A stretch of DNA of 64,000 nt from Halapricum desulfuricans (GTDB lineage: Archaea > Halobacteriota > Halobacteria > Halobacteriales > Haloarculaceae): NCBI RefSeq assembly GCF_017094465.1, contig NZ_CP064791.1, forward strand, positions 2,356,001-2,420,000, written 5' to 3'. Below are positions 1-64,000 of this stretch, in pieces; within the stretch, counting starts at the first letter, position 1, and every line of letters starts with the position of its first letter. The notes under the pieces are model-generated. The model did not search any database. It was not told the origin of the DNA and was given only the letters and a program-made list of their open reading frames with translations. The translations under genes and the position numbers were made by a program.

Positions 1-292
1 GGTGTTCGGCGACCTGGAAAGCGTGGTAGTTGACGATTCCGGTGACGAGAATCGTCCCGGAGATGGCCTCGGGATCGAGCCGCGGGAGCCAGCGCTGGAG
101 GACGCCGACACCGTTGAGTTCGTCGCCGTCGCTCGCGGCCTGCACGTAGAGGGTCTTGCCCGTCTCGGCGCCGTTGACGACCGCTACCGGCAGCTCGATG
201 TCGGTGCCGTCGCGCGTCTCGCCGACCCACAGCCGCCCCGTGTCGATCTCGCCCGGGGCCGCACTCGCCGTGCCGAGGCTCGTCATTACCAT
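1..292 (-). CDS. Succinylglutamate desuccinylase/aspartoacylase-like protein, 5' part
   Basis: Only the first 97 codons lie in the window; the gene runs off the left edge. The visible part resembles the N-terminal zinc-peptidase fold of the AstE/AspA (M14-like) family: a short strand-rich lead, then AASDGDELNGVGVLQ where the family carries its metal site, then a core strand ending VTGIVNYHAFQ. In AstE/AspA enzymes the metal motif reads H-x-x-E; here the His position is Asp (DGDE), so metal binding may be altered, or this may be a subfamily trait. Two ATG codons fit, at 292 and 286. The substrate cannot be told from this fragment. Family assignment is moderately sure, function is not. Confidence 0.65.
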   Translation of the reverse strand, partial: MVMTSLGTASAAPGEIDTGRLWVGETRDGTDIELPVAVVNGAETGKTLYVQAASDGDELNGVGVLQRWLPRLDPEAISGTILVTGIVNYHAFQVAEH

Positions 293-417
293 AGAGAGAC
301 GGACGGACGGTCTTAGTCGATTCGATCCCGGCCGAAAAACACGCTCACCTCGCAGTGACGGGCGCGTCGGCGGTCGCGACCAGTGCGGTTTTGTCGCCCG
401 GAGCCGAACGGTCGGGC

Positions 418-675
418 GTGTCGAACGATCGCCCCGAGTCCGGCCGCGCGCGCTTTCTAGAAGCACTCGAGGTCCGCAAGCACGCGATCCGCGGGTTCGG
501 GCTCGGGATCGCCCTGACGGTCCTGGCGTACGTCCTCCTCGTCGTCCTGCCGGGCGGGGGCGAGTCGTGGATCTGGTATCTCGGACTGGGCGCGTCGCTG
601 GCGCTGTCGCTCGGCGGACTGCTCACGATGGTACTCGTGGCCGTCCAAGCGCGCAGACTCGCGAAAGAGCTGTGA
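418..675 (+). CDS. Small two-helix membrane protein, haloarchaeal
   Basis: An 85-residue protein with a short charged N-terminus (starting MSNDRPES), then two hydrophobic segments at about residues 24-45 and 53-75, and a short basic tail ARRLAKEL. I chose the GTG at 418 because the sequence from there has the usual acidic/polar haloarchaeal N-terminus; an in-frame GTG at 355 would add 21 residues. It resembles small haloarchaeal membrane families of the DUF7536 sort, from memory only. It converges on the PhoU/TrkA-C gene with a 9-base gap. No function can be assigned. Confidence 0.6.
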   Translation: MSNDRPESGRARFLEALEVRKHAIRGFGLGIALTVLAYVLLVVLPGGGESWIWYLGLGASLALSLGGLLTMVLVAVQARRLAKEL

Positions 676-684
676 TCCAGCCGC

Positions 685-1899
685 TCAGCCGACGAGTTCG
701 GCCAGTCGATCGGCCCCGGTGCGAGTCCCCTTCGCGAGGAGGATGTCACCGGGTTCGATTTCGGTCGTCGCCCCCGGAGAGATGACCCAGTCGCCGCCCT
801 CAAGGCCGGTGCGGCGGCTCTCGCGGTCGGGGTGTCGAACCGCGATGACGCGCATTCCCGTCTCGGTTTTGACCGCCACCTCGCCGAGGGTCCGCCCCGC
901 CAGGCCGCTGTCGGGGTCGACAGTCGCGCGGACGATCACCTCGTCGCTCTCCTCGACGGCCGCCGCGACGACGGGGTGGGTGCCGATCCCGCGGAGGACG
1001 CCCTCGCTGATCTCCAGGGCGGCGTCGGAGATGACCTCCGTCGAACGGGCAAGTTGCACGAGTCCCCGCAGATCGACCGGATCGTCGACGCGGCTGGCCG
1101 CCCGGAGCACCCAGGCCTCGAAGCGCGATTGCAGGGCGTCGACCTCGGCTTCCAGTTCGAGGACTTCCTCGGCGACGGGTTTGCTGTCGAACAGGACCGA
1201 CCCGTAGGCCAGATCGACCGCGAGTTCGCTCATATTCTTCATCAGGACGATCGAATCGACCGCCCGCTCCAGGTCCGAGGAGTCGCGTTCGGGAGGGTCC
1301 GGCGGGACGTATTCCTCGCCGGTCAGCGTCTCGTAGACCTCCGTGAGTCCGTCGCGCGGACCGCGAAGCAGCGCGACGTCCTCGGCCCGGACGGTCGTCT
1401 CGGGGCCGGGGTTGAGCAGCCACTCGCCGTCCCGGCGGATCGCGATCACGCGGACGCCGGTCTCGGTCTCTAAGGTGATCTCGCCCAGCGTCCGCTCGGC
1501 GTAGGCCGACCCGAGGGCGACCGTCGCGCGCTCGACAGACTCGACGGCCTCGGGCAGGGCGGCCCGCATCGCCTCCGGGAGGCCGATGTCCTCCAGGACG
1601 ACCTTCGCGATGTCGCCGGCGGCGTCGCTGATCTTCTCGGCGGCCCCGACCACGCCGAGCACGGGCGCGAGCGACTCGGCGTCCTCGGGGCTGCGCGCGG
1701 CCATCAGCAGACTCATCCGCGCCTGTAGGTGCAGCACTTCCATCTGGGATTCCAGATCGAGCACCTCCTCGGCGATGTCGTCGCTGCCCAAAAGCACCGC
1801 CGAATACGAGAGGTCGATCAGCAACTCGGCGGTGTCTTTCATCTCGGCCAGCACGTCCTTGACGCTGACCGGTTCGTAGGCCACCCTGTCCTCGTCCAT
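685..1899 (-). CDS. Tandem PhoU/TrkA-C domain protein, potassium transport regulator-like
   Basis: A 404-residue soluble acidic protein made of two similar halves. Each half has a helical PhoU-like region (about 10-110 and 215-320) followed by a TrkA-C (RCK_C) fold (about 125-195 and 325-400). The TrkA-C parts share the sequence RTLGEI/RTLGEV, then TGVRVIAI/TGMRVIAV, then a GD/ED-x-LL element. TrkA-C domains bind small ligands such as cyclic dinucleotides or nucleotides in K+ channels and transporters. No membrane segment or NAD-binding RCK_N domain is present, so this is probably a regulatory subunit acting with a channel or transporter encoded elsewhere. The duplication is clear; the partner is unknown. 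Confidence 0.8.
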   Translation of the reverse strand: MDEDRVAYEPVSVKDVLAEMKDTAELLIDLSYSAVLLGSDDIAEEVLDLESQMEVLHLQARMSLLMAARSPEDAESLAPVLGVVGAAEKISDAAGDIAKVVLEDIGLPEAMRAALPEAVESVERATVALGSAYAERTLGEITLETETGVRVIAIRRDGEWLLNPGPETTVRAEDVALLRGPRDGLTEVYETLTGEEYVPPDPPERDSSDLERAVDSIVLMKNMSELAVDLAYGSVLFDSKPVAEEVLELEAEVDALQSRFEAWVLRAASRVDDPVDLRGLVQLARSTEVISDAALEISEGVLRGIGTHPVVAAAVEESDEVIVRATVDPDSGLAGRTLGEVAVKTETGMRVIAVRHPDRESRRTGLEGGDWVISPGATTEIEPGDILLAKGTRTGADRLAELVG

Positions 1900-2026
1900 A
1901 CCCGGTCAGTTCGCGGGCCGCCGGAAAAAGCGTTCCCCAGAGGATGGGAAGCCACCACGGCGGTCGCACGTGCCAGCACCTCCCGCGGAACGCTTTTGCG
2001 ACCGAGACACGTACAGTCGGGCAACA

Positions 2027-2470
2027 ATGGGAATCGGCGGCTCGGATATGTACCGACAGCAGATCCTCGATCACTACAAGAATCCCCGCAATTACGGGGA
2101 GATCGAGGACGCGACGTTCACCCACGTCGGGGAGAACCAGTCCTGTGGCGACACGATCAAGATGGACGTGGTGCTCGACGACGACGAGGAGACCATCGAG
2201 GCGGTGGCCTTCCGCGGCGACGGCTGCGCGATCAGCCAGGCCTCGGCCTCGATGCTCAGCGAACGACTGCCGGGCACCTCCATCGAGGAACTGCGGGAGA
2301 TGGACCGGGACGACATCATCGACATGCTCGGGGTCGAGATCTCGCCGATGCGTGTGAAATGCGCCGTGCTGGCCGAGAAAGTCGCTCAGGACGGTGCGGA
2401 GATCTACCTCGGCGAGAAAGATCTTGAGACGACCCAAACCGAGGGCGACGATCCGGACGTCCCCGAGTAA
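2027..2470 (+). CDS. sufU: SufU/IscU-type Fe-S cluster assembly protein
   Basis: A 147-residue SufU/IscU-like protein that accepts sulfur from a cysteine desulfurase during Fe-S cluster assembly. The three expected cysteines are visible: C40 in NQSCGD (with D42), C67 in DGCAIS and C112 in VKCAVL; the SufU-type N-terminus YRQQILDHYKNPRNYG is intact. I chose ATG 2027 because a TATA-like CTTTTGC lies about 30 bases upstream (near 1992); ATG 2048 is a shorter option. The matching desulfurase sufS is about 38 kb away at 39916-41160, so the pair is not an operon here. The last codons and stop are copied downstream (see the repeat entries). Confidence 0.93.
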   Translation: MGIGGSDMYRQQILDHYKNPRNYGEIEDATFTHVGENQSCGDTIKMDVVLDDDEETIEAVAFRGDGCAISQASASMLSERLPGTSIEELREMDRDDIIDMLGVEISPMRVKCAVLAEKVAQDGAEIYLGEKDLETTQTEGDDPDVPE

Positions 2471-2490
2471 TAGGACCGCTGGCGACGCCG
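2411..2490 (+). repeat. Direct repeat copy 1: 3' end of sufU
   Basis: This 80-base stretch includes the last 19 codons of sufU, its stop and 20 bases beyond. It recurs at 2591-2670 with one mismatch (position 2413 C, 2593 T); 2414-2490 and 2594-2670 are identical over 77 bases. Copy spacing is exactly 180 bases. Confidence 0.97.
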
Positions 2491-2517
2491 ACGGCGAGCC
2501 AGCGGGTCGTTTTATAC

Positions 2518-2590
2518 TAAATTTTGCGACGAGTGGTTCCCGCAGTGAGCGGCGTCGCCGCGAGCGAGGAAACCCGAGGAGTGAAATTTA
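2518..2590. repeat. Imperfect palindromic element between the two sufU-tail copies
   Basis: The spacer between the direct repeats has matching ends, TAAATTT at 2518-2524 and AAATTTA at 2584-2590, and a core palindrome GCGGCG-T-CGCCGC. The arms between them are partly complementary (GGTTCCC near the left, GGAAACC near the right). This gives one long imperfect hairpin of about 73 bases, of the size of a REP or MITE-like palindromic unit. No transposase is nearby. It lies between convergent genes, so it could also act as a terminator. Confidence 0.6.
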
Positions 2591-2670
2591 GGTGAGAAAG
2601 ATCTTGAGACGACCCAAACCGAGGGCGACGATCCGGACGTCCCCGAGTAATAGGACCGCTGGCGACGCCG
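2591..2670 (+). repeat. Direct repeat copy 2: detached sufU tail
   Basis: Second copy of the sufU 3' end, lying outside any gene. It has no in-frame connection to sufU because the sufU stop at 2468-2470 precedes it, and it appears non-coding. The near-perfect identity suggests a recent duplication or continuing gene conversion. Confidence 0.95.
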
Positions 2671-2689
2671 GCAACGGTCGCCCGGCAGA

Positions 2690-3070
2690 CTACTCCTCTG
2701 GAGCGGTCACGACCGTCTGTTCGTCCTCACCGTGTTCGATCGCCACGCTGTGGCGGGTGTGGCGGGCGTGGGTCTCTGCCCACCGCTTGGCGGCGCTTTC
2801 TTCGAGACGTTCGACGGTTTCTGGACACTGGCGGCAACTCGCCTGCCAGGTCGCGATCCCGTCGGGGTAATGACCCGTGTGTCGGTGGTGATCCAGCGCG
2901 AACTGCTGAACCGCCTGATTGCCGACGGCCAGCTCCGTCAGTTCGTACTCCAGGTCCCAGGCGCGATCGCAGCGCTCGCAAGTGATCGTCGGCGTGTCGT
3001 CGACCTCGCCCGGCCCGAGAGCGTCGTCGCGTGGCGGTCGGTCGGGGTCGCGTCGGTCTCGGTCGTCCAT
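2690..3070 (-). CDS. Small protein with two CxxC...HxxH zinc-finger-like motifs
   Basis: A 126-residue acidic protein with no family I can name firmly. It has two similar metal-site patterns: C31-x2-C34 followed by HHRHTGH at 61-67, and C79-x2-C82 followed by HARHTRH at 101-107. The repeated HxRHTxH block makes a tandem pair of C2H2-like zinc sites likely. ATG 3070 is preferred to the in-frame GTG at 3073. The N-terminal 25 residues are rich in Asp, Arg and Pro and probably disordered. The protein may bind nucleic acid or protein, but nothing here shows which. Confidence 0.7.
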   Translation of the reverse strand: MDDRDRRDPDRPPRDDALGPGEVDDTPTITCERCDRAWDLEYELTELAVGNQAVQQFALDHHRHTGHYPDGIATWQASCRQCPETVERLEESAAKRWAETHARHTRHSVAIEHGEDEQTVVTAPEE

Positions 3071-3145
3071 CACCCTGCGATTTGGGCTCCCTGAAGAAAG
3101 AGTCTACTGACTATCCGAACCGAAACAGACAGACAACCGACCGTA

Positions 3146-5668
3146 TCAGTCCTGAGGGAGGGCCGTCTCCTCGGGGGCCAGCGTCACGGCTTCCGGGCTG
3201 TAGCGCTCCCACAGGACCAGCAGACTCGGCAGGACCAGCAAGCTCACCAGGAAGGCAGTGAGCAATGCGATCACGACGATCGAGCCGAAACTCTGCAGTT
3301 GCGGGTGTGGCACGAGCGCGATCGTCGCGAACGCTCCCGCTGAGGTCAGTGTACTGCCGAGCAACGCGCCGCCGGTGCCGGTGACCGCGGCCTCGAGGGC
3401 CTGGACAGCTGTCTTGCCCTCGCGGCGCTCGTCGGCGAAGCGATCGCCGATGTGGATGTTGTAGTCGACGCCCAGCCCGATGACGAGGCTCATCAGCAAC
3501 GCTGTCAACAGCGTCAGCGGGATCGACAGCAGGTACATCCCGCCGATCACCAGCCCGAGGACGAGCGCGATCGGGACGGCGACGACGAGACCCAGCGTCG
3601 CACTGCCGTGCATCACCCGGAAGGCGATCGCCATCGTCAGCGCGATCGCCGCCAGCGCGAGCGCCATCGTCTGGAGGATCCCACCGACGATCGAATCCAG
3701 GACGGCCACGTTGATGGCCAGTGAGCCGACGACGGTCGCCGTCCGATCGCCGCCGTCCATGCGAGCCGCGCCGGCTTCGAGGTCGGCGACGGTCTCGTCC
3801 GCATCGGCGTAGCCGCCGTCGAGCGTCACGCGAACGAGCATCGATCGGTACTCGCCGTCAGTGCGTTCGAGCACCCGGCTCGCGATGTCGCTGTCGGCCT
3901 CGTAGAAGGCGTCGTAGACGGTTTCGAGGTCACGATCCGGCAGCCCGTCGCCGTTCGTGTCTCGCGTGTCGGCTTCGAAGACCGCCCGGAACGCCGGATC
4001 GCGCTGGGCGACGGCCCGCATCGCCGTGACCGGTGAGGTAACCGATTGGACGCCGGGCTGTTCGAGCAGGACGCCCCGTTCCTCGATCGTGTCGACGCCC
4101 GCCTGGAGATCGGTCAGCGTCCCGTTGGCCGTCACGTCACCTTCGAGCAGGATGCGTTCCTGGATCGCGTCGTCGGCGGTCGCCGGCTGATAGACATCCT
4201 GGACGTGGTTCAACTGCTCGGCGACGGGATGGGGTTCCCAGCCGACTGGGTCCGGAAGCTGTTGTTTCCACTCCGCAACCTCGCCGTCCGGTTGCTGGAA
4301 GCTCTCCTCGTCCAGATCGGACCAGGCCGCCGCGCCGAGCGATCCGACGACGATCGCAACGACCAGCACGACCGGCGCGCCGCGGCGGGCGAGATCGACC
4401 GTTCGCGAGAGGATCGGTCGCAGGAACCGACCGTGGCCCAGCGCCCGCTTCCGTCGGCTCCAGCCGATGCGTTCGAACAGGCCGTCGATGCTGATCTTCA
4501 GCGCCGGCACGACGGTGACGAACAGCAGCAGCGACGCGATGACACCGAGCGTGATCGAGACCCCGAGATCGCGGATCTGCCCGAGCGGGTTGACCACGTT
4601 CGAGAGGAAGCCGATCGCGGCGGTGACAGTCACCAGCACGAGCGCGGTCGCGACGAGTTTGACGCCGCGGTTCATCGGCTCGCGGATCCCCTCCTCGACG
4701 CCGCGTTGCTCGCGATATCGGTTGAAGACGTGGAAGCCGAAGTCGATACTCAGCCCAGTCACGAGGACGACCGGGACGATGCTGACCAGCCCCGCGGAGA
4801 CGCCGAGCCACCCGAGCAGGCCGAACATCCACAGCACCGACAGGATCACACCGGTCATCCCGACGACGATATCGACCAGATCCCGATACGTGAACGCGAG
4901 CACGCCCAAGATCAACACCAGTGCGGCCGGCAGCACCAGCCAGACGATCTCCCCGAAGAAGTGGCTGTTGTACGCGTTGTAGGCGAACTGGTTCAACACG
5001 AACAGCCCGCTGTCGGAGTGGGCCTGTGCGGTGTCGTAGAGCGCCGCATCGACGGCATCGCCGGCCGTTGCCGATCCGGCCGTCGCGTTGAGCACGACGA
5101 GCAGCCGACGGTCGGTCGCGGCCGTCTCCCCGGGCTCGTGACCGGCAGGCAACAGCCGGAGTGCCTGTGGATTGTTCGCGAGCGTCGACTCGATCTGCGA
5201 CTCGACTGTCTCCGGATCTGCACGATCAAGGGCGGCGATCTGTTCGTCGATCGACGCGTTTCGGTCGTCGACAAGCGCCACCGCGACCATGTTCGCGATG
5301 TCGACGATTCCGTCCTCGTGTAGTACTGTGGCGACAGAGGCGTTGGCACGGATGTCCTGCTGGTATCGCAGCGTCGCCAGCAGCGAGGATTTCGAGAGGA
5401 CGTCCCCCTCTTGCTGGCGGACGTACACCGTCGCAACCGTCCGATTCGAGTCGTTCCGGGAGGTGTCGTAGTTGGCCGCGACGTAATTCGCCTTCTGGAC
5501 GCGGTCGATGTCCTCAAACGCCGACGCGTCCGCCCCGGCCTGGCTCGCCGTATCGAGCATCGGGATACCCGCCAGCACGACCGCCGAAACGACGACCATC
5601 ACCACCAGCGTGAGTCGATTGTGTTCTGTAACGAGATCGACCGCTTTCGCTAACCCCTCACGTAGCAT
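3146..5668 (-). CDS. RND/MMPL-family transporter
   Basis: About 840 residues, in the archaeal branch of the RND superfamily (MMPL/HAE3-like). The order is one N-terminal membrane helix (RLTLVVMVVVSAVV), a large outside domain of about 200 residues, a helix bundle containing the GLSIDFGFHVFNRYRE segment, a second helix, a second outside domain, and a second bundle with the matching IGLGVDYNIHIGDRF segment. The paired Asp motifs are those used for proton coupling in this family; the cargo (lipids, hopanoids, drugs) is unknown. A minus-strand TATA at 5698-5703 would start RNA near 5674, so I prefer ATG 5668 over the longer start at 5686. It stands alone as a transcription unit. Confidence 0.88.
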   Translation of the reverse strand: MLREGLAKAVDLVTEHNRLTLVVMVVVSAVVLAGIPMLDTASQAGADASAFEDIDRVQKANYVAANYDTSRNDSNRTVATVYVRQQEGDVLSKSSLLATLRYQQDIRANASVATVLHEDGIVDIANMVAVALVDDRNASIDEQIAALDRADPETVESQIESTLANNPQALRLLPAGHEPGETAATDRRLLVVLNATAGSATAGDAVDAALYDTAQAHSDSGLFVLNQFAYNAYNSHFFGEIVWLVLPAALVLILGVLAFTYRDLVDIVVGMTGVILSVLWMFGLLGWLGVSAGLVSIVPVVLVTGLSIDFGFHVFNRYREQRGVEEGIREPMNRGVKLVATALVLVTVTAAIGFLSNVVNPLGQIRDLGVSITLGVIASLLLFVTVVPALKISIDGLFERIGWSRRKRALGHGRFLRPILSRTVDLARRGAPVVLVVAIVVGSLGAAAWSDLDEESFQQPDGEVAEWKQQLPDPVGWEPHPVAEQLNHVQDVYQPATADDAIQERILLEGDVTANGTLTDLQAGVDTIEERGVLLEQPGVQSVTSPVTAMRAVAQRDPAFRAVFEADTRDTNGDGLPDRDLETVYDAFYEADSDIASRVLERTDGEYRSMLVRVTLDGGYADADETVADLEAGAARMDGGDRTATVVGSLAINVAVLDSIVGGILQTMALALAAIALTMAIAFRVMHGSATLGLVVAVPIALVLGLVIGGMYLLSIPLTLLTALLMSLVIGLGVDYNIHIGDRFADERREGKTAVQALEAAVTGTGGALLGSTLTSAGAFATIALVPHPQLQSFGSIVVIALLTAFLVSLLVLPSLLVLWERYSPEAVTLAPEETALPQD

Positions 5669-5697
5669 TCCTGTCAGTGTGTTCACCTACCGGACAC

Positions 5698-5703
5698 ATA
5701 TAG
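5698..5703 (-). promoter_or_regulatory. TATA box for the RND transporter gene
   Basis: On the minus strand this reads TATATG within CCTATATGTG. The expected start of transcription about 26 bases downstream is near 5674, giving a nearly leaderless message for ATG 5668. Confidence 0.5.
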
Positions 5704-5771
5704 GTCCTGTATGGACAAACAGCGATGGGCGTCTCAAAAGGGTTTATACCCGGCTAATCGGCCAGGAGGCC

Positions 5772-7763
5772 CTACGCCAGGAAGACGTGTCGCGGTGTAT
5801 CGGCGAGGACCTCCCGGCCCCACTGGACGGTCTCGCGGAAGTCATCCGACCGGAAGAACGTCATCGCGTCCTCGCGGGAGTCCCACTGCGAGGCGATGAA
5901 CATGTCGTTCTCGTCGTCGTCGTTGACCAACAGTGCGGTCTCGCGGTGGCCGTCCATCGTCGCGAGTTGCTCTCCGACGGTTCCGAAGGTCTCGACGAAC
6001 TCCTCGCGGTAGTCGGGCTTGACCGTGTAGAACATCCCCATCGTCCCGAAGCCGTCGCCCTCGCCCGCCTTCCGGACGACGCCGGGGACCGCCTCCAGGT
6101 CGTCGCTCGCCGCCTGGGCCGCGTCCTCGTCGGCCCAGAGGCTGACGACGGCCGCGATCTCGCTGTCGGGGTCGTCGTAGACGGCCGTCTTGACGTGGTC
6201 CTCGCCCTCGAAGGCCCCGCGGAGTTCCTCAACAGTCGGTCGAAGCCGGTCGAGATCCGCCTCGGAGTAGACCACGAGCGCGTAGACGTCCTCGCCGTGA
6301 GGCTGGCCGGCGTAGATGTCCTGGTCGGCCAGTCGCGACCGGATGTCGCTGTCCCCGTCCGTCCCGGCCGGTTCGCTCGCGCCGTCGGCGTCGCCGGCGC
6401 CCGCCCAGCCGCGCGCGCCGGTGTTGACGCCGTCGAGATCGGTCAGGAATCCCGAGGCCGTCTGGGCGGCGTCGTCGGTTTCCCAGAGACTCACCAGGAA
6501 GGTGTGCCCGCCGCTCGCGCGGACCGCCGTCGTGACGTGGGTGTCGTAGTGATCGAAGTTCGAGGCCAGCCCCTCGACATCCTCCGCCAGCTCAGCGGCG
6601 TCGCGGTCGGTCTCGAAGACGAGCGCGTACGTGCGGCCTGCGTAGTCCTCACCCTCATAGAGCCCGGCTTTGCCGAGGCGAGCGTTCATCCCGTCGATCT
6701 CGGCGATCGCCTCGCTCCAGGAGTCGGTCGTCGTCGGCCGACCGCCGCCGGTACTGGGATGGCTGTCCCCCTCGTCCGTGTCGTCGCCCGAGTGCTCGGC
6801 GTCGCCGTGGGGATGGCCGCCGCCAGCATCGGACTCGCCGTGTGGGTGATCGCCGCCATCGTCGTGTGGATGTCCACTGCCGTCGTGCCCGTGGCCCTCG
6901 TCTGCCGCGGCATCCTCGGGCGTCGCTGGCGGCTGGTCGTGCGCCGGCTGCCCACTGGTGTCGTCCCAGGGCGTCGAAAGGGGGTCGCCGGCCAGCAGCG
7001 CGTCCAGGTCCGCGGGGTCGAAGCGCCGGCCGATCCAGAAGGGGCCGAACTCGGCGAACTTCGAGGAGGAGGGGTCAAAGCGCATCTCATAGAGGAGGTC
7101 CTTCACGTCGGTCATATCGTCGGCGTACAGCGTGACGCCCCACTCCCAGTCGTCCATACCGATCGCGCCGGTGATCATCTGGGTCACTTTGCCGGCGTAC
7201 TCGCGGCCGACCTCGCCGTGGGCGTCCATGTGCTCGGCCCGCTCTTCGAATGGGAGGTCGTACCAGTTGTACTCGGGGTCGCGGCGCTTGTCCATCGGGT
7301 AGAAACAGACGTGTTCTTTCTCGGGGATCTCGGGGTACAGCCGCGAGCGCATGTATCGTGCCAGTCCCGAGTCGTCGTCGAGATCGCCCTCGATGAACTC
7401 CCGGCCGCGTTCGGAGTAACCCGACGCCTCGGTCACGGAGACGAACGACCGATCCCGTTTGGTGAACGTCGCCAGCGCCGTGCGCTCGAATCGCCGCTCG
7501 AGGTCGTCGAGATCCGCGAGCGTCGGCCGCATGTGGACGAGCATGAGATCGCCCTTGTGTCCCAGCATCGAGACGACCATCGAATCTCCCTCGTCGTCTT
7601 CGACAGTCGTAGCCGACTGGAGAAATTCGATGCCCTCCTCGATAGCCCGATCGCGGGTGCGCTGGGATGCCTCGTTCCAGGCCGCCCAGTCGATCGTCCG
7701 AACGTCGTGTAGCACGTACCACCCTTCCGCCGTCGGGGGCGCGTCCCGTCGCTCCGTGGTCAT
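5772..7763 (-). CDS. pitA: PitA-like heme protein: chlorite dismutase/HemQ domain, His-rich linker, two repeat modules, monooxygenase domain
   Basis: A 663-residue fusion. Residues 10-258 form a chlorite-dismutase/HemQ (coproheme decarboxylase) domain: YPMDKRR at 155-161 carries the catalytic Tyr (Y155), NWYDL follows, and AHGEVGREYAGKV holds the probable heme-ligand His (H182). Residues 290-336 are a linker with ten His in Gly/Asp/Pro context. Residues 355-447 and 473-563 are two copies of one module (YALVFETD.../YALVVYSE..., then FLVSLWETDDAAQ/AVVSLWADEDAAQ). Residues 566-663 are an antibiotic-biosynthesis-monooxygenase (ABM) fold ending in the Trp-rich IASQWDSREDA region. Haloferax PitA has the Cld and ABM parts. 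The likely role is decarboxylation of coproheme to heme b. Confidence 0.88.
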   Translation of the reverse strand: MTTERRDAPPTAEGWYVLHDVRTIDWAAWNEASQRTRDRAIEEGIEFLQSATTVEDDEGDSMVVSMLGHKGDLMLVHMRPTLADLDDLERRFERTALATFTKRDRSFVSVTEASGYSERGREFIEGDLDDDSGLARYMRSRLYPEIPEKEHVCFYPMDKRRDPEYNWYDLPFEERAEHMDAHGEVGREYAGKVTQMITGAIGMDDWEWGVTLYADDMTDVKDLLYEMRFDPSSSKFAEFGPFWIGRRFDPADLDALLAGDPLSTPWDDTSGQPAHDQPPATPEDAAADEGHGHDGSGHPHDDGGDHPHGESDAGGGHPHGDAEHSGDDTDEGDSHPSTGGGRPTTTDSWSEAIAEIDGMNARLGKAGLYEGEDYAGRTYALVFETDRDAAELAEDVEGLASNFDHYDTHVTTAVRASGGHTFLVSLWETDDAAQTASGFLTDLDGVNTGARGWAGAGDADGASEPAGTDGDSDIRSRLADQDIYAGQPHGEDVYALVVYSEADLDRLRPTVEELRGAFEGEDHVKTAVYDDPDSEIAAVVSLWADEDAAQAASDDLEAVPGVVRKAGEGDGFGTMGMFYTVKPDYREEFVETFGTVGEQLATMDGHRETALLVNDDDENDMFIASQWDSREDAMTFFRSDDFRETVQWGREVLADTPRHVFLA

Positions 7764-7825
7764 CGTTGCCCGCTCTTGGTGCGAGAGCGTAAGGAACCTT
7801 GCCCTTCAGGAAACGGGCGCTGTCT

Positions 7826-9598
7826 TCAGGAAAGGAGTTGCGGGCCGAACAGCATCAGGAGCAGGCTGACGCCCATGATCAGCCCGATCGAGATCGTGAC
7901 CACCTGGACGTGCCGGCGGTGGTTCAGCGGCGTCCGGGCGAGAATCGCCTCCGTGCTCGTCCGCAGGAGGTGCCCGCCGTCAAGCGGGAACGCAGGGATG
8001 CAGTTGAACAGCCCGAGATTGAAGTTGATCCAGCCGGTCCAGAACAGCAGGTTCGCGAGCAGGAACACGCCGCCGCCGAGCGGTTCGAGCGGTCCCTGGA
8101 CGACGTAGAAGTTCGTGATCGGGTCGAGGAAGCCGGCGAAATTAAAGCCCAGCGACGGCGACGCGACGGCCGCGAAGGGCAACACCAGCAGCGTCACGGC
8201 GATCGTCGCGAGCGACCCCTCGCCGAGTCCGCCAAGCGCGCCGTCACCGGACAGCGCCGCCAGATAGGACTCGGCGGGATAGACCTGGACCCCGAAGTCG
8301 TTGACCACGATCCCGCTGTAGCCGGGCTGGACGCCCAACACGCCCACGAGCGCGCCGCCGGTTCGGCTGTTCTCCTCGAGTTTGACGTCATACTGCTCCG
8401 GGGAGCCATCGACGTACGCCTCAATAGTAACAGTCGTCCCGGCATCGAGATCGGCAAGGATATCCTGCAGTGTCTCGGCGTCGGGCGTGCGAGTGCCGTC
8501 GATACGGGTCACGACGATCGGCTCGCCCGCGGGAGCACCGGCGTCGGCCAGGGGGCCGTCCTCGCCGACCGCGCTGGCATAGGCGCCGACCGGGGCGGTA
8601 ACGGTCGAGCCGTTGTCGATCGTGAGCGTCGCGACCGTCCGGTTGCTCACCGCGTCGTGGAACTGGCTTTCAGTCGAGACGGTCGTGTCGTTGACGGCGA
8701 CGATCGTATCGCCAGCATCGACCGCGAGCGGGCCGTCCGCCAGCGCGCGTGTCACCAGCGCGGAGCGGTTGACCATCACGGATTCGCCGGCGGCGGTCGT
8801 CACCGATACCGTCTGCTCGCTATGGTTGGCTAGCACGGCGTCGATGTCCGACGCCGACTCGACGTCCATCCCGGCGATAGAGACGAGACGATCGCCACCG
8901 TCCAGTCCGGCCGCCCGGGCCGGCGAGTCCTGCATCGAGCCGCCGACCGGGACGCCGCCGGCGACGGCGATCGATCCCGTGACCGGACCGAACAGCAGGG
9001 CGAAGGCGATGACGGTGATCGCGAAGTTGTTGGTGACGCCGGCGGCGAACATCCGGCTCTGTGCGCCGCGGCCGGCCGCCTTGCGGTCGTCTTCGTCAGG
9101 TTCAACGAACGCGCCGAGTGGAATGATCGTCAGCAGGACGACGCCCATCGATTCGATCTCGATGTCCTCGACGCGACTGAGCAGACCGTGCCCGCCCTCG
9201 TGGACGACCAGCCCGACGAGAAGTCCGAAGACGATCTCGGGGGCGGCCGACAGCGGCAGGAAGTCGTTGAGACCGGGGATGACGAGCGCGTTCTGTGGCT
9301 CCTGGATCGCCGAGGCCGACGGCTGGCGGAGGCTCTGGTAGGCCGACAGCAGGACTGTCAGAAAGAGTCCGACCAGCAGGACAAGCGCGATCCCCAGCCC
9401 GAGGTTGCCCCAGGCCCGCCAGAACCGCTCTCGTCGCGCCAGTCGGTCGAGAAACGCCTTGCCACGCTGTGTGTGAATCGTCGTCAGCGGGCCCGAAACG
9501 TGCACGAACTCCGGCAAGATCCCACGCTGTCGGAGCCCCATGACGACGACCGTATAGAGGACCATCCCCGCGACCACCAGGGTCAGCGTCGAAACCAT
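7826..9598 (-). CDS. Site-2-type M50 membrane metalloprotease with PDZ domain(s)
   Basis: A 590-residue membrane protein. The zinc motif VHEGGHGLL (HEGGH at 133-137) lies in a helix after two N-terminal membrane segments, and the third zinc ligand lies in FPLDGGHLLRT near residue 555, as in M50 proteases. Between them are a second membrane segment with TNNFAI, and PDZ-like regions of roughly residues 215-290 and 320-400 with the typical ARAAGLDGGDRLVSIAG sequence. Site-2 proteases cut membrane-embedded regulators or signal peptide remnants. The substrate is unknown. It is followed by the small gene at 9677 in the same orientation, upstream in transcription order. Confidence 0.9.
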   Translation of the reverse strand: MVSTLTLVVAGMVLYTVVVMGLRQRGILPEFVHVSGPLTTIHTQRGKAFLDRLARRERFWRAWGNLGLGIALVLLVGLFLTVLLSAYQSLRQPSASAIQEPQNALVIPGLNDFLPLSAAPEIVFGLLVGLVVHEGGHGLLSRVEDIEIESMGVVLLTIIPLGAFVEPDEDDRKAAGRGAQSRMFAAGVTNNFAITVIAFALLFGPVTGSIAVAGGVPVGGSMQDSPARAAGLDGGDRLVSIAGMDVESASDIDAVLANHSEQTVSVTTAAGESVMVNRSALVTRALADGPLAVDAGDTIVAVNDTTVSTESQFHDAVSNRTVATLTIDNGSTVTAPVGAYASAVGEDGPLADAGAPAGEPIVVTRIDGTRTPDAETLQDILADLDAGTTVTIEAYVDGSPEQYDVKLEENSRTGGALVGVLGVQPGYSGIVVNDFGVQVYPAESYLAALSGDGALGGLGEGSLATIAVTLLVLPFAAVASPSLGFNFAGFLDPITNFYVVQGPLEPLGGGVFLLANLLFWTGWINFNLGLFNCIPAFPLDGGHLLRTSTEAILARTPLNHRRHVQVVTISIGLIMGVSLLLMLFGPQLLS

Positions 9599-9676
9599 TA
9601 CCCGAAGCCAGGGGGTACGCCGTCAAGAGGATTGTGCATAGGGGATTGCAGGCCGCCGAGTTGGCGCGGCCAGTCG

Positions 9677-9940
9677 TCACACCTGATCGTCCGGATCGTG
9701 CCGCTCGATCATGCGCTCGGCTTCGGTAGCGTAGCGCTGTCGCGTCTCCTCGTCTGGGACGGATTCGAGCCGCTCCGGTTCGACGTCCTTGGCGGCGGTC
9801 GGCGGCCGCTTGGTCAGCAACGCGGTCGACAGTTGCTGGGTGAGATGGCGCTGTCCGTCCGGGGTCGCGTAGACGAGCGTCACCAGGTCCTCGTCGTAGT
9901 AATCGCGCTCGACCAGCCAGCACCGGACCGTCTCTGACAT
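9677..9940 (-). CDS. Conserved-looking small haloarchaeal protein, function unknown
   Basis: An 87-residue soluble acidic protein beginning MSETVRCWLVERDYYDED. The first 45 residues look like a compact alpha/beta unit (short strand CWLVERDYYDEDLVTLVYAT, then GQRHLTQQLS), and the rest is charged helix. It has no signal peptide or membrane segment. It lies 78 bases upstream of the M50 protease start and could share its transcript. I do not recognise the family. Confidence 0.6.
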   Translation of the reverse strand: MSETVRCWLVERDYYDEDLVTLVYATPDGQRHLTQQLSTALLTKRPPTAAKDVEPERLESVPDEETRQRYATEAERMIERHDPDDQV

Positions 9941-10028
9941 ATCGTCCGTTTCGATCGGCCAGGAGTTGTATCCTCCGACTGCCGGTCGACGGTGCTGTTA
10001 TACCGGCGGGTACCGAATGGACCGATCG

Positions 10029-10622
10029 ATGAGCCGCTGGAACGATCGGGTCGAGGAACTGCTCTACGAGGGCGAGTCAGTTGTCGACCGAATCGAGGTC
10101 GGGACGGCGACAGTGGTCGTCACGAGCCACCGGGTGCTGGCGTTCACGCCCCGGCAGGACGGCGCGAACTTCCAGCAGGCCGACCGGCCGAACGTCACTG
10201 GCGTCTCGATGAGCACGGACAGCGACTCGGCCGTTCTCGGGTACGCGCTCCGGGCCACGGCGTACGGTCTCGTGTTGGTCGTCGCAGGCGTGTTCCTCCC
10301 GATCGACCGGTTTCTCTCCGGAGTCACGATCCCCGAGACGACGGGGCAACTCGGTATCGGCGGCGTGCTGGGACTGTTCCAGCGGCTCCTGTCGTTGCTC
10401 AGGAACCTGGACGATCTCATGCAGGTGTTCGGCGCGCTCCTGTTGCTGTTCGCGATCGTCCCGTTCGGCATGTACCTCTGGTCGCGAGAGCAGTCACTGG
10501 TGATCGAACTCGCGGCGGAAGACGAATCGATCTCCCTCCCCGTCCCCGAGTCCGACAGCGAGGCGGTCGCCGACCGGCTGGAGGGGGCTCTCGTGCCCGG
10601 TAGCGATAGCGCGGACGGGTAG
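10029..10622 (+). CDS. Membrane protein with bacterial-PH-like domain
   Basis: A 197-residue protein. Residues 1-65 (VEELLYEGESVVDRIEVG, then VVVTSHRVLAFTP) look like the PH-like fold of YdbS/YvlB-type proteins. Hydrophobic segments at about 75-100 and 135-160 would anchor it; the C-terminal tail VIELAAEDESISLPVP again resembles a PH strand pair. ATG 10029 is preferred because a TATA (GTTATA, 9997-10002) predicts RNA starting near 10026; ATG 10017 is the alternative. No neighbour indicates its role. Confidence 0.62.
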   Translation: MSRWNDRVEELLYEGESVVDRIEVGTATVVVTSHRVLAFTPRQDGANFQQADRPNVTGVSMSTDSDSAVLGYALRATAYGLVLVVAGVFLPIDRFLSGVTIPETTGQLGIGGVLGLFQRLLSLLRNLDDLMQVFGALLLLFAIVPFGMYLWSREQSLVIELAAEDESISLPVPESDSEAVADRLEGALVPGSDSADG

Positions 10623-10674
10623 CGCTGGCCGTACGCAAGTGGACAGACCCACGGGCAGCGGCCGACAGACAAGC

Positions 10675-10682
10675 CTTTTTAC
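10675..10682 (+). promoter_or_regulatory. TATA box for the winged-helix gene
   Basis: The T-run TTTTTAC about 25-30 bases upstream of GTG 10705 predicts a leaderless message and supports that start over the longer ORF. Confidence 0.5.
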
Positions 10683-10704
10683 TGCGCATGCGAATCAACC
10701 GGTA

Positions 10705-11058
10705 GTGCCGGACGACGATCGGAGCATCGAAGATATCCTGGATACGATCGGTGACGAGCACGCACGGCGCGTCCTCGCGGCGATCGGTCGCGAGCCCAAG
10801 TCCGCGAAGGAACTGAGCGAGGAGTGTGAGCTCTCGCTGCCGACGGTCTACCGTCGCATCGAGATGCTCGAGGAGTACGACCTCATCACCAACCGGACCC
10901 TGGTCGCGGAGGACGGCAACCACTACAAGGTCTTCGAATCGAACTTCGAGAGCACGGTCATCTCGCTGGAAGACGACGAGTACCGGGTCCGGATCTACCG
11001 GACCGAGAATCTCCCCGATCGGTTCAGCCAGCTCTGGGACGAACTCGGTTCGGAGTAG
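10705..11058 (+). CDS. Winged-helix (ArsR-like) regulator paired with DUF7521 gene
   Basis: A 117-residue protein with an ArsR-type winged helix: ILDTIGDEHARRVLAAI, recognition region LSLPTVYRRIEMLEEYDLI, and the wing VAEDGNHYKVFES. The C-terminus STVISLEDDEYRVRIYR forms the extra strands common in haloarchaeal members. The following gene is a DUF7521 membrane protein 46 bases away, a pairing often seen in haloarchaea, so the regulator probably controls or senses through that partner. GTG 10705 is chosen on promoter distance; an in-frame start at 10639 would lie upstream of the TATA box. There is no Cys cluster for metal sensing. Confidence 0.8.
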   Translation: MPDDDRSIEDILDTIGDEHARRVLAAIGREPKSAKELSEECELSLPTVYRRIEMLEEYDLITNRTLVAEDGNHYKVFESNFESTVISLEDDEYRVRIYRTENLPDRFSQLWDELGSE

Positions 11059-11104
11059 GGACTGATGAAAATAGCTTAGTACGTCAGCGTCCCAGACAGG
11101 GACG

Positions 11105-11410
11105 ATGCCGGATCTCACTATCTGGGCCGCCCGTGGCGTGTTGATCCTGCTTCGCCTGGTGTTGTTCGGGCTGTCCCTCGGGCTGACCGTGATCAGCTTC
11201 CAGGCCTATCAGTCCCAGCAGACCGAGCGGCTGCAGTACGCGTTTATCGGCTTCGCGTTCATCAGCATGGGCGTCGCCGTGAGCAACGTCGTCGCCCAGA
11301 TCGGTTGGGTCGCCGACACGGTCGAGATCGTCCGGATCTTCTTTCAGGCCTCGGAGACAGTGCCGTTCATCGTCGGATTCGCGATGCTGTACCTCTCGCT
11401 GTACCGGTGA
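11105..11410 (+). CDS. DUF7521-type membrane protein
   Basis: A 101-residue protein with three hydrophobic helices, at about 8-35, 45-65 and 75-98. It is short, nearly without soluble parts, and follows the winged-helix gene in the same direction. This matches the haloarchaeal HTH + DUF7521 two-gene unit from memory. The helices could sense membrane state or act as a small transducer, but no catalytic residue is visible. The function is unknown. Confidence 0.75.
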   Translation: MPDLTIWAARGVLILLRLVLFGLSLGLTVISFQAYQSQQTERLQYAFIGFAFISMGVAVSNVVAQIGWVADTVEIVRIFFQASETVPFIVGFAMLYLSLYR

Positions 11411-11477
11411 CTGCTTCCGAATATCGAAACGGATATACTTCTGGCATGATCCGCTGTAACCAACGGGGTGTGGGAAT

Positions 11478-11636
11478 ATGCCAGAATGTCAGAACTGCGG
11501 TTCGTTCGTAACTGAAGCGTACGCACGAGTGTTTACGCCGCGCGGCGTCGATAACCCGCGAGTCTGTCCGGAGTGTGAGGACAAACTCCGGGACGGTGCC
11601 GACATCAGGGAGGCGCGGTCGCCACGCCACTCCTGA
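11478..11636 (+). CDS. DUF7563-like zinc-finger micro-protein
   Basis: A 52-residue protein: MPECQNCGSFVTEAYARVF, then a Pro/Arg turn, then VCPECEDKLRDGADIREA and a short basic tail. Two CxxC knuckles (CQNC, CPEC) make one treble-clef-like zinc site. Haloarchaea carry many such micro-proteins; this one fits DUF7563, as I recall that family. It sits just downstream of the DUF7521 gene (67 bases) on the same strand. Its role is unknown; nucleic-acid or protein contact is the usual guess. Confidence 0.75.
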   Translation: MPECQNCGSFVTEAYARVFTPRGVDNPRVCPECEDKLRDGADIREARSPRHS

Positions 11637-11766
11637 TACCGGTAGCTGTACGTGCGCGCGGATAGTCGGCCCACCGCAGTGCGATGTCACAGCCGCCAGT
11701 AGGAAACTCGGGCCCGCGGCAGCCAAGTCACGTTGTTTATGAGGGACAAGCCCGTTTCTAGCGTCG

Positions 11767-13611
11767 ATGACTGACGCGAATCCCCAGATCGTCCGCCTGT
11801 TCGGCGGACCGGGGAGCGGGAAGACCACCGCATTGCTCGACCGCGTCGAGGAGTTGCTCGAACGCGACGACATCGACGTTCGCGACGTGCTAGTGGTCTC
11901 CTATACCCGTGCGGCCGCAGCGGAGATCCGGGACCGACTCGCCGAACGGCTGGACATCTCGCCACGTGCGCTGAAAGGCAACGTGAGCACGATGCACGCG
12001 AAAGCCTACGAGTTGCTGAACCTCTCGCGAGGGGACGTCGTCGGCGAAGACGACAAAAAGGAGTTCTGTGAGAGTTACGGCCTGGATTTCGAGGACGAAT
12101 ACGAAGGGTCGAGACGGCGATCGGCCCGGTCGACGACGATCGGGAACAAGATCATCGCGACCAGCCAGTGGCTCCAGCGGACCCGCCGGGACGTCGCCGA
12201 CTGGTACGACGTCCCCTTCAAGTGGGACGAAGAGGAAGTCCGTCTCCCGCCGGAGATCGACGACAACGCCCAGACGGGCAACAAGTACACGCCGACCTGG
12301 CCGAGCGACGACGACCGGATCGACGTACCCGAGGCGATCCGCGCCTGGCGGTCGTACAAGGGCGAGCAGGGACTGGTCGGGTTCGCGGACATGCTCGAAC
12401 GGGTCAAACAGCGCTCGCTGTTGCCCAGCGTCGATTACCTGATCATCGACGAGTTCCAGGACATCACGACCCTGCAGTACGACGTCTACGAGGAGTGGAA
12501 GCCACAGATGGAGAAGGTCCTGATCGCGGGCGACGACGACCAGGTCGTCTACGCCTGGCAGGGGGCCGATCCGGATCTGTTGTTGGACGAGGACGTGACC
12601 GACGACGAGATTCTGCCCAACTCCTATCGACTACCGTCGCGGATCCTCAACGTGGTCAACAGGCAGGTTAGCCACATCGACAAGCGCCAGGAGAAAGACC
12701 TCAATCCCCGCAAGGAAGGCGGGACCGTCGAAGCCGTCTCCGGGCCCTCGATGCTCGATCTGGCTCGTAACGTCAAAGCGACCATCGAGGAAGACGACGA
12801 CGGGACGGCGATGGTGCTGTTCCGGGCGCGCTATCAGATGTTCCAGTTCATCGACGAGTTCATCGACGAGGGGATCCCCTTCCAGTGTCTGACCGACCAG
12901 CGGATGTGGACCGATCGACTCACCCAGTACGTCCGGGGGATCGAGAACCTCGCCGCCGACGAGCAGCTGACGGCGCTACAGGCCCGCCGGCTGGCTGATA
13001 TGCTGGCCGATTCGGCCTTCGGCACCGGCGAACGCGACGACCTGTTCGACGCGATCGACGAGATCACCGACGAGAAGGAAACCGACGACCTCCAGGAGAT
13101 CTACGTCGAGCCGGGCCTGATCGAGGAGCACGCGCCCTTCGCGCCCGATCCGGTCGCGGCGGGGGACATGCTCCGGAAGATCACGAGCTTCCAGGAGCGG
13201 ACCGTCGACGCGTACTTCGGCGGCGAGTACGAGGGGATGGCTCCCGATCGGTTGCGACTCGGGACGATCCACTCCGCGAAGGGTCGGGAAGCCGATCACG
13301 TCTTCGTCGCGACCGACCTCACGGAGAAGGTCGTCGAGCAGATGGCCGCGACGGTCGAACAGGACGGCATCGACGTGCCGGGCATCGACGAGTTCACCAA
13401 GCACACCTCGCCGGTGCCGACGCTGACGGACAACGAGCGACGGGTCTTCTACGTCGGGATGTCCCGAGCGCGCGAGCGGCTGGTGATCCTCGAAAACCTC
13501 ATCGACGGGGCGCCGACCCTGCCGGTCGACGTGTTGCTCAACAACGAACCGACCGACGCCGACCTCGAAACGCTACTCGACGAGGCCCAGGGTATCGCCC
13601 CAGCACAGTAG
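11767..13611 (+). CDS. UvrD/Rep-type superfamily 1 DNA helicase
   Basis: A 614-residue SF1A helicase. Walker A is FGGPGSGKTTALL (residues 13-21), motif Ia VSYTRAAAAEIRDRL, motif II IIDEFQDIT, motif III GDDDQVVYAWQGAD, motif V GTIHSAKGREADHVF and motif VI FYVGMSRARERL. It should unwind DNA 3'-5' using ATP. Motif III reads DDDQ instead of the usual DPDQ. It is a little shorter than bacterial UvrD (about 720), with a reduced 2B region. It probably acts in repair or replication-fork clearing. It stands alone. Confidence 0.92.
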   Translation: MTDANPQIVRLFGGPGSGKTTALLDRVEELLERDDIDVRDVLVVSYTRAAAAEIRDRLAERLDISPRALKGNVSTMHAKAYELLNLSRGDVVGEDDKKEFCESYGLDFEDEYEGSRRRSARSTTIGNKIIATSQWLQRTRRDVADWYDVPFKWDEEEVRLPPEIDDNAQTGNKYTPTWPSDDDRIDVPEAIRAWRSYKGEQGLVGFADMLERVKQRSLLPSVDYLIIDEFQDITTLQYDVYEEWKPQMEKVLIAGDDDQVVYAWQGADPDLLLDEDVTDDEILPNSYRLPSRILNVVNRQVSHIDKRQEKDLNPRKEGGTVEAVSGPSMLDLARNVKATIEEDDDGTAMVLFRARYQMFQFIDEFIDEGIPFQCLTDQRMWTDRLTQYVRGIENLAADEQLTALQARRLADMLADSAFGTGERDDLFDAIDEITDEKETDDLQEIYVEPGLIEEHAPFAPDPVAAGDMLRKITSFQERTVDAYFGGEYEGMAPDRLRLGTIHSAKGREADHVFVATDLTEKVVEQMAATVEQDGIDVPGIDEFTKHTSPVPTLTDNERRVFYVGMSRARERLVILENLIDGAPTLPVDVLLNNEPTDADLETLLDEAQGIAPAQ

Positions 13612-13654
13612 CCGGGCGCGTCGACTCCCCGGCGCCGTCGTCGGCTTCGGGATG

Positions 13655-13663
13655 TGTTTTTAT
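13655..13663 (+). promoter_or_regulatory. TATA box upstream of the small helical protein and kinase genes
   Basis: TTTTTATTA lies after the helicase gene. Transcription would start near 13687 and cover both 13737-13919 and the kinase at 13923. Confidence 0.45.
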
Positions 13664-13736
13664 TAGTTACTTCCCCGAATGTATCGGTAGCTTGGCCGCC
13701 GTGATCCGGTCCGGATCGCGGCGGAGGATGGATCGC

Positions 13737-13919
13737 ATGGACTCGAACACACCGAAACTGATCGCGGATCGACGGCGCACAGTCGGCGAGTTGGATCTAG
13801 CCGCGGAAACCGGGATCGCGGCAGATATCGAACGGATCGCGGCGGCCAGCCGCCGACGGACCACACAGATCGAGCAGAGCCACGAGGCCGTCCAGCGTCT
13901 GAGAGGAGGGAGCGACTGA
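13737..13919 (+). CDS. Small helical protein upstream of the histidine kinase
   Basis: A 60-residue charged protein, MDSNTPKLIADRRRTVGELD..., predicted to be mostly helix. ATG 13737 is chosen because GGAGG at 13723-13727 gives a well-spaced ribosome site; ATG 13728 would be too close. It ends 3 bases before the kinase gene, so the two are almost certainly co-translated. It has no membrane segment or metal motif, and I know no family. It may be an accessory partner of the kinase. Confidence 0.55.
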   Translation: MDSNTPKLIADRRRTVGELDLAAETGIAADIERIAAASRRRTTQIEQSHEAVQRLRGGSD

Positions 13920-13922
13920 CCG

Positions 13923-15773
13923 ATGCCCCCGGATTCGGAAGCCCCTGGTACCGTCGTGCTCGTCGACCCGGACGGTCGCCTCGAGCCGATCGCGGACGCG
14001 CTCACGGCTGCAATCGACGATGTCCGGACCGTCGGGCGAGCCGACGCCATCGAGTCGGTCGCGGAGCCGATCGCTTGCGTCCTCGTCGCGCACGATCCGC
14101 GAGACGGCGAGGAGCGGATCGACGGCATCGAGGCGATGGCGACCGCTCGCGACCGTCTGGAAGACGTGCCCGTCGGCGTGTACGCACTCGATCAGCGGCG
14201 GGAGACAGTGACGGACCTGTGTGAGGCGGGAGCTGATACCGTCGTCCGCGTGCCCCCGGAGCGCCAGTCGTTGCTCGTCGATCGGATCCGCCATCTCGCC
14301 GGTGTCGCCGAGAACGAGCCGCTCGGGACGCAGTTCCAGTCGTTCCTCGATCACTACCCAAACCAGGTCTATTTCAAAGATCGGAACAGTCGCTTCGTGA
14401 ACGCGACACAGAACGAGAGCGTCGAATCGTCGGGACTGGACCGCCAGCAGGTGATCGGGCTCACCGATTACGACATTTACGAACGATCGCTCGCCGATAA
14501 GTTGTTCGAGGAGGAACAACGGCTGCTGGAGACGGAAGAGCCGATCAAAGAGAAGATCGAACACTTCACCGAGGGCGGCGAGGACAGGTGGATCTCGACG
14601 ACGAAAGTCCCGCGATACGACGAGGACGGACAGCTCCTCGGGCTGGTCGGCAACGTCAGGGACATCACATCGATCAAACAACAGGAACGGGCGATGGCGA
14701 CGCTCCACGACGTGAGTAGACGGCTCGTTCGCGCCGAATCGCGGCAGGAAGTGGGCGAGGCAGCGGTCGAGATCGCGACGGAGATAGAGCAACTCCCCAA
14801 GGCGCGTATCGATCTGTTCGATCCCGAAGACGGCGGGCTCCGGACGGTGGCCGAAACCGACAGCGTCGATTGGAACGAACAGTCGTTCCGGCACACGGCC
14901 GCGACGCGGACGCCGCGCTACCGGGCGGATGCCGGGGAGTTCGTGTCGGTCGAGGTCGACGAGCACGAGCATCGCGAACTGGAGTTGCCGGGCGACATCG
15001 ATGCGGTGTGTGGGTTGCGGCTACCGGTGGGCGAACACGGTGTGCTGGGGGTCGACAGCGGGGGCGAGACGCTCGATCCGTTCACCGTCGAGCTCGCGCA
15101 CGTCCTGGCCTCGAACGTCGAGGCCGCGCTCGACAGGGCACAACAGGAGCGTCGACTCACCGCCCAGTCGGAACGCCTCGAAGAGTTCGCCGCCCTGAGT
15201 TCTCACGAACTGCGCAACCGCCTCCAGATCGCGCTCGGAACGGCCGAGCGGGCGCGTGCCGAGGACGACCTCGGCGCGATCGAGGAGGTGATCGAGACGC
15301 TCTCGCGGATGAACCGGCTCGTCTCGCAGCTGTTGACGCTGGCTCGGACGGGATCGGTGACCAGGTCGACTGAGTCGATCGCGCTTTCGGGAATCGCCGA
15401 GCGGGCGTGGGACGTCGCTGGCCGGGGCGGGATGAGCCTCGCTATCGAGGACGACGCGGTCGTCACGGCCGATCGGGACGCACTGCTCGAAGTGTTCGAG
15501 ATGTTGTTCCGGGCGATCGTCGACGCCACCGGGAGCAGACACGTTCGCGTCGGGACGCTGCCGGACGGCTTTTGCATCGAGGACGACGGGTCGGCGGTCG
15601 ACCCCGCTGATCTGTTCGAACCGACTCACTCCGACGGCGGACCGGCGGGCGACAGCATCTATCTCGTCTCCGCGATCGCGGACGCGCACGGCTGGGACAT
15701 CGAAGTCGAACCGAGCGATGGCGGCGGTACGCGCTTCGCGTTCCGCGGGGTCGACATCGCGCACGTGGAGTGA
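13923..15773 (+). CDS. PAS/GAF sensor histidine kinase with degenerate ATP-binding domain
   Basis: A 616-residue soluble protein. Residues 10-125 are receiver-like. Residues 140-252 are a PAS fold (FLDHYPNQVYFKDRNSRFVN) with its PAC tail. Residues 255-405 look like GAF. Residues 418-475 are HisKA with H428 in SSHELRNRL. The ATPase domain from 505 on is weak: the N box reads VFEMLFRAIVDA, with Ala where Mg-ATP kinases have Asn; the first Gly box is IEDDGSAVDP, and the second (around 570-582) lacks the GLGL pattern and reads GDSIYLV. It may therefore not bind ATP and may act as a pseudokinase or scaffold. No membrane anchor is present. Confidence 0.85.
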   Translation: MPPDSEAPGTVVLVDPDGRLEPIADALTAAIDDVRTVGRADAIESVAEPIACVLVAHDPRDGEERIDGIEAMATARDRLEDVPVGVYALDQRRETVTDLCEAGADTVVRVPPERQSLLVDRIRHLAGVAENEPLGTQFQSFLDHYPNQVYFKDRNSRFVNATQNESVESSGLDRQQVIGLTDYDIYERSLADKLFEEEQRLLETEEPIKEKIEHFTEGGEDRWISTTKVPRYDEDGQLLGLVGNVRDITSIKQQERAMATLHDVSRRLVRAESRQEVGEAAVEIATEIEQLPKARIDLFDPEDGGLRTVAETDSVDWNEQSFRHTAATRTPRYRADAGEFVSVEVDEHEHRELELPGDIDAVCGLRLPVGEHGVLGVDSGGETLDPFTVELAHVLASNVEAALDRAQQERRLTAQSERLEEFAALSSHELRNRLQIALGTAERARAEDDLGAIEEVIETLSRMNRLVSQLLTLARTGSVTRSTESIALSGIAERAWDVAGRGGMSLAIEDDAVVTADRDALLEVFEMLFRAIVDATGSRHVRVGTLPDGFCIEDDGSAVDPADLFEPTHSDGGPAGDSIYLVSAIADAHGWDIEVEPSDGGGTRFAFRGVDIAHVE

Positions 15774-15821
15774 ACACAACGGTCTGCTCTCTGAGCTTAC
15801 GAGTCGGGAATCGGGGGCGTG

Positions 15822-16034
15822 TCACTCTCGGGATATATACTCTTGAGATGCGATTGCTATGATCGTGAATACGAGATAGATAGATATCGTGAAAAGGAAA
15901 AACCAACTGAGAGTCTCGATATCGGTTGATAGATATTGGCTCCCAGAGTTGAAATACGTAGATGACCCACCGGCGAGGAGTGCGATAAATCCGCGCTCTG
16001 GCGACCACCAGTAGTCTTTGTGTCGTGAATCCAT
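15822..16034 (-). CDS. Small AT-rich membrane protein, unknown
   Basis: A 70-residue protein beginning MDSRHKDYWWSPERGF, with one strong hydrophobic helix (LSWFFLFTISIYLVFTII) and a weaker one earlier. Codon use is unlike the neighbours: AT-rich third positions and little Asp/Glu. An in-frame GTG at 16049 would add five residues. The composition suggests recent transfer or a fast-evolving gene. I know no family, and I am not sure it is expressed. Confidence 0.4.
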   Translation of the reverse strand: MDSRHKDYWWSPERGFIALLAGGSSTYFNSGSQYLSTDIETLSWFFLFTISIYLVFTIIAIASQEYISRE

Positions 16035-16083
16035 ATTTGAACGAGCCACGCTGTGATTTTTGCCTGGACTACGGTAATCGCTC

Positions 16084-16458
16084 TCAGAGCAGGTCCCGAA
16101 CTTCCGAGTAGAACATGTCGTGATCGTCGACGGCGTCGACCTCGCGGGCGATCTTCACCGCGAGGGCGTGCCAGCACAGCTCGGTCGGGTCCTCGGCATC
16201 GAGGTTGTACTCGGCGTCCTTGCAGGTACAGCCGTCGTCCTCGACGATGTATTCGTCGTCGTGGCCGACGACGACCGTGAAGTCGTTGTACTGCTTGACT
16301 CGCCCCTCGGCGACGGCCTCGATCGCCTGGACGCCGCGGGAGCCATGCACCGAGATGATGCGGTCGGTCACCTCGGAATCGATTTCGCCGGCCTCGGCGA
16401 GCGCCTGTCGCCACTGTTCGACCGCGTTCACGCACTCGACTATGGCAGGGCGGGACAA
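16084..16458 (-). CDS. SWIM-type zinc-finger protein
   Basis: A 124-residue protein. The SWIM pattern CxC...CxH is visible as GCTCKDAEYN followed by ELCWHALAVKIA. SWIM fingers bind DNA or protein, and haloarchaea have several short members of this type. The N-terminal half contains a helix-rich region and a strand pair (YNDFTVVVGHDDEYIVED) leading into the finger. Start ATG 16458 is the longest; no closer alternative is marked by a ribosome site. The neighbours give no clue to the target. Confidence 0.75.
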   Translation of the reverse strand: MSRPAIVECVNAVEQWRQALAEAGEIDSEVTDRIISVHGSRGVQAIEAVAEGRVKQYNDFTVVVGHDDEYIVEDDGCTCKDAEYNLDAEDPTELCWHALAVKIAREVDAVDDHDMFYSEVRDLL

Positions 16459-16506
16459 AACGCTTCGGTGCTGGCGTCGGGGGACGACAGCGTGTCGGCG
16501 GATCGA

Positions 16507-17310
16507 TTACTGACGAACTTGCTGGACCCAGTCGGGCGCTTCGACCGTCGTCGAGCCGACGTCCGAGATCGTCAGTTCCCACTCGAACCACTGTGAAGTC
16601 CCATCGCTGTCGGTCCCCTCAACCTCGTAGAGCTGGTATCGCGGGACGCCGTCACGGTCGACGAGTAACTCGAAGCGAGCGCTGGCCACATCGAACTCCG
16701 AGTCGGGGGTCTGGCCGCCGAGGTACTGGTCCGTCGCCTCGTAGACGTAGCGGCGGACAGTCACGCCGTCGTAGGTCTCGGTTCCCTGATTGGTCCACTC
16801 CTCGAAGGCCGAGGTGTCGTAGGCGAACCCGTAGTCCCAGACGGAGCCGGCGTCGTCGAAACTCGACTCGGACTGGAAGTACGAGGCATCCGAGCCGTCA
16901 TTGGAGGAGAATCGAGTGTGCTGCACGCCGTCGGCGTAGTAGTTGTCGATGAGGGTGACCTCCTCGCCACCGATCCGCATCGTATTGTGAACGCGATCGG
17001 TTGTAAAGTCGACCCGGGCCGTGAACGTCATCTCTTCGACGTCGTCGGCGTTGGATCGCCAGACCCAGGTGCTAGTGTAGCTGCCCGCCGACTCCAGTGC
17101 GACCCGGGCGTTCGTGCGTTCCCAGTCGTCAGGATCGTCGGTCGTCGGCGGTTCGTCGGTAGCCGGCGGTTCGTCGGTAGTATCATTGCCCGAATCCACC
17201 GGCGTGTCGGTCGTCGGTGACGCCGCAGGGCCGTCACCAGTACCGCCCGAACAGCCCGCTAAGACGATGACGAGCCCGAACAGCAGTGCGACTAGTAGCT
17301 TTTGTGTCAT
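16507..17310 (-). CDS. Secreted lipoprotein, haloarchaeal
   Basis: A 267-residue lipoprotein. ATG 17310 gives a signal peptide MTQKLLVALLFGLVIVLAGC with lipobox LAGC; longer in-frame starts would bury it. After the Cys comes a Gly/Thr/Pro/Asp-rich linker of about 45 residues (APPATDEP-type repeats), then a beta-rich domain of about 200 residues with many Trp and Tyr. That domain resembles the LppX/DUF7537-like lipoproteins of haloarchaea. The ligand is unknown. It is transcribed divergently from trm1. The DNA encoding the linker contains GTCGGCGGTTC repeats. Confidence 0.75.
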   Translation of the reverse strand: MTQKLLVALLFGLVIVLAGCSGGTGDGPAASPTTDTPVDSGNDTTDEPPATDEPPTTDDPDDWERTNARVALESAGSYTSTWVWRSNADDVEEMTFTARVDFTTDRVHNTMRIGGEEVTLIDNYYADGVQHTRFSSNDGSDASYFQSESSFDDAGSVWDYGFAYDTSAFEEWTNQGTETYDGVTVRRYVYEATDQYLGGQTPDSEFDVASARFELLVDRDGVPRYQLYEVEGTDSDGTSQWFEWELTISDVGSTTVEAPDWVQQVRQ

Positions 17311-17473
17311 GCCCACTATACAACCTGCAAGAACATAATGTTTTTTATGGTTAGAGTAGTGTGACGATGTCGACAGCACAACGGCTCGACAGGTCGGCTG
17401 CCTACTACATCGACGCGGACGCCGCGCTGCTTCAGAGCGCAACGACTTTGCTCGCGGGTGCGCGAGCACCGGT

Positions 17474-18583
17474 ATGCGCGTCACGGAGGGCAACGTCGAG
17501 GTCGAGGTCCCCGAGCAGGCCGAGGACGGAATCGGCGACGGCGTCTTCTACAACCCCGTCCAGGAGTTGAACCGCGATCTGACCGTCGCCGTCCTGCGAG
17601 CCGCCCGCGAGCGCTTCGAGTACGCCGACTCGTATCTGGACGCGACCGCCGCCAGCGGCGTCCGCGGCGTGCGGGCCGCCGCCGAGGGCTGGGACGTTAC
17701 ACTGAGTGACCACGACGAGGAGGCAGTCGAACTCTGCCGGGCGAATCTCGATCGCAACGATCTGGACGGCGAAGTCGTCAATCGGGACGCTAACTCGCTC
17801 ATGCACGAGCGACGCTTCGACGTGGTCGATCTGGACCCCTTCGGGACGCCCATTCCCTTCGCTGATGCGGCCGCTCAGAGTGCGATCGATCTGCTTGCGG
17901 TCACTGCGACCGACACCGCGCCGCTGTGTGGCGCACACTTCGAGAGCGGCGTCCGATCCTACAGCGCCGTCCCCCGAAACACCGAGTACCACCAGGAGAT
18001 GGGCGTCCGGATCCTGCTGGGTGCGCTGGCCCGGACCGCCGCCCGCTACGACCGGGCGATCACGCCGATCATGACCCACGCCACGAACCACTACGTCCGG
18101 ACGTACCTCGCCATGGCGGACGGCGCAACGGTCGCCAACGGAGCCATCGACCAGCTCGGACACGTCCACCACTGCCAGCACTGCCTGTGGCGCACCCACG
18201 AAGCGGGGCTGATCGCTGATCCGCCCGCCGAGTGTCCCCACTGCGGTGAGCACCTCCAGACGGCGGGCCCGCTGTGGCTCGGCTCGGTCCACGACCGCGA
18301 GTTCCTCACGGGCGTCCGCGAGAACGTGACCGAGGAGATGGGGACCGCCGAGGAAGCGCGAGCGTTGACCGAGCGGCTGGCCGTCGAGCTGGAGACGCCG
18401 ACCCATTACGACCAGCATCGACTCACCAAGCGCTGGGGCGAGGGCGCGATCGCGATGGACGACTTCCTCGAACGGTTGCGATCGGCCGGTTACGAGGCCT
18501 CGCGAACCCACTACGGCGGGACGACGTTCAAGACCGACGCCGACGTGACCGAGATCCGCGAGGCGGTCCACGCAACCGAGTGA
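17474..18583 (+). CDS. trm1: tRNA (guanine26-N2)-dimethyltransferase Trm1
   Basis: A 369-residue SAM-dependent enzyme that makes m2,2-G26 in tRNA. The N-terminal methyltransferase domain has [15 protein letters not shown] (SAM site), [15 protein letters not shown] and the catalytic [11 protein letters not shown]. The C-terminal part has the zinc region [13 protein letters not shown]...CPHCGEHLQ (residues about 236-260) and a winged fold. Length and motif order match archaeal Trm1. ATG 17474 begins the family-typical [14 protein letters not shown]. Confidence 0.95.
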
Positions 18584-18589
18584 CGCGGC

Positions 18590-18976
18590 TCAGACGGCGC
18601 GTGCGATCCGCGAGAGCAGGCTGCCGAGAGTGAAGTAGACGGGACGGAGCAGATAGTTGAACAGTCCGATCAGCCCGACGACCGCACCCAGCGTCTGTAA
18701 CTCGGCGGCCGTGGCATCGAGGAACGCGACGAGCACGAGTGTTGCCACGGCGACTCCGGCCCAGACGGCCTCGAAGTACAGGCCGAGCCAGGGGGCTGGC
18801 GCGAGCGCGCGCACCTCCTCACGAACGACGAACGCAAGCACGGTCACGCCGAGAGCTACGGCCGCAAGCGCAGCCGAAGGAGCGACCCCGGCGAACGCGG
18901 GGGCGAGCAGCGCCGCGGCAGCGACCAGCGCGATCGACGTGAGGACGCCGGTCGCGCGCTCGATTCGATCGTGCAT
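18590..18976 (-). CDS. Four-helix membrane protein, unknown
   Basis: A 128-residue protein with four hydrophobic helices at about 11-33, 36-52, 62-85 and 91-112. Loops are short and a basic C-terminus ends LLSRIARAV. It ends 6 bases after trm1 in convergent orientation. No residues suggest transport or catalysis. It is plausibly real, since it keeps haloarchaeal codon use throughout. Confidence 0.6.
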   Translation of the reverse strand: MHDRIERATGVLTSIALVAAAALLAPAFAGVAPSAALAAVALGVTVLAFVVREEVRALAPAPWLGLYFEAVWAGVAVATLVLVAFLDATAAELQTLGAVVGLIGLFNYLLRPVYFTLGSLLSRIARAV

Positions 18977-19069
18977 GCCTATCCGTTGTTCGGACGGGGC
19001 GAAACGCGTTTCGGTCCGATCCGCAGCTATTTGCCGGGGACGAACGCATGTGAAAACGTGCGCGACCGA

Positions 19070-20308
19070 ATGAACCGAACGGTGGCCGTCGGCTGGACGC
19101 TACTGAGTGTCGTCCGGGACTCGCAGCTGACGCTGCTCGCGGCGGCGATCGCCTACTACGCGTTCGCGTCGCTGCTCCCGCTGTTTCTGGTGGTCCTGAC
19201 GGTCGCTTCGGCGGTCGGTGGCGATGCGCTCGCCAAGGCAGTCGTCACGCAGTTGAGTGGCGCGCTTACCCCGAGCGGGGAATCGCTCGTCCGGAACGCG
19301 CTGACGAACGCCAGCGGGCGCGGCAGCGTGACCGCCATCGGGCTCGCAATTTTGCTCTGGAGCGGTCTCAAACTGTTTCGCGGGCTCGATACCGCCTTCT
19401 CGATGGTCTACGGGACCGAGCAGTCGGTGACGCTGCTCACCAAGGCCCGCAACGCCGTCACCGCGCTCGTAGCGGTTGGAGCGGCGATCGGGGCGGTCGT
19501 CCTCGCGGCGGTCGCTGCCGGCATCGTCGGTCTCTCGACTGCCGGGATCCCGACGGTCGTCGGCCTGCCGTTCGTCCTGACGGTCGCGTTTCTCCCGCTG
19601 TACTACATCTTCCCCGACGTCGAGATGACGCTCCGGGACGCGGTTCCCGGGGCGGTGTTCGCGGCGGTCGGCTGGACGGTACTCAGCGCGGCGTTTCAGG
19701 TGTACGCCGTCAGGGCCAGAAGCGCAGTGCTGTACGGAATCCTCGGGGCGGTCCTGTTGCTGGTGACGTGGTTCTACGTCGGTGGGATCGTCCTGTTGCT
19801 CGGGGCGGTACTCAACGGCGTGCTGGCCGGAGACGTGGGGGCCGAAAGCATCGAAGACCGGCAACTACAACAGGGTCGGCTTCCAGATACCGAACAACGA
19901 ATGAGCGACTCGGGGGCCGACAACGTGGCCGATGGCACCGACGAGTCCCGACGGGACGACGTCGACGTCGCGGAGTTACGGGCCGAGATCGATGCGCTCC
20001 AGGAGCGCATCGACGAGCGGACGCTTCACCGCGACGAGATCGAGCGGGACCTCAAACGCTACGTCCGCAAGCGCGTCCGCCGCGGGCACGCCACCGGCTG
20101 GGGCCCGTATCTCGTGTTGCTGTACGGGACCGTGATGACGCTCGGGGCCTTCTACTTCCTGTCGGGCTGGGTCGCAGTGGCGTCGATGCTCGTCATCTGG
20201 CTGTCGACGCTGGGACTGTACGCGCTGATGCTGCTGGTCGGCGTGACGGTCAACACAGTCGGCGTCCCCTGGAAGCTCCTAGACAAGGTCCGTGACTTCC
20301 GGCGATAG
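19070..20308 (+). CDS. YihY/BrkB-family membrane protein
   Basis: A 412-residue protein with the YihY/BrkB (virulence factor BrkB) domain over residues 1-260: six helices and the typical LAAAIAYYAFASLLPLF and LWSGLKLFRGLDTAF segments. This family is often called ribonuclease BN by mistake; its real role is unknown, possibly transport. After it come a charged, mostly helical region (RAEIDALQERIDERTLHR), probably coiled coil, and two more C-terminal helices. ATG 19070 is favoured; GTG 19058 is possible. It is followed at 2 bases by the PAP2 gene, so the two are an operon. Confidence 0.85.
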   Translation: MNRTVAVGWTLLSVVRDSQLTLLAAAIAYYAFASLLPLFLVVLTVASAVGGDALAKAVVTQLSGALTPSGESLVRNALTNASGRGSVTAIGLAILLWSGLKLFRGLDTAFSMVYGTEQSVTLLTKARNAVTALVAVGAAIGAVVLAAVAAGIVGLSTAGIPTVVGLPFVLTVAFLPLYYIFPDVEMTLRDAVPGAVFAAVGWTVLSAAFQVYAVRARSAVLYGILGAVLLLVTWFYVGGIVLLLGAVLNGVLAGDVGAESIEDRQLQQGRLPDTEQRMSDSGADNVADGTDESRRDDVDVAELRAEIDALQERIDERTLHRDEIERDLKRYVRKRVRRGHATGWGPYLVLLYGTVMTLGAFYFLSGWVAVASMLVIWLSTLGLYALMLLVGVTVNTVGVPWKLLDKVRDFRR

Positions 20309-20310
20309 CG

Positions 20311-21216
20311 ATGCGCGGACTCGGCGTCCAGTCGTGGCTGAGCGGGTTGCCGGACGCAGTCGTCGTACTGTTCTCGCTCGTTACCCAGCTCGGCGACGTG
20401 TGGTTGCTGACGCTGCTAGTGCTTTCGACCTACTGGTTCGGGCCGCGACTCCCGCGGGTCGGGGACGCAGTCGACCGCGAACGGGCCGCCGTCGCCGCGG
20501 GGATCCTCCTGGCCGGCTTCGCCGTCGTGGCGGTGGGCAAACCCATGTTCGAGTTGCCCCGCCCGCCCGGTGCCGGGCAGGCCTCGCCGACGGCCCTGGT
20601 TCCGGAAGTCCTGTGGCCACTGTACGAGTATCTCTCGACGGGGACCGGTCACGGCTTCCCCAGCGGGCACGCCGTCGGCTCGACGACGGCGTTCGGCGGG
20701 CTGGCCTGGGCGATCCGGACTGACCGACACCGCCGGCGTGTCGCTGTCGCCGCCGGGCTGATCGCGGTCGTCTCGCTGTCCCGGCTGGTGCTCGGATTGC
20801 ACTATCTCGTCGACGTGCTCGCCGGGATCGGATTCGGTGTCGTCGTGCTCGGCGTTGCGATCCGGCTCCGGTCGCCCACGCGCGTGTTCGGGTTCGGGGC
20901 GCTGATCGCCGCGGTGGGGCTCGCGGTCGTCGGACCGCTGTCCGATATCGTCCTCGTGGCGGGCGTCACTACGGGAGCGTGGCTCGGCTGGATCGCCGTT
21001 GGTGACGAAATGGCACGTCCACCGACGCGAGAGGGGGCGGCCGCGACCGCGACGGCCGGTATCGTATCGGGCGGCCCGCTATTGATCGCCGTAGAAGTCG
21101 TCCCGACGACGGCCGTTACCGCCGGGGCGGTCGCGTTCGTCGGCGGCCTGGCGGTCGTCGCGATGCCACTGACCGGCGAGCGCGTCGCGAAAAGAATCGG
21201 CAGTAAAACCGGCTAG
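20311..21216 (+). CDS. PAP2-family membrane phosphatase
   Basis: A 301-residue integral membrane phosphatase. The three PAP2 motifs are present: KPMFELPRP (motif 1), GFPSGHAVG (motif 2, with catalytic His) and SRLVLGLHYLVDVLAG (motif 3). It should remove phosphate from lipid or isoprenoid phosphates such as polyprenyl pyrophosphate at the membrane surface. About nine helices are predicted. The long C-terminal extension after motif 3 (around 100 hydrophobic residues) is more than the minimal family. It is co-directional with the BrkB gene, only 2 bases downstream. Confidence 0.9.
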   Translation: MRGLGVQSWLSGLPDAVVVLFSLVTQLGDVWLLTLLVLSTYWFGPRLPRVGDAVDRERAAVAAGILLAGFAVVAVGKPMFELPRPPGAGQASPTALVPEVLWPLYEYLSTGTGHGFPSGHAVGSTTAFGGLAWAIRTDRHRRRVAVAAGLIAVVSLSRLVLGLHYLVDVLAGIGFGVVVLGVAIRLRSPTRVFGFGALIAAVGLAVVGPLSDIVLVAGVTTGAWLGWIAVGDEMARPPTREGAAATATAGIVSGGPLLIAVEVVPTTAVTAGAVAFVGGLAVVAMPLTGERVAKRIGSKTG

Positions 21217-21225
21217 GAAGCGCGT

Positions 21226-22587
21226 CTAGAACTTCTCGAGGTACCGGTCGATCTCCCACTCGGAGACATCGACCAGGTAGTCACGGAACTCCTCGGTCTT
21301 GGCTTCGACGAACTTCTCGGAGATGTGCGGGCCGAGCGCCTCGAGCACGACCTCGTCGTCTTCGAGTTCGTCGATCGCTTCGCCGAGGTTGGTCGGCAGC
21401 GTCTCGATGCCGTACTCCTCGCGCTTTGCCTCGTCGAACTCGTAGATGTTCTCCCGGACCGGGTCGGGACACTCCAGGTCGTTCTCGATCCCGTCGAGCC
21501 CGGCGTGGATGAGTGCCGCGAAGGCGAGATACGGGTTACACGACGGGTCGGGGAACCGTGCCTCGATGCGGGATGCCGCCGGGATCCGCGCGGCGGGCTT
21601 TCGGATCAGCGCCGAGCGGTTGCGGTCGGACCAGGCGACGTAGACGGGAGCCTCGTAGCCGGGCACCAGGCGCTTGTAACTGTTGACCGTGGGGTTGGTG
21701 ACCGCCGCCAGCGCGGGCGCGTGTTCGAGGATCCCGGCGGTGAACTGCTTGGCCGTCTCGCTGAGGTTGAACTCGTCGTCCCCGTCGTGGAAGGCGTTCT
21801 CGCCGTCGTCGGTGAAAAGCGAGAGGTGCGTGTGCATCCCCGAGCCGTTGATCCGCGGGATCGGTTTGGGCATGAACGTAGCGTGCAGATCGTGTTCCGC
21901 GGCGATGGCACGGACGACCGACCGGAAGGTCGCGACGTTGTCCGCCGTCGCCAGTGCGTCGTCGTACTCGAAGTTGATCTCGTGTTGGCCCTCGGCGACC
22001 TCGTGGTGGGAGGCCTCGATGTCGAAGCCCATGTCCTCCAGGCCGTAGATGATGTCACGGCGCACGTCGCTGGCGAGGTCCTTGGGCGCGAGATCGAAGT
22101 AGCCGCCGGCGTCGTTAGTCTCGGTCGTCGCGCGGCCGTCCTCGTCTTCCTCGAACAGGAAGAACTCGGGTTCGGGCGCAGCGTTGACCGTATAGCCCAT
22201 CTCCTCGGCGCGGTCGAGCGCGTCCTGCAGGACGCCACGCGGGTCGCCCGCGAACGGCTCGCCCGTCGAGGTGTTGTGAACGTCACAGATGAGTCGTGCG
22301 CTGTTGCCGCCGTCGATGTCATCACGGCTGCGCCATGGCAGGATGGAGAACGTGGCCGGATCCGGGACCAGACGCATGTCCGACTCCTGGATGCGGACGA
22401 AGCCGTCGATCGACGACCCGTCGAAATAGATGCCTTCGGTGAATGCTTTCTCGGCCTGATCCGCCGGGACGGAAACGTTCTTGACCGTCCCGAGGATGTC
22501 GGTGAACTGTAGACGCAGGAAGTCTACGTCTTTGTCCTCGATCTCGTCGAGGACGTCCTGTGCCGCCTCTGAGAGTTCGCCCGTCAT
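21226..22587 (-). CDS. glnA: Glutamine synthetase
   Basis: A 453-residue GlnA of archaeal type, forming glutamine from glutamate, ammonium and ATP. Key parts are [31 protein letters not shown], the ATP-site region [12 protein letters not shown] and the N-terminal beta-grasp with [19 protein letters not shown] 22587 begins [16 protein letters not shown] and fits the family; upstream codons are not coding. It is divergent from lrp across 128 bases with TATA boxes for both. I do not see the adenylylation-site signature of bacterial type I enzymes. Confidence 0.96.
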
Positions 22588-22618
22588 GGTTATCGACAGG
22601 TGTGAGATATGGGGCTGC

Positions 22619-22626
22619 CATAAAAA
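22619..22626 (-). promoter_or_regulatory. TATA box for glnA
   Basis: Reads TTTTTATG on the minus strand, about 32-39 bases before ATG 22587, giving a leader of about 9 bases. Confidence 0.55.
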
Positions 22627-22647
22627 CCCTGCTGCTTTGCGCAATTC

Positions 22648-22657
22648 TGTTCGAACA
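22648..22657. promoter_or_regulatory. Palindrome in the glnA-lrp interval, candidate operator
   Basis: Perfect 10-base palindrome TGTTCGAACA, about 25 bases upstream of the glnA TATA and about 23 bases before the lrp TATA. Half-site-like GTTCG also occurs at 22675-22679. The position suits a regulator such as Lrp, which binds A/T-containing dyads, but the binder is inferred only. Confidence 0.4.
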
Positions 22658-22679
22658 CCGAACTAGAAATGCATGTTCG

Positions 22680-22689
22680 TAAAATTCTA
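22680..22689 (+). promoter_or_regulatory. TATA box for lrp
   Basis: TAAAATTCTA ends 26 bases before ATG 22716, predicting a leaderless lrp message. Confidence 0.5.
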
Positions 22690-22715
22690 ATGGGACGGTA
22701 CCGAGGTGCGCTAGT

Positions 22716-23171
22716 ATGACGTACGAAAATCTGGATCGAAAGTTGGTGAATGCGCTTCTGGGGGATGGACGGGCAAGTCTACGCAGTCTCGCCGACGACC
22801 TCGACGTGTCGGTGACGACAGTCTCCAATCATCTCTCGACGCTGGAAGACGAGGGAACAATCCGGGGGTACACGCCGAAAGTCGATTACGACAAGCTTGG
22901 CTACGACGTGACAGCGATCGTCCAGTTGAAAGTCGAAGGGAGTGCGCTCCCGGACGTCACCGAGACGCTTCGCCAGCACGATCAGATGGTCAGTGTCTAC
23001 GAGGTGACCGGCGATTACGACGTGATCGCCGTCGGGAAGTTCCGCGATACCGACGATATGAACGAACAGATCAAGGGACTACTGACCGACCCCGAGATCA
23101 ACGAATCGAACACGAGCGTGGTCCTCAACGCCGCAAAGGAACACGAGCAGTTCGATCTTGAAACCGAGTGA
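22716..23171 (+). CDS. lrp: Lrp/AsnC-family regulator next to glnA
   Basis: A 151-residue regulator. Residues 1-55 carry the AsnC-type helix-turn-helix ([19 protein letters not shown]), followed by the linker strand [15 protein letters not shown] and the RAM/AsnC ligand-binding domain ([16 protein letters not shown], then [11 protein letters not shown]). Its divergent position beside glnA is known from other haloarchaea, where Lrp controls glutamine synthesis. Binding to the 22648-22657 palindrome is my inference. Confidence 0.9.
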
Positions 23172-23273
23172 AACTGCCGGTTGATTGGGTCGTCGACGGC
23201 CGAATCGGCCGATTGGAACTACGGACGCAGGGAAGGGGGAACCTTCATTGTCGTCGGCGAACCACTCCGTGGT

Positions 23274-24431
23274 ATGTCACCCGGGGTCGCTGGGGGGGCC
23301 GTCGCCCAGGCCGACGCCGTCACGTCACTGCCCGGGGGCCGCCCCGCGATAGCAGCCGGTGCTGTACTGGTCGTCGTCGCGCTCGTCGCCGTCGGCTGGT
23401 GGTTCAGGCTACGACGCTCGCCAGCGGCCCGATTCCGGGCCGTCCTAGCCGGCCGCGACGAGATCACGGTGTTGTTGCACCCCAACCCGGACCCGGACGC
23501 GATGGCCGCAGCGATGGGCGTCCAGGCGCTCGCTGGGACCGTCGACACCGACGTGACGGTCCAGTATCCCGGTCAGATCCAGCGACAGGAGAACCGTGCG
23601 TTCCAGACCGTGCTCGAACAGGACTTCGAGCAGATCGAGACGGCGGGTGATCTGGAGGCGGACTCCGTCGTCCTGGTCGATCACAACGAGCCTCGCGGGT
23701 TCCACGGCTCGGACGCCATCGATCCGGTCGCCGTCGTCGACCACCACCCCGGTAGCGGGACGGGTGCGGAGTTCACCGACGTCCGGCCCGAGTACGGGGC
23801 GTGTGCGACGATCCTCGCGGAATATTTCGACGAACTGGGATGGGAACCGCATAACACGGACGGTGGACCGAGCGTATCGGATACACTCGCGACCGGACTG
23901 CTGTATGGCATCCAGTCCGACACGAAGCGGCTGACGAACGGCTGCTCGCCGGCGGAGTTCGACGCTGCCAGCTTCCTGTACCGGGGTGTCGACGAGGAAC
24001 GACTGGACCGGGTTGCCAACCCACAGGTCAACGCCGAAGTCCTGGAAGTCAAAGCCAGGGCGATCACGAACCGCGAGGTCCGCAACGCGTTCGCCGTGAG
24101 CGACGTTGGGGACGTCGGGAACGTCGAATCTATCCCGCAGGCGGCCGAGGAACTGCTCCGGTTAGAGGGCGTGACAGCGATCGTCGTCCTCGGTCGTCGC
24201 GACGGCACGCTCCACCTGTCGGGGCGCTCGCGGGACGACCGCGTACACATGGGCAAAGCGCTGAAAGCCTCCGTGAAAGATATCCCGATGGCCGAGGCCG
24301 GCGGCCACGCCCGCATGGGCGGCGGACAGCTCTCGATCGAGCACATGGAGGGGCTCGGCCCCGGTGACGGTCTCACTGTCCCGGAGTTTCGCGACCGGCT
24401 CTTCGAGGCGATGACCGGCGAACTGCAGTGA
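23274..24431 (+). CDS. Membrane-anchored DHH-family phosphoesterase
   Basis: A 385-residue protein: an N-terminal membrane helix (about 27-45), then a DHH/DHHA1 phosphoesterase. Motif I reads HPNPDPDAMAAAM, then VLVDHNEP, the namesake AVVDHHPG, and GGHARMGGGQLS from DHHA1. These coordinate Mn or Mg for phosphodiester cleavage of nanoRNA or cyclic dinucleotides (GdpP/NrnA relatives). The N-terminal anchor without PAS suggests a simple membrane-bound nuclease; the substrate is unknown. ATG 23274 is chosen over an upstream in-frame start because it begins the Gly-rich lead before the helix. Confidence 0.9.
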   Translation: MSPGVAGGAVAQADAVTSLPGGRPAIAAGAVLVVVALVAVGWWFRLRRSPAARFRAVLAGRDEITVLLHPNPDPDAMAAAMGVQALAGTVDTDVTVQYPGQIQRQENRAFQTVLEQDFEQIETAGDLEADSVVLVDHNEPRGFHGSDAIDPVAVVDHHPGSGTGAEFTDVRPEYGACATILAEYFDELGWEPHNTDGGPSVSDTLATGLLYGIQSDTKRLTNGCSPAEFDAASFLYRGVDEERLDRVANPQVNAEVLEVKARAITNREVRNAFAVSDVGDVGNVESIPQAAEELLRLEGVTAIVVLGRRDGTLHLSGRSRDDRVHMGKALKASVKDIPMAEAGGHARMGGGQLSIEHMEGLGPGDGLTVPEFRDRLFEAMTGELQ

Positions 24432-24500
24432 CGACGCGATCCGGTCGTCGGTTGTTGCAGCCACCGCGCGGCTTTTGCGCGTGCCGACCCAACCGCGCCC

Positions 24501-25577
24501 ATGGCGACCCACGAGGGGACCTGGGCCTATCGCGACCGCTTCCACGAGCGCTTCGCTCGGACGTACTTCCGGCCGTTCGGCGACCTGGCGCTGTCGAGTA
24601 TCGGCGTCGGCACGTACCTCGGCGACCCGACCGACGAGGCCGATTCGGCCTACCGGGAGGCGATCGTCGCGGCCCTGGAGTCGGGGAGCAACGTGCTCGA
24701 CACGGCGATCAACTACCGCCACCAGCGCAGCGAGCGCGTCGTGGGCGCGGCGATCGACGATAGCGAGATCGGCCGCGAGAGCGTCTTCCTGGCCACCAAG
24801 GGCGGCTTTCTACCGTTCGACGGCGAGCGACCCGACGACCCCGGTCGATACATCTACCGGGAGTTCGTCGAGCCCGGAATCGTCGACCGCGAGGAGCTGG
24901 CGGCCGGCCAGCACTGCATGGCGCCGGCGTTCATCGACGATCAACTCGACCGTTCGCTCGACAATCTCGGGGTCGATCGCGTCGATCTGTACTACGTACA
25001 CAACCCCGAGACGCAGCTACAGGCTCGGTCCCGGGCGGACGTCTACGACCTGATCGAGGCAACGTTCGAGCGACTGGAGCGACGGGCCGAAGCCGGCGAC
25101 ATCGGCGCGTACGGCGTCGCGACCTGGGACGCCTTCCGGGTCGGTCCGAGCGACGGGAGTTCGCTCTCGCTGCCCGAGGTGATCGATCGTGCCGAGCGTG
25201 CGGCCGGGGCGGTCGGCCACGAGAGCAGCCACTTCGAGGCGATCCAGTTGCCGTTTAACGCCTACATGGCCGACGCGTTCACGGCGGCCGTCCACGACGG
25301 TCGGAGCGCACTCGAAGTCGCAAGCGAGCACAACCTGCACGTCTTCACCAGTGCGAGCCTCATGCAGGGGAAACTGGCCCGGGAGATGCCCGATCGGGTC
25401 GAGGCCGAGCTAGCGGGCAAGACTCGCGCCCAGCGGGCGATCAACTTCGCCCGGAGCGCCCCCGCCGTGACGAGCGCGCTGGTCGGGATGGGATCGACGG
25501 AACACGTCGAAGAGAACCTGGCGGCAGGCACCGACGAACCGATAGGCGCGAACGCGTTCGACGCGATCTTCGAGTGA
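24501..25577 (+). CDS. Aldo/keto reductase
   Basis: A 358-residue TIM-barrel NAD(P)H oxidoreductase. AKR landmarks are IGVGTYLGDPTDEADSA, the Asp/Tyr pair DTAINYRHQRSE, the Lys in FLATKGGF and the His in DLYYVHNPE. The C-terminal NADP-phosphate region ends VTSALVGMGSTEHVEENL. It is closer to the longer dehydrogenase-like AKRs than to small reductases. The substrate cannot be read from sequence. It stands alone on the strand. Confidence 0.88.
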   Translation: MATHEGTWAYRDRFHERFARTYFRPFGDLALSSIGVGTYLGDPTDEADSAYREAIVAALESGSNVLDTAINYRHQRSERVVGAAIDDSEIGRESVFLATKGGFLPFDGERPDDPGRYIYREFVEPGIVDREELAAGQHCMAPAFIDDQLDRSLDNLGVDRVDLYYVHNPETQLQARSRADVYDLIEATFERLERRAEAGDIGAYGVATWDAFRVGPSDGSSLSLPEVIDRAERAAGAVGHESSHFEAIQLPFNAYMADAFTAAVHDGRSALEVASEHNLHVFTSASLMQGKLAREMPDRVEAELAGKTRAQRAINFARSAPAVTSALVGMGSTEHVEENLAAGTDEPIGANAFDAIFE

Positions 25578-25581
25578 TCGG

Positions 25582-25752
25582 TCATCCCACCTCCTTCCAC
25601 TCCGCACCACACGCCGGACAGACCCGGACAGTGCCGATCTCGTCGGGGTCGTTCTCGGATTTCAGGACCTCGTCGCAGCCGGCACAGATGAGCCGCTCGT
25701 AGGTGTCTTTCTCGATATCGCCCGAGCGGATCCCCTTTCTGACAGATTCCAT
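25582..25752 (-). CDS. HVO_0758-family zinc-finger micro-protein
   Basis: A 56-residue protein beginning MESVRKGIRSGDIEKDTYER. Four cysteines in two CxxC pairs, CAGC and CPAC, form one zinc ribbon, and it ends AEWKEVG. The sequence matches the haloarchaeal HVO_0758 family closely, by memory. That protein was studied as a zinc-finger micro-protein in Haloferax. The stop lies 4 bases after the aldo/keto reductase gene in convergent orientation. Confidence 0.85.
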   Translation of the reverse strand: MESVRKGIRSGDIEKDTYERLICAGCDEVLKSENDPDEIGTVRVCPACGAEWKEVG

Positions 25753-25848
25753 ACTGAGAGGTATGCGAGCGACTCTCAAAAAGCTCGGGGCGGGAGCCGT
25801 CGGATGGCGGTTCGCAAGTTTTGACACCGCCCCGTCCGAAGCGCGGTC

Positions 25849-27021
25849 GTGACACGACGCCGGCTGTTCGGCTCGCTGTGTACGCTGGTCTTTCTGGTCA
25901 ACCTCGCCCGCGTGGTGTTCGCGCCGCTGGTCGAACCGCTCCAGGCGGCGTTCGCCACGACCAACGCGACGATCGGGCTGACCGTGACGCTGGCGTGGCT
26001 CGGCAGCGCGCTCCCGCGGATCCCGACGGGCTATCTGCTGACGCGGGTCCCACGTCACTACGTCGTCGGTTCGACCGGGCTGGTGCTGGCCGCGGCGTCG
26101 GCGTTCATCGCCGGGGCCGACAGCGTCACCGAAGTGATGGTCGGTGCGTTCCTGATGGGGATCGCCAGCGGCGCGTACTTCATCGCAGCCAACCCGCTGG
26201 TGAGCGAGCTGTTCCCCCGTCGAGTCGGCACGGCGCTTGGCGTCCACGGGATGGCGAGCCAGATCGGCGCGGCCGTGGCCTCGCTGCTCGTCTCGGCCGC
26301 GCTGATCGTCGGCGACTGGCGGACGACCTTCCACGCGATCGGGGCGGCGGCCCTGCTCTCGACGGTCGGCCTCGCGATCGCCACCCGGCGGACGCCGCTG
26401 CCCGAGGCGGGTGCGGACGACCGGGACCTGCTCGCGGCCGTCCGCCACCAGTGGCGGATCGTCCTCGCCGGCGTGGTCGTCATCAGCGCCAGCGGCTTCG
26501 TCTGGCAGGGCGTGTTCAACTTCCTCGACAGCTATCTTCGCACCCGGGGGTTCTCCGGCAGCGACGCGCGACTGCTACTGACTGGCGTGTTCGCGGCCGG
26601 CGTCCCGGCGTTCGCGGTGACGGGCTGGCTGGCCGACCGCGTCCCGATCGTCCCCCTCCTGCTGTCGATCCTGGCCGGCTTCGCGCTCTGTGTGTTCGCG
26701 CTGACGCTGCCCTTCGGCACGGCCTGGGTGGTTGCGGTCGCGCTGGTGATGGGCTACGTGATCCACAGCCTCTTCCCGGCGATGGACACCTACCTGCTGG
26801 GCTCGCTACCGGATCGCCACCGCGCCAGCGCCTACGCTGTCTACAGCGGGACGATGATGCTGCTCCAGGCGACCGGGAGCTGGTCCGTCGGGCTGTTGAC
26901 CGACGCCGGATTCTCGTTCCCCTCGATCTACCGATCCTTTGCCGTCGGGCTGGCCGTCGTCTTGCTCGGGCTCGTCATCGCCTATCGGGCAGGTCGGTTG
27001 CCCACCGGAGCGCGCGCCTGA
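25849..27021 (+). CDS. MFS permease
   Basis: A 390-residue transporter with twelve helices. Signature-like loops are GYLLTRVPRHYVVG after helix 2 and GWLADRVPIVPLL after helix 8. It starts with GTG (25849), preceded by no clear ribosome site, and has the typical basic start MTRRRLFGS. The substrate is unknown. The gene at 27077 follows on the same strand after 55 bases, so the two may be co-transcribed. Confidence 0.88.
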   Translation: MTRRRLFGSLCTLVFLVNLARVVFAPLVEPLQAAFATTNATIGLTVTLAWLGSALPRIPTGYLLTRVPRHYVVGSTGLVLAAASAFIAGADSVTEVMVGAFLMGIASGAYFIAANPLVSELFPRRVGTALGVHGMASQIGAAVASLLVSAALIVGDWRTTFHAIGAAALLSTVGLAIATRRTPLPEAGADDRDLLAAVRHQWRIVLAGVVVISASGFVWQGVFNFLDSYLRTRGFSGSDARLLLTGVFAAGVPAFAVTGWLADRVPIVPLLLSILAGFALCVFALTLPFGTAWVVAVALVMGYVIHSLFPAMDTYLLGSLPDRHRASAYAVYSGTMMLLQATGSWSVGLLTDAGFSFPSIYRSFAVGLAVVLLGLVIAYRAGRLPTGARA

Positions 27022-27076
27022 CTGCGTCGGCGACACGGGGCAACATTCAACCTGCCCGGGACCGCATCTCCCGGCA

Positions 27077-28171
27077 ATGGAATACGCCCAGGAGCGGATC
27101 ACGACGCTCCACGATTTCGAGGGGGCCGACCCGGCGGCACCGACCGACCGGGCGACGGTCGTCGTGCCGATGACCGAGCGCGATCACGCCAGCCTTGCGG
27201 CCGAGCGGGTTTTCTCGACGCTTGCAGCCGTCTCGCCCGGTCGCGTGCTGGTGGCGCTCCGTTCGGATCCGGACCGAGTCGACCAGGTTCGCACGTGGCT
27301 AGAGGGGTTCGACCTGTCCCTGGAGGTGCTGTGGTGTGACGCACCGCCGTTGACGGAAACGCTCGACTCGGCGGGACTGAACGGCCGTCGCGGCAAGGGG
27401 CGGGACGTCTGGCTGGCGCTGGGGATCGCCGCCGCCGACAGCGAGTTCGTCGTCGTCCACGACGCCGACGCGAAGAGCTACGCACCCACGCACGTCCCGC
27501 GGCTACTCTTCCCGCTCGATCGCGGGTTCGCGTTCTCGAAGGGGTACTACGCTCGCGTGGAGAACAACCGGCTGTACGGCCGGCTCAACAGGCTGTTTTA
27601 CGAGCCGCTGCTCCGCACGCTCGAGGATGCCCACGACGCGTCGGTCCTCTCGTATCTGGCGGCGTTCCGGTACGCGCTAGCCGGCGAGTTCGCGATGACT
27701 GCCAGCCTCGCGCGCCGGGTCCGCGTGCCTCGCACCTGGGGACTGGAGGTCGGGACGCTCGGCGGCGCTTTCGAGTACGCTGGCTTCGAGCAGACCGCGC
27801 AGGTCGATCTCGGCCAGCACGAACACGATCACCGCTCGGTCAGCGGTCCGGACGGGCTGGGCGAGATGTGCCGGTCGGTCGGCCGGGCGCTGTGGTGGGT
27901 ACTCGAGGACGCCGGGGTCGAACCCGACTTCGAGACGCTGCCTGCCAGGTATCGCGAGCACGCCGAGACGCTGATCGACCAGTACGGCGCCGACGCCGCC
28001 TTCAACGGGCTGGCGTTCGACCGAGGCGACGAGCGCGAACAGGTCGACGCCTACGCCGAACGGATCGCACCGCCGGAGGAGGACACACGACTGCCGGCCT
28101 GGACGGACGCGCCGATCTCGCCCGAAACTGTCCGAGAGCGCTCGCGAGCGGGGCTGAACGCGGTCGAGTGA
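27077..28171 (+). CDS. GpgS-like glycosyltransferase (glucosyl-3-phosphoglycerate synthase family)
   Basis: A 364-residue GT-A enzyme resembling GT81 (GpgS/MpgS) members. The metal motif is HDADAKSYAPTHV, acceptor-loop FAFSKGYYARVENN, and the later pattern AGEFAMTASLARRV...GLEVGTLGG is that of glucosyl-3-phosphoglycerate synthases. These make the precursor of the compatible solute glucosylglycerate. The matching phosphatase is not nearby, so the product is an inference. ATG 27077 starts MEYAQERITTL; upstream codons are non-coding. Confidence 0.78.
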   Translation: MEYAQERITTLHDFEGADPAAPTDRATVVVPMTERDHASLAAERVFSTLAAVSPGRVLVALRSDPDRVDQVRTWLEGFDLSLEVLWCDAPPLTETLDSAGLNGRRGKGRDVWLALGIAAADSEFVVVHDADAKSYAPTHVPRLLFPLDRGFAFSKGYYARVENNRLYGRLNRLFYEPLLRTLEDAHDASVLSYLAAFRYALAGEFAMTASLARRVRVPRTWGLEVGTLGGAFEYAGFEQTAQVDLGQHEHDHRSVSGPDGLGEMCRSVGRALWWVLEDAGVEPDFETLPARYREHAETLIDQYGADAAFNGLAFDRGDEREQVDAYAERIAPPEEDTRLPAWTDAPISPETVRERSRAGLNAVE

Positions 28172-28172
28172 T

Positions 28173-28706
28173 TCACAGTTCGAACGACAGCTGGTCGCCA
28201 GTTTTGACGCCACGGTCGGTCGCCCACCCGTACAGGACTTCGAGGACGTACTGTCCGCGACCGGGATAGTGCTGGTCACTTCCGTCTTCGTCAGGCCCTG
28301 GCGCGGGCGCGTGGTGAATCGTCGTGATCGTCCCGTCACCGTTGGCGTAGACGATATCGATCCCGAAGTCCATCTCCCGCATGACGAACGATCGGTCCGC
28401 GGTAGAGTCGAAGACAAAGAGCATGCCGCGATCGCCCGGCAGCGCCTCGGTGTCGCTGAGGCCCCGGTATCGGAGGTCGTGGGTGTCCGCAACGGCTGCC
28501 GTCACCGTCCCGAGGAGTTTACCAGTGGGCGTCGAGACGCGGACCTGCGTCGTCTCGTAGCTCTCGTGGATCGTCGATCGGTCGCTCGTCGGTCGCGATC
28601 CGGCGGTCGTCCCCGTGGATAGGGGCCGGTCGGGCTCGCGACCGACACAGCCGGCCAGTGCGGCGACGCCACCGCCTGCGATCCGGAGATACGTTCGGCG
28701 ATCCAT
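28173..28706 (-). CDS. DUF192-family lipoprotein-like protein
   Basis: A 177-residue protein. The N-terminus MDRRTYLRIAGGGVAALAGC is a Tat/lipobox-like signal (RRTYLRIAG, then ALAGC), followed by a low-complexity linker. Residues 50-177 are DUF192: the recurrent LRYRGLSDTEALP, GMLFVFD, FVMREMDFGIDIVYAN, IHHAPAP and QYVLEVLYGWATDRGVK. Its role is unknown; it probably sits outside, anchored to the membrane. It converges on the glycosyltransferase gene with a 1-base gap. Confidence 0.85.
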   Translation of the reverse strand: MDRRTYLRIAGGGVAALAGCVGREPDRPLSTGTTAGSRPTSDRSTIHESYETTQVRVSTPTGKLLGTVTAAVADTHDLRYRGLSDTEALPGDRGMLFVFDSTADRSFVMREMDFGIDIVYANGDGTITTIHHAPAPGPDEDGSDQHYPGRGQYVLEVLYGWATDRGVKTGDQLSFEL

Positions 28707-28757
28707 GGGGGGCGTTCGACCGCCAGGGTGAAGACGGCGGCGGCCGCTCTACCACGC

Positions 28758-29222
28758 ATGGAGTTCTCGTCGGACGAACTCGCCGGGATCGCCGATCTGT
28801 TCGGCGCAGTCGATCGGCCGACGCTACGGCGGGCCTGCGTCGAGCTCGCGTACAAGCAAGGCGTGGACCGCGAACCCGCGAGCTTCGACGACGCGATCGA
28901 CGGTGCCGTCGACGGCTACCACCTACTCGAAGTCGAGCGCGACGAAGGGACCTTGTTGGTTCCCGGGCCGGTCGCGTTCCCCGAACTGCCCGAGGGCGCC
29001 ACCGATCTCCCGCACATCCTCGACGTCGAGTCCCGGGCGATCGACGACGATCGACTGGCGGGGGCGGCACAGGAGCGGTTTCGCGCCGACGCCGCGGGTG
29101 CCATCGAGGCCGGCGAGCGCGAGCGCATCGAGCGACTGCTGGACGTGAGCTACGAACTGGAAGTCTGGGCGCCGGTCGAGCTTGCGGACGCGCGGCGACG
29201 GCTCGACGACGCACTCGAATGA
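28758..29222 (+). CDS. Conserved haloarchaeal protein, DUF7109-like
   Basis: A 154-residue acidic helical protein, MEFSSDELAGIADLFGAV... with LVPGPVAFPELPEGATDLPH in the middle and a C-terminal helix ending RRRLDDALE. It lies just before the NUDIX gene: its stop overlaps a possible ATG of that gene at 29219. The ordering suggests shared transcription. I associate it with the haloarchaeal DUF7109 family by memory. No catalytic residues are visible. Confidence 0.65.
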   Translation: MEFSSDELAGIADLFGAVDRPTLRRACVELAYKQGVDREPASFDDAIDGAVDGYHLLEVERDEGTLLVPGPVAFPELPEGATDLPHILDVESRAIDDDRLAGAAQERFRADAAGAIEAGERERIERLLDVSYELEVWAPVELADARRRLDDALE

Positions 29223-29278
29223 ACATCGCAGATGTCGAAAGGCGGGTGAGTTATTACCGCTCGCGTTCGTGTATCGAT

Positions 29279-29875
29279 ATGGACCTGGGAGCGATCCGCG
29301 AGTACGAACCCACCGAACTCGACGGCGACGCACGGGAAGCGTCGGTGTTGCTCCCGGTGATCGACCGGTCGGCAGGCCCACATCTCCTCTTCACCAAGCG
29401 TGCCGAGCACCTCAAAGACCATCCCGGGCAGATGAGTTTCCCGGGCGGCGGACGCGAACCGGAAGACGAGGATCGAGTCGCGACGGCCGTCCGTGAAGCC
29501 AACGAAGAGATCGGACTCGAACCCCCGGAAGTACAACTCCACGGGCGGCTGGACGATCTCGAGACGGTCTCGGAATACGTCATCCGACCGTTCGTCGGGA
29601 CGATCCCCGACCGGTCGTACACGCCCAACGACGGCGAGGTCGCGGAGATCACGGCCTTGCCGCTCTCGGAGCTTCTCGATCGGGACAACCACGAAAGCGA
29701 GTGTCGCGAGCACCCCCGTTACGGGGACATCCAACTCCACTTCTTCCACGTCGACGGCTACACCGTCTGGGGCGCGACGGCGAACATCCTCGTACAGTTC
29801 CTGGAACTCGTGGCCGACTGGCAGCCACCCTCACAGTCCGACTGCGCGACCAGCCCCGGGGATCTACTGACGTGA
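29279..29875 (+). CDS. NUDIX hydrolase, CoA pyrophosphatase-like
   Basis: A 198-residue NUDIX enzyme. The NUDIX box runs from GGGREPEDEDRVATA to the REANEEIGL core. Before it comes LLFTKRAEHLKDHPGQMSFP, typical of CoA pyrophosphatases (SFPGG-type), so the likely substrate is CoA or its oxidised form. I prefer ATG 29279, which has a TATA (TTATTA, 29251-29256) 23-28 bases upstream; ATG 29219, overlapping the previous stop, would add 20 residues of unusual composition. The C-terminal tail is Pro/Ser-rich. Confidence 0.85.
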   Translation: MDLGAIREYEPTELDGDAREASVLLPVIDRSAGPHLLFTKRAEHLKDHPGQMSFPGGGREPEDEDRVATAVREANEEIGLEPPEVQLHGRLDDLETVSEYVIRPFVGTIPDRSYTPNDGEVAEITALPLSELLDRDNHESECREHPRYGDIQLHFFHVDGYTVWGATANILVQFLELVADWQPPSQSDCATSPGDLLT

Positions 29876-29889
29876 TCGGCGAGTAGCGA

Positions 29890-30408
29890 TCACGCCTCGT
29901 CGTCGACCGTCTCGGAGTCGGTCTCGTCGTCTTCGGTCTCGGCTTCGGTCTCGGCTTCGGTCTCTTCGTCCGTCGTCTCGGCTTCGTCTTCCGTCTCGGA
30001 GACAGTCTCCTCGGTCGCGTCCGGTTGCTCGTCGGCTTTCGGGACCTCGACGTGAAGCGTCCCGTTGTCGTGCAGCGTCGCGGTCGCGTCCTCGGGTTCG
30101 ATGGCGACATCGTCGGGTAGGGTCACGGACCCATCGAGGGACAGTCCCCGTCCGGGCAGCACCATCTCGAAGTCCTCGTAGACCCCCCGGAAGCGGTCGA
30201 TCCGCACCTCGATCGTGCGGTCGGTAAAGCGGACCTGCACGTCACTGCTGGTTGCTCCGGGCGCGTCGAAGACCGCCAGATACGCCTCGTCGCTCTCCAG
30301 CAGATCGACCGGGAGCGGCGTCCGTTCCTGTGCGCGTCCCATCGCTCGGCCGACGTTCTCGAGCACGGCACTGCTGATCGTCTTCCCCACGTCTCGAATG
30401 GAGGTCAT
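29890..30408 (-). CDS. Hsp20-family small heat-shock protein with acidic tail
   Basis: A 172-residue protein. Residues 30-125 resemble an alpha-crystallin domain: VDLLESDEAYLAVFDAPGA, VRFTDRTIEVRID, and LHDNGTLHVEVPK at the end. The last 45 residues are almost pure Glu/Asp/Thr (ETEAETEAETEDDETDSE). It acts as an ATP-independent chaperone. The acidic tail is likely flexible and salt-adapted. The C-terminal IxI motif of many sHsps is missing, replaced by this tail, so oligomer formation may differ. Confidence 0.82.
   Translation of the reverse strand: MTSIRDVGKTISSAVLENVGRAMGRAQERTPLPVDLLESDEAYLAVFDAPGATSSDVQVRFTDRTIEVRIDRFRGVYEDFEMVLPGRGLSLDGSVTLPDDVAIEPEDATATLHDNGTLHVEVPKADEQPDATEETVSETEDEAETTDEETEAETEAETEDDETDSETVDDEA
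29932..29964 (+). repeat. 12-base repeats in the Hsp20 tail
   Basis: About three copies of a 12-base unit near GGCTTCGGTCTC encode the Glu-Thr-Glu-Ala repeats of the tail. Such repeats change length easily by slippage. Confidence 0.75.
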
Positions 30409-30486
30409 ACCCCTACTTTGGCCGGTAGCATCTTAGGGGTTGTGTCCCACCGGTGAGGACAGAAGGGTCGCAGGTGCCAATCAGCG

Positions 30487-31875
30487 TCAACGGAGCTGCT
30501 CGGTGACGAGTTCGTCGCCGAGGCCGGTGTACTCGGCAGGCGTCAGTGTTCGCAGTTCCTCGCGAACGGAGTCGGGAACATCCAGCTCGTCGAACAGCGC
30601 CTGGAAGTCCTCCAGGGAAGCGCGCTGACCGCGTGTGAGGGCCTTCACCTGCTCGTAGGCGTCGCCGTGGCCCTCCCGCCGGAGGATCGTCTGGACGGCC
30701 TCGCCGATGATTTCGGGATTCGACGCCAGGTCCTCGCGCATGACGTCTGCGTTGGGCGTGACCTTCCCCAGGCCCCGCTGGAGCTTCTCGTAGCCGATCA
30801 GGCAGTGAGCGAAGGCCGCGCCGATGTTGCGCTTGACCGTCGAGTCCGAGAGGTCCCGCTGCAGGCGGGAGCTGGTCACGTAATCGCCCAGGAAGACCAG
30901 ATCGGCGTTGGCCTTCGAGAGGTTGCCCTCGCTGTTCTCGAAGTCGATCGGGTTGACCTTGTGGGGCATCGTCGAGGAACCGGTCTCGCCTTCCGTGGCT
31001 TCCTGACCGAGATACCGGTCGGAAACGTACAGCCACATGTCCAGATCGAGGTCCAGCAGGACGTTGTTCGCGCCCCGCAGCGCGTCGAAGACGGCCTGGA
31101 GGTCGTCACAGGGGTTGACCTGGGTCGTCAGCGGTTCGTGCTCCAGCCCCAGCGAGTCGACGAACGACTCGGCAAAGGCCGGCCAGTCGACCTCGGGGTA
31201 GGCGGCGTGGTGGGCGGCGTAGGTGCCCGACGCCCCGGCCAGTTTGCCCGAGAGGTCGCCCGTGGCTCGCTCGATCCGGGCGATCGCCCGACCGAGTCGT
31301 GAGGCGTAGACGGCCATCTCCTTGCCGAAGGTCGTTGGCGTCGCGGGCTGGCCATGGGTGCGAGCGAGCATCGGCAGGTCGCGGTGCTTTTGGGCCAACT
31401 CGACGAGAGCGTCCCGGACCGCCCGGAGTTGTGGCACGAGCACGTCCTCGACGGCCGGCTTGACCAGCAGTCGGTACGCGAGGTTGTTGGCGTCCTCGCT
31501 GGTCAGCCCGAAGTGGATCCAGTTGGCAACGTCGAGCCCCTCGGGTAGCCCCTCGCGGACGAAGTACTCGACGGCCTTGACGTCGTGGTTGGTCGCGCTG
31601 TAGTCCTTGTAGCCGGTCGTCTCGATCCGCTTGACGATCTCGGCGTCTTCCTCGTCGAAGTCCTCGTAGAGTGCGCGGAGTTGCGTGCGCTGCTCGGCGT
31701 CGATCTCGAAGGGCGTTACGTCGAGATCACTCAGCGCGATCAGATACTCGACCTCGACCTCGAGGCGGGCGCCCAAAAGCGCCTGTTCGCTGGCGTAGGG
31801 GACGAGCGGTTCCGTGTATCGGGCGTACCGGCCGTCCAGCGGCGAGACAGCCTGGAGTGTGGACCGATCTGTCAT
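30487..31875 (-). CDS. purB: Adenylosuccinate lyase
   Basis: A 462-residue fumarase/aspartase-superfamily enzyme. It makes AICAR from SAICAR and AMP from adenylosuccinate. The signature GSSTMPHKVNPIDFENSEGN is intact, TSEDANN and the Ser in it are present, and the N-terminus LDGRYARYTEPLVPY fits PurB. ATG 31875 is chosen because the longer ORF start (31938) adds unsupported residues. It is divergent from the purN-purH gene across 95 bases, so two purine steps share one promoter region. Confidence 0.95.
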   Translation of the reverse strand: MTDRSTLQAVSPLDGRYARYTEPLVPYASEQALLGARLEVEVEYLIALSDLDVTPFEIDAEQRTQLRALYEDFDEEDAEIVKRIETTGYKDYSATNHDVKAVEYFVREGLPEGLDVANWIHFGLTSEDANNLAYRLLVKPAVEDVLVPQLRAVRDALVELAQKHRDLPMLARTHGQPATPTTFGKEMAVYASRLGRAIARIERATGDLSGKLAGASGTYAAHHAAYPEVDWPAFAESFVDSLGLEHEPLTTQVNPCDDLQAVFDALRGANNVLLDLDLDMWLYVSDRYLGQEATEGETGSSTMPHKVNPIDFENSEGNLSKANADLVFLGDYVTSSRLQRDLSDSTVKRNIGAAFAHCLIGYEKLQRGLGKVTPNADVMREDLASNPEIIGEAVQTILRREGHGDAYEQVKALTRGQRASLEDFQALFDELDVPDSVREELRTLTPAEYTGLGDELVTEQLR

Positions 31876-31970
31876 AGATACGTCTCCCGGGAGCGAGCGC
31901 AAAAGATTGCCGAAGACCGATCGGTGTCGATTCCGCAACTACTTTGCGCGCTGCCCGCGCGCCTGCAGAT

Positions 31971-33551
31971 ATGAAACTCGCCGGTATGGCCTCGAATCGG
32001 GGCCGCAACCTGCTGAACATCGCCGATCGATCGCCGGGCGGCGCGGAGTTCGCCGTCGTCCTCACCAACGAGGAAGGCGCTCCTGTCTTGGAGAAAGCAG
32101 CCGAACGCGACATCCCGACGGAAGTCGTCCCGCGGGCCGACGACGAGAGCCGTCGCGAGCACGAACGGCGCGTCGAGGAGGCGCTGGCCGAGTACGACGT
32201 CGATCTCGTCTGTCTGGACGGGTACATGCGCGTGCTGACCGAGGCGTTCGTCGACGGCCAGCCGACGATCCTCAACGTCCACCCCTCGCTGTTGCCCGCC
32301 TTCCCCGGAATGGACGCGCACGAGCAGGTACTGGACGCGGGCGTCAAACAGACCGGCTGTACGGTCCACGTCGTCGACGAAACCGTCGACGGCGGCCCGA
32401 TCGTCACACAGGAACCGATCCCGGTCTTCGAGGGCGACGACGTCGAGGACCTCAAAGAGCGCGTCCTCTATCAGGGCGAGTTCAAAGCCTATCCCCGCGC
32501 AGTGAAGTGGTTCGCCGAGGATCGGGCGACTGTCGACAACGAGAACAACGTCGTGCACGTCGAGGGCGACGAAGGAGGGGAGTTCCCGGCACGACGCGTC
32601 ACCAGCGAAGACCGAGTCGAGAGCCTGCGATACGGCGAGAACCCACACCAGGACGCCGCGCTGTACGCCGACACCACTTGCGAGGAAGCCAGCGTCGTCT
32701 CGGCCCCCCAGCTCAACGAGGGCGCGAAGGGGATGGGCTACAACAACTACAACGACGCCGACGCCGCCCTGAACATCGTCAAGGAGTTCGAGAAACCGGC
32801 GTGTGCGGTCATCAAACACACCAACCCCGCGGGTGCGGCGGTCGCCGACTCGATCTCGCAGGCGTACGCCGACGCCCTGTCGACCGATCCCAAGAGCGCC
32901 TTCGGCGGAATCGTGGCCCTCAATCGCGAGTGTGACGCCGCCACCGCCGAGCAGATCATCGAGTCGTTCAAAGAGGTCGTCGTCGCGCCGGGCTATACAG
33001 AGGAGGCCCTGGAAGTCCTCTTCGAGAAGGACAACCTCCGAGTACTCGACGTGAGCGAGCAGTTCGAGACCACCGAGACGCTGACCGAGAAGGACCTGGT
33101 CGGCGGACGACTGATCCAACAGCGGGATCGACAGCGTCTCGACCGCGAGGATCTGGAGGTCGTCACCGACCGGGTTCCGACAGACGAGCAGATCGAGTCG
33201 ATGCTCTTCGCCTGGCAGACGATCAAACACGTCAAATCCAACGCGATCCTCTTCGCGAAAGGCACCGAGACCGTCGGCGTCGGCGCGGGCCAGGTCTCGC
33301 GGGTCGACGCCGTCGAGATCGCGAAGATGAAAGCCGACAGCGACGCCGAGGGCAAGGACGCCGACGGCGGGGTGATGGCCTCTGATGCCTTCTTCCCGTT
33401 CCCGGACGGGATCGAGGCGGCCGCCGAGGCCGGCATCGAGGCGGTCATCCAGCCCGGCGGGTCGGTCAACGACGACGACGTGATCGAGAAGGCCGACGAA
33501 CTCGGGATGACGATGGTCATGACCGGGACGCGGTGTTTCCGACATGACTGA
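31971..33551 (+). CDS. purH: PurN-AICAR transformylase fusion (purN-purH)
   Basis: A 526-residue fusion. Residues 1-185 are a GAR formyltransferase (PurN) domain: start MKLAGMASNRGRNLL, catalytic Asn/His in LNVHPSLLPAF, and DETVDGGPI. From about 205 it is the AICAR transformylase part of PurH: RYGENPHQDAALY, CAVIKHTNPAGAA, FGGIVALNREC, FAKGTETVGVGAGQVSRVDA and the end TRCFRHD. The IMP cyclohydrolase (MGS-like) domain is absent, as usual in archaea that use PurO. One polypeptide therefore covers two folate-dependent or formate-linked steps. The 3' end is copied downstream. Confidence 0.9.
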   Translation: MKLAGMASNRGRNLLNIADRSPGGAEFAVVLTNEEGAPVLEKAAERDIPTEVVPRADDESRREHERRVEEALAEYDVDLVCLDGYMRVLTEAFVDGQPTILNVHPSLLPAFPGMDAHEQVLDAGVKQTGCTVHVVDETVDGGPIVTQEPIPVFEGDDVEDLKERVLYQGEFKAYPRAVKWFAEDRATVDNENNVVHVEGDEGGEFPARRVTSEDRVESLRYGENPHQDAALYADTTCEEASVVSAPQLNEGAKGMGYNNYNDADAALNIVKEFEKPACAVIKHTNPAGAAVADSISQAYADALSTDPKSAFGGIVALNRECDAATAEQIIESFKEVVVAPGYTEEALEVLFEKDNLRVLDVSEQFETTETLTEKDLVGGRLIQQRDRQRLDREDLEVVTDRVPTDEQIESMLFAWQTIKHVKSNAILFAKGTETVGVGAGQVSRVDAVEIAKMKADSDAEGKDADGGVMASDAFFPFPDGIEAAAEAGIEAVIQPGGSVNDDDVIEKADELGMTMVMTGTRCFRHD

Positions 33552-33589
33552 GCGCTAGCGAGGGAATGTCGGACGCTCGAAAACGAGCG
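33533..33589. repeat. purN-purH 3'-end repeat, copy 1
   Basis: A 57-base unit covering the last codons of the fusion gene, its stop and the following bases. Stem TCCGACAT (33538-33545) pairs with ATGTCGGA (33566-33573), with GCGCTAGC in the loop, followed by a second small hairpin CGCTCG-AAAA-CGAGCG (33574-33589). Confidence 0.92.
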
Positions 33590-33600
33590 AAGCGAGTTTT

Positions 33601-33646
33601 CGGTGTTTCCGGCACGATTGAGGCGAAGCCGAGTGAGTGCCGGAAG
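33601..33646. repeat. Diverged middle copy of the purN-purH repeat
   Basis: Resembles copy 1 but keeps the hairpin with different bases: TTCCGGCAC (33607-33615) pairs with GTGCCGGAA (33637-33645). Two base pairs changed on both sides relative to copy 1. Confidence 0.75.
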
Positions 33647-33669
33647 CTTGCGGCAGCTTCGCTGACGCA

Positions 33670-33726
33670 GTGTTTCCGACATGACTGAGCGCTAGCGAGG
33701 GAATGTCGGACGCCCGAAAACGAGCG
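33670..33726. repeat. purN-purH 3'-end repeat, copy 2
   Basis: The same 57 bases as copy 1 with one change (CGCTCG to CGCCCG), 137 bases further on and ending just before the uvrC stop. It is non-coding and retains the first hairpin (33675-33682 with 33703-33710). Confidence 0.92.
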
Positions 33727-33734
33727 CCAGAGCG

Positions 33735-35480
33735 TTACAGCTGGCGCTCGATCGATTCCGCGGTCGCCTCGCCGACGCCCTCGACGGACTGGAGAGCGTC
33801 CCGACTCGCCTCCCGGATCGCTTCGACGCTGCCGAAGTGTCGGAGCAGTCGCTTGCGGGTCTCGGGACCGACACCGGGGACCGCATCCAGCGGGGTCGAA
33901 ACGTCGTCCCGGAGCGACTGGTGGTACTGGACGGCGAAACGATGGGCCTCGTCCCGGACGCGCTGGAGGAGATGCAAGTGGGGAGCGTCGTCAGGCCAGT
34001 TCTCGACGCCGTCGGGCGTCACGACGAGCTCCTCGGCCTTCGCGAGAGCGACGACGGGCACGTCCCAGCTGGTCTCGGCCAGCGCGTCCCGCGCGGCCCC
34101 GAGTTGCCCCTCGCCGCCGTCGATCAACAGGAGATCCGGATCCGGACGGTCGTCCCGGCCCTCGACGGCGCGTTCGGCCCGCCAGCGGACCAGCGTCCGC
34201 ATGTTGGCGTAGTCGTCGTTGCGCTCCGGGAGTCCCTTCCGGCGGTAGTCGGCCTTCTCGGGGGAGCCATCGACGAAGGCCACGTCGCTGCCGACCACGT
34301 CACTGCCTTGGGCGTGGCTCACGTCGAACCCCTCGATCCGGTCGGCACTCTCGATTCCGAGCGCGTCGGCCAGGGCCCGCGTCTCGTCGCGGTCGCCGCC
34401 CTGCCTGCGTGCGTTTTTCAGGGCTAGCTCGACCAGCGTCGCCTCCCGGCCCGCGCCCGGCACACGGACGTCGACGCCCTCGCCGTCGAGCCACGCCAGC
34501 AGTTCCTCGTCGTCGGGTCGATCCGAGAGCAACAGGGCGTCGGGCATCTCGCGCTCGGCGTAGTACTGGGCCACGAACGCCCCCAGCACCGCTCCGGCGT
34601 GCTCGCCCTCGGGGGCGTCCAGCCGGTGGCGTTCGCGCTCGACCAGCGAGCCGTCCGAACTCCGCAGGCGGGCGACAGTCGCCCGTTCGCCCTCGATAGC
34701 GACCCCGAGAACGTCGACGGCGCGCTCGCTCTCGCCGGGGTCTGCGACCGCGTCGCTCCCGGACCTGTGCAGGGACTCGACAGCCTCAAGCCGGTCCCGG
34801 AGGTTCCCAGCGCGTTCGAACTCCCGGTTCTGTGCCGCGGCCTCCATCTCCCGGCGAAGCGGGTCGGCGACGACGCCCGTCTCGCCCTCGAAGAATCGCC
34901 GGACTGCCTCGCAATCCTCGCGGTACGCCTCCTCGCTGATTTCGCCGGTACAGGGGGCGGTACACAGCCCCATGTCGTAATCCAGGCAGGGCCGATCGCG
35001 ATTGTGATACTTGTGATCGGAACAGCCGCGCAGGCCGTAGGTCTCGCGGATCGCCTTGCGGACCGTCTCCAGGCGGCCTTTGTCGGTGAAGGGGCCGTAG
35101 ACGGTCGCGTTCTCGTCGGGGTCGCGAGTGATTTCGATCCGCGGGACTGGGTGGTCGGTCAACTGTACCAGCGGGTAGGACTTGTCGTCTTTGAGCCGGA
35201 CATTATAGCGGGGCTGATGGCGCTTGATCAGGTTGGCCTCGAGCAGTAGCGCCTGCGTTTCGGTGTCAGTGACAACCGTATCCACAGTTTCAGCCCGCGT
35301 TACCATCTTCCGGATACGCTCGCCTCTGGGATCGGCGTACGAGCGCACCCGATCGCGGAGGTCGACGGCCTTGCCGACGTACAGCACCGTGGCGTCGTCG
35401 CTCTCGCCGTCGAGAAACCGGTAGACACCGGGTTCACGAGGGAGGGCACCCGATCGCTCGCGCACTGCATCGGCATCCAT
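33735..35480 (-). CDS. uvrC: Excinuclease ABC subunit C
   Basis: A 581-residue UvrC. It has an N-terminal GIY-YIG nuclease ([26 protein letters not shown]), the conserved KDDKSYP and RITRDP-type regions with Cys near the middle ([19 protein letters not shown]), a UVR motif ([22 protein letters not shown]) that contacts UvrB, an RNase-H-like C-terminal nuclease ([27 protein letters not shown]) and a helix-hairpin-helix pair at the end. It cuts on both sides of DNA damage with UvrA and UvrB, which are not in the window. Length fits archaeal UvrC. Confidence 0.95.
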
Positions 35481-35594
35481 CGCCAGTCCCTAGCGGTAGC
35501 GACGATTTGAACGTGACGCTGGGCTCAGCAGGTCACGACCCGACAGGGCTGAATTCAGATCTGCGTTGTCACTGCTCACTGTCGTTCCCAGAAG

Positions 35595-35668
<74 letters not shown>

Positions 35669-35768
35669 TCACTCACAGGTCAGACGGTGACCGCTTAAGA
35701 CCTTACGGTTGGTCGTCGCATCGATTCCGGATCGGCCATCCGATAGCGGGCAGTCGAACCAACGCCAG

Positions 35769-36440
35769 TCAACACGCTGGGTCGTCGTACTCGATGGCGT
35801 CGGCCAGGAACTCCCCGGGTTCGGCGTTCGCCAGCGACGCCTGTCGGCGGAGGCAGAGGTACGCATCGACCGGCAGATCGATCGTCAGTTGCCCGAGTCG
35901 GGATCCGGTTTCGGCCTCGAGTGCCTCGGCAACGCTGTCGCCGTCGTTGATCCGGCTGGCGATCGATCGGATTTCCCGAACAGTCAAATCGTGATCGAGC
36001 GCCACCCAGGCCAGCAGATAACGTGCCGTCCCGGAGACGCGAGCGATGTGTTTCGCGGCCGTCGGTGCGATCTCACCGCGGGCGACGTACCGGCGGATCG
36101 CCTCCGGGAGATCGTGGACGCGCGACCACTTGCGGATGAACGCGACCGTCACGCCCGCGCCGGCGCGCTCGGCCGCGGCCTTGTAGGACCCCTCGCCACG
36201 GACCAGCGCCGCACAGGCGGCCGCGCCCCGCAACACGTAGACGTTATCGGCGTCCCCCGCGGTGTTGTCGGCGAACGACGCGACCGTCTCGGCGGCTTTG
36301 GCGACGCTCTCGGAATCGTCGGGATCGAACTGGACCGCCTCGTCAGGCTGCTGTCCCGTCAGCTCCGGATCGCCCCGGATGACTGGCTCCCCGACTGGCG
36401 ACTCGCGATCGACTGGCGGCTCTGGTCCCTCCGACGGCAT
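35769..36440 (-). CDS. DUF7119-type protein with ParB-like helix-turn-helix
   Basis: A 223-residue protein of the haloarchaeal DUF7119 type as I recall it. After a Pro-rich lead comes a helical core: VYVLRGAAACAALVRGEGSYKAAAERAG, then VTVAFIRKWSRVHDLPEAIRRY (an HTH like that of ParB/KorB), then EIAPTAAKHIARVSGTARYLLAWVAL. The C-terminal LTIDLPVDAYLCLRRQASLANA resembles a ribbon fold. It probably binds DNA; targets are unknown. ATG 36440 is preferred to the longer start at 36461. The gene stands alone. Confidence 0.75.
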   Translation of the reverse strand: MPSEGPEPPVDRESPVGEPVIRGDPELTGQQPDEAVQFDPDDSESVAKAAETVASFADNTAGDADNVYVLRGAAACAALVRGEGSYKAAAERAGAGVTVAFIRKWSRVHDLPEAIRRYVARGEIAPTAAKHIARVSGTARYLLAWVALDHDLTVREIRSIASRINDGDSVAEALEAETGSRLGQLTIDLPVDAYLCLRRQASLANAEPGEFLADAIEYDDPAC

Positions 36441-36541
36441 TACTCCTCGAAAAGGAGTCACCGCGGAAAAGTCTCTCGTCGCCGGCGATTTCTGGACGGT
36501 GTCATCGCGTCCGTGCCGTCATCTCCCGGACGCCCGCGAGA

Positions 36542-37678
36542 TCACTCCCGCTGCTCGACTGGGACGTACGCCTGGTCGGTCGCGCCGACGTAGCGTGACC
36601 GCGGTCGGATGAGACGGTTGTCTTCCTGGTACTCCAACACGTGGGCGATCCAGCCGCCGACCCGACTCAACGCGAATATCGGCGTGAACAGATCGATTGG
36701 GATCCCCATCTGGTAGTAAGTAGAGGCCGAGTAGAAGTCCACGTTCGGCGCGATGCCCGTCTCCTGTTGCATGAACTCCTCGATGACCTGACTGTAGGAG
36801 AACCACTTGAGCTCGCCGGAGGCGTTGCCCAGCGCTCGCGATTGATCGCCGAGGATCGCCGCGCGGGGGTCCTTGACGTCGTAGACCCGGTGGCCGAATC
36901 CGGGGATTCGCTTGCCCTCTTCCAGGGCGTTACGGGTCCACTCGACGACGCTCAGCTCGCTGTCGTCGATCTCCTTGAGCATCGCCATGACGTTCTGGTT
37001 CGCCCCGCCGTGGAGGCCCCCCTTCAGCGTCCCAATGGCGCTCGTGATCGAGCTGTAGATGTCCGACAGCGTCGAGGCCGTGACCATCGCGGCGAACGTC
37101 GAGGCGTTGATCCCGTGATCGACGTGCAACACCAGTGCCATATCGAAGACCTCGGCAAGCTTGTCGTCCGGAGCCTCGCCGTTGAGCATGTACAGGAAGT
37201 TCGCGGCGTGATCGAGGTCCTCCCGCGGTGCGACCGGGTCGTTCCCGTCACGCAGCCGCTTGAACGCCGCCACGACCGTCGGCATCTTGGCGGTGATCCG
37301 TTTGCCCTTCGACAGGTCTTCCGCCCGCGTGCCGGGCTCGCCGTCCTCGTCGTCGTAGGCCGACAGCATCGAGGTCGCCGTTCGAAGCGCTGCCATCGGG
37401 TTCGCGTCGGCCTCGGCCAGCCGCCGCACCGTTTCGAGAACGTCGTCGTGCACTGTCCGGTTCGCGGCGAGTTCGTCCTCGAAGGTCGAGAGCGCCGACG
37501 CCGTCGGCAGTTCCCCGTGCCAGAGCAGGTAGAGCACTTCCTCGAAACTGGCCCGCTCTGCCAGATCCCCGATCTCGTAGCCGCGATAGACGAGTCGCCC
37601 CTCGTCGCCGTCGATGTAACTGAGTTCCGACTCGGCGACGAGGACGCCTTCGAGCCCCTTCTTGAGGTCGTCGGACAT
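36542..37678 (-). CDS. citZ: Citrate synthase
   Basis: A 378-residue enzyme joining oxaloacetate and acetyl-CoA. Family marks are LVYRGYEIGDLAE, LHVDHGINASTF, GGLHGGANQNVM and PGFGHRVYDVKDPRA, with His in each of the last three as expected for catalysis and binding. It has the shorter dimeric (archaeal/Gram-positive) type length. ATG 37678 starts MSDDLKKGLEGVLVAESE. No other citric acid cycle gene is nearby. Confidence 0.94.
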   Translation of the reverse strand: MSDDLKKGLEGVLVAESELSYIDGDEGRLVYRGYEIGDLAERASFEEVLYLLWHGELPTASALSTFEDELAANRTVHDDVLETVRRLAEADANPMAALRTATSMLSAYDDEDGEPGTRAEDLSKGKRITAKMPTVVAAFKRLRDGNDPVAPREDLDHAANFLYMLNGEAPDDKLAEVFDMALVLHVDHGINASTFAAMVTASTLSDIYSSITSAIGTLKGGLHGGANQNVMAMLKEIDDSELSVVEWTRNALEEGKRIPGFGHRVYDVKDPRAAILGDQSRALGNASGELKWFSYSQVIEEFMQQETGIAPNVDFYSASTYYQMGIPIDLFTPIFALSRVGGWIAHVLEYQEDNRLIRPRSRYVGATDQAYVPVEQRE

Positions 37679-37796
37679 ACTGTACTGCAATCAACCTCGG
37701 CGGAAAAACATTGTCGTTTCTGCGCTACACGTTCCCACATCCCCGACCCGTACGCCTATAGGCCGTCCCTTCGTATCCCCGGATCACCGCACGCCG

Positions 37797-38714
37797 ATGG
37801 CCCCGTTCGACGACCTCCCTTCACCGTCGCTGCCGGAGTTGACGGCGAGACGGATCGCCGCCACCTACTTCGCGTTCGGGGTGCTCTGGATCCTGTTTTC
37901 GGATGCAGTCGTGTATCTGTTCGTTCCCGATCCAGAGGCCCGGTTCCGGATCGAGGCGCTCAAAGGCGGCCTGTTCGTGGTCGTCTCGGCACTGCTGGTC
38001 TACGGGTTGACCGCACGCGCTCACGAACGCCAGCGCGAGACGGAACGACGGCTCCGCCAGCAGACCCGGGAGCTGAGTATCCTGCATCGGATCGTCAGGC
38101 ACAACCTGCGCAACATCGCGACCGTCATCGGCGGCCGAACGGAGACGGCGCGCGAAACCGGAGAGGTTGAACCACACCTTGAAATCGTCGAACGCAAGGT
38201 CGACAGGCTGGAGACGCTGGCGGAGAAGGCGAATATCCTGCGTGGAATCTCCGAGCAGTCGGCCGACCGGCGCGTCGAGCAGGATCTCACGAAGGCGATC
38301 ACCGAGATCTGCGCCCAGCTCCGAGCGGAACATCCAGATGTGACGATCGAGTTCGACAGTCCAGAGCGCGTCGAGACGCTGGTCCCCGCACGAATGGGTT
38401 TTGCAATCTCCGAACTGCTCGAAAACGCGATTGTCCACGGCGGGCCGGGTGGGTCAGTGGTGATCTCACTGGCGGTCAACAGCGACGAGATCCGGATCGC
38501 TGTCGAAGACGACGGGCCGGGTCTGCCAGCGGGCGAACGGACAGCCATCGAGGGAAACGTCGAAGACGTTCTCACTCACTCGGAGGGGCTCGGCCTCTGG
38601 CTCGTTCGGCTGATCGTCGAGAAAGCCGACGGCCACCTCACCGTGACCAAGAGCCAGCTTGGCGGTGCGGCCGTGACGGTGTCGGTCCCGCGTGTCGACA
38701 ACGAGCAACCGTAA
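37797..38714 (+). CDS. Membrane histidine kinase
   Basis: A 305-residue kinase with two membrane helices (about 20-43 and 55-72). HisKA has H102 in RHNLRNIATV. The ATPase domain is intact: N box ELLENAIVHGG, first Gly box VEDDGPGLP, and second box GLGLWLVRLIVE. It lacks PAS or other sensing domains, so its short helical pair likely senses membrane state or a partner. Compare the degenerate kinase at 13923. No response regulator is adjacent. Confidence 0.9.
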   Translation: MAPFDDLPSPSLPELTARRIAATYFAFGVLWILFSDAVVYLFVPDPEARFRIEALKGGLFVVVSALLVYGLTARAHERQRETERRLRQQTRELSILHRIVRHNLRNIATVIGGRTETARETGEVEPHLEIVERKVDRLETLAEKANILRGISEQSADRRVEQDLTKAITEICAQLRAEHPDVTIEFDSPERVETLVPARMGFAISELLENAIVHGGPGGSVVISLAVNSDEIRIAVEDDGPGLPAGERTAIEGNVEDVLTHSEGLGLWLVRLIVEKADGHLTVTKSQLGGAAVTVSVPRVDNEQP

Positions 38715-38939
38715 TGGCACTCTCCATCGTATTCGCCCGAGGACCTCCGACTCGAAGGGGGACGATACCGGAAAATGATTCCCCGATGACAGCACTCTGT
38801 CACATCGAACACCTGCTGTAGATATAGGTATATCGCAGATACGGGACCTTGTTGCCGGTATTTCGATCTACACATAACGAAAGATCGGATCTGATATCAG
38901 AATCTGAGAACGCTTTCCAGCCATCGAGAACGAACTCGA

Positions 38940-38948
38940 CTATATAAT
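38940..38948 (+). promoter_or_regulatory. TATA box for the DoxX gene
   Basis: CTATATAAT lies about 37-45 bases upstream of ATG 38985, in an AT-richer gap. The start of RNA is likely near 38970. Confidence 0.5.
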
Positions 38949-38984
38949 CCCCTTCACAGTAAAGGCAGAGTGAGGTCAACACAG

Positions 38985-39509
38985 ATGTCATACCAGGCGA
39001 CGAACCCCCTATCAAACGAATTCGAACTCGAGCTGTCGCGACCGCTGACTGCCTACTGGCTCGCGACGCTGCGCGTCGTGGTCGGCTGGTGGTTCTTCCA
39101 CGCAGGAATCACGAAGCTCATCGAGAACGGGCTGTCGTTCACCGGCGGCCCGGCATATCTCAAGGGCATGACCGGCACGGCACTCGGGCCGATCCCGGTC
39201 TGGATGGGTAACAACCTCGCGTGGCTGATCGAGCCGGGCGTCCCGCTCGGCGAGACGCTCATCGGACTCGGGCTGATGGTCGGTGCCCTGGTCCGGTTGG
39301 CCGCTTTCTTCGGGGCCGTGTTCATGACTCTGTTCTGGGTCGGCAACGCCGGGTTCGGCAACGGCATCGTCACCGGCGACTTCCTGGGACTGTTGCTGTT
39401 CGTGACGATGATCGTGCTCGCGACGGGCCGGTACTTCGGCCTCGACGCGCTCATCGAGCGGACCGAATTCGTCCGGAACCGCCCGCGGCTCAAATACCTG
39501 CTCGGCTAA
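38985..39509 (+). CDS. DoxX-family membrane protein
   Basis: A 174-residue protein with four helices in the DoxX/DoxD-like pattern: ATLRVVVGWWFFHAGITKL, later WLIEPGVPLGETLIGLGL, and FWVGNAGFGNGIVTGDF. Family members are linked to thiosulfate:quinone oxidoreductase and to unknown membrane redox processes. It is followed at 13 bases by a small membrane protein on the same strand, making a two-gene unit. No redox cofactor residues are visible, so its function is unknown. Confidence 0.85.
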   Translation: MSYQATNPLSNEFELELSRPLTAYWLATLRVVVGWWFFHAGITKLIENGLSFTGGPAYLKGMTGTALGPIPVWMGNNLAWLIEPGVPLGETLIGLGLMVGALVRLAAFFGAVFMTLFWVGNAGFGNGIVTGDFLGLLLFVTMIVLATGRYFGLDALIERTEFVRNRPRLKYLLG

Positions 39510-39522
39510 GGAGGGACAAAAT

Positions 39523-39819
39523 ATGGAATACAACACTATCGACAGAGTGCTGCTCGGAGCCAGTAGCGGCCTCGTACTGTTCAGCGTCGTCGTCCTCGGC
39601 GTCCTCGAGATACTCGCCGGCAAACCGTACAGTCCGGTCGAGATCACCAACGAGGCGGGCGAAGTCGTCGCGACACCCGCCATCGACCCGACGATCCGCA
39701 CCGGGCTGGTCCTACTGGGGCTCGCGGTCCTGCTAGTCTGGTTCGGCTACCGCGCCCTGGTGCCCGCGGACGCCGGAACGTCCGAATCAATCCACAGCCG
39801 CGAACAGACCGCGGACTGA
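39523..39819 (+). CDS. Small membrane protein following DoxX
   Basis: A 98-residue protein with two hydrophobic helices (about 15-33 and 60-80) joined by an acidic loop containing EAGEVVATPAIDP. The close spacing to DoxX (13 bases) implies a shared transcript and perhaps a complex. I do not recognise the family. It is likely real: its start has GAGGGA just before ATG and codon use is typical. Confidence 0.65.
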   Translation: MEYNTIDRVLLGASSGLVLFSVVVLGVLEILAGKPYSPVEITNEAGEVVATPAIDPTIRTGLVLLGLAVLLVWFGYRALVPADAGTSESIHSREQTAD

Positions 39820-39915
39820 GCGTCGAAAAACGGCTCGAACCAGTACCGTTTCTGCGGACCGGGACGTTTTTACTACACCGATCACGGACCGCCAGTCACA
39901 GCGGCCCGTGACGTA

Positions 39916-41160
39916 TCAGGCGAACAGCTGCCGTGCGTCGTCGATCGCCTCGACCAGCACGTCGATCTCCTCGCGCGTATTGTACACGTAGAAGGACGCG
40001 CGCGCGGTCGCGGCGACGCCGAGTTTGTCGTGCAGCGGCTGGGTACAGTGATCGCCGGCCCGGATCGCGACGGCGTAGTCGTTGAGGATCGAGGAGAGGT
40101 CGTGAGCGTGGACGGAGTCGAGATTGAACGAGACCAGGCCGCCGCGTTCCTCGCCGGCGGGCGGGCCGAAGGTCTCGATGTCGTCGAACTCCGCGAACCG
40201 CTCGAGTGCGTATTGGGCGAGTTCGTTCTCGTGGCGAGCGATAGCTCCCATGCCGATCTCATCGAGGTAGTCACACGCCTCCGCCAGCGCGATCCCCTGG
40301 GCGATGGAGGGTGTCCCGGCCTCGAACTTCCAGGGGAGTTCGTTCCAGCGGGACTCCTCGAATGTGACCTTCTCGATCATGTCGCCGCCGTAGAGGAACG
40401 GACCCATCGATTCAAGCAGGTGTTGCTTCCCGTAGAGAACGCCGATCCCGGTCGGACCAGCCATCTTGTGACCCGAAAAGGCGTAGAAGTCAGCGTCGAT
40501 AGCCTCGACGTCGACCGGGCGGTTCGGGACCGCCTGCGCGCCGTCGATAAAGGCCAGCGCGTCGTGATCGTGCGCCAGATCGACGAGATCGGCGACGGGA
40601 TTGATGGTCCCCAGCGTGTTCGAGACGTGGAGCGCCGACAGCATGGCAGTGTCGTCGTCGATCACCTCGCGGGCATGGTCCATATCCAGGTAGCCGTCCT
40701 GGTCAACCCGAATGTACGCGACGTCCGCACCGGTTCGCTCGGCGATCTGTTGCCAGGTGACCAGCGAGGCGTGGTGTTCCATCTCCGTGAGGACGACCGT
40801 ATCCCCCGGCCCGAGTTCGCGCAGCCCCCAGGCGTAGGCGACGAGGTTCTCGCTCTCGGTGGTGTTTTTCGTGAAGACGATCTCCTCGCGGCCCGCCGCC
40901 CCGATGAACTCGGCGACGCGATCGTGGGCCTCCTCGTAGGCGATCGAGGCTTCCTGGCTGAGCTGGTGGAGTCCGCGGTGGACGTTGGCGTTGTACTCCC
41001 GGTAGTAGTCGCCGATGGCATCGATTACCCGGTTTGGGGTCTGGGTCGTCGCGGCGTTGTCCAGATACACCAGCTGCGTGCCGTCGAATTCCCGGTCGAG
41101 CACCGGGAAATCCTCGCGGATGCGCTCGACGTCGAGCGCCCCGGATTCACGTACAGTCAT
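39916..41160 (-). CDS. sufS: Cysteine desulfurase SufS
   Basis: A 414-residue PLP enzyme of class V. The Schiff-base Lys is in AFSGHKMAGPTGIG, the catalytic Cys is in IRAGDHCTQPLHDK, and the N-terminal YLDNAATTQTP and TTESENLVAY fit SufS. It removes sulfur from cysteine as a persulfide for SufU-mediated Fe-S cluster building. The sufU gene is far away (2027), unlike organisms where they adjoin. It stands alone on the minus strand. Confidence 0.94.
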   Translation of the reverse strand: MTVRESGALDVERIREDFPVLDREFDGTQLVYLDNAATTQTPNRVIDAIGDYYREYNANVHRGLHQLSQEASIAYEEAHDRVAEFIGAAGREEIVFTKNTTESENLVAYAWGLRELGPGDTVVLTEMEHHASLVTWQQIAERTGADVAYIRVDQDGYLDMDHAREVIDDDTAMLSALHVSNTLGTINPVADLVDLAHDHDALAFIDGAQAVPNRPVDVEAIDADFYAFSGHKMAGPTGIGVLYGKQHLLESMGPFLYGGDMIEKVTFEESRWNELPWKFEAGTPSIAQGIALAEACDYLDEIGMGAIARHENELAQYALERFAEFDDIETFGPPAGEERGGLVSFNLDSVHAHDLSSILNDYAVAIRAGDHCTQPLHDKLGVAATARASFYVYNTREEIDVLVEAIDDARQLFA

Positions 41161-41268
41161 TACTCCGATATGAGAGCCAGAGACACCTGGTTCCTTCGGT
41201 CCGCCTAGACCAGTCGTACCGACGAGCCGTGACTGGAGTCTGGCGCGCTCGCCGGGTCCCGGACCGCG

Positions 41269-42480
41269 TCACACGAGGACGTCGACCGCGTACCCGTTCG
41301 CCTCCAGGGACTCGATCAGTGCCTCGACGTGGTCGGAGCCTTTCGTCTCCAGGTCGAGCTCGACTTCGGCGTCGTTCAGCGCGATGTCCCGCGAGGCGCG
41401 GTCGTGCTCGATGGCGTAGATGTTCGCGCCCTGTTCGGAGATGATCTCGACGAGTCGTTCGAGTTCGCCGGGGCGGTCCTTGAGAACGGTCCGCAGGCGG
41501 AGATACCGACCGGTCTCGATCAACCCGCGCATGATAACCGTCGTCAGGACGTTCAGGTCGATGTTCCCGCCACAGAGCGCCGGGACGATGACCTCGTCGT
41601 CCTCGTAGTCGAACCGTTCGGCCAGCAGCGCCGCCAGCGGAACCGCGCCCGCTCCCTCGACGAGGGTCTTCGAGCGCTCCAGCAGGGTCGTCAGCGCGAC
41701 GGCGATCTCCGAGTCACTGACCGTGACGACCTCGTCGACACGCTCGCGGATCACCTCGAAGGTCCGCTCGCCGATCTTCCGGGTGGCGATCCCGTCGGCG
41801 ATCGTCTCGACACTATCGCGTTCGACGATCTCGCCGCTCTCCAGGGACGCACGAGCACTCGCAGCACCCTCCGCCTGCACGCCGATCACCCGGATATCCT
41901 CGTCTTTCCCTTTGAGCGCCGTCGCGATCCCCGAGATCAGCCCGCCACCGCCGATCGGGACGACGACCGTCTCGACATCCGGTAAGTCCTCGTAAATCTC
42001 CAGACCGATAGTGCCCTGGCCGGCCATCACCATCTCGTCGTCGAAGGCGTGGACGTACGTGCGTCCCTCCTCGCGTTCGATCTCGTGGGCGCGCTCGGCC
42101 GCGGCATCGTAGTCCGCCCCGTCGAGGACGACCTCGCCGCCGTAACTTTCGGTCGCCTCGATTTTCGAGACGGGGGCGTGCTCGGGCATGACGATCTTGG
42201 CGTCGACGCCCATTCGCGTGGCTGCCAGCGCGACCCCCTGAGCGTGGTTGCCGGCGCTGGCGGTGACGACGCCAGCCGCTTTCTCGGCGTCGCTCAACGT
42301 CGCAATACGGTTGGTCGCCCCACGGATCTTGAACGCACCCGTCCGCTGGAAGGTCTCCAGTTTCAGGTGGACGGTCGCGCCGGTCATCGACGAGAAGGTA
42401 TGGGAGTACTCGAGCGGCGTGTGGCGGGCGGTCTCGGTGACCCGGTCCCGCGCGGCCAGTACGTCCGAAAGCGACAGCAT
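41269..42480 (-). CDS. ilvA: Threonine ammonia-lyase
   Basis: A 403-residue PLP enzyme converting threonine to 2-oxobutanoate. PLP Lys is in FQRTGAFKIRGATNRI, the glycine loop is VVPIGGGGLISG, and AGNHAQGVALAA is present. The C-terminal ACT domain (LRLRTVLKDRPGELERLVE) allows feedback control. ATG 42480 gives MLSLSDVLAARDRVTET; the longer ORF start is unsupported. It may serve isoleucine synthesis or threonine breakdown. Confidence 0.92.
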   Translation of the reverse strand: MLSLSDVLAARDRVTETARHTPLEYSHTFSSMTGATVHLKLETFQRTGAFKIRGATNRIATLSDAEKAAGVVTASAGNHAQGVALAATRMGVDAKIVMPEHAPVSKIEATESYGGEVVLDGADYDAAAERAHEIEREEGRTYVHAFDDEMVMAGQGTIGLEIYEDLPDVETVVVPIGGGGLISGIATALKGKDEDIRVIGVQAEGAASARASLESGEIVERDSVETIADGIATRKIGERTFEVIRERVDEVVTVSDSEIAVALTTLLERSKTLVEGAGAVPLAALLAERFDYEDDEVIVPALCGGNIDLNVLTTVIMRGLIETGRYLRLRTVLKDRPGELERLVEIISEQGANIYAIEHDRASRDIALNDAEVELDLETKGSDHVEALIESLEANGYAVDVLV

Positions 42481-42728
42481 GCCCGCCAGTTGCGTCGCTG
42501 GCCAGTTAGGTGTGAGGGAGAAGGATGGAACGTGTGACTGCATCAGAATCTGGGTCGGGAATGAGTATAAACGTCAGGGAAGCGGACTGAAAGTGAAAGT
42601 GCCGGACTGGGACCGGATCCAAACCTCCGTCAGACGGCTGGCAGACGACTGGTCGACCACTCAATTTCGGGGCCACCGATCAAAGAGAGAACCTCTCAGG
42701 GCCTATGGTAACGGGACTCTCGGAAGCC

Positions 42729-42736
42729 TTACATAT
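42729..42736 (+). promoter_or_regulatory. TATA box for cspA
   Basis: TTACATAT, 25-32 bases before ATG 42761, gives a leaderless message. Confidence 0.5.
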
Positions 42737-42760
42737 CCCCCTCCCATCTGAACAAAGGCA

Positions 42761-42955
42761 ATGGCAAACGGTACGGTTGATTTCTTCAACGACACAGGCG
42801 GCTACGGTTTCATCGAGACTGAGGACGCGGACGAGGACGTTTTCTTCCACATGGAAGACGTTGGCGGCCCGGACCTCGAGGAAGGACAGGAGATCGAATT
42901 CGACATCGAAGAGGCCCCCAAGGGTCCGCGCGCGACTAACGTCGTCCGACAGTAG
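42761..42955 (+). CDS. cspA: Cold-shock domain protein
   Basis: A 64-residue single cold-shock domain. RNA-binding motifs RNP1 (GGYGFIET) and RNP2 (DVFFHMED) are intact. As in haloarchaea generally it is strongly acidic outside these patches. It binds single-stranded RNA or DNA. It has its own promoter and seems monocistronic. Confidence 0.95.
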   Translation: MANGTVDFFNDTGGYGFIETEDADEDVFFHMEDVGGPDLEEGQEIEFDIEEAPKGPRATNVVRQ

Positions 42956-43103
42956 ACTTCGCACTATCGCTTTATTGCGATCCCGTTTTTATCGACGCTA
43001 CAATCGAGAGCGGCAGTGCCAGGTAGGCCCCGGCACCGGCTGCCGCCGAGCGGCTGCTTGTATCCGACAGATTCGAAGAAGCCTCGAGAGCAAAACAGCC
43101 AGC

Positions 43104-43394
43104 CTACCGTCGATCCTCTAGCTCCGTTCGGAGATCCGACAGATCCATCCCCTTCATCGAGAGCAACACGAGCATGTGATAGACGATATCGGCGCTTTCG
43201 TGTGCAATTTCCTCGTGATCGTCGTCCTTCGCGGCGAGAACGAGCTCGGTCATCTCCTCGCCCAACTTCTCCAGGACGGCGTTCTCGCCTTTCTCGTGGG
43301 TGAACAGCGAAGCCGTATAGGAATCCTCGGGCAACGTCTCCTTGCGATTCTCGATGACCTCGAACACCTCGTCGAGCACATCAGCGTCAGCCAT
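43104..43394 (-). CDS. hisE: Phosphoribosyl-ATP pyrophosphatase
   Basis: A 96-residue all-helical MazG-like enzyme for the second histidine step. The metal motif is EEMTELVLAAK followed by HESADIVYHMLVLL. ATG 43394 (MADADVLDEVFEVI) is chosen over the longer ORF start. The rest of the his pathway is not near. It lies upstream of nothing obvious, separated from pdxT by 64 bases in the same orientation. Confidence 0.93.
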   Translation of the reverse strand: MADADVLDEVFEVIENRKETLPEDSYTASLFTHEKGENAVLEKLGEEMTELVLAAKDDDHEEIAHESADIVYHMLVLLSMKGMDLSDLRTELEDRR

Positions 43395-43458
43395 ACTCGG
43401 GATGAAGCGGGCGGGGAGCAAAAAGGCCGCTACTCGACCGTAATCGCGACGGTCACGT

Positions 43459-44037
43459 TCACTCGAAGAAGGCCAGGTCGTGGATCCGCGAATCGCCGGT
43501 CAGTTCCGGGTGGAAGGAAGTTCCGAGGACGGGACCGTCCCGGACCGCGACGGGACGGCCGTCCCAGGTAGCCAACACCTCGGCGTCACCGACGTCGTCG
43601 ATGACCGGCGCGCGGATGAACACGGCGTGGAACGGGTCGTCCAGACCAGAGACGTCGAGATCGGCCTCGAAGCTGTCCTTCTGGCGGCCAAAGGCGTTGC
43701 GCTGGACGCTCACGTCGAGCAGATCCAGCGTGTCGACGCGCTCGTCGTTGGCATCGCTCGAGGTGACGATCAACCCGGCACAGGTCGCCAACAGCGGCTT
43801 GCCGTCCGCCACGTGGGCCTGCACTTCCCTGTCGATGCCTTCGCGAGCGAGTAACCGCGAGATGGTCGTCGATTCCCCGCCCGGAATCGCAAGCAGGTCA
43901 CATTCGGGGACGATTCCAGATTCGCGGATCTCGCGAACGTCGACGGACTTGTCGTGGGCAGCGGCCGCCGACTCGATCGCCGCGGCGTGTTCGCTGACGT
44001 CGCCCTGGACGGCGACGACACCGGCTGTGAGACTCAT
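43459..44037 (-). CDS. pdxT: Pyridoxal 5'-phosphate synthase glutaminase subunit
   Basis: A 192-residue class I glutaminase that feeds ammonia to PdxS. The catalytic Cys is in LLATCAGLIV, His/Glu in SFHPELT, and the oxyanion strand is PGGESTTISRLL. PdxS is not in the window. The start MSLTAGVVAVQGDV at ATG 44037 fits PdxT. It is divergent from the PrsW-like gene. Confidence 0.93.
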   Translation of the reverse strand: MSLTAGVVAVQGDVSEHAAAIESAAAAHDKSVDVREIRESGIVPECDLLAIPGGESTTISRLLAREGIDREVQAHVADGKPLLATCAGLIVTSSDANDERVDTLDLLDVSVQRNAFGRQKDSFEADLDVSGLDDPFHAVFIRAPVIDDVGDAEVLATWDGRPVAVRDGPVLGTSFHPELTGDSRIHDLAFFE

Positions 44038-44156
44038 TGACGGCGCTAACTGACCGACCGCGAAAAACCTCTCGTTCCGTCCTTCGGTAGGGAACTTCGA
44101 CGCAGCCGGTAGTGAACCGCCGGGAGTATTAGGTGCCGCGAGTCCGAGAGCCGGAT

Positions 44157-45152
44157 ATGGGCACTCGACGCGATCCGGTTCAGGCGCGCACCGACGGATC
44201 GCTCGACCTGCACGACGTGGTCGAGTGGGAGCAACAAACGCTGCTGGACGCAGTCGCCGTGTTCGTCTATCAAGCGCTGCTCGTCGCGACACGGGCGTTC
44301 GTCGTCGTCCTCGCGCTGTTCATCCTGCTCGCCGAGATCGCGCTGGGCACGCTCGGTGGCCTCACGGATCCGTGGATCGGGGTGATGACTGTCCTCTCTG
44401 CGGTGCCGGCGCTCGGGCTCGCGGCGTACGTCTGGCACGCCGACGTGACGACCCAGGAGCCGCTGTCGCTGCTCGTCGGGACCTTCCTGCTTGGAGTCCT
44501 CGTCGCGGGATTCGCCGGGATACTCAACACGGCAGTGCCGGCCGTCTTCATGAGCTGGGGGGTCGACATCGGCCTGATCGGACTGTTCTTCCTGGTCGTC
44601 GGTCCCGTCGAGGAGGGGGTCAAGTTACTCGCGGTCAGGCTGTACCCGTTCCGCGACAATCGCTTCAACGCCGTGATCGACGGGGCGGTCTACGGCGCGG
44701 TCGCCGGTCTCGGGTTCGCCACGATCGAAAACGCGCTGTATATCACCCAGAGCGTCGCCGCGACGAGTGCGAACCCGCTGGCGGTCGGCGGCGGAACCTC
44801 GATCGTCCGCGCGCTGGCCGGTCCGGGGCACGTCATCTACTCGGCCATCGCCGGCTACTACCTCGGGCTCGCGAAGTTCAACCCCGACGACGCCGGCCCG
44901 ATCGTGATCAAGGGGCTGTTGATCGCGGCCGTCATCCACGGCGGCTACAACACCCTCGCGCAGTTCGTTCCGGAAGCGCTGGCGGCTGTGACAGGGCTCA
45001 GTTGGTTCGGCGGGTTCGTCGTGTTCGTGCTCGTCTTCGATGGCGTGTTCGGACTCATCCTCGTCTGGAAGATTCGGGCGTACCGTCGGGCCTACCGGCT
45101 CGTCCACGACCGGCCGATCCCGAGGTCGGAACCCACGGAGTTCGATCCGTGA
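44157..45152 (+). CDS. PrsW-family intramembrane protease
   Basis: A 331-residue membrane protein with about eight helices. PrsW signatures appear as VGPVEEGVKLLAV, GFATIENALYI, GPGHVIYSAIAGYYLG and IHGGYNTL, supplying the EE, E and H residues seen in this CAAX-protease-like family. PrsW cuts membrane anti-sigma factors in bacteria; an archaeal substrate is unknown. ATG 44157 gives an acidic soluble N-terminus of about 35 residues. It is followed by an MFS gene after 31 bases. Confidence 0.86.
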   Translation: MGTRRDPVQARTDGSLDLHDVVEWEQQTLLDAVAVFVYQALLVATRAFVVVLALFILLAEIALGTLGGLTDPWIGVMTVLSAVPALGLAAYVWHADVTTQEPLSLLVGTFLLGVLVAGFAGILNTAVPAVFMSWGVDIGLIGLFFLVVGPVEEGVKLLAVRLYPFRDNRFNAVIDGAVYGAVAGLGFATIENALYITQSVAATSANPLAVGGGTSIVRALAGPGHVIYSAIAGYYLGLAKFNPDDAGPIVIKGLLIAAVIHGGYNTLAQFVPEALAAVTGLSWFGGFVVFVLVFDGVFGLILVWKIRAYRRAYRLVHDRPIPRSEPTEFDP

Positions 45153-45183
45153 CGGTCGCGCGTCCAGTTACAGGAGCGAATAG

Positions 45184-46506
45184 ATGGCCCTGAACACCGA
45201 CTCGCGGGTGCTGACGCTGTCGGTCGCCCGGATGGCCGACGCGCTGGGCAACTCGTTTCTGATCATCGTCCTCCCGCTGTACATCGCCAGTGGCGAGATC
45301 TCGCTCGTGGGGATCGCCGGCACCGAGATCTCGCTCCCGGGTACCGCACTCGGCGGGTTCGTCCTGCGCGAGGAGACGCTGATCGGTGTCGTCCTCTCGT
45401 TGTTTGGCCTGCTCAACAGCTTCGGCCAGCCCTTTACCGGGCGGTGGTCCGACAGGCTCGGTCGGCGGAAAGTGTTCGTCCTCGGCGGGCTCGCCTTGTT
45501 CGGGGCCGGCAGCGCGGCCTATCCGTTCGCCGGCACGTACTGGACGGTGCTACTGGCACGGGCGCTCCAGGGCGTCGGAGCAGCCTTCACCGTCCCGGCG
45601 ACGGTCGCGCTGATCAACGACTACGCCGAAAGCGACAGCGAACGCGGCAGCAACTTCGGCGTCTACAACACGCTCCGGTTGCTGGGCTTTGGCTTCGGGC
45701 CGATCATCGCCGGCGTCGTCATCACGGGCGGGCTCGCCGCCGAGGGAGTCGTCACATACGACCTGCTCGGACTCGTGATCTCCGGGTTCGACGCCGCCTT
45801 CGCCGTGGCCGTCCTCGGCGCGGCCGTCAGCGCCGGCCTGGTCGTGCTGTTCATCGAGGACCCGCCGGAAGCGGCCGACGCGGCGAGCAAGGACCTCTCG
45901 ATCGCGATTCGCGGCCCCGACGGTCGCGGTCTCGATTCGGTGTTCGTCCTCGGGATCGGGACCTTCCTGATGGCGACGACGATCGCACTGTTCGCCACGC
46001 TGGAGGGGCCGATCCGGGCACGACTCGGCGAGTCGACCTTCTTCTTCAGCGTCCAGTTCGCCGCAGTGACGCTCGCGAATGTCGCGTTCCAGATCCCGAT
46101 CGGCCGGGCCAGCGACCGGTACGGTCGCCGCCCCTTCGTCGTCGCCGGGTTCGCCGTGTTGATCCCCTCCGTGTTCGTCCAGGGTCTCGTCACCGATCCC
46201 TGGCTGATGCTCGGCGCGCGATTCATCCAGGGCGTGGCCGTCGCGCTCGTGTTCGCGCCGTCGCTAGCGCTGGCCGGCGACCTGTCGGGCGAGCGCGGTT
46301 CGGGAACGACGCTGTCGGTGCTGACGATGGCGTTCGGCCTCGGCGTCGCCGTCGGGCCGCTGGCCTCCGGCGTGCTGTACAACGTCGGGAGCTTCGAAAC
46401 GCCGTTTTTCTTCGGTGCGGTCCTGAGTGTGCTCGCGCTCGTGCTCGTCTACAGCCAGGTCGAGGAGACGCTGACAGAGCCGACACGAGAGTCAAAAAAT
46501 ATATAA
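45184..46506 (+). CDS. MFS transporter
   Basis: A 440-residue transporter with twelve helices. The A-loop GRWSDRLGRRKVFVLGG follows helix 2 and its counterpart GRASDRYGRRPFVVAG follows helix 8, both typical of drug/multidrug MFS. The N-terminal insertion between helices 1 and 2 is long (about 35 residues). The substrate is unknown. Its stop codon overlaps the TATA box of the next gene. Confidence 0.9.
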   Translation: MALNTDSRVLTLSVARMADALGNSFLIIVLPLYIASGEISLVGIAGTEISLPGTALGGFVLREETLIGVVLSLFGLLNSFGQPFTGRWSDRLGRRKVFVLGGLALFGAGSAAYPFAGTYWTVLLARALQGVGAAFTVPATVALINDYAESDSERGSNFGVYNTLRLLGFGFGPIIAGVVITGGLAAEGVVTYDLLGLVISGFDAAFAVAVLGAAVSAGLVVLFIEDPPEAADAASKDLSIAIRGPDGRGLDSVFVLGIGTFLMATTIALFATLEGPIRARLGESTFFFSVQFAAVTLANVAFQIPIGRASDRYGRRPFVVAGFAVLIPSVFVQGLVTDPWLMLGARFIQGVAVALVFAPSLALAGDLSGERGSGTTLSVLTMAFGLGVAVGPLASGVLYNVGSFETPFFFGAVLSVLALVLVYSQVEETLTEPTRESKNI

Positions 46507-46507
46507 T
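46498..46507 (+). promoter_or_regulatory. TATA box overlapping the MFS stop codon
   Basis: The AATATATAAT sequence includes the MFS stop TAA and lies 25-34 bases before ATG 46532, giving a leaderless message for the zinc-ribbon gene. Confidence 0.6.
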
Positions 46508-46531
46508 ACCTTGCTATCACGTCCGATATGC

Positions 46532-46756
46532 ATGTCCTCCAATCCACAGCCGGCAGACGAACGTGGCTGTCCAAAATGCGGGCACGACGAAGTCGACGTC
46601 AATCGTATCTCGACGACGGGTGGTGGCCTCTCGAAGCTGTTCGACATCCAGACGAACAACTTCCAGGTCGTCTCTTGTCTGAACTGCGGCTACTCCGAAC
46701 TGTACCGGCAAGGTGGCGACACCGGGAGCGATATCGTCGATGTCTTTCTGGGATGA
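46532..46756 (+). CDS. Zn-ribbon protein (Zn_ribbon_13/DUF2082-like)
   Basis: A 74-residue protein with one zinc ribbon: CPKCGHDEVDVNRIS, then the signature GGGLSKLFDIQ and the second knuckle SCLNCGYSELY. This matches the Zn_ribbon_13 (DUF2082-like) small proteins described as predicted nucleic-acid binders. ATG 46532 is chosen on promoter distance. Its stop overlaps the start of the next small membrane gene by 4 bases. Confidence 0.82.
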   Translation: MSSNPQPADERGCPKCGHDEVDVNRISTTGGGLSKLFDIQTNNFQVVSCLNCGYSELYRQGGDTGSDIVDVFLG

Positions 46757-46920
46757 GCGCCGCTGGGACTATCTCTCTGATCGTTCTTCTGTCGGTCGGG
46801 GTCGGTAGCGGCCTGGTGCTGTACGCGCTCGTTCGGCGCGAGCGTGAGCAGGGGACGGTCACCGACCGTGAGACTGGCGAACAGCTAGCGCGTCGAGATA
46901 CTGACGAACCGGGGGAGTGA
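46753..46920 (+). CDS. Small single-helix membrane protein overlapping the Zn-ribbon gene
   Basis: A 55-residue protein, MSAAGTISLIVLLSVGVGSG..., with one membrane helix (about 6-27) and a charged tail RREREQGTVTDRETGEQLAR. The ATGA overlap implies translational coupling with the Zn-ribbon protein. The tail could face the cytosol and recruit it. I do not know the family. Confidence 0.6.
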   Translation: MSAAGTISLIVLLSVGVGSGLVLYALVRREREQGTVTDRETGEQLARRDTDEPGE

Positions 46921-46946
46921 ACGCGGCGCGCGAGCGAGGATCCGCG

Positions 46947-47222
46947 CTACGTCCCCGACAGCTGGATCGCGCGTACGATGACGTACATGAGCACGATCCC
47001 CGACCCGACCGCGAGGATCAGCTGACCGAGCCACGTCAGTACGGACCCGATCAGAGATCCGACTCCGTACGATACGGTGAAGGATGCGCCGACGTAGAAC
47101 GGTAGCAGTCCGAGGACCCCGAACAGCAAGACGAGTCCCAGAATCGGGTAGGCTTCCCGCCAGATCTGTTCGAAGTCGAACGTGCCGGTGTCCATGTCGA
47201 CGAACGGTGGTGAAGATGACAT
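46947..47222 (-). CDS. Small two-helix membrane protein
   Basis: A 91-residue protein, start MSSSPPFVDMDTGTFDFEQI, with two hydrophobic segments (about 27-50 and 60-85). An inner ATG at 47195 is an alternative. The stop is convergent with the 55-residue protein (26-base gap). No motif is present; function unknown. Confidence 0.55.
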   Translation of the reverse strand: MSSSPPFVDMDTGTFDFEQIWREAYPILGLVLLFGVLGLLPFYVGASFTVSYGVGSLIGSVLTWLGQLILAVGSGIVLMYVIVRAIQLSGT

Positions 47223-47301
47223 CGAGCGTGCCTTCGGACACCCAGCCAAAACCGCTTCGGGAAAGTACAGTCGCTGTTTGGGTTTCACACCACCGGCAGT
47301 A

Positions 47302-48381
47302 TCAACACAACATAGATTCGAGCGTCCCGGTGACGGCCTCGGCCGCGGCGTGTACCTCGGGCAGTCGGACGTACTCCCGCTCGCTGTGGGCGACCGCACC
47401 AGTCTCGTCGGCCAGCACGCCCGGCCCGAACACGACCGTCGGCGCCTCTTCGGCGAAATACGAGGCCTCGGTCGCGGCTCCGAACGGCCGCACCGCGCCG
47501 CCGCTCTCGGCCGCGAGCGTCTCGACAAGTGTCTCGTCGGGGTCGGTCGCGAACGCCTCCAAAAACGGGGTCTCGCGATCACTGAGCGCGACCGAGAGGT
47601 CTACGCCCTCGGGCAGTCGCCGGCGGAGCCACTCGGACAGCCCCGACCGGAACCCCTCGGCCGTCTCGGGAGGGACGCTCCGGCGATCGAAGGTGAGACG
47701 ACACTCCGCGGGGATCTGGTTCGGGGCCTCGCCGCCCTCGATCAGCGTCGGCACGAGCGACGGTCGACCCAGTTGCTCGTGCTCGCCTGGCCCGCCTGAC
47801 TCGTCGTAGCTCGCCAGTCTCTCGAGGATCGGGGCGGCGGCCGCGATGGCGTTGTCGCCGCTCTCGGGTTCCGCGGCGTGGGCGCTCGTGCCCGAGATCG
47901 TGATGCTGCCCTCGAATCGCCCGCGAGCGGCGGTACAGACGTCCAGTCCAGTGGGTTCGCCGACGATGAAGCCGTCGGCATCGAGCCGTCCCCGGAGCGC
48001 CGCCGCGCCGGTCGAGTGAACCTCCTCGTCCGGCGTGATCGCCAGCGTGACCGCCCCTCGCTCGGGTTCGACGGCGAAAAAGGCCGAAAGCAGCGCGGCG
48101 AGCGGCCCCTTGGCGTCACAGGAGCCGCGCCCGCGGACGATCTCGCCGTCGCGCTCGTGGGGGACGTGCGGCGGGACCGTGTCGATGTGCGTGTTGAGGA
48201 CGAGATGCGGCCCCGCTCCGTCCCCGTCCCGGGTCGCCAGCACGTTGCCGGCGTCGTCGACGGTGGGCTCGAACCCCGCATCTCGTAGGGTCTCGACCAG
48301 CAGCGATCGCATCTCCCCGACAGACTCGTGAGACGGAGTGGTCACGGCGCGTTCGTGGAAGGACTCGATATCGAACGTCAT
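47302..48381 (-). CDS. dapE: Succinyl-diaminopimelate desuccinylase-like M20 peptidase
   Basis: A 359-residue M20 metallopeptidase, last gene of the lysine operon. Metal ligands appear in NTHIDTVPPH, GRGSCDAKGPLAA and TPDEEVHSTGAAA; HSER near the end may give the last ligand. Placement after dapF (4-base overlap, 48378-48381) makes it DapE, which removes succinate from succinyl-DAP. Taken alone the sequence could equally be ArgE or LysK. Confidence 0.87.
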   Translation of the reverse strand: MTFDIESFHERAVTTPSHESVGEMRSLLVETLRDAGFEPTVDDAGNVLATRDGDGAGPHLVLNTHIDTVPPHVPHERDGEIVRGRGSCDAKGPLAALLSAFFAVEPERGAVTLAITPDEEVHSTGAAALRGRLDADGFIVGEPTGLDVCTAARGRFEGSITISGTSAHAAEPESGDNAIAAAAPILERLASYDESGGPGEHEQLGRPSLVPTLIEGGEAPNQIPAECRLTFDRRSVPPETAEGFRSGLSEWLRRRLPEGVDLSVALSDRETPFLEAFATDPDETLVETLAAESGGAVRPFGAATEASYFAEEAPTVVFGPGVLADETGAVAHSEREYVRLPEVHAAAEAVTGTLESMLC

Positions 48382-49241
48382 CGCTGGGCCACCTGTCCGT
48401 CCGCTGGCACGGTCGTCTCGAACTCGCGTTCGACCGGTCCCTGCAGCGTCGCGCCCGTCTCGGTTCTGGTGACGACCAGTCGTCCGCCCGGCGGATGGAC
48501 GGGGACGGACTGGCCCGTCTCGACGTCCCCGCGTTCGTGGGCGGCGGCGACGACGGCGACCGCACCCGTCCCGCAGGAACGGGTCTCGCCCTCGACGCCG
48601 CGTTCGAAGGTCCGCTGGTCGTACCCCTGGACGGGGCCGGCGGTTCGCTCCGAGGCGATCGTGACGTTCGCGCCCTCCGGGAAGACGTCGGCGTGCCGGA
48701 CGGGCGGCGCGACGCGTTCCAGATCCACGTCGGCGACGTCCTCGACGAACGCGACGGCGTGCGGGACGCCGGTGTTGACCGCCGTCACGGTCAGCCCCTC
48801 GACCTCGCGCTCGATCAGCGACTCCCCGAGCGTGGTCGGGACGGCCCCGGAGTCGAAGGTCGGCTCGCCCATCCCGATGGTGACGCCCTCCCGGCCGACT
48901 TCGGCGGGATATTCGCCGGCTGGCGTGTCAATGACGAACGCCCGTCGACCCGTCTCGGCGGCCGCCCAGGTCGCGACGACGCGAGCGCCGTTGCCGCACA
49001 TCTCCGCGATCGAGCCGTCGGGCTGGACGAGCGTCATCTCGACGCGGGGCGGTTCGGCGTCGGCGTCCAGGTCCAGAAAGAGGACGCCATCGGCACCGAC
49101 CCGCTCGCCGTCGGGGTGGTCCAGTCCCGTCTCCCGATCGGCGAGCCGCCTCGCGAAGGCCTCCCGATCCTCGACTGGAGCGTCGGCCGCGACCACGACG
49201 AAGTCGTTGCCGGTGCCGTGGTACTTCTCGACAGTGATCAT
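48378..49241 (-). CDS. dapF: Diaminopimelate epimerase
   Basis: A 287-residue cofactor-free racemase. The two catalytic cysteines are in EMCGNGARVVA and TRSCGTGAVAVVA. It starts MITVEKYHGTGNDFVVV, the family N-terminus. It overlaps lysA by 4 bases upstream and dapE by 4 downstream. It turns LL-DAP into meso-DAP. Confidence 0.95.
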   Translation of the reverse strand: MITVEKYHGTGNDFVVVAADAPVEDREAFARRLADRETGLDHPDGERVGADGVLFLDLDADAEPPRVEMTLVQPDGSIAEMCGNGARVVATWAAAETGRRAFVIDTPAGEYPAEVGREGVTIGMGEPTFDSGAVPTTLGESLIEREVEGLTVTAVNTGVPHAVAFVEDVADVDLERVAPPVRHADVFPEGANVTIASERTAGPVQGYDQRTFERGVEGETRSCGTGAVAVVAAAHERGDVETGQSVPVHPPGGRLVVTRTETGATLQGPVEREFETTVPADGQVAQR

Positions 49242-50485
49242 TGCTCGATCTCTAGTCGGGTCAGGTCCGAAAGGGTTTCGCGTTCGACGGCCAGTTCCGA
49301 CTCGCTACCGTCGAGGGACACGACCGCCGGGCGCGGCCGGGAGTTGTAGTTCGAGGCCATCTCGTAGCCGTACGCACCGGCGTTGCCGATCGCCAGTACA
49401 TCCCCGCGTTCGGGTGCCGGGAGTGGCCGGTCGCGACCCAGTACGTCGGCAGTCTCGCAGATCGGGCCGGCGACCGTCGCAGCGGTCGCCTCGCGGTCGT
49501 CGGCGTCGGGGGCCAGCGATCGGATCTCGTGGTAGGCGTCGTACATCGCCGGCCGCAACAGCGTCGTCATTCCCGCGTCGACGCCGACGACTGTCGTCTC
49601 GGGGGTCGGCTTGACCGTGTTGACGGTCGTCAAGAGGACGCCCGCGTCAGCGACGACGTACCGGCCGGGTTCGATGCCCAGCGTCGCGTCGAGATCGCCG
49701 GCGGCCTCGCGAGTGGCGCTGGCGACGCGGTCGAGGTTCAGCGGCGCCTCGTCTGGCCGGTAGGGCACGCCCAGGCCGCCACCGACGTTGAGAAAGTCCA
49801 GATCGTGATCGAGATCGCGCGCCAGCTCGCCCATGCGGGCGACGAGTTCGCGATGGGCCTGCAGATCGTCCTCGTCGTGGATCCCGCTGCCGGCGTGAGC
49901 GTGCAGTCCGACGAGATCGAAGCCGCGATCGAGGACGTCGCTTGCGAGGTCCGGGACGCGGTCGAAGGGGACGCCGAACTTCGGGGCGTCACCCGTGGTG
50001 ACCTTCGCGTGGTGACCCGCACCGACACCGGGGTTGACCCGGATCGCGAGCGGGCCGTCGTAGCCGCGTTCCTCGAGCGCCGCCAGCGTGTCGGCCGCCC
50101 CGATGGTGATCACCAGGTCGAGGTCCTCGACGGCGTCCGAAAGCGAGACGACGTGATCGAGGTCCGCCGCGGGCGGGTTGACCGCGGTGTAGCGGACCGC
50201 CTCGAAGCCGGCCTCGACGGCACGCTTGACCTCGCCCGCGGAGGCACACTCGGCGTCGAGGCCGGTGTCGGCGACGGTCTCTAGGGTCGTACGGACTGTA
50301 TTGGCTTTGACCGCGTAGCTGATCGCCTCGGCGTGGAAGGCCTGCTCGAGGTTGGCGACGTTCTCGCGGACGCGCCCCTGGTCGATGACGTACAGCGGCG
50401 TACCGTGTTCGTCGGCGAGATCGCGCAGGCGAGCGGCGTCCCACTCGGACAGGCGACGGATTGGCGGGGGATCGTCAGTAGTCAT
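49238..50485 (-). CDS. lysA: Diaminopimelate decarboxylase
   Basis: A 415-residue PLP barrel enzyme making lysine from meso-DAP. PLP Lys is in ISYAVKANTVRT, and HAHAGSGIHDED, IEPGRYVVADAG and VDAGMTTLLRPAMYDAYHEI are present. ATG 50485 gives MTTDDPPPIRRLSEWD; the ORF could extend further up but without support. Confidence 0.95.
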   Translation of the reverse strand: MTTDDPPPIRRLSEWDAARLRDLADEHGTPLYVIDQGRVRENVANLEQAFHAEAISYAVKANTVRTTLETVADTGLDAECASAGEVKRAVEAGFEAVRYTAVNPPAADLDHVVSLSDAVEDLDLVITIGAADTLAALEERGYDGPLAIRVNPGVGAGHHAKVTTGDAPKFGVPFDRVPDLASDVLDRGFDLVGLHAHAGSGIHDEDDLQAHRELVARMGELARDLDHDLDFLNVGGGLGVPYRPDEAPLNLDRVASATREAAGDLDATLGIEPGRYVVADAGVLLTTVNTVKPTPETTVVGVDAGMTTLLRPAMYDAYHEIRSLAPDADDREATAATVAGPICETADVLGRDRPLPAPERGDVLAIGNAGAYGYEMASNYNSRPRPAVVSLDGSESELAVERETLSDLTRLEIEQ

Positions 50486-50570
50486 TGGCTCGGTATCGGT
50501 GTGGCAGCGGTTCAACGTTTGTGATCGTAGCTGCTCGACAGACGAGTGTACCACCGGAACCGAAACCCGG

Positions 50571-51404
50571 CTAATTATCCCGCAGGATGTCCTCTTTCTC
50601 GGCGGCTTCGAGCGTCTCTTCCTCGACGTGAGTCGCCACCACGGCAGGCTTGTACGCGCCGCCGTCGAACAGGTCGTGCTCGCTCACAGAGGACTCGACG
50701 AAGCGGGTGAAGGCCCGCCGTTCGGGCGGCAGTTCTCCGTAGATTACCTCCTCCTCGACCAGGTCGTAGACGGGAATTCGCGGGGTCAGCAGGGTGTTCT
50801 CGCCGACGATCGAGTTTTCCCCGACTTTGAAGCCGCTCGTGACACGACAGCCAGCGCCCAGCGAGGCGCCGTCCTCGATGATGACGGGGCTGTCTTCGAC
50901 GGGCTCGAGCACACCGCCGATCAGCGTGTTCGCGCCGAGTTTGACGTTGTCGCCGATCTGGGCACACGAGCCGACGGTGTCGCTGGAGTCGACCAGCGTC
51001 CCGTCGCCGACGTGCGCGCCGACGTTGACGAAGCTGGGGCTCATCATGATCGCGTCGCTGCCCACGTAGGCCCCGCGGCGGATCACGGTCCCAGTCGGCG
51101 TGTTTCGCGTGCCGCGCTCGCCCAGGTCCTCGGTCTCTCGAAGCGGCAGGACATCGTGATAGGTGACGCCGCCGTGCTCGCGGGGCTTGGTCTCGCGCAG
51201 GCCGAAGTTGAGGAGGATCCCCCGTTTGACCCACTCGTTGACGGTCCAGTCGTCACCGGCAGGTTCGGCGGCCCGGACCTCGCCGGCTTCCAGGGCTGCC
51301 AGGAACCGTTCGAGCGTCGCCAGGGCGTCGCTGTCGGCCTCGGCGGCAGTCAGGCCGTCGTCGTAACGCTGCCAGAGACCTTCGATATCGGATTGCAGGC
51401 TCAT
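50571..51404 (-). CDS. dapD: Tetrahydrodipicolinate N-succinyltransferase
   Basis: A 277-residue left-handed beta-helix acyltransferase. Hexapeptide-type rungs run from about residue 100 to 210 (for example DGTLVDSSDTVGSCAQIG and GASLGAGCRVTSG). It adds succinate to tetrahydrodipicolinate. Finding DapD, rather than DapH or DapL, fixes the route as the succinylase branch. Confidence 0.93.
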   Translation of the reverse strand: MSLQSDIEGLWQRYDDGLTAAEADSDALATLERFLAALEAGEVRAAEPAGDDWTVNEWVKRGILLNFGLRETKPREHGGVTYHDVLPLRETEDLGERGTRNTPTGTVIRRGAYVGSDAIMMSPSFVNVGAHVGDGTLVDSSDTVGSCAQIGDNVKLGANTLIGGVLEPVEDSPVIIEDGASLGAGCRVTSGFKVGENSIVGENTLLTPRIPVYDLVEEEVIYGELPPERRAFTRFVESSVSEHDLFDGGAYKPAVVATHVEEETLEAAEKEDILRDN

Positions 51405-51446
51405 TAGAGGGTGCTGGAGCCTCAATAGATAACTATGCGTCGGTCC

Positions 51447-52211
51447 TCACCCGTCGATCACGTCGCCGAACTCGTACCAACCCGGTTCCTGGTCGGTGAG
51501 CCAGACCGCCGCGTCGATCGCGCCCGCCGCGAAGACACCGCGGTCCTCCGCCCGGTGAGAGAGGGTCACGACCTCGTCGTTGCCGGCGAGCATGATCTCG
51601 TGTTCGCCTCGGATGTCGCCCGCCCGGCGGACGTGTACGCCGATCTCGTCGTCCTCGCGAGGCTGGATCCCCTCGCGGCCGAACTGCTGCTCAAAGTCTT
51701 CCTCACGCGCGTCCCGGATCTCCTCTAAGATGGTATTTGCGGTGCCACTGGGGGCGTCTCGCTTGCCATTATGGTGGGTCTCAGTGACCTCGATGTCGTA
51801 GCCCGGCAGCGCCTCGACGGCCGCCGAGACGGTTCGCAGCAGGGCTTGAATCCCGCGAGCGAAGTTCGTCGCCTTCAGCACGGGCGTGCGCTCGCTGGCG
51901 GCCGCGACCGTCTCGAACTGCAGGTCGTCGTGACCGGTCGTCCCGGTCACCAGCGGCACGCCGGCGTCTGCACAAGCGGTCGCGAACTGCATCGCGGCCT
52001 TCGGTACTGTGAAGTCGATAACTGCGTCCGGATCGTGGGTTTCGAGCAGGTCCTCGAATGCGTCTGGGTCCTCGACCGGCACGCCCAGCACCGACTCGAC
52101 GTCCGCCTGATCGACGCCGAAGACGACCTTGACGTCGTCGCGGTCGGCAGCGGTCTCGATGACCGCCTCACCCATTCTCCCGGCAGCACCCGTGACACCA
52201 AGCGAGATCAT
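51447..52211 (-). CDS. dapB: 4-Hydroxy-tetrahydrodipicolinate reductase
   Basis: A 254-residue enzyme with the Rossmann loop GVTGAAGRMGEAV and active-site ETHHNGKRDAPSGTA. It follows dapA with a 4-base overlap (52208-52211). It reduces the DapA product with NAD(P)H. Confidence 0.95.
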   Translation of the reverse strand: MISLGVTGAAGRMGEAVIETAADRDDVKVVFGVDQADVESVLGVPVEDPDAFEDLLETHDPDAVIDFTVPKAAMQFATACADAGVPLVTGTTGHDDLQFETVAAASERTPVLKATNFARGIQALLRTVSAAVEALPGYDIEVTETHHNGKRDAPSGTANTILEEIRDAREEDFEQQFGREGIQPREDDEIGVHVRRAGDIRGEHEIMLAGNDEVVTLSHRAEDRGVFAAGAIDAAVWLTDQEPGWYEFGDVIDG

Positions 52212-53128
52212 CGCTCAACCTCCGCGTAATCGCCCTCGATATCCGCCTCGGCCAGCCGGTCCAGTTCGGCTTCCAGGGCCTCCCTGTGGGGCTCCGAAAG
52301 GCGGGTCAGCGGCGACCGGAGATACGGTGTGCCGTGCCCGCGGATGTGCATCGCTTCCTTGATCGGGATCGGGTTGGTCTCGACAAACAGCCGTCGGGTC
52401 AGCTCCCCGAGTTCGTGATGCAGGTCCCGGGCGAACTCGTAATCGCCGGAGAGGGCCGCCCCGACCATCGCGCAGGTCCGCTCGGGTTCGACGTTGGCGA
52501 CCACCGAGACACAGCCGTCCGCGCCGGCCGACAGCATCGGCAGCGTCATCCCGTCGTCGCCGGACAGCACTGCGAACTCCTCGTCGCGGGTCCGCTCGAT
52601 GATCTCGCTGATCTGGCCCATATCACCACTGGCAGCCTTGAACGCCGCGATATTGGGATGACTAGCCAACTCGACGGCGGTGTCGGGATCGACGTTTCGA
52701 CCCGTCCGGGAGGGAACGTTGTACACGATCTGGGGGGCGTCGACCTCGTCGGCCAGCGTCCGGTAGTGTTCCAGCAGGCCCTGCTGTTCGGGCTTGTTGT
52801 AGTACGGCGAGATGAGCAACAGGGCGTCAGCACCGGCGTCGGCCGCCCGCTGGGAGAGTTCCAGCGCCTCGCGGGTGTTGTTGCTCCCGGTGCCGGCGAT
52901 CACGGGGACGTCCTCGACGGCGTCGATGACCGCCTCGACGACCTCGACGTGTTCGTCGTGCGAGAGCGTCGCCGACTCGCCCGTCGAGCCGACGGGGACG
53001 AGCCCGTCGACGCCCGCCGCTTCCAGCCGCTGGGCGTCGGCCTGCAGTTGATCGAAATCGATGCTTCCGTCCGTCTCGAAGGGCGTCACCATCGCGGGGT
53101 AGACGCCCTCGAAGAGATGGGTTGTCAT
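52208..53128 (-). CDS. dapA: 4-Hydroxy-tetrahydrodipicolinate synthase
   Basis: A 306-residue TIM-barrel aldolase. Schiff-base Lys is in IAAFKAASGDMG, and YNVPSRTGRNVDPDT gives the catalytic Tyr. It condenses pyruvate with aspartate semialdehyde and is the first gene of the minus-strand operon. The TATA box lies at 53162-53170. Confidence 0.95.
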   Translation of the reverse strand: MTTHLFEGVYPAMVTPFETDGSIDFDQLQADAQRLEAAGVDGLVPVGSTGESATLSHDEHVEVVEAVIDAVEDVPVIAGTGSNNTREALELSQRAADAGADALLLISPYYNKPEQQGLLEHYRTLADEVDAPQIVYNVPSRTGRNVDPDTAVELASHPNIAAFKAASGDMGQISEIIERTRDEEFAVLSGDDGMTLPMLSAGADGCVSVVANVEPERTCAMVGAALSGDYEFARDLHHELGELTRRLFVETNPIPIKEAMHIRGHGTPYLRSPLTRLSEPHREALEAELDRLAEADIEGDYAEVER

Positions 53129-53161
53129 GAGTGGTGGTTGTTGGTGTCGTTAGCGCGCGAG

Positions 53162-53170
53162 CTATTAAAA
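53162..53170 (-). promoter_or_regulatory. TATA box for the dap operon
   Basis: TTTTAATAG on the minus strand, about 34-42 bases before ATG 53128; the message would have a leader of about 10-15 bases. Confidence 0.5.
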
Positions 53171-53410
53171 CGGGACCGACCCGTGACGGGACGCCACCCC
53201 GCCGCGAGTCAAAACCCAAGTTTGCGTTTCGAAACCGCCGTCTCGCCGGACCGATCACAAACCGCAGCGGCGAGACGGGCCATACGTATCATATCAGCGT
53301 TCGGCAACTTATACCCTATCATTAGTCCAGAATTGTAAACCTCAAATTTCGAGGGTCATAATCCCATACCGTAAGAAAAGTAACCCTCAGTCTCGGAGTG
53401 GAAGTGAACA

Positions 53411-53491
53411 ATGGCACACAGTATGTTGCACGACAGTTGCGGACCGGACGGTAGCGGTCCGCTACTGCCGTCGTGGGAGGTGTCGCCGTGA
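53411..53491 (+). CDS. 26-residue ORF overlapping the transhydrogenase alpha gene
   Basis: It reads MAHSMLHDSCGPDGSGPLLP plus six residues, ending in WEVSP. The stop TGA (53489-53491) overlaps GTG 53488 of the next gene by 3 bases, the pattern of translational coupling. Hydrophilic, one Cys, no known family. It may be a leader peptide, or simply chance. Confidence 0.4.
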   Translation: MAHSMLHDSCGPDGSGPLLPSWEVSP

Positions 53492-54699
53492 TCATCGGCG
53501 TCCCGAGCGAGGTCGGCGAGGAGGATCGTGTCGCGCTCGTGCCGCCGGTCGCGGCGGAGCTAATCGAAGACGGACACGAAGTCATCGTCGAGACCGGCGC
53601 CGGGGAAGATGCCGGCTGGGCCGACAACGAGTACGAGTCGGTCGGCTGTACAGTCCTCGACGATCGGGCAGCGGTCTTCGAGGACGCGACAGTGATCCTG
53701 CAGGTGGAAGCGCTTGGGAACCACGAAGACCCTGACCTGGAGCGCTACCGCGAGGGGCAGATCGTCGTCGGGATGCTCGGCCCCTACGAGGTCAACGACG
53801 AGCAGCTCGAAACGTTGGCCGACCGGGGCGTGAGCGCGTTCGCGCTGGAGCTCATCCCGCGGATCAGCCGCGCCCAGAGCATGGACGCGCTGTCCTCGCA
53901 AGCCAGCCTCGCCGGCTACAAGTCCTGTCTGCTGGCCGCCGAGGAACTGCCGAAGATGTTCCCGATGGAGATGACCGCCGCCGGGACGATCCAGCCGGCG
54001 GACGTGTTCGTCATCGGGGCCGGCGTCGCCGGCCTAAAGGCCATCGCGACGGCCGAACGGCTCGGGGCGTCCGTCAAGGCCTACGATATCCGCCTGGAGG
54101 CCAAACGCGACGTCGAGAGCCTCGGCGCGGAGTTCGTCGAACTCGATCTGGAGACCGAGGGATCGGGCGACGAGGAAGGCTACGCCCGCGAGATGGACGA
54201 GGAGTTCTACGCGGCCCAGCGCGAGCAGATGGAGCAGGTCGTCCCCGAATCGGACGTCCTCATCACGACGGCCGCGATTCCCGGTGCGCCCGCGCCGGAG
54301 CTGGTCTCGACGGAGATGATCGAAGCGATGGACGACGGCTCGGTCGTCGTCGATCTGTCGGCCGCGACCGGCGGCAACTGCGAGCCGACCGTCCCCGGCG
54401 AGACGATCGAACACGACGGCGTGACGGTCCACGGGCCGACGGATCTGCCCTCCCAGATCAGCCACACTGCGAGCCAGCAGTACGCCAACAACGTCGCCAA
54501 CTTCCTTGAGAACTTCCTCGAAGAGGGCGAGCCGGCCTTCGACTTCGAGGACGAGATCATCGAGTCGACGCTGCTCGTCCACGACGGGACGGTTCGGAAT
54601 CCACATAAGGACGATGGCGATGCGGACGCCGACGAAGACGATGCCGACGAGACCGATACAGACAGCAATGGCGACACCGAGGAGGTGAGCGAGGCGTGA
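53488..54699 (+). CDS. pntA: NAD(P) transhydrogenase alpha subunit, part 1
   Basis: A 403-residue NAD-binding subunit. N-terminal domain VGEEDRVALVPP, then dinucleotide loop VIGAGVAGLKAIATAERLGA. It ends with about 30 highly acidic residues (DDGDADADEDDADETD). In the split form, this soluble part works with the small membrane subunit at 54696 and PntB. GTG 53488 is chosen on similarity of MIIGVPSEVGEEDRV to the family start; GTG 53473 would add five residues. Confidence 0.92.
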   Translation: MIIGVPSEVGEEDRVALVPPVAAELIEDGHEVIVETGAGEDAGWADNEYESVGCTVLDDRAAVFEDATVILQVEALGNHEDPDLERYREGQIVVGMLGPYEVNDEQLETLADRGVSAFALELIPRISRAQSMDALSSQASLAGYKSCLLAAEELPKMFPMEMTAAGTIQPADVFVIGAGVAGLKAIATAERLGASVKAYDIRLEAKRDVESLGAEFVELDLETEGSGDEEGYAREMDEEFYAAQREQMEQVVPESDVLITTAAIPGAPAPELVSTEMIEAMDDGSVVVDLSAATGGNCEPTVPGETIEHDGVTVHGPTDLPSQISHTASQQYANNVANFLENFLEEGEPAFDFEDEIIESTLLVHDGTVRNPHKDDGDADADEDDADETDTDSNGDTEEVSEA

Positions 54700-54977
54700 C
54701 GTTCGTCGAGAACCTGACGCTGTTCGTGCTTTCGGCGTTTATCGGCTACGAGGTCATCACGAAGATCCCGACGAACCTGCACACGCCGCTGATGTCCGGG
54801 GCCAACGCTATCTCCGGGATCACCCTGCTGGGGTCGGTCGTGGTCGCCGGCCAGGGCGAGACGACTCTGGCGACGGCGCTTGGCTTCCTCGCAGTCGTCA
54901 TGGCGACGATCAACGTCGTCGGCGGCTATCTGGTGAGTCACTTTATGCTGAGCGAGTTCAGCCAGGGGGGGCGGTAA
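54696..54977 (+). CDS. NAD(P) transhydrogenase alpha subunit, membrane part
   Basis: A 93-residue protein with three helices, matching the PntAB-type part: IGYEVITKIPTNLHTPLMSG, SGITLLGSV and later VVGGYLVSHFML. It starts with GTG overlapping the previous stop by 4 bases, and is followed by pntB after 1 base. Confidence 0.9.
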   Translation: MTFVENLTLFVLSAFIGYEVITKIPTNLHTPLMSGANAISGITLLGSVVVAGQGETTLATALGFLAVVMATINVVGGYLVSHFMLSEFSQGGR

Positions 54978-54978
54978 G

Positions 54979-56424
54979 ATGGCCGGAATCCTCGCCCAGC
55001 AGTTGCCCGAGCAGGCGCTGCAGTTCGCGTATCTGGTCTCCGGGATCATGTTCATCCAGGGCCTGCGCGATATGACCCACCCGCGGACGGCCACGCGCGG
55101 GAACCTGATCTCCTCCGGCGGGATGTTCCTGGCCGTGGCGGTCACGATACTGTGGTTCGAGATCCTCACGCCCGCGATTCTCGCGGCCGGACTGCTCATC
55201 GGCGGTGTGGTCGGTGCGTACCTCGCGGTCGCCGTCGAGACGACCGAGATGCCCCAGCTCGTCGGGCTGTTCAACGGGTTCGGGGGCGGTGCCTCGGCGG
55301 TCGTCGCCGGCGCGGAACTGGTCGACGTGCTCGCCGGCAGCGGCGACCTCGGCGTCGGGCTGACGGCGTCGGCGGCTATCGCCGCGATCATCGGGTCGGT
55401 GACGTTCTCCGGGAGCTTCGTGGCCTCGGGCAAACTCCACGGAATCGTCGGCGAGTCACCGGTCAGCACCAACGTCGGGCACGCGCTCAAGGTCACGTTC
55501 CTCGGGGTCGCCCTCGTCGCCGGTGCCGTCCTCGTCGTCCAGCCGTCGCTGTTCGGCGGCGTCCCCACGGCCGAGTGGGTGCCCGTCTACTGGGTGATCG
55601 TCGCCGCAGCCCTGCTGCTCGGCGTGTTCCTCGTAGTGCCCATCGGCGGCGCGGACATGCCAGTGGTCATCTCGCTTCTGAACTCCTACTCGGGACTGGC
55701 GGCCGCCACGACCGGGTTCGTCCTGAACAATACCGTGTTGATCATCGCCGGGACGCTCGTCGGCGCGGCGGGAATGATCCTGACGATCATCATGTGCGAG
55801 TCGATGAACCGCTCGCTGGCGAACGTCTTCTTCGGTGGCCTCGGCGGCGACGATACTGCCGAGGAGATGGAGGACATCTACGAGGGACAGATTACCGAGA
55901 CCTCGCCCGAAGAGGTGACGATGCTGCTGGAGACCGCCGAGCGCGTGGTCATCGTCCCCGGATACGGGATGGCCGTCGCCCAGGCCCAGCACGCCGTCGC
56001 CGAACTCGTCGATCTGCTGGAGGACAGCGGCGTCGACGTCGAGTTCGGCATCCACCCGGTCGCGGGACGGATGCCCGGCCACATGAACGCCCTGCTAGCC
56101 GAGGCCGACGTGCCCTACGACAAGATGCGGGAACTCGAGGAGGTCAACCCGACCTTCTCCCAGACGGATCTGGTGATCGTCACCGGGGCCAACGACGTCG
56201 TCAACCCGCGGGCCAACGAGGACGACGACAGCCCGATCGCGGGCATGCCGATCCTCAACGTCGAGGATGCCCGCCACGTCGTCGTCAACAAGCGCAGCCT
56301 CAGTCCCGGGTTCTCCGGGATCGCCAACCCGCTGTTCGCTCGCGACAACACGAGTATGCTCTTTGGCGACGCCAAGGCGTCGATGCAGTCGCTGGTCAAC
56401 GAGTACAAGGAATCGAACTCGTAG
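54979..56424 (+). CDS. pntB: NAD(P) transhydrogenase beta subunit
   Basis: A 481-residue subunit. The first 275 residues hold about nine helices (GLFNGFGGGASAVVAGAEL typical), the last 180 bind NADP(H): VVIVPGYGMAVAQAQHAVAEL, HPVAGRMPGHMNALLAEA and GANDVVNPRA. Uses the proton gradient to drive hydride transfer from NADH to NADP+. Confidence 0.95.
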   Translation: MAGILAQQLPEQALQFAYLVSGIMFIQGLRDMTHPRTATRGNLISSGGMFLAVAVTILWFEILTPAILAAGLLIGGVVGAYLAVAVETTEMPQLVGLFNGFGGGASAVVAGAELVDVLAGSGDLGVGLTASAAIAAIIGSVTFSGSFVASGKLHGIVGESPVSTNVGHALKVTFLGVALVAGAVLVVQPSLFGGVPTAEWVPVYWVIVAAALLLGVFLVVPIGGADMPVVISLLNSYSGLAAATTGFVLNNTVLIIAGTLVGAAGMILTIIMCESMNRSLANVFFGGLGGDDTAEEMEDIYEGQITETSPEEVTMLLETAERVVIVPGYGMAVAQAQHAVAELVDLLEDSGVDVEFGIHPVAGRMPGHMNALLAEADVPYDKMRELEEVNPTFSQTDLVIVTGANDVVNPRANEDDDSPIAGMPILNVEDARHVVVNKRSLSPGFSGIANPLFARDNTSMLFGDAKASMQSLVNEYKESNS

Positions 56425-56485
56425 GTGTCCGTTTCCACCCCGCGTTGATGCCAACGTTTTCTACGATCGGCCCGAAGAGACGGGT

Positions 56486-57466
56486 ATGGACCTCACAGAG
56501 CGCCCGCGGCGGCTCCGCCGGGACGGTATCCGGGGGCTGGTCAGCGAGACCGATCTCTCGGCCAGCGATCTGATCGCCCCGGTGTTCGTCGACGCGACGA
56601 CCGACGAGCGAGTCGCGATCGAGTCGATGCCCGGCCACGAGCGCGTCCCCGTGGCGGAGGCTGTCGATCGCGTCGAAGAAATACGGGACACCGGCGTCGA
56701 GGCCGTCATCGTCTTCGGGATCCCCGAATCGAAAGACGAAGCAGGGACTCGCGCCTGGGCCGAAGACGGGGTCGTCCAGGAGGCCGTCCGGCGGATCGAC
56801 GCCGGGACCGACGCCTACGTCATCACCGACGTCTGCATGTGTGAATACACCGATCACGGCCACTGTGGGATCCTCGAACCCCACGCCCACGAGGATCCGA
56901 CGCTCACCGTCGAGAACGACCGGACGCTCGACGCGCTGGGGCGGATCGCCGTCTCCCACGCCGAGGCCGGGGCGGACATGGTCGCACCCTCCTCGATGAC
57001 GGACGGGATGGTCGGCGCGATACGGGAATCGCTCGACGAGGCGGGTCACTCGGCGGTGCCGATCATGAGCTACGCCGCGAAATACGAGTCGGCCTTCTAC
57101 GGGCCGTTCCGGGACGCCGCCGACGGCGCACCCGCCTTTGGCGACCGCCGCCACTACCAGATGGATCCCGCCAACAGCCGCGAGGCCATCCGCGAGGTCG
57201 AACTGGACGTCCAGCAAGGCGCGGACGTGTTGATGGTCAAGCCGGCACTCCCCTATCTGGACGTGGTCCGGGACGTACGCGAGCACTTCGACCGGCCCGT
57301 CGCCGCCTACAACGTCTCCGGCGAGTACGCGATGCTCCACGCGGCCGCCGAGAACGGGTGGCTGGACCTCGAAGAGACGGCCTACGAGTCGCTGCTGTCG
57401 ATTAAACGTGCCGGTGCCGACCTCATTTTGACGTACTTCGCCGAGGACATAGCTGCCCGGCTGTAG
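56486..57466 (+). CDS. hemB: Delta-aminolevulinic acid dehydratase
   Basis: A 326-residue TIM-barrel enzyme making porphobilinogen. Schiff-base lysines are in SYAAKYESAFYGPFRDA and VLMVKPALPYLDVV. The zinc-site loop reads DVCMCEYTDHGHCGIL with three Cys, so a zinc-dependent form. ATG 56486 gives MDLTERPRRLRRDGI. The 3' end takes part in a 35-base tandem repeat. Confidence 0.95.
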   Translation: MDLTERPRRLRRDGIRGLVSETDLSASDLIAPVFVDATTDERVAIESMPGHERVPVAEAVDRVEEIRDTGVEAVIVFGIPESKDEAGTRAWAEDGVVQEAVRRIDAGTDAYVITDVCMCEYTDHGHCGILEPHAHEDPTLTVENDRTLDALGRIAVSHAEAGADMVAPSSMTDGMVGAIRESLDEAGHSAVPIMSYAAKYESAFYGPFRDAADGAPAFGDRRHYQMDPANSREAIREVELDVQQGADVLMVKPALPYLDVVRDVREHFDRPVAAYNVSGEYAMLHAAAENGWLDLEETAYESLLSIKRAGADLILTYFAEDIAARL

Positions 57467-57569
57467 GTGCCGGCCAGCACGCTCTCGCTGCTCGGCTGCA
57501 GGTGCCGGCCAGCACGCTCTCGCTGCCCGGCCGCAGTTGCCGGCCAGCACGCTCTCGCTGCCCGGCCGA
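57452..57569 (+). repeat. 35-base tandem repeat beginning in the hemB stop region
   Basis: About 3.4 units of period 35. The partial first unit is the last codons of hemB (GCTGCCCGGCTGTAG); later copies read GCTGCTCGGCTGCAG, GCTGCCCGGCCGCAG and GCTGCCCGGCCGAGG. Between them is the near-palindrome GTGCCGGCCAGCAC. The stop codon is lost in the later copies. Confidence 0.93.
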
Positions 57570-57967
57570 GGCGTTTCGCCAGCGCAACAGTCGGCCCGTC
57601 ACAGCAATGCTTCGATCGAGCAGTCCGACGCTGGAGGACGGCAATATTTGCGGGACAACGACAACCGAGACCGAGCGCGCATGCCGAAATAGCCCCGCAA
57701 ACAGAGGATCAAACTCGGATATGGGTGGACGAACGTCCAGATTGTGACCGAAATAGCAGTATGAATATTTACGTTCAATGTCCTTATACACACTATATTC
57801 TACACAATATTAGACGATCGTCTACCACCACATCCCAATTTTTTCGATTCTGAAGCAAATCCTTATGTAGGCTTCTCCCATGGCCCCAGGCGTGAGAAGG
57901 CGAACGAACGTAGCTAGAATGAGCCAGAAGTTGGACAAACAAGGACAAAAATCGAGGTAGACAACAT
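57570..57967. other. AT-richer gap upstream of amt, no gene seen
   Basis: I see no convincing protein gene or RNA gene here. GC falls clearly below the neighbours. It contains the palindrome at 57811-57824, several A/T runs and a probable TATA (CCTTATGTAG, 57861-57870) for amt, giving a leader of about 70 bases. Confidence 0.5.
57811..57824. promoter_or_regulatory. 14-base perfect palindrome upstream of amt, candidate operator
   Basis: TAGACGATCGTCTA is a perfect dyad, about 37 bases upstream of the TATA-like sequence. It may bind a nitrogen regulator of Lrp type. It is unlike the glnA palindrome (TGTTCGAACA), so the two may not share a binder. Confidence 0.45.
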
Positions 57968-59323
57968 ATGATCGAATCAATACCACTGCAGGTCGAACCG
58001 AGCGCGATTACCGACGCCATCAACAACACGTGGATCCTGACGGTCTCGTTCCTGATCTTCTTCATGCACGCCGGCTTCGCGATGCTGGAGGCGGGTCAGG
58101 TACGGGCGAAAAACGTCGCCAACCAGTTGACGAAGAACTTGCTGACCTGGAGCGTCGGCGTCACGGTGTTCTTCTTCATCGGAGCTGGCATCTCCGGGCT
58201 CGTCGGCGGCAGTCCGTTCACCGAATCGCTGCCGTACCTTGCCGACGACGCCAGCGGATACATCGGCTGGCTGTACGGCGCGGTCTTCGCGATGACGGCG
58301 GCGACGATTGTCTCCGGGGCGGTCGCCGGCCGCGCGAGGCTGCGCGCGTACGTCACCTACACGTTCCTGCTGGCGGCGATCATCTACCCCGTCGTCACGG
58401 GGATCACCTGGGCCGGCGCGTACCTCCAGATCGGGGACGCCGTGTTCCACGACTTCGCCGGCGGGATGATCGTCCACGGGATGGGCGGTATCGCCGGTCT
58501 CACCGCGGCGTGGATCCTCGGACCACGCATGGATCGCTACGACGCCGACGGAACGGCGAACGTCATCCCCGGTCACTCGATGACCTTCGCGGTGCTCGGG
58601 ACGCTAATGTTGGCCTTTGGCTGGTACGGGTTCAACGTCGGCACGGCCGCGGCGATGTACGAGACCGAAGCGGGAATGATGGCGTACAACGGCGCGGTGC
58701 TCGGACGGGTCGCGATGGGAACGACCATCGCGATGGCCGCCGGCGCGATGGGCGCGGGACTCGTCGCGTGGCTCCGCACCGGGAAGGTCGATACGCTGTA
58801 CGTCGCGAACGGCCTGCTAGCCGGGCTGGTCGGGATCACTGCCATTCCGGACACGACGCACTACCTCGGTGCGCTCCTGATCGGCGGACTCGCGGGCGCA
58901 CAGCTCCCGATCGTCTTCAGCTTCGTCGAAAAGCGACTGAAGATCGACGACGTGTGTGCAGTGTTCCCAGTTCACGGAAGTGCCGGTATCCTCGGCACGC
59001 TCGCGTTCCCGTTCGTCCACTACGATCTGGGCGTCCCGCTCGCGGAAGCGGCGCTCACCCAGTTCGTCGGCGTCGTCGTGATCGCAGGCTGGACGGTCGG
59101 CGCGACGGCCGTCGTCTGGTACGCGCTGAAAGCCACGGGTCAGGCTCGCGTCACGCCCGAACACGAGCGTGACGGGCTAGATCTCTCCGAACACGGCGTC
59201 GATACCTACCCCGAATTCGGCGACGAGGAAGGCGTCGTCGCCGACGGCGGCCGCGTCCGTACCGACGGCGGCAGAGTCAAGACCGACGGCACCGTCGCAA
59301 CCACGGACGGTGATGCAGAATGA
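57968..59323 (+). CDS. amt: Ammonium transporter
   Basis: A 451-residue Amt with eleven helices. The channel twin histidines lie in [11 protein letters not shown] and [10 protein letters not shown]; the start [20 protein letters not shown] fits the family. The C-terminal tail ends in three heptads of DGGRVRT type encoded by 21-base repeats (59243-59305). The stop overlaps glnK by 4 bases. Confidence 0.95.
59243..59305 (+). repeat. 21-base repeats in the amt C-terminal tail
   Basis: Three in-frame units encode [14 protein letters not shown] and DGTVATT. The DNA units are similar but not identical. Confidence 0.7.
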
Positions 59324-59673
59324 GCGAGACTGACATCAAGATGGTCGTTGGGATGATCCGCCCCGATAAGCTCGGGGACGTGAAACAGGCGCTGGTCGAG
59401 GCCGACGCGCCCTCGATGACGGTAACGAACGTCTCCGGCCGCGGTTCGGAGCCGGCCAAGAAGGGCCAATGGCGCGGCGAAGAGTACGTCGTCGACCTCC
59501 ATCAGAAGATCAAAATCGAGGTCGTCGTCGCCGATACGCCCGTCGATGACGTCATCGAGGCGATCAGAGACGGCGCACGTACCGGCGAGAAAGGCGACGG
59601 GAAGATCTTCGTCCTGCCCGTCGAAGGGGCGACCCAGATCCGTACCGGCAAGGAAGGTCCCGAGGCCGTCTGA
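59320..59673 (+). CDS. glnK: PII nitrogen regulator GlnK
   Basis: A 117-residue PII protein, co-translated with amt (ATGA overlap). The T loop [19 protein letters not shown] has Tyr56 at the place of the modified Tyr51, and [15 protein letters not shown] is the ATP/2-oxoglutarate-binding B loop region. It should gate the ammonium channel according to ATP/ADP and 2-oxoglutarate. Confidence 0.95.
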
Positions 59674-59707
59674 CCCACTGACTGGACGGATTCGTGACCT
59701 CTGAACT

Positions 59708-60196
59708 ATGACATCGACCGACGCCGACGCCGATCTACCGTCGGAGCTCGACGACGACGACCGCGCAGTACTGGAAGCCCGGATTCGGGACGCTCGGATC
59801 GACGCCGGCGAGATCGCCGCTGAAGCGGGGATCGCCGCGGACCGCGTCGAGGCGAAACTCGCGCGTCTCGAAGACGGCGGCGTGATCGACGGCTACAGTG
59901 CGCGTCTCGATTACGACGCGCTCGGGCGGGACGTGACGGTCCTCTTCCGGCTGTCGGTCGCCGACGACGGGGCGCTCGAACGATTGCGAAGCGATCCGCG
60001 ACTGGTCGCCATCTACGCCGTGACCGGCGGGGACGACGCCGTCGCGATCGGGAAGTTCAGCGATACGGACACGCTCAACGAGGCCGCGACGGAGCTGCTG
60101 ACCGACGACGGGGTCCGCTCGCTGACCGTCACCGTCGTTCGGGACGTGCTCCGGGAGTTCGACCCGACGGCGCTGATCGACGCTGACCGCGACTAG
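59708..60196 (+). CDS. Second Lrp/AsnC-family regulator
   Basis: A 162-residue regulator. The N-terminal acidic stretch is followed by an AsnC-type HTH (DAGEIAAEAGIAADRVEAKL) and the RAM domain (AIYAVTGGDDAVAIGKF, with DTDTLNEAATELL). It resembles the lrp product at 22716 in domain order but its HTH lacks the TTVSNH pattern. It lies 34 bases after glnK, so it may be co-transcribed with amt-glnK and feed back on this operon. Confidence 0.85.
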   Translation: MTSTDADADLPSELDDDDRAVLEARIRDARIDAGEIAAEAGIAADRVEAKLARLEDGGVIDGYSARLDYDALGRDVTVLFRLSVADDGALERLRSDPRLVAIYAVTGGDDAVAIGKFSDTDTLNEAATELLTDDGVRSLTVTVVRDVLREFDPTALIDADRD

Positions 60197-60245
60197 CGGT
60201 CGCGGATTCACAACTGTTTTGACCGCACCACGAAAGAAAGGGCAT

Positions 60246-60314
60246 ATGAGACGATCGTACACGGATTCTCCAGTGACCGATCCGAACGCGCGGCGACGGA
60301 GGGTGACCGCCTGA
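60246..60314 (+). CDS. 22-residue basic ORF overlapping guaAb start
   Basis: It reads [20 protein letters not shown] plus TA and stop. The stop TGA shares one base with ATG 60314, the TGATG pattern. Its basic composition is unusual in this organism. It may be a leader peptide coupled to guaAb, or not translated. Confidence 0.35.
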
Positions 60315-61231
60315 TGGTCGACGTCGATTCGTTCATCGACGAGAAGATCGAGGAGATTAGCGAGGCGATCGGCGACGCCGAAGCGATCATCGCACTGTCG
60401 GGCGGGGTCGACTCCTCGACGGCGGCCGCGCTGGCCTACGAAGCCGTCGGCGACCAACTCCACCCGGTCTACGTCGACACCGGCCTCATGCGAAAGGGCG
60501 AGACCGAGCAGATCCGCGAGACGTTCGCGTATATGGACAGTCTGCAGGTCGTCGACGCGAAAGACCGGTTCCTCGGAGAATTGGAGGGGGTCACCGATCC
60601 AGAGGAGAAACGCCACGCTATCGGCGAGCAGTTCATCCGCGAGTTCGAGACCGTCGCTCGCGAGGTCGACGCCGACTATCTCGTGCAGGGGACGATCTAC
60701 CCCGATCGCATCGAGAGCGAGGGGACGATCAAATCCCACCACAACGTCGGCGGCCTGCCCGAGCACATCGACTTCGAGGGGATCGTCGAACCGATGCGGG
60801 ACCTCTACAAGGATGAGGTCCGGGAAGTCGCCCGCGAACTCGATCTAGAAGAGATCATCTCCGAGCGGATGCCCTTCCCCGGACCCGGGCTCGCAGTGCG
60901 AATCATCGGCGAGGTCACCGAGGAGAAACTGGCAGTCGCCCGGGAGGCCAACCACGTCGTCGAGGAAGAACTCGAGGAGTACGAGCCCTGGCAGGCCCTG
61001 GCAGCCGTGATCGGCAAGGCGACGGGCGTCAAAGGCGACAACCGCGTCCACGGCTGGGTCGTGTCGGTGCGATCGGTCGAGTCCCGCGACGGGATGACCG
61101 CCCGCGCACAGGAGATCGACTGGGAAACCCTCCAGCGGATCCAGTCCCGAATTACCGGCTCACACGAAAACGTCGCACGCGTCGTCTACGACGTGACCCA
61201 CAAGCCGCCCGCGACCATCGAGTACGAGTGA
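60314..61231 (+). CDS. guaAb: GMP synthase ATP-pyrophosphatase subunit
   Basis: A 305-residue subunit converting XMP to GMP with ammonia. The PP-loop is [25 protein letters not shown] and [13 protein letters not shown] are family marks. Archaea split GMP synthase into glutaminase and synthetase subunits; the glutaminase gene is elsewhere. The end [10 protein letters not shown] is typical. Confidence 0.95.
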
Positions 61232-61278
61232 CCCTAGCCAAAAATACTAACAATTAGCCGTCCTATCGGTTACTCGTA

Positions 61279-62175
61279 ATGTTCAGGGTACTACAACAAG
61301 GTGTGCCGACCAGCCTTAGCGAATTTACGAGCCAGTACGGCGACTTGCTCGTTTCCTTTGCGGTCACTGTACTGTCCTTCGTCGTCACGTTCCTGATACT
61401 GTATCTCGTCGGGAAACCAGTGCTCGTGCGCGCGACCAAGCGGGCGCTCAACGAGCGGGAGTTCTCGCAGTCGATCGTGAGCCTCGGGTCGAGTCTCGCC
61501 GGGACGATCGCCGTCTTCGGCGCGGTCGCCATCGCCGCGGTCGTCGCCGGATTCCCGATAATCCTCTCGGCGTTCGCGACGATCTTCGCCGCCCTGGCAC
61601 TCGGGTTCGCATTCGCCGCGAGCGACATCGTCGAGAACTTCATCGCCGGGATCTTCATCATCAAAGACAAACCGTTCGAGGTCGGCGACTACATCGAGTG
61701 GGACGGCAACGGCGGTGTCGTCCGCGAGATCAACCTGCGCGTGTCGAAACTCGATACGTGGGACAACGAGCAGGTCACCGTCCCGAACGGTGATCTGGCG
61801 AACGGCACCGTCACCAACCTCGTCGCGAACGAGACGCGGCGAGTTACCTTCGACTTCGGGATCGAGTACGACGCGAGCATCGAAGACGCCCGATCGATCA
61901 TCCTCGAGGAAGCCAGCAAAATCGACGGCGTGCTCGACGATCCGGAACCGTCGGCCCCGGTCACCGGGCTCGGCGATTCCGCGGTCATCCTCAACGGTCG
62001 CGTGTGGATCAACCCACAGGAGACGGGTGCCGGCGGCGTCAAGCACAAACTCGTCGAGAACGTGAAACGCCGATTCGACGAAGAGGATATCGGGATGCCG
62101 TATCCCTACACGGAACTCACCGGCTCCATCGAAGTCCGAGAACAGAACGGCGAAGGAGCCGTCGCCGACGACTGA
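61279..62175 (+). CDS. MscS-family mechanosensitive channel
   Basis: A 298-residue channel with three helices; the pore helix is ALALGFAFAASDIVENFIAG, and then comes the MscS beta domain (FEVGDYIEWDG, VVREINLRVSKL, NGDLANGTVTN). It should release solutes on hypo-osmotic shock. The C-terminal tail after residue 280 is short and polar. Confidence 0.92.
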   Translation: MFRVLQQGVPTSLSEFTSQYGDLLVSFAVTVLSFVVTFLILYLVGKPVLVRATKRALNEREFSQSIVSLGSSLAGTIAVFGAVAIAAVVAGFPIILSAFATIFAALALGFAFAASDIVENFIAGIFIIKDKPFEVGDYIEWDGNGGVVREINLRVSKLDTWDNEQVTVPNGDLANGTVTNLVANETRRVTFDFGIEYDASIEDARSIILEEASKIDGVLDDPEPSAPVTGLGDSAVILNGRVWINPQETGAGGVKHKLVENVKRRFDEEDIGMPYPYTELTGSIEVREQNGEGAVADD

Positions 62176-62226
62176 ACGTCGTCCAGGTCGCGCGCCGCCT
62201 TTTTGCTTGACGCTGTTTTCGTCTGG

Positions 62227-62691
62227 CTAACCTGCAATCCCCACGACGACGATCCCGCCCCCAAGGACGGTAAAGACCGCACCGAGCAGCGTGCCGACGA
62301 CCGCGACGACGTACGGCCAGGAGTTCGTCGACCGCTCCAGGACGGCCTGGCCCGGCATGCTCGTCAACAGCGTCGCCGTTACAGTCTCGCCTTCCTCGTA
62401 GTCCGAAAGGAACGACTCGGCGACCTCGCGGCTCCCCGAGGGCGGCTGTGTCCCCTCCCGAACGATCGTCGAGTCGTAGGTCTCGCCGTCGAACTCGTAG
62501 CGAAACCGGACAGTCGGCTCGAAGACGCCGTCCTCGATCTCAGTTATCGATACCTCCCGGATGTCGGCTTCGACGGTTCGGGTCTGTCGGTGTCGACGAT
62601 AGAGACCAAGCCCCAGCCGACTGCCGTACTGCAGAACCAGCCCGCCGACGAGCAGGAAGGGCAACCCCACGAGGGCGAGCAACTCGACCAT
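62227..62691 (-). CDS. DUF3592-family membrane protein
   Basis: A 154-residue protein with one N-terminal and one C-terminal helix (about 5-30 and 125-150) around a beta domain containing VRFRYEFDGETYDS and VTATLLTSMPGQAVLE. The DUF3592 core suggests an OB/SH3-like fold outside the membrane. The function is unknown. Confidence 0.82.
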   Translation of the reverse strand: MVELLALVGLPFLLVGGLVLQYGSRLGLGLYRRHRQTRTVEADIREVSITEIEDGVFEPTVRFRYEFDGETYDSTIVREGTQPPSGSREVAESFLSDYEEGETVTATLLTSMPGQAVLERSTNSWPYVVAVVGTLLGAVFTVLGGGIVVVGIAG

Positions 62692-62772
62692 ACGCTGAAC
62701 GAGGTGGCGGGGCGAAAAGACGCTTGCGACCCGTGACGGAACACCTTAATTCGCGCCCGCCGAGCACAGCGT

Positions 62773-63090
62773 ATGCACGTTATCGTCGCCGGAGCCGACA
62801 CCGAGGGGATCGCGTCCGCGATAGAGGAAGCGGGTCACGACGTTGCAGCCATCGACGTCGCGAACCAGTCAGCACTCGACGACGCCGGGATCGAACGCGC
62901 CGGCGCGCTGGTACTGACTGACGTGTCCCAGGCGACCGCCGTCCCGATCGCCAAAGAACGGAATCCGGACGTGCGGACAGTCGTCTACGCGCGCGAATCG
63001 CTGCCGGAGTTCGTCCGCGGACAGGTCGATCTCGCAGTCGATCCCGAACTGCTCGACCCCAACACCGTCGCCGAGGAACTGGAGCAGTAG
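62773..63090 (+). CDS. DUF7126-like Rossmann-type protein
   Basis: A 105-residue protein, start MHVIVAGADTEGIASAIEE, with a TrkA-N-like Rossmann half: the GADTEG loop, then VLTDVSQATAVPIAKERNPD and VVYARESLPEF. It matches the haloarchaeal DUF7126 family by memory. The GxGxxG motif is incomplete, so nucleotide binding is uncertain. Confidence 0.75.
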   Translation: MHVIVAGADTEGIASAIEEAGHDVAAIDVANQSALDDAGIERAGALVLTDVSQATAVPIAKERNPDVRTVVYARESLPEFVRGQVDLAVDPELLDPNTVAEELEQ

Positions 63091-63197
63091 CGATCGGAAC
63101 GGAGCTGCGACCGCACGAACGCACGAGTCGATCCCGTAGTTGCTCGATTTCTGTGGCTACCCGATCGGGAAACGTCGGAACGCACAGCGAGACGGAA

Positions 63198-63368
63198 CTA
63201 CCGCCACTCGGGGAGCGCCGCAGCGTCCTCGAGCGGGGCTGTTACGTACGCGTCGTCGCGAGTGATGTCGGCGAGGATGAACGTCTCGCCAGCGGGGCCG
63301 GTTTCGACCGAGGCCATGACCTCGGCGTCCTCAGCAACGGCCGCGACCGCGTCCGTCTCCTGCGACAT
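63198..63368 (-). CDS. Small acidic haloarchaeal protein, DUF7556-like
   Basis: A 56-residue protein: MSQETDAVAAVAEDAEVMAS, then ETFILADITRDDAYVTAP and a final LPEWR. No metal site or membrane part. Similar small proteins occur in haloarchaea (DUF7556 by memory). A perfect inverted repeat lies just upstream. Confidence 0.65.
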   Translation of the reverse strand: MSQETDAVAAVAEDAEVMASVETGPAGETFILADITRDDAYVTAPLEDAAALPEWR

Positions 63369-63371
63369 GCT

Positions 63372-63386
63372 TGTTACTCTGTAACA
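63372..63386. promoter_or_regulatory. Inverted repeat between TATA and start of the small acidic gene
   Basis: TGTTAC-TCT-GTAACA is a perfect dyad 4 bases upstream of ATG 63368 and just downstream of a TATA-like sequence (TTTATGTG on the minus strand). A protein bound here would block transcription, so it looks like a repressor operator. Confidence 0.5.
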
Positions 63387-63538
63387 CGTACACATAAACG
63401 TGCCGGAAGCAGGACGCGAGTCCGGTTCGAAAAGGCAATATTCTAACAGTATCGGAGAAGTGCGGATATCCGGCGGAGACTCACGCGCGTGACCAATGTG
63501 TAAGGTCTTAGTAGATGGACGCGGGAGTAGTTGGCATA

Positions 63539-64000
63539 ATGAACGTCGCAGACGTCATGACGCCGCGCGAGGACGTGGTGACGGCGGTAATCCCCGGCAC
63601 CAGAGACGACGTCCTCGAATACCTCCAGGAGCGGACGTTCTCCTCGGTACCGGTGATCAAAGAGACCGACGACGGCGAACAGTTCCGCGGGATCGTCTCC
63701 CGGGACACCCTGATCAACAACCCCGACGAGGACCAGCTCGCGCTGCTGGTCGAGGAGGTCCCGACGGTCGCCGCCGACGCCACGATCGAAGACGTCGCCC
63801 GTCTCATCGTCGAGGAGGGCGAACGCCGGATCCCCGTCGTCGACGGTCGCCTCGAAGGGATCGTCACGGTCACGGACGTCATCCGCGCGATCGCCGAGGG
63901 TGCAGTGGACGGCGACGTGCCAGTCGGTGAACTGGCCCGCGAGGACGTCAACTGCGTCTACGCCGGGACGCCTCTGCCCGTCGCCGAGCGGGAACTGTCC
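63539..64000 (+). CDS. CBS-domain protein, 5' part
   Basis: An incomplete gene running off the right edge; 154 codons are visible. Two CBS domains are seen: from MNVADVMTPREDVVTAVIPG and VPTVAADATIEDVARLIVEE. A third pair probably begins at ELAREDVNCVYAGTPLP. Haloarchaea have proteins with four CBS domains; they bind adenosine nucleotides or similar. It has a TATA-like CTTAGTAG about 25 bases upstream. Confidence 0.85.
   Translation, partial: MNVADVMTPREDVVTAVIPGTRDDVLEYLQERTFSSVPVIKETDDGEQFRGIVSRDTLINNPDEDQLALLVEEVPTVAADATIEDVARLIVEEGERRIPVVDGRLEGIVTVTDVIRAIAEGAVDGDVPVGELAREDVNCVYAGTPLPVAERELS

Follow-up and report, generated by a model that had tools for sequence, protein, structure and literature searches.

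A palindromic repeat family of haloarchaea with homogenized copies of adjoining gene ends at sufU and other loci

Several described repeats and signals bear some likeness to the sequence analysed here. The PATEs of Haloquadratum are small palindromic repeats, non-coding and scattered through haloarchaeal genomes, which lack inverted ends, make no target duplication and resemble the ends of IS605 (PMC3119063). REP/BIME and RAYT-associated repeats are likewise short intergenic palindromes near gene ends, with imperfect stems and conserved unpaired bases, and MITEs are short, non-coding, inverted-repeat elements with many copies and patchy occupancy. Diversity-generating retroelements place a near-repeat of a gene 3′ end beside a hairpin. 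The attC sites at the ends of integron cassettes, compared by shape alone, are similar folded imperfect palindromes with conserved unpaired bases. Finally, terminators of Haloferax combine a hairpin with a following T5C stretch, and T-tracts can face both genes; in a reporter test in that genus, T5C ended 95% of transcripts (PMC7237163).

The window, a stretch of 64,000 nucleotides from Halapricum desulfuricans (genome G000), contains an arrangement of this general kind behind the sufU gene, with the following features (window coordinates):

2027 to 2470, forward strand: sufU, 147 amino acids, stop codon TAA at 2468-2470 and then TAG; SufU model TIGR01994, PF01592
2411 to 2490, forward strand: copy A, comprising the sufU tail, the stop and the left arm of the downstream hairpin B2
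2474 to 2508, forward strand: hairpin B2 (GACCGCTGGC..GCCAGCGGGTC), terminator-like as judged from its fold and from Haloferax T-stretch terminators (PMC7237163), with TTTT behind it at 2510-2513
2518 to 2590, forward strand: palindrome P (TAAATTT..AAATTTA), 73 nt, matched by R1, the model of the haloarchaeal family
2591 to 2670, forward strand: copy A′, the second copy of the sufU tail, whose first base adjoins the right end of P
2690 to 3073, reverse strand: convergent neighbour gene, 127 amino acids, with its stop 20 bp past A′

The sufU product scores 105 bits against TIGR01994 (cut-off 92.5) and also matches PF01592. The convergent neighbour has no Pfam or NCBIfam match, and its orthologue occupies the same place in genomes G001, G002 and G005. 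A preliminary description of the window had reported an 80 nt direct repeat with one mismatch and a spacing of 180, separated by a 73 nt palindrome with TAAATTT ends. Both were borne out, and the right end of the palindrome proved to be the start of the copy. Copy A consists of the last 19 sense codons of sufU, the stop TAA and 20 more bases; it is 98.8% identical to A′ within the genome, the single difference being a C/T at a third base. The gap between the copies (2491-2590) holds the remainder of hairpin B2 and then P, which is predicted to fold with a minimum free energy of -28.9 kcal/mol (z = -3.5 versus shuffles). The covariance model R1 matches at 2506-2595 with 70.5 bits, and a scan with this model found the sufU palindrome to be the sole family member in the window. 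The proposal that a terminator had been duplicated to protect sufU expression is not supported in that form, as the copy includes the left hairpin arm only, and the T-run and the palindrome each occur once.

The palindrome P is one member of a widespread, hitherto undescribed structured repeat family of salt-loving archaea. In an alignment of 16 palindromes, the outer stem varies with compensation (TTTTTCCGCC/GGCGGAAAAA, TTTTTCGGCC/GGCCGAAAAA, TAAATTT/AAATTTA), the inner stem exhibits a U-A to G-C double change, and the unpaired purines GAG..CGA are conserved. Full family members carry, to the left of P, a hairpin B1 (AGCATACG..CGTTTCAC), a variable hairpin B2 and TTTTTC; all ten exact B1 matches in the studied genome lie beside P matches. 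A second subtype, which the sufU element resembles, begins GGACC and carries TTTTTGGTCCAGC. The covariance model finds 30 matches in the studied genome and 13-41 per genome across the genus. It finds the family in 138 of 146 genomes and all 22 of the 22 genera of the host's taxonomic family, and in 246 of 293 genomes of the order Halobacteriales, where the weakest matches may be chance. There was no match outside this order: in a sample of the phylum, the 24 positives among 197 genomes all belong to it. BLASTN of the region, which the preliminary description had advised, returned related palindromes elsewhere in the same genome and in the genus. An exact-word scan of genome contigs gave no match, probably since the copies follow their own species' sequence. 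Searches of six loci against Rfam gave no matches at E ≤ 1, and the open-licence papers found on haloarchaeal repeats, REPs and MITEs do not describe the family.

The fold of the plus strand is more stable than that of the minus strand in 85 of 105 cases, and GU pairs, counted as an indicator of RNA versus DNA structure, are not enriched (114/2626 on the plus strand, 159/2490 on the minus strand). The presence of T5C, and of T-tracts facing the other gene, makes it likely that the family acts in termination. By analogy with Haloferax, termination is plausible both at the hairpin with its T-run and at the T-tract beside the palindrome, although the sufU element has T4, which is weaker than the T5C of the family. 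The element is probably retained between genes because it terminates transcription in both directions. Some members stand immediately behind tRNA genes (L002, L031, L192, L194, L195, L200, L213), and in several of these the GTGG end of the palindrome, read backwards, supplies a CCAC behind the tRNA.

To look for flank copies, the left flank of each of 77 members in four Halapricum genomes was aligned to the sequence right of P, and a score of at least 40 was taken as a copy. A direct copy was present in 37 of the 77, compared with 58 of 1544 random locus pairs within one genome (3.8%); cross-genome pairs were dropped from this control, being inflated by orthologous loci. No inverted copy was found (0/77), nor any copy when the window of comparison was shifted by 250 bp (0/77). 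In 34 of the 37 cases the copy begins no more than 6 nt from the right-hand end of P; the copies span 23-160 bp and are mostly 94-100% identical. What is copied is usually the upstream gene's tail, stop included, but it sometimes reaches into B1, B2 or a whole further unit. Copying of the right neighbour's tail to the left side was not found. At L188 (G016:C1:1319196-1319788), four 170-bp units repeat the start of a gene that is read leftwards, rather than a tail; therefore the rule concerns the flank and not the mRNA. The preliminary suggestion of a mobile palindromic unit that duplicates its flank thus stands as a pattern at dozens of loci. Mobility is putative, patchy occupancy at orthologous loci being what was observed.

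Counted by eye, roughly 23 loci have the order U-P-U-D, versus about 6 with (U-P)n-D. Among the 40 members that lack a copy, 26 have the end of P no more than 10 nt from the convergent stop, as compared with 1 of the 37 that have one (p = 2e-9). The L087 region (G001:C1:700136-704999) packs five members of the family into 2 kb; three form a tandem series with copies of a single gene tail (..EEAVGD*), and the same palindrome recurs next to differing neighbours, a layout that suggests local spread of palindromes. Other palindromes are cut mid-way and joined to unrelated sequence (L148, L149, L155, L179); these sit at the orthologue of locus 713350 in G001 and G005, at 738348 in G003 and at 2575573 in G001, and such cut elements indicate that palindromes may act as rearrangement breakpoints. 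Right after the stop codon at L148 and L149 (the 713350 orthologue in G001 and G005) there is also a separate short inverted-repeat insertion, TACTGGTGGCTA..TAGC(C)ACCAGTA, which looks like an ordinary MITE.

The arrangement of tail, P and copy recurs at sufU in another Halapricum genome (G005), in Halorientalis persicus and in the uncultured Halobacteriales archaeon QS_9_67_15, the last two being the positives among 80 haloarchaea compared, and each copy matches the sufU of its own genome. This independent recurrence in three other genomes rules out an assembly error as the source of the repeat. Nor do all relatives share the arrangement around an unrelated spacer, the outcome that had been named as fatal to the initial proposal: most are single-tailed, and the spacer is the conserved family. 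A single-copy tail without the palindrome, which the preliminary description advised looking for in close relatives, is found at sufU in G001, where it continues without interruption into the sequence located behind A′ in G005 (the A′-D junction of G005). In G002 the hairpin is present and P is absent. The left side of A′ in the studied genome is 18 nt shorter than in G005.

The association between P and copies is also evident at ileS. Among 51 genomes, a copy is present in 10 of 14 with P and in 2 of 37 without it (p = 4e-6); in one of these two P-less cases (L333), inspection by eye revealed a palindrome split by an insert and missed by the model. In four genera the ileS copy starts at the identical base, which lies some 228 nt ahead of the stop, and its length is about 200-265 bp; copies that are shorter, found elsewhere, resemble P-anchored deletions of the long copy (232 to 38 bp). 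This suggests one old event that was inherited and homogenized, recurrent copying from the same base being less likely. In G099 (L327), two extra copies of the last 232 bp lie behind ileS, each with its own palindrome in front, and the first is 100% identical to the gene.

At nine orthologous loci, A and A′ are 94-100% identical within most genomes (lowest 85.4%), whereas identity between species is mostly 74-93%. The tail copies have therefore evolved in concert, and gene conversion between chromosome copies is very efficient in Haloferax (PMC8223754, PMC11276520). At six loci, the match breaks off before the stop codon is complete, yet at that codon A′ carries a different stop of its own. 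The stops of A and A′ are TAG/TGA at 713350, TGA/TAA at sufU of QS_9, TAG/TGA at sufU of H. persicus, TAA/TAG at ileS of G003, TAG/TGA at ileS of G025 and TAA/TAG at the 2637795 orthologue of G003. Because these distinct stops are kept in A′, the part that resembles the original gene end is A′-D, and the element together with the upstream copy seems to be what was added. P-less relatives with a single-copy A′-D junction occur at loci 2637795 and 1177071 as they do at sufU in G001. Such element-free sites could be excision products of recombination between A and A′, since several retain parts of the element's left end. Reverse frames stop near the A′-D junction at some loci; A′ was rejected as the preserved overlapping end of the convergent gene, as reverse frames do not stop at P where a copy is present.

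On balance, we consider it probable, though by no wide measure, that an old hairpin element inserted at gene ends with a long target duplication, and was then subject to conversion, recombination and erosion. Positions 2474-2590 belong to this dispersed family of structured non-coding elements, made of hairpin B1 and/or B2, a T-run and palindrome P. An ancestral sufU would have received the element in its 3′ end, near the stop codon, with duplication of the adjacent upstream target to give gene-A-[element]-A′-D, the original gene end being kept in A′-D. Gene conversion would then homogenize A and A′ within each lineage, sometimes running on into the element, and recombination between A and A′ would at times cause excision back to A-D or expansion to arrays. 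Slow erosion of A′ by P-anchored deletions would continue until P abuts the next gene's stop codon. We infer this erosion because a copy-less P mostly abuts the convergent stop and a copy-bearing P rarely does; internal deletions of A′ anchored at P occur at sufU in G000 and at ileS. Several observations count against insertion. No insertion event was seen in near-identical strains. Copies often enter B1 or B2, and a clean target duplication then needs added gene conversion. The gene-start copy at L188, the differing palindromes at single loci (521478, 1551925) and the lack of right-neighbour tail copies also fit poorly. Duplications that have a precise end but vary in length from 23 to about 265 bp fit no known transposase, and we know of none whose target duplications are long, differ in length and start from a single precise end.

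The main rival to insertion is template switching in replication or repair, which we regard as unlikely but worth serious weight. A polymerase that stalls at P, B2 or B1 would copy the far-side flank and return, so that A′ lands between P and the next gene, and tandem units would arise by the same slippage. Palindromes are slippage hot spots, A′ tends to end on its right at a hairpin border (ahead of B1, between B1 and B2, or ahead of P), and a copy-less P normally touches the next stop codon, so A′ could be a later addition. However, template switching does not predict the separate stops of A′ at six loci, where the match ends before the stop; the shared start of the ileS copy in four genera indicates that copies are not remade often; and there are neither inverted copies nor copies on the other side. 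Unequal exchange, a plain tandem duplication of tail and element with subsequent loss of the last palindrome, was already disfavoured and is improbable. It has real arrays to its credit (G001 701636-702036; the four 170-bp units of G016; G000 1177071; G099 ileS). At most loci, though, P is missing after the last copy, which would demand a separate precise deletion each time, and adjoining units at 521478 and 1551925 have unrelated palindromes but nearly identical tails. Insertion with duplication is favoured over such tandem duplication because the rightmost copy is usually without P.

Still less credible is retro-insertion, wherein the element RNA would be reverse transcribed into a nicked gene end, target priming giving a precise 3′ end, a truncated 5′ end and long target duplications. 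The precise right end, the variable left end, the long and variable duplications and the strand-specific fold would all agree with it. Against it, the reverse transcriptase domain RVT_1 (PF00078) was found in 0 of 6 genomes of the genus by a search whose control was positive, and gene starts are copied too. We give equally little credence to selection for antisense pairing, by which a convergent mRNA would read through A′ and stop at the T-tract of P, its 3′ UTR pairing with the mRNA tail of the neighbour while gene conversion keeps the match. A convergent neighbour is present at sufU and several other loci, and in several genera A′ is kept at 94-100% over as much as 232 bp, while the length of other spacers is close to zero. 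Passive gene conversion nevertheless accounts for this identity, A′ is lost or eroded in many lineages, and the origin of the copy is left unexplained.

If insertion with duplication is true, a previously unknown integration route acts at archaeal gene ends. Tentatively, the family may represent a new class: a small structured non-coding mobile element of Halobacteriales that would enter gene ends without a reverse transcriptase, duplicate target stretches of tens to over 230 bp that start at a precise end, and leave tails evolving in concert for the age of a family, possibly because they are useful. Whichever mechanism applies, the paired tails offer dozens of naturally occurring reporters for gene conversion across 100-200 bp in polyploid archaea. 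Their long-kept identity points to unusual insertion and maintenance of DNA at gene ends, and tail copies can cause errors in gene annotation, primer design and assembly.

Compared with the systems described above, the element differs from each in part. In contrast to PATEs, its palindrome spans the right end of the element and its flank duplication covers 23 to about 265 bp. The inverted ends of P covary; PATEs are described as having no terminal inverted repeats and near-terminal IS605-like palindromes (PMC3119063). Membership among PATEs was rejected on the direct flank copies at 37 of 77 members. MITE membership was also rejected, as MITE duplications are short and of fixed length, whereas those observed here span 23-160 bp in four genomes and about 200-265 bp at ileS, and are homogenized. 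To our knowledge, REPs cause no flank copies. A diversity-generating retroelement is contradicted by the lack of PF00078 in all six genomes of the genus and by the sufU pair, which differs by one C/T and shows no adenine bias. Unlike the terminators of Haloferax (PMC7237163), the element belongs to a dispersed repeat family with flank duplication. It appears to work like a REP- or MITE-type repeat with a putative terminator function, to which are added long homogenized flank copies that are foreign to those families.
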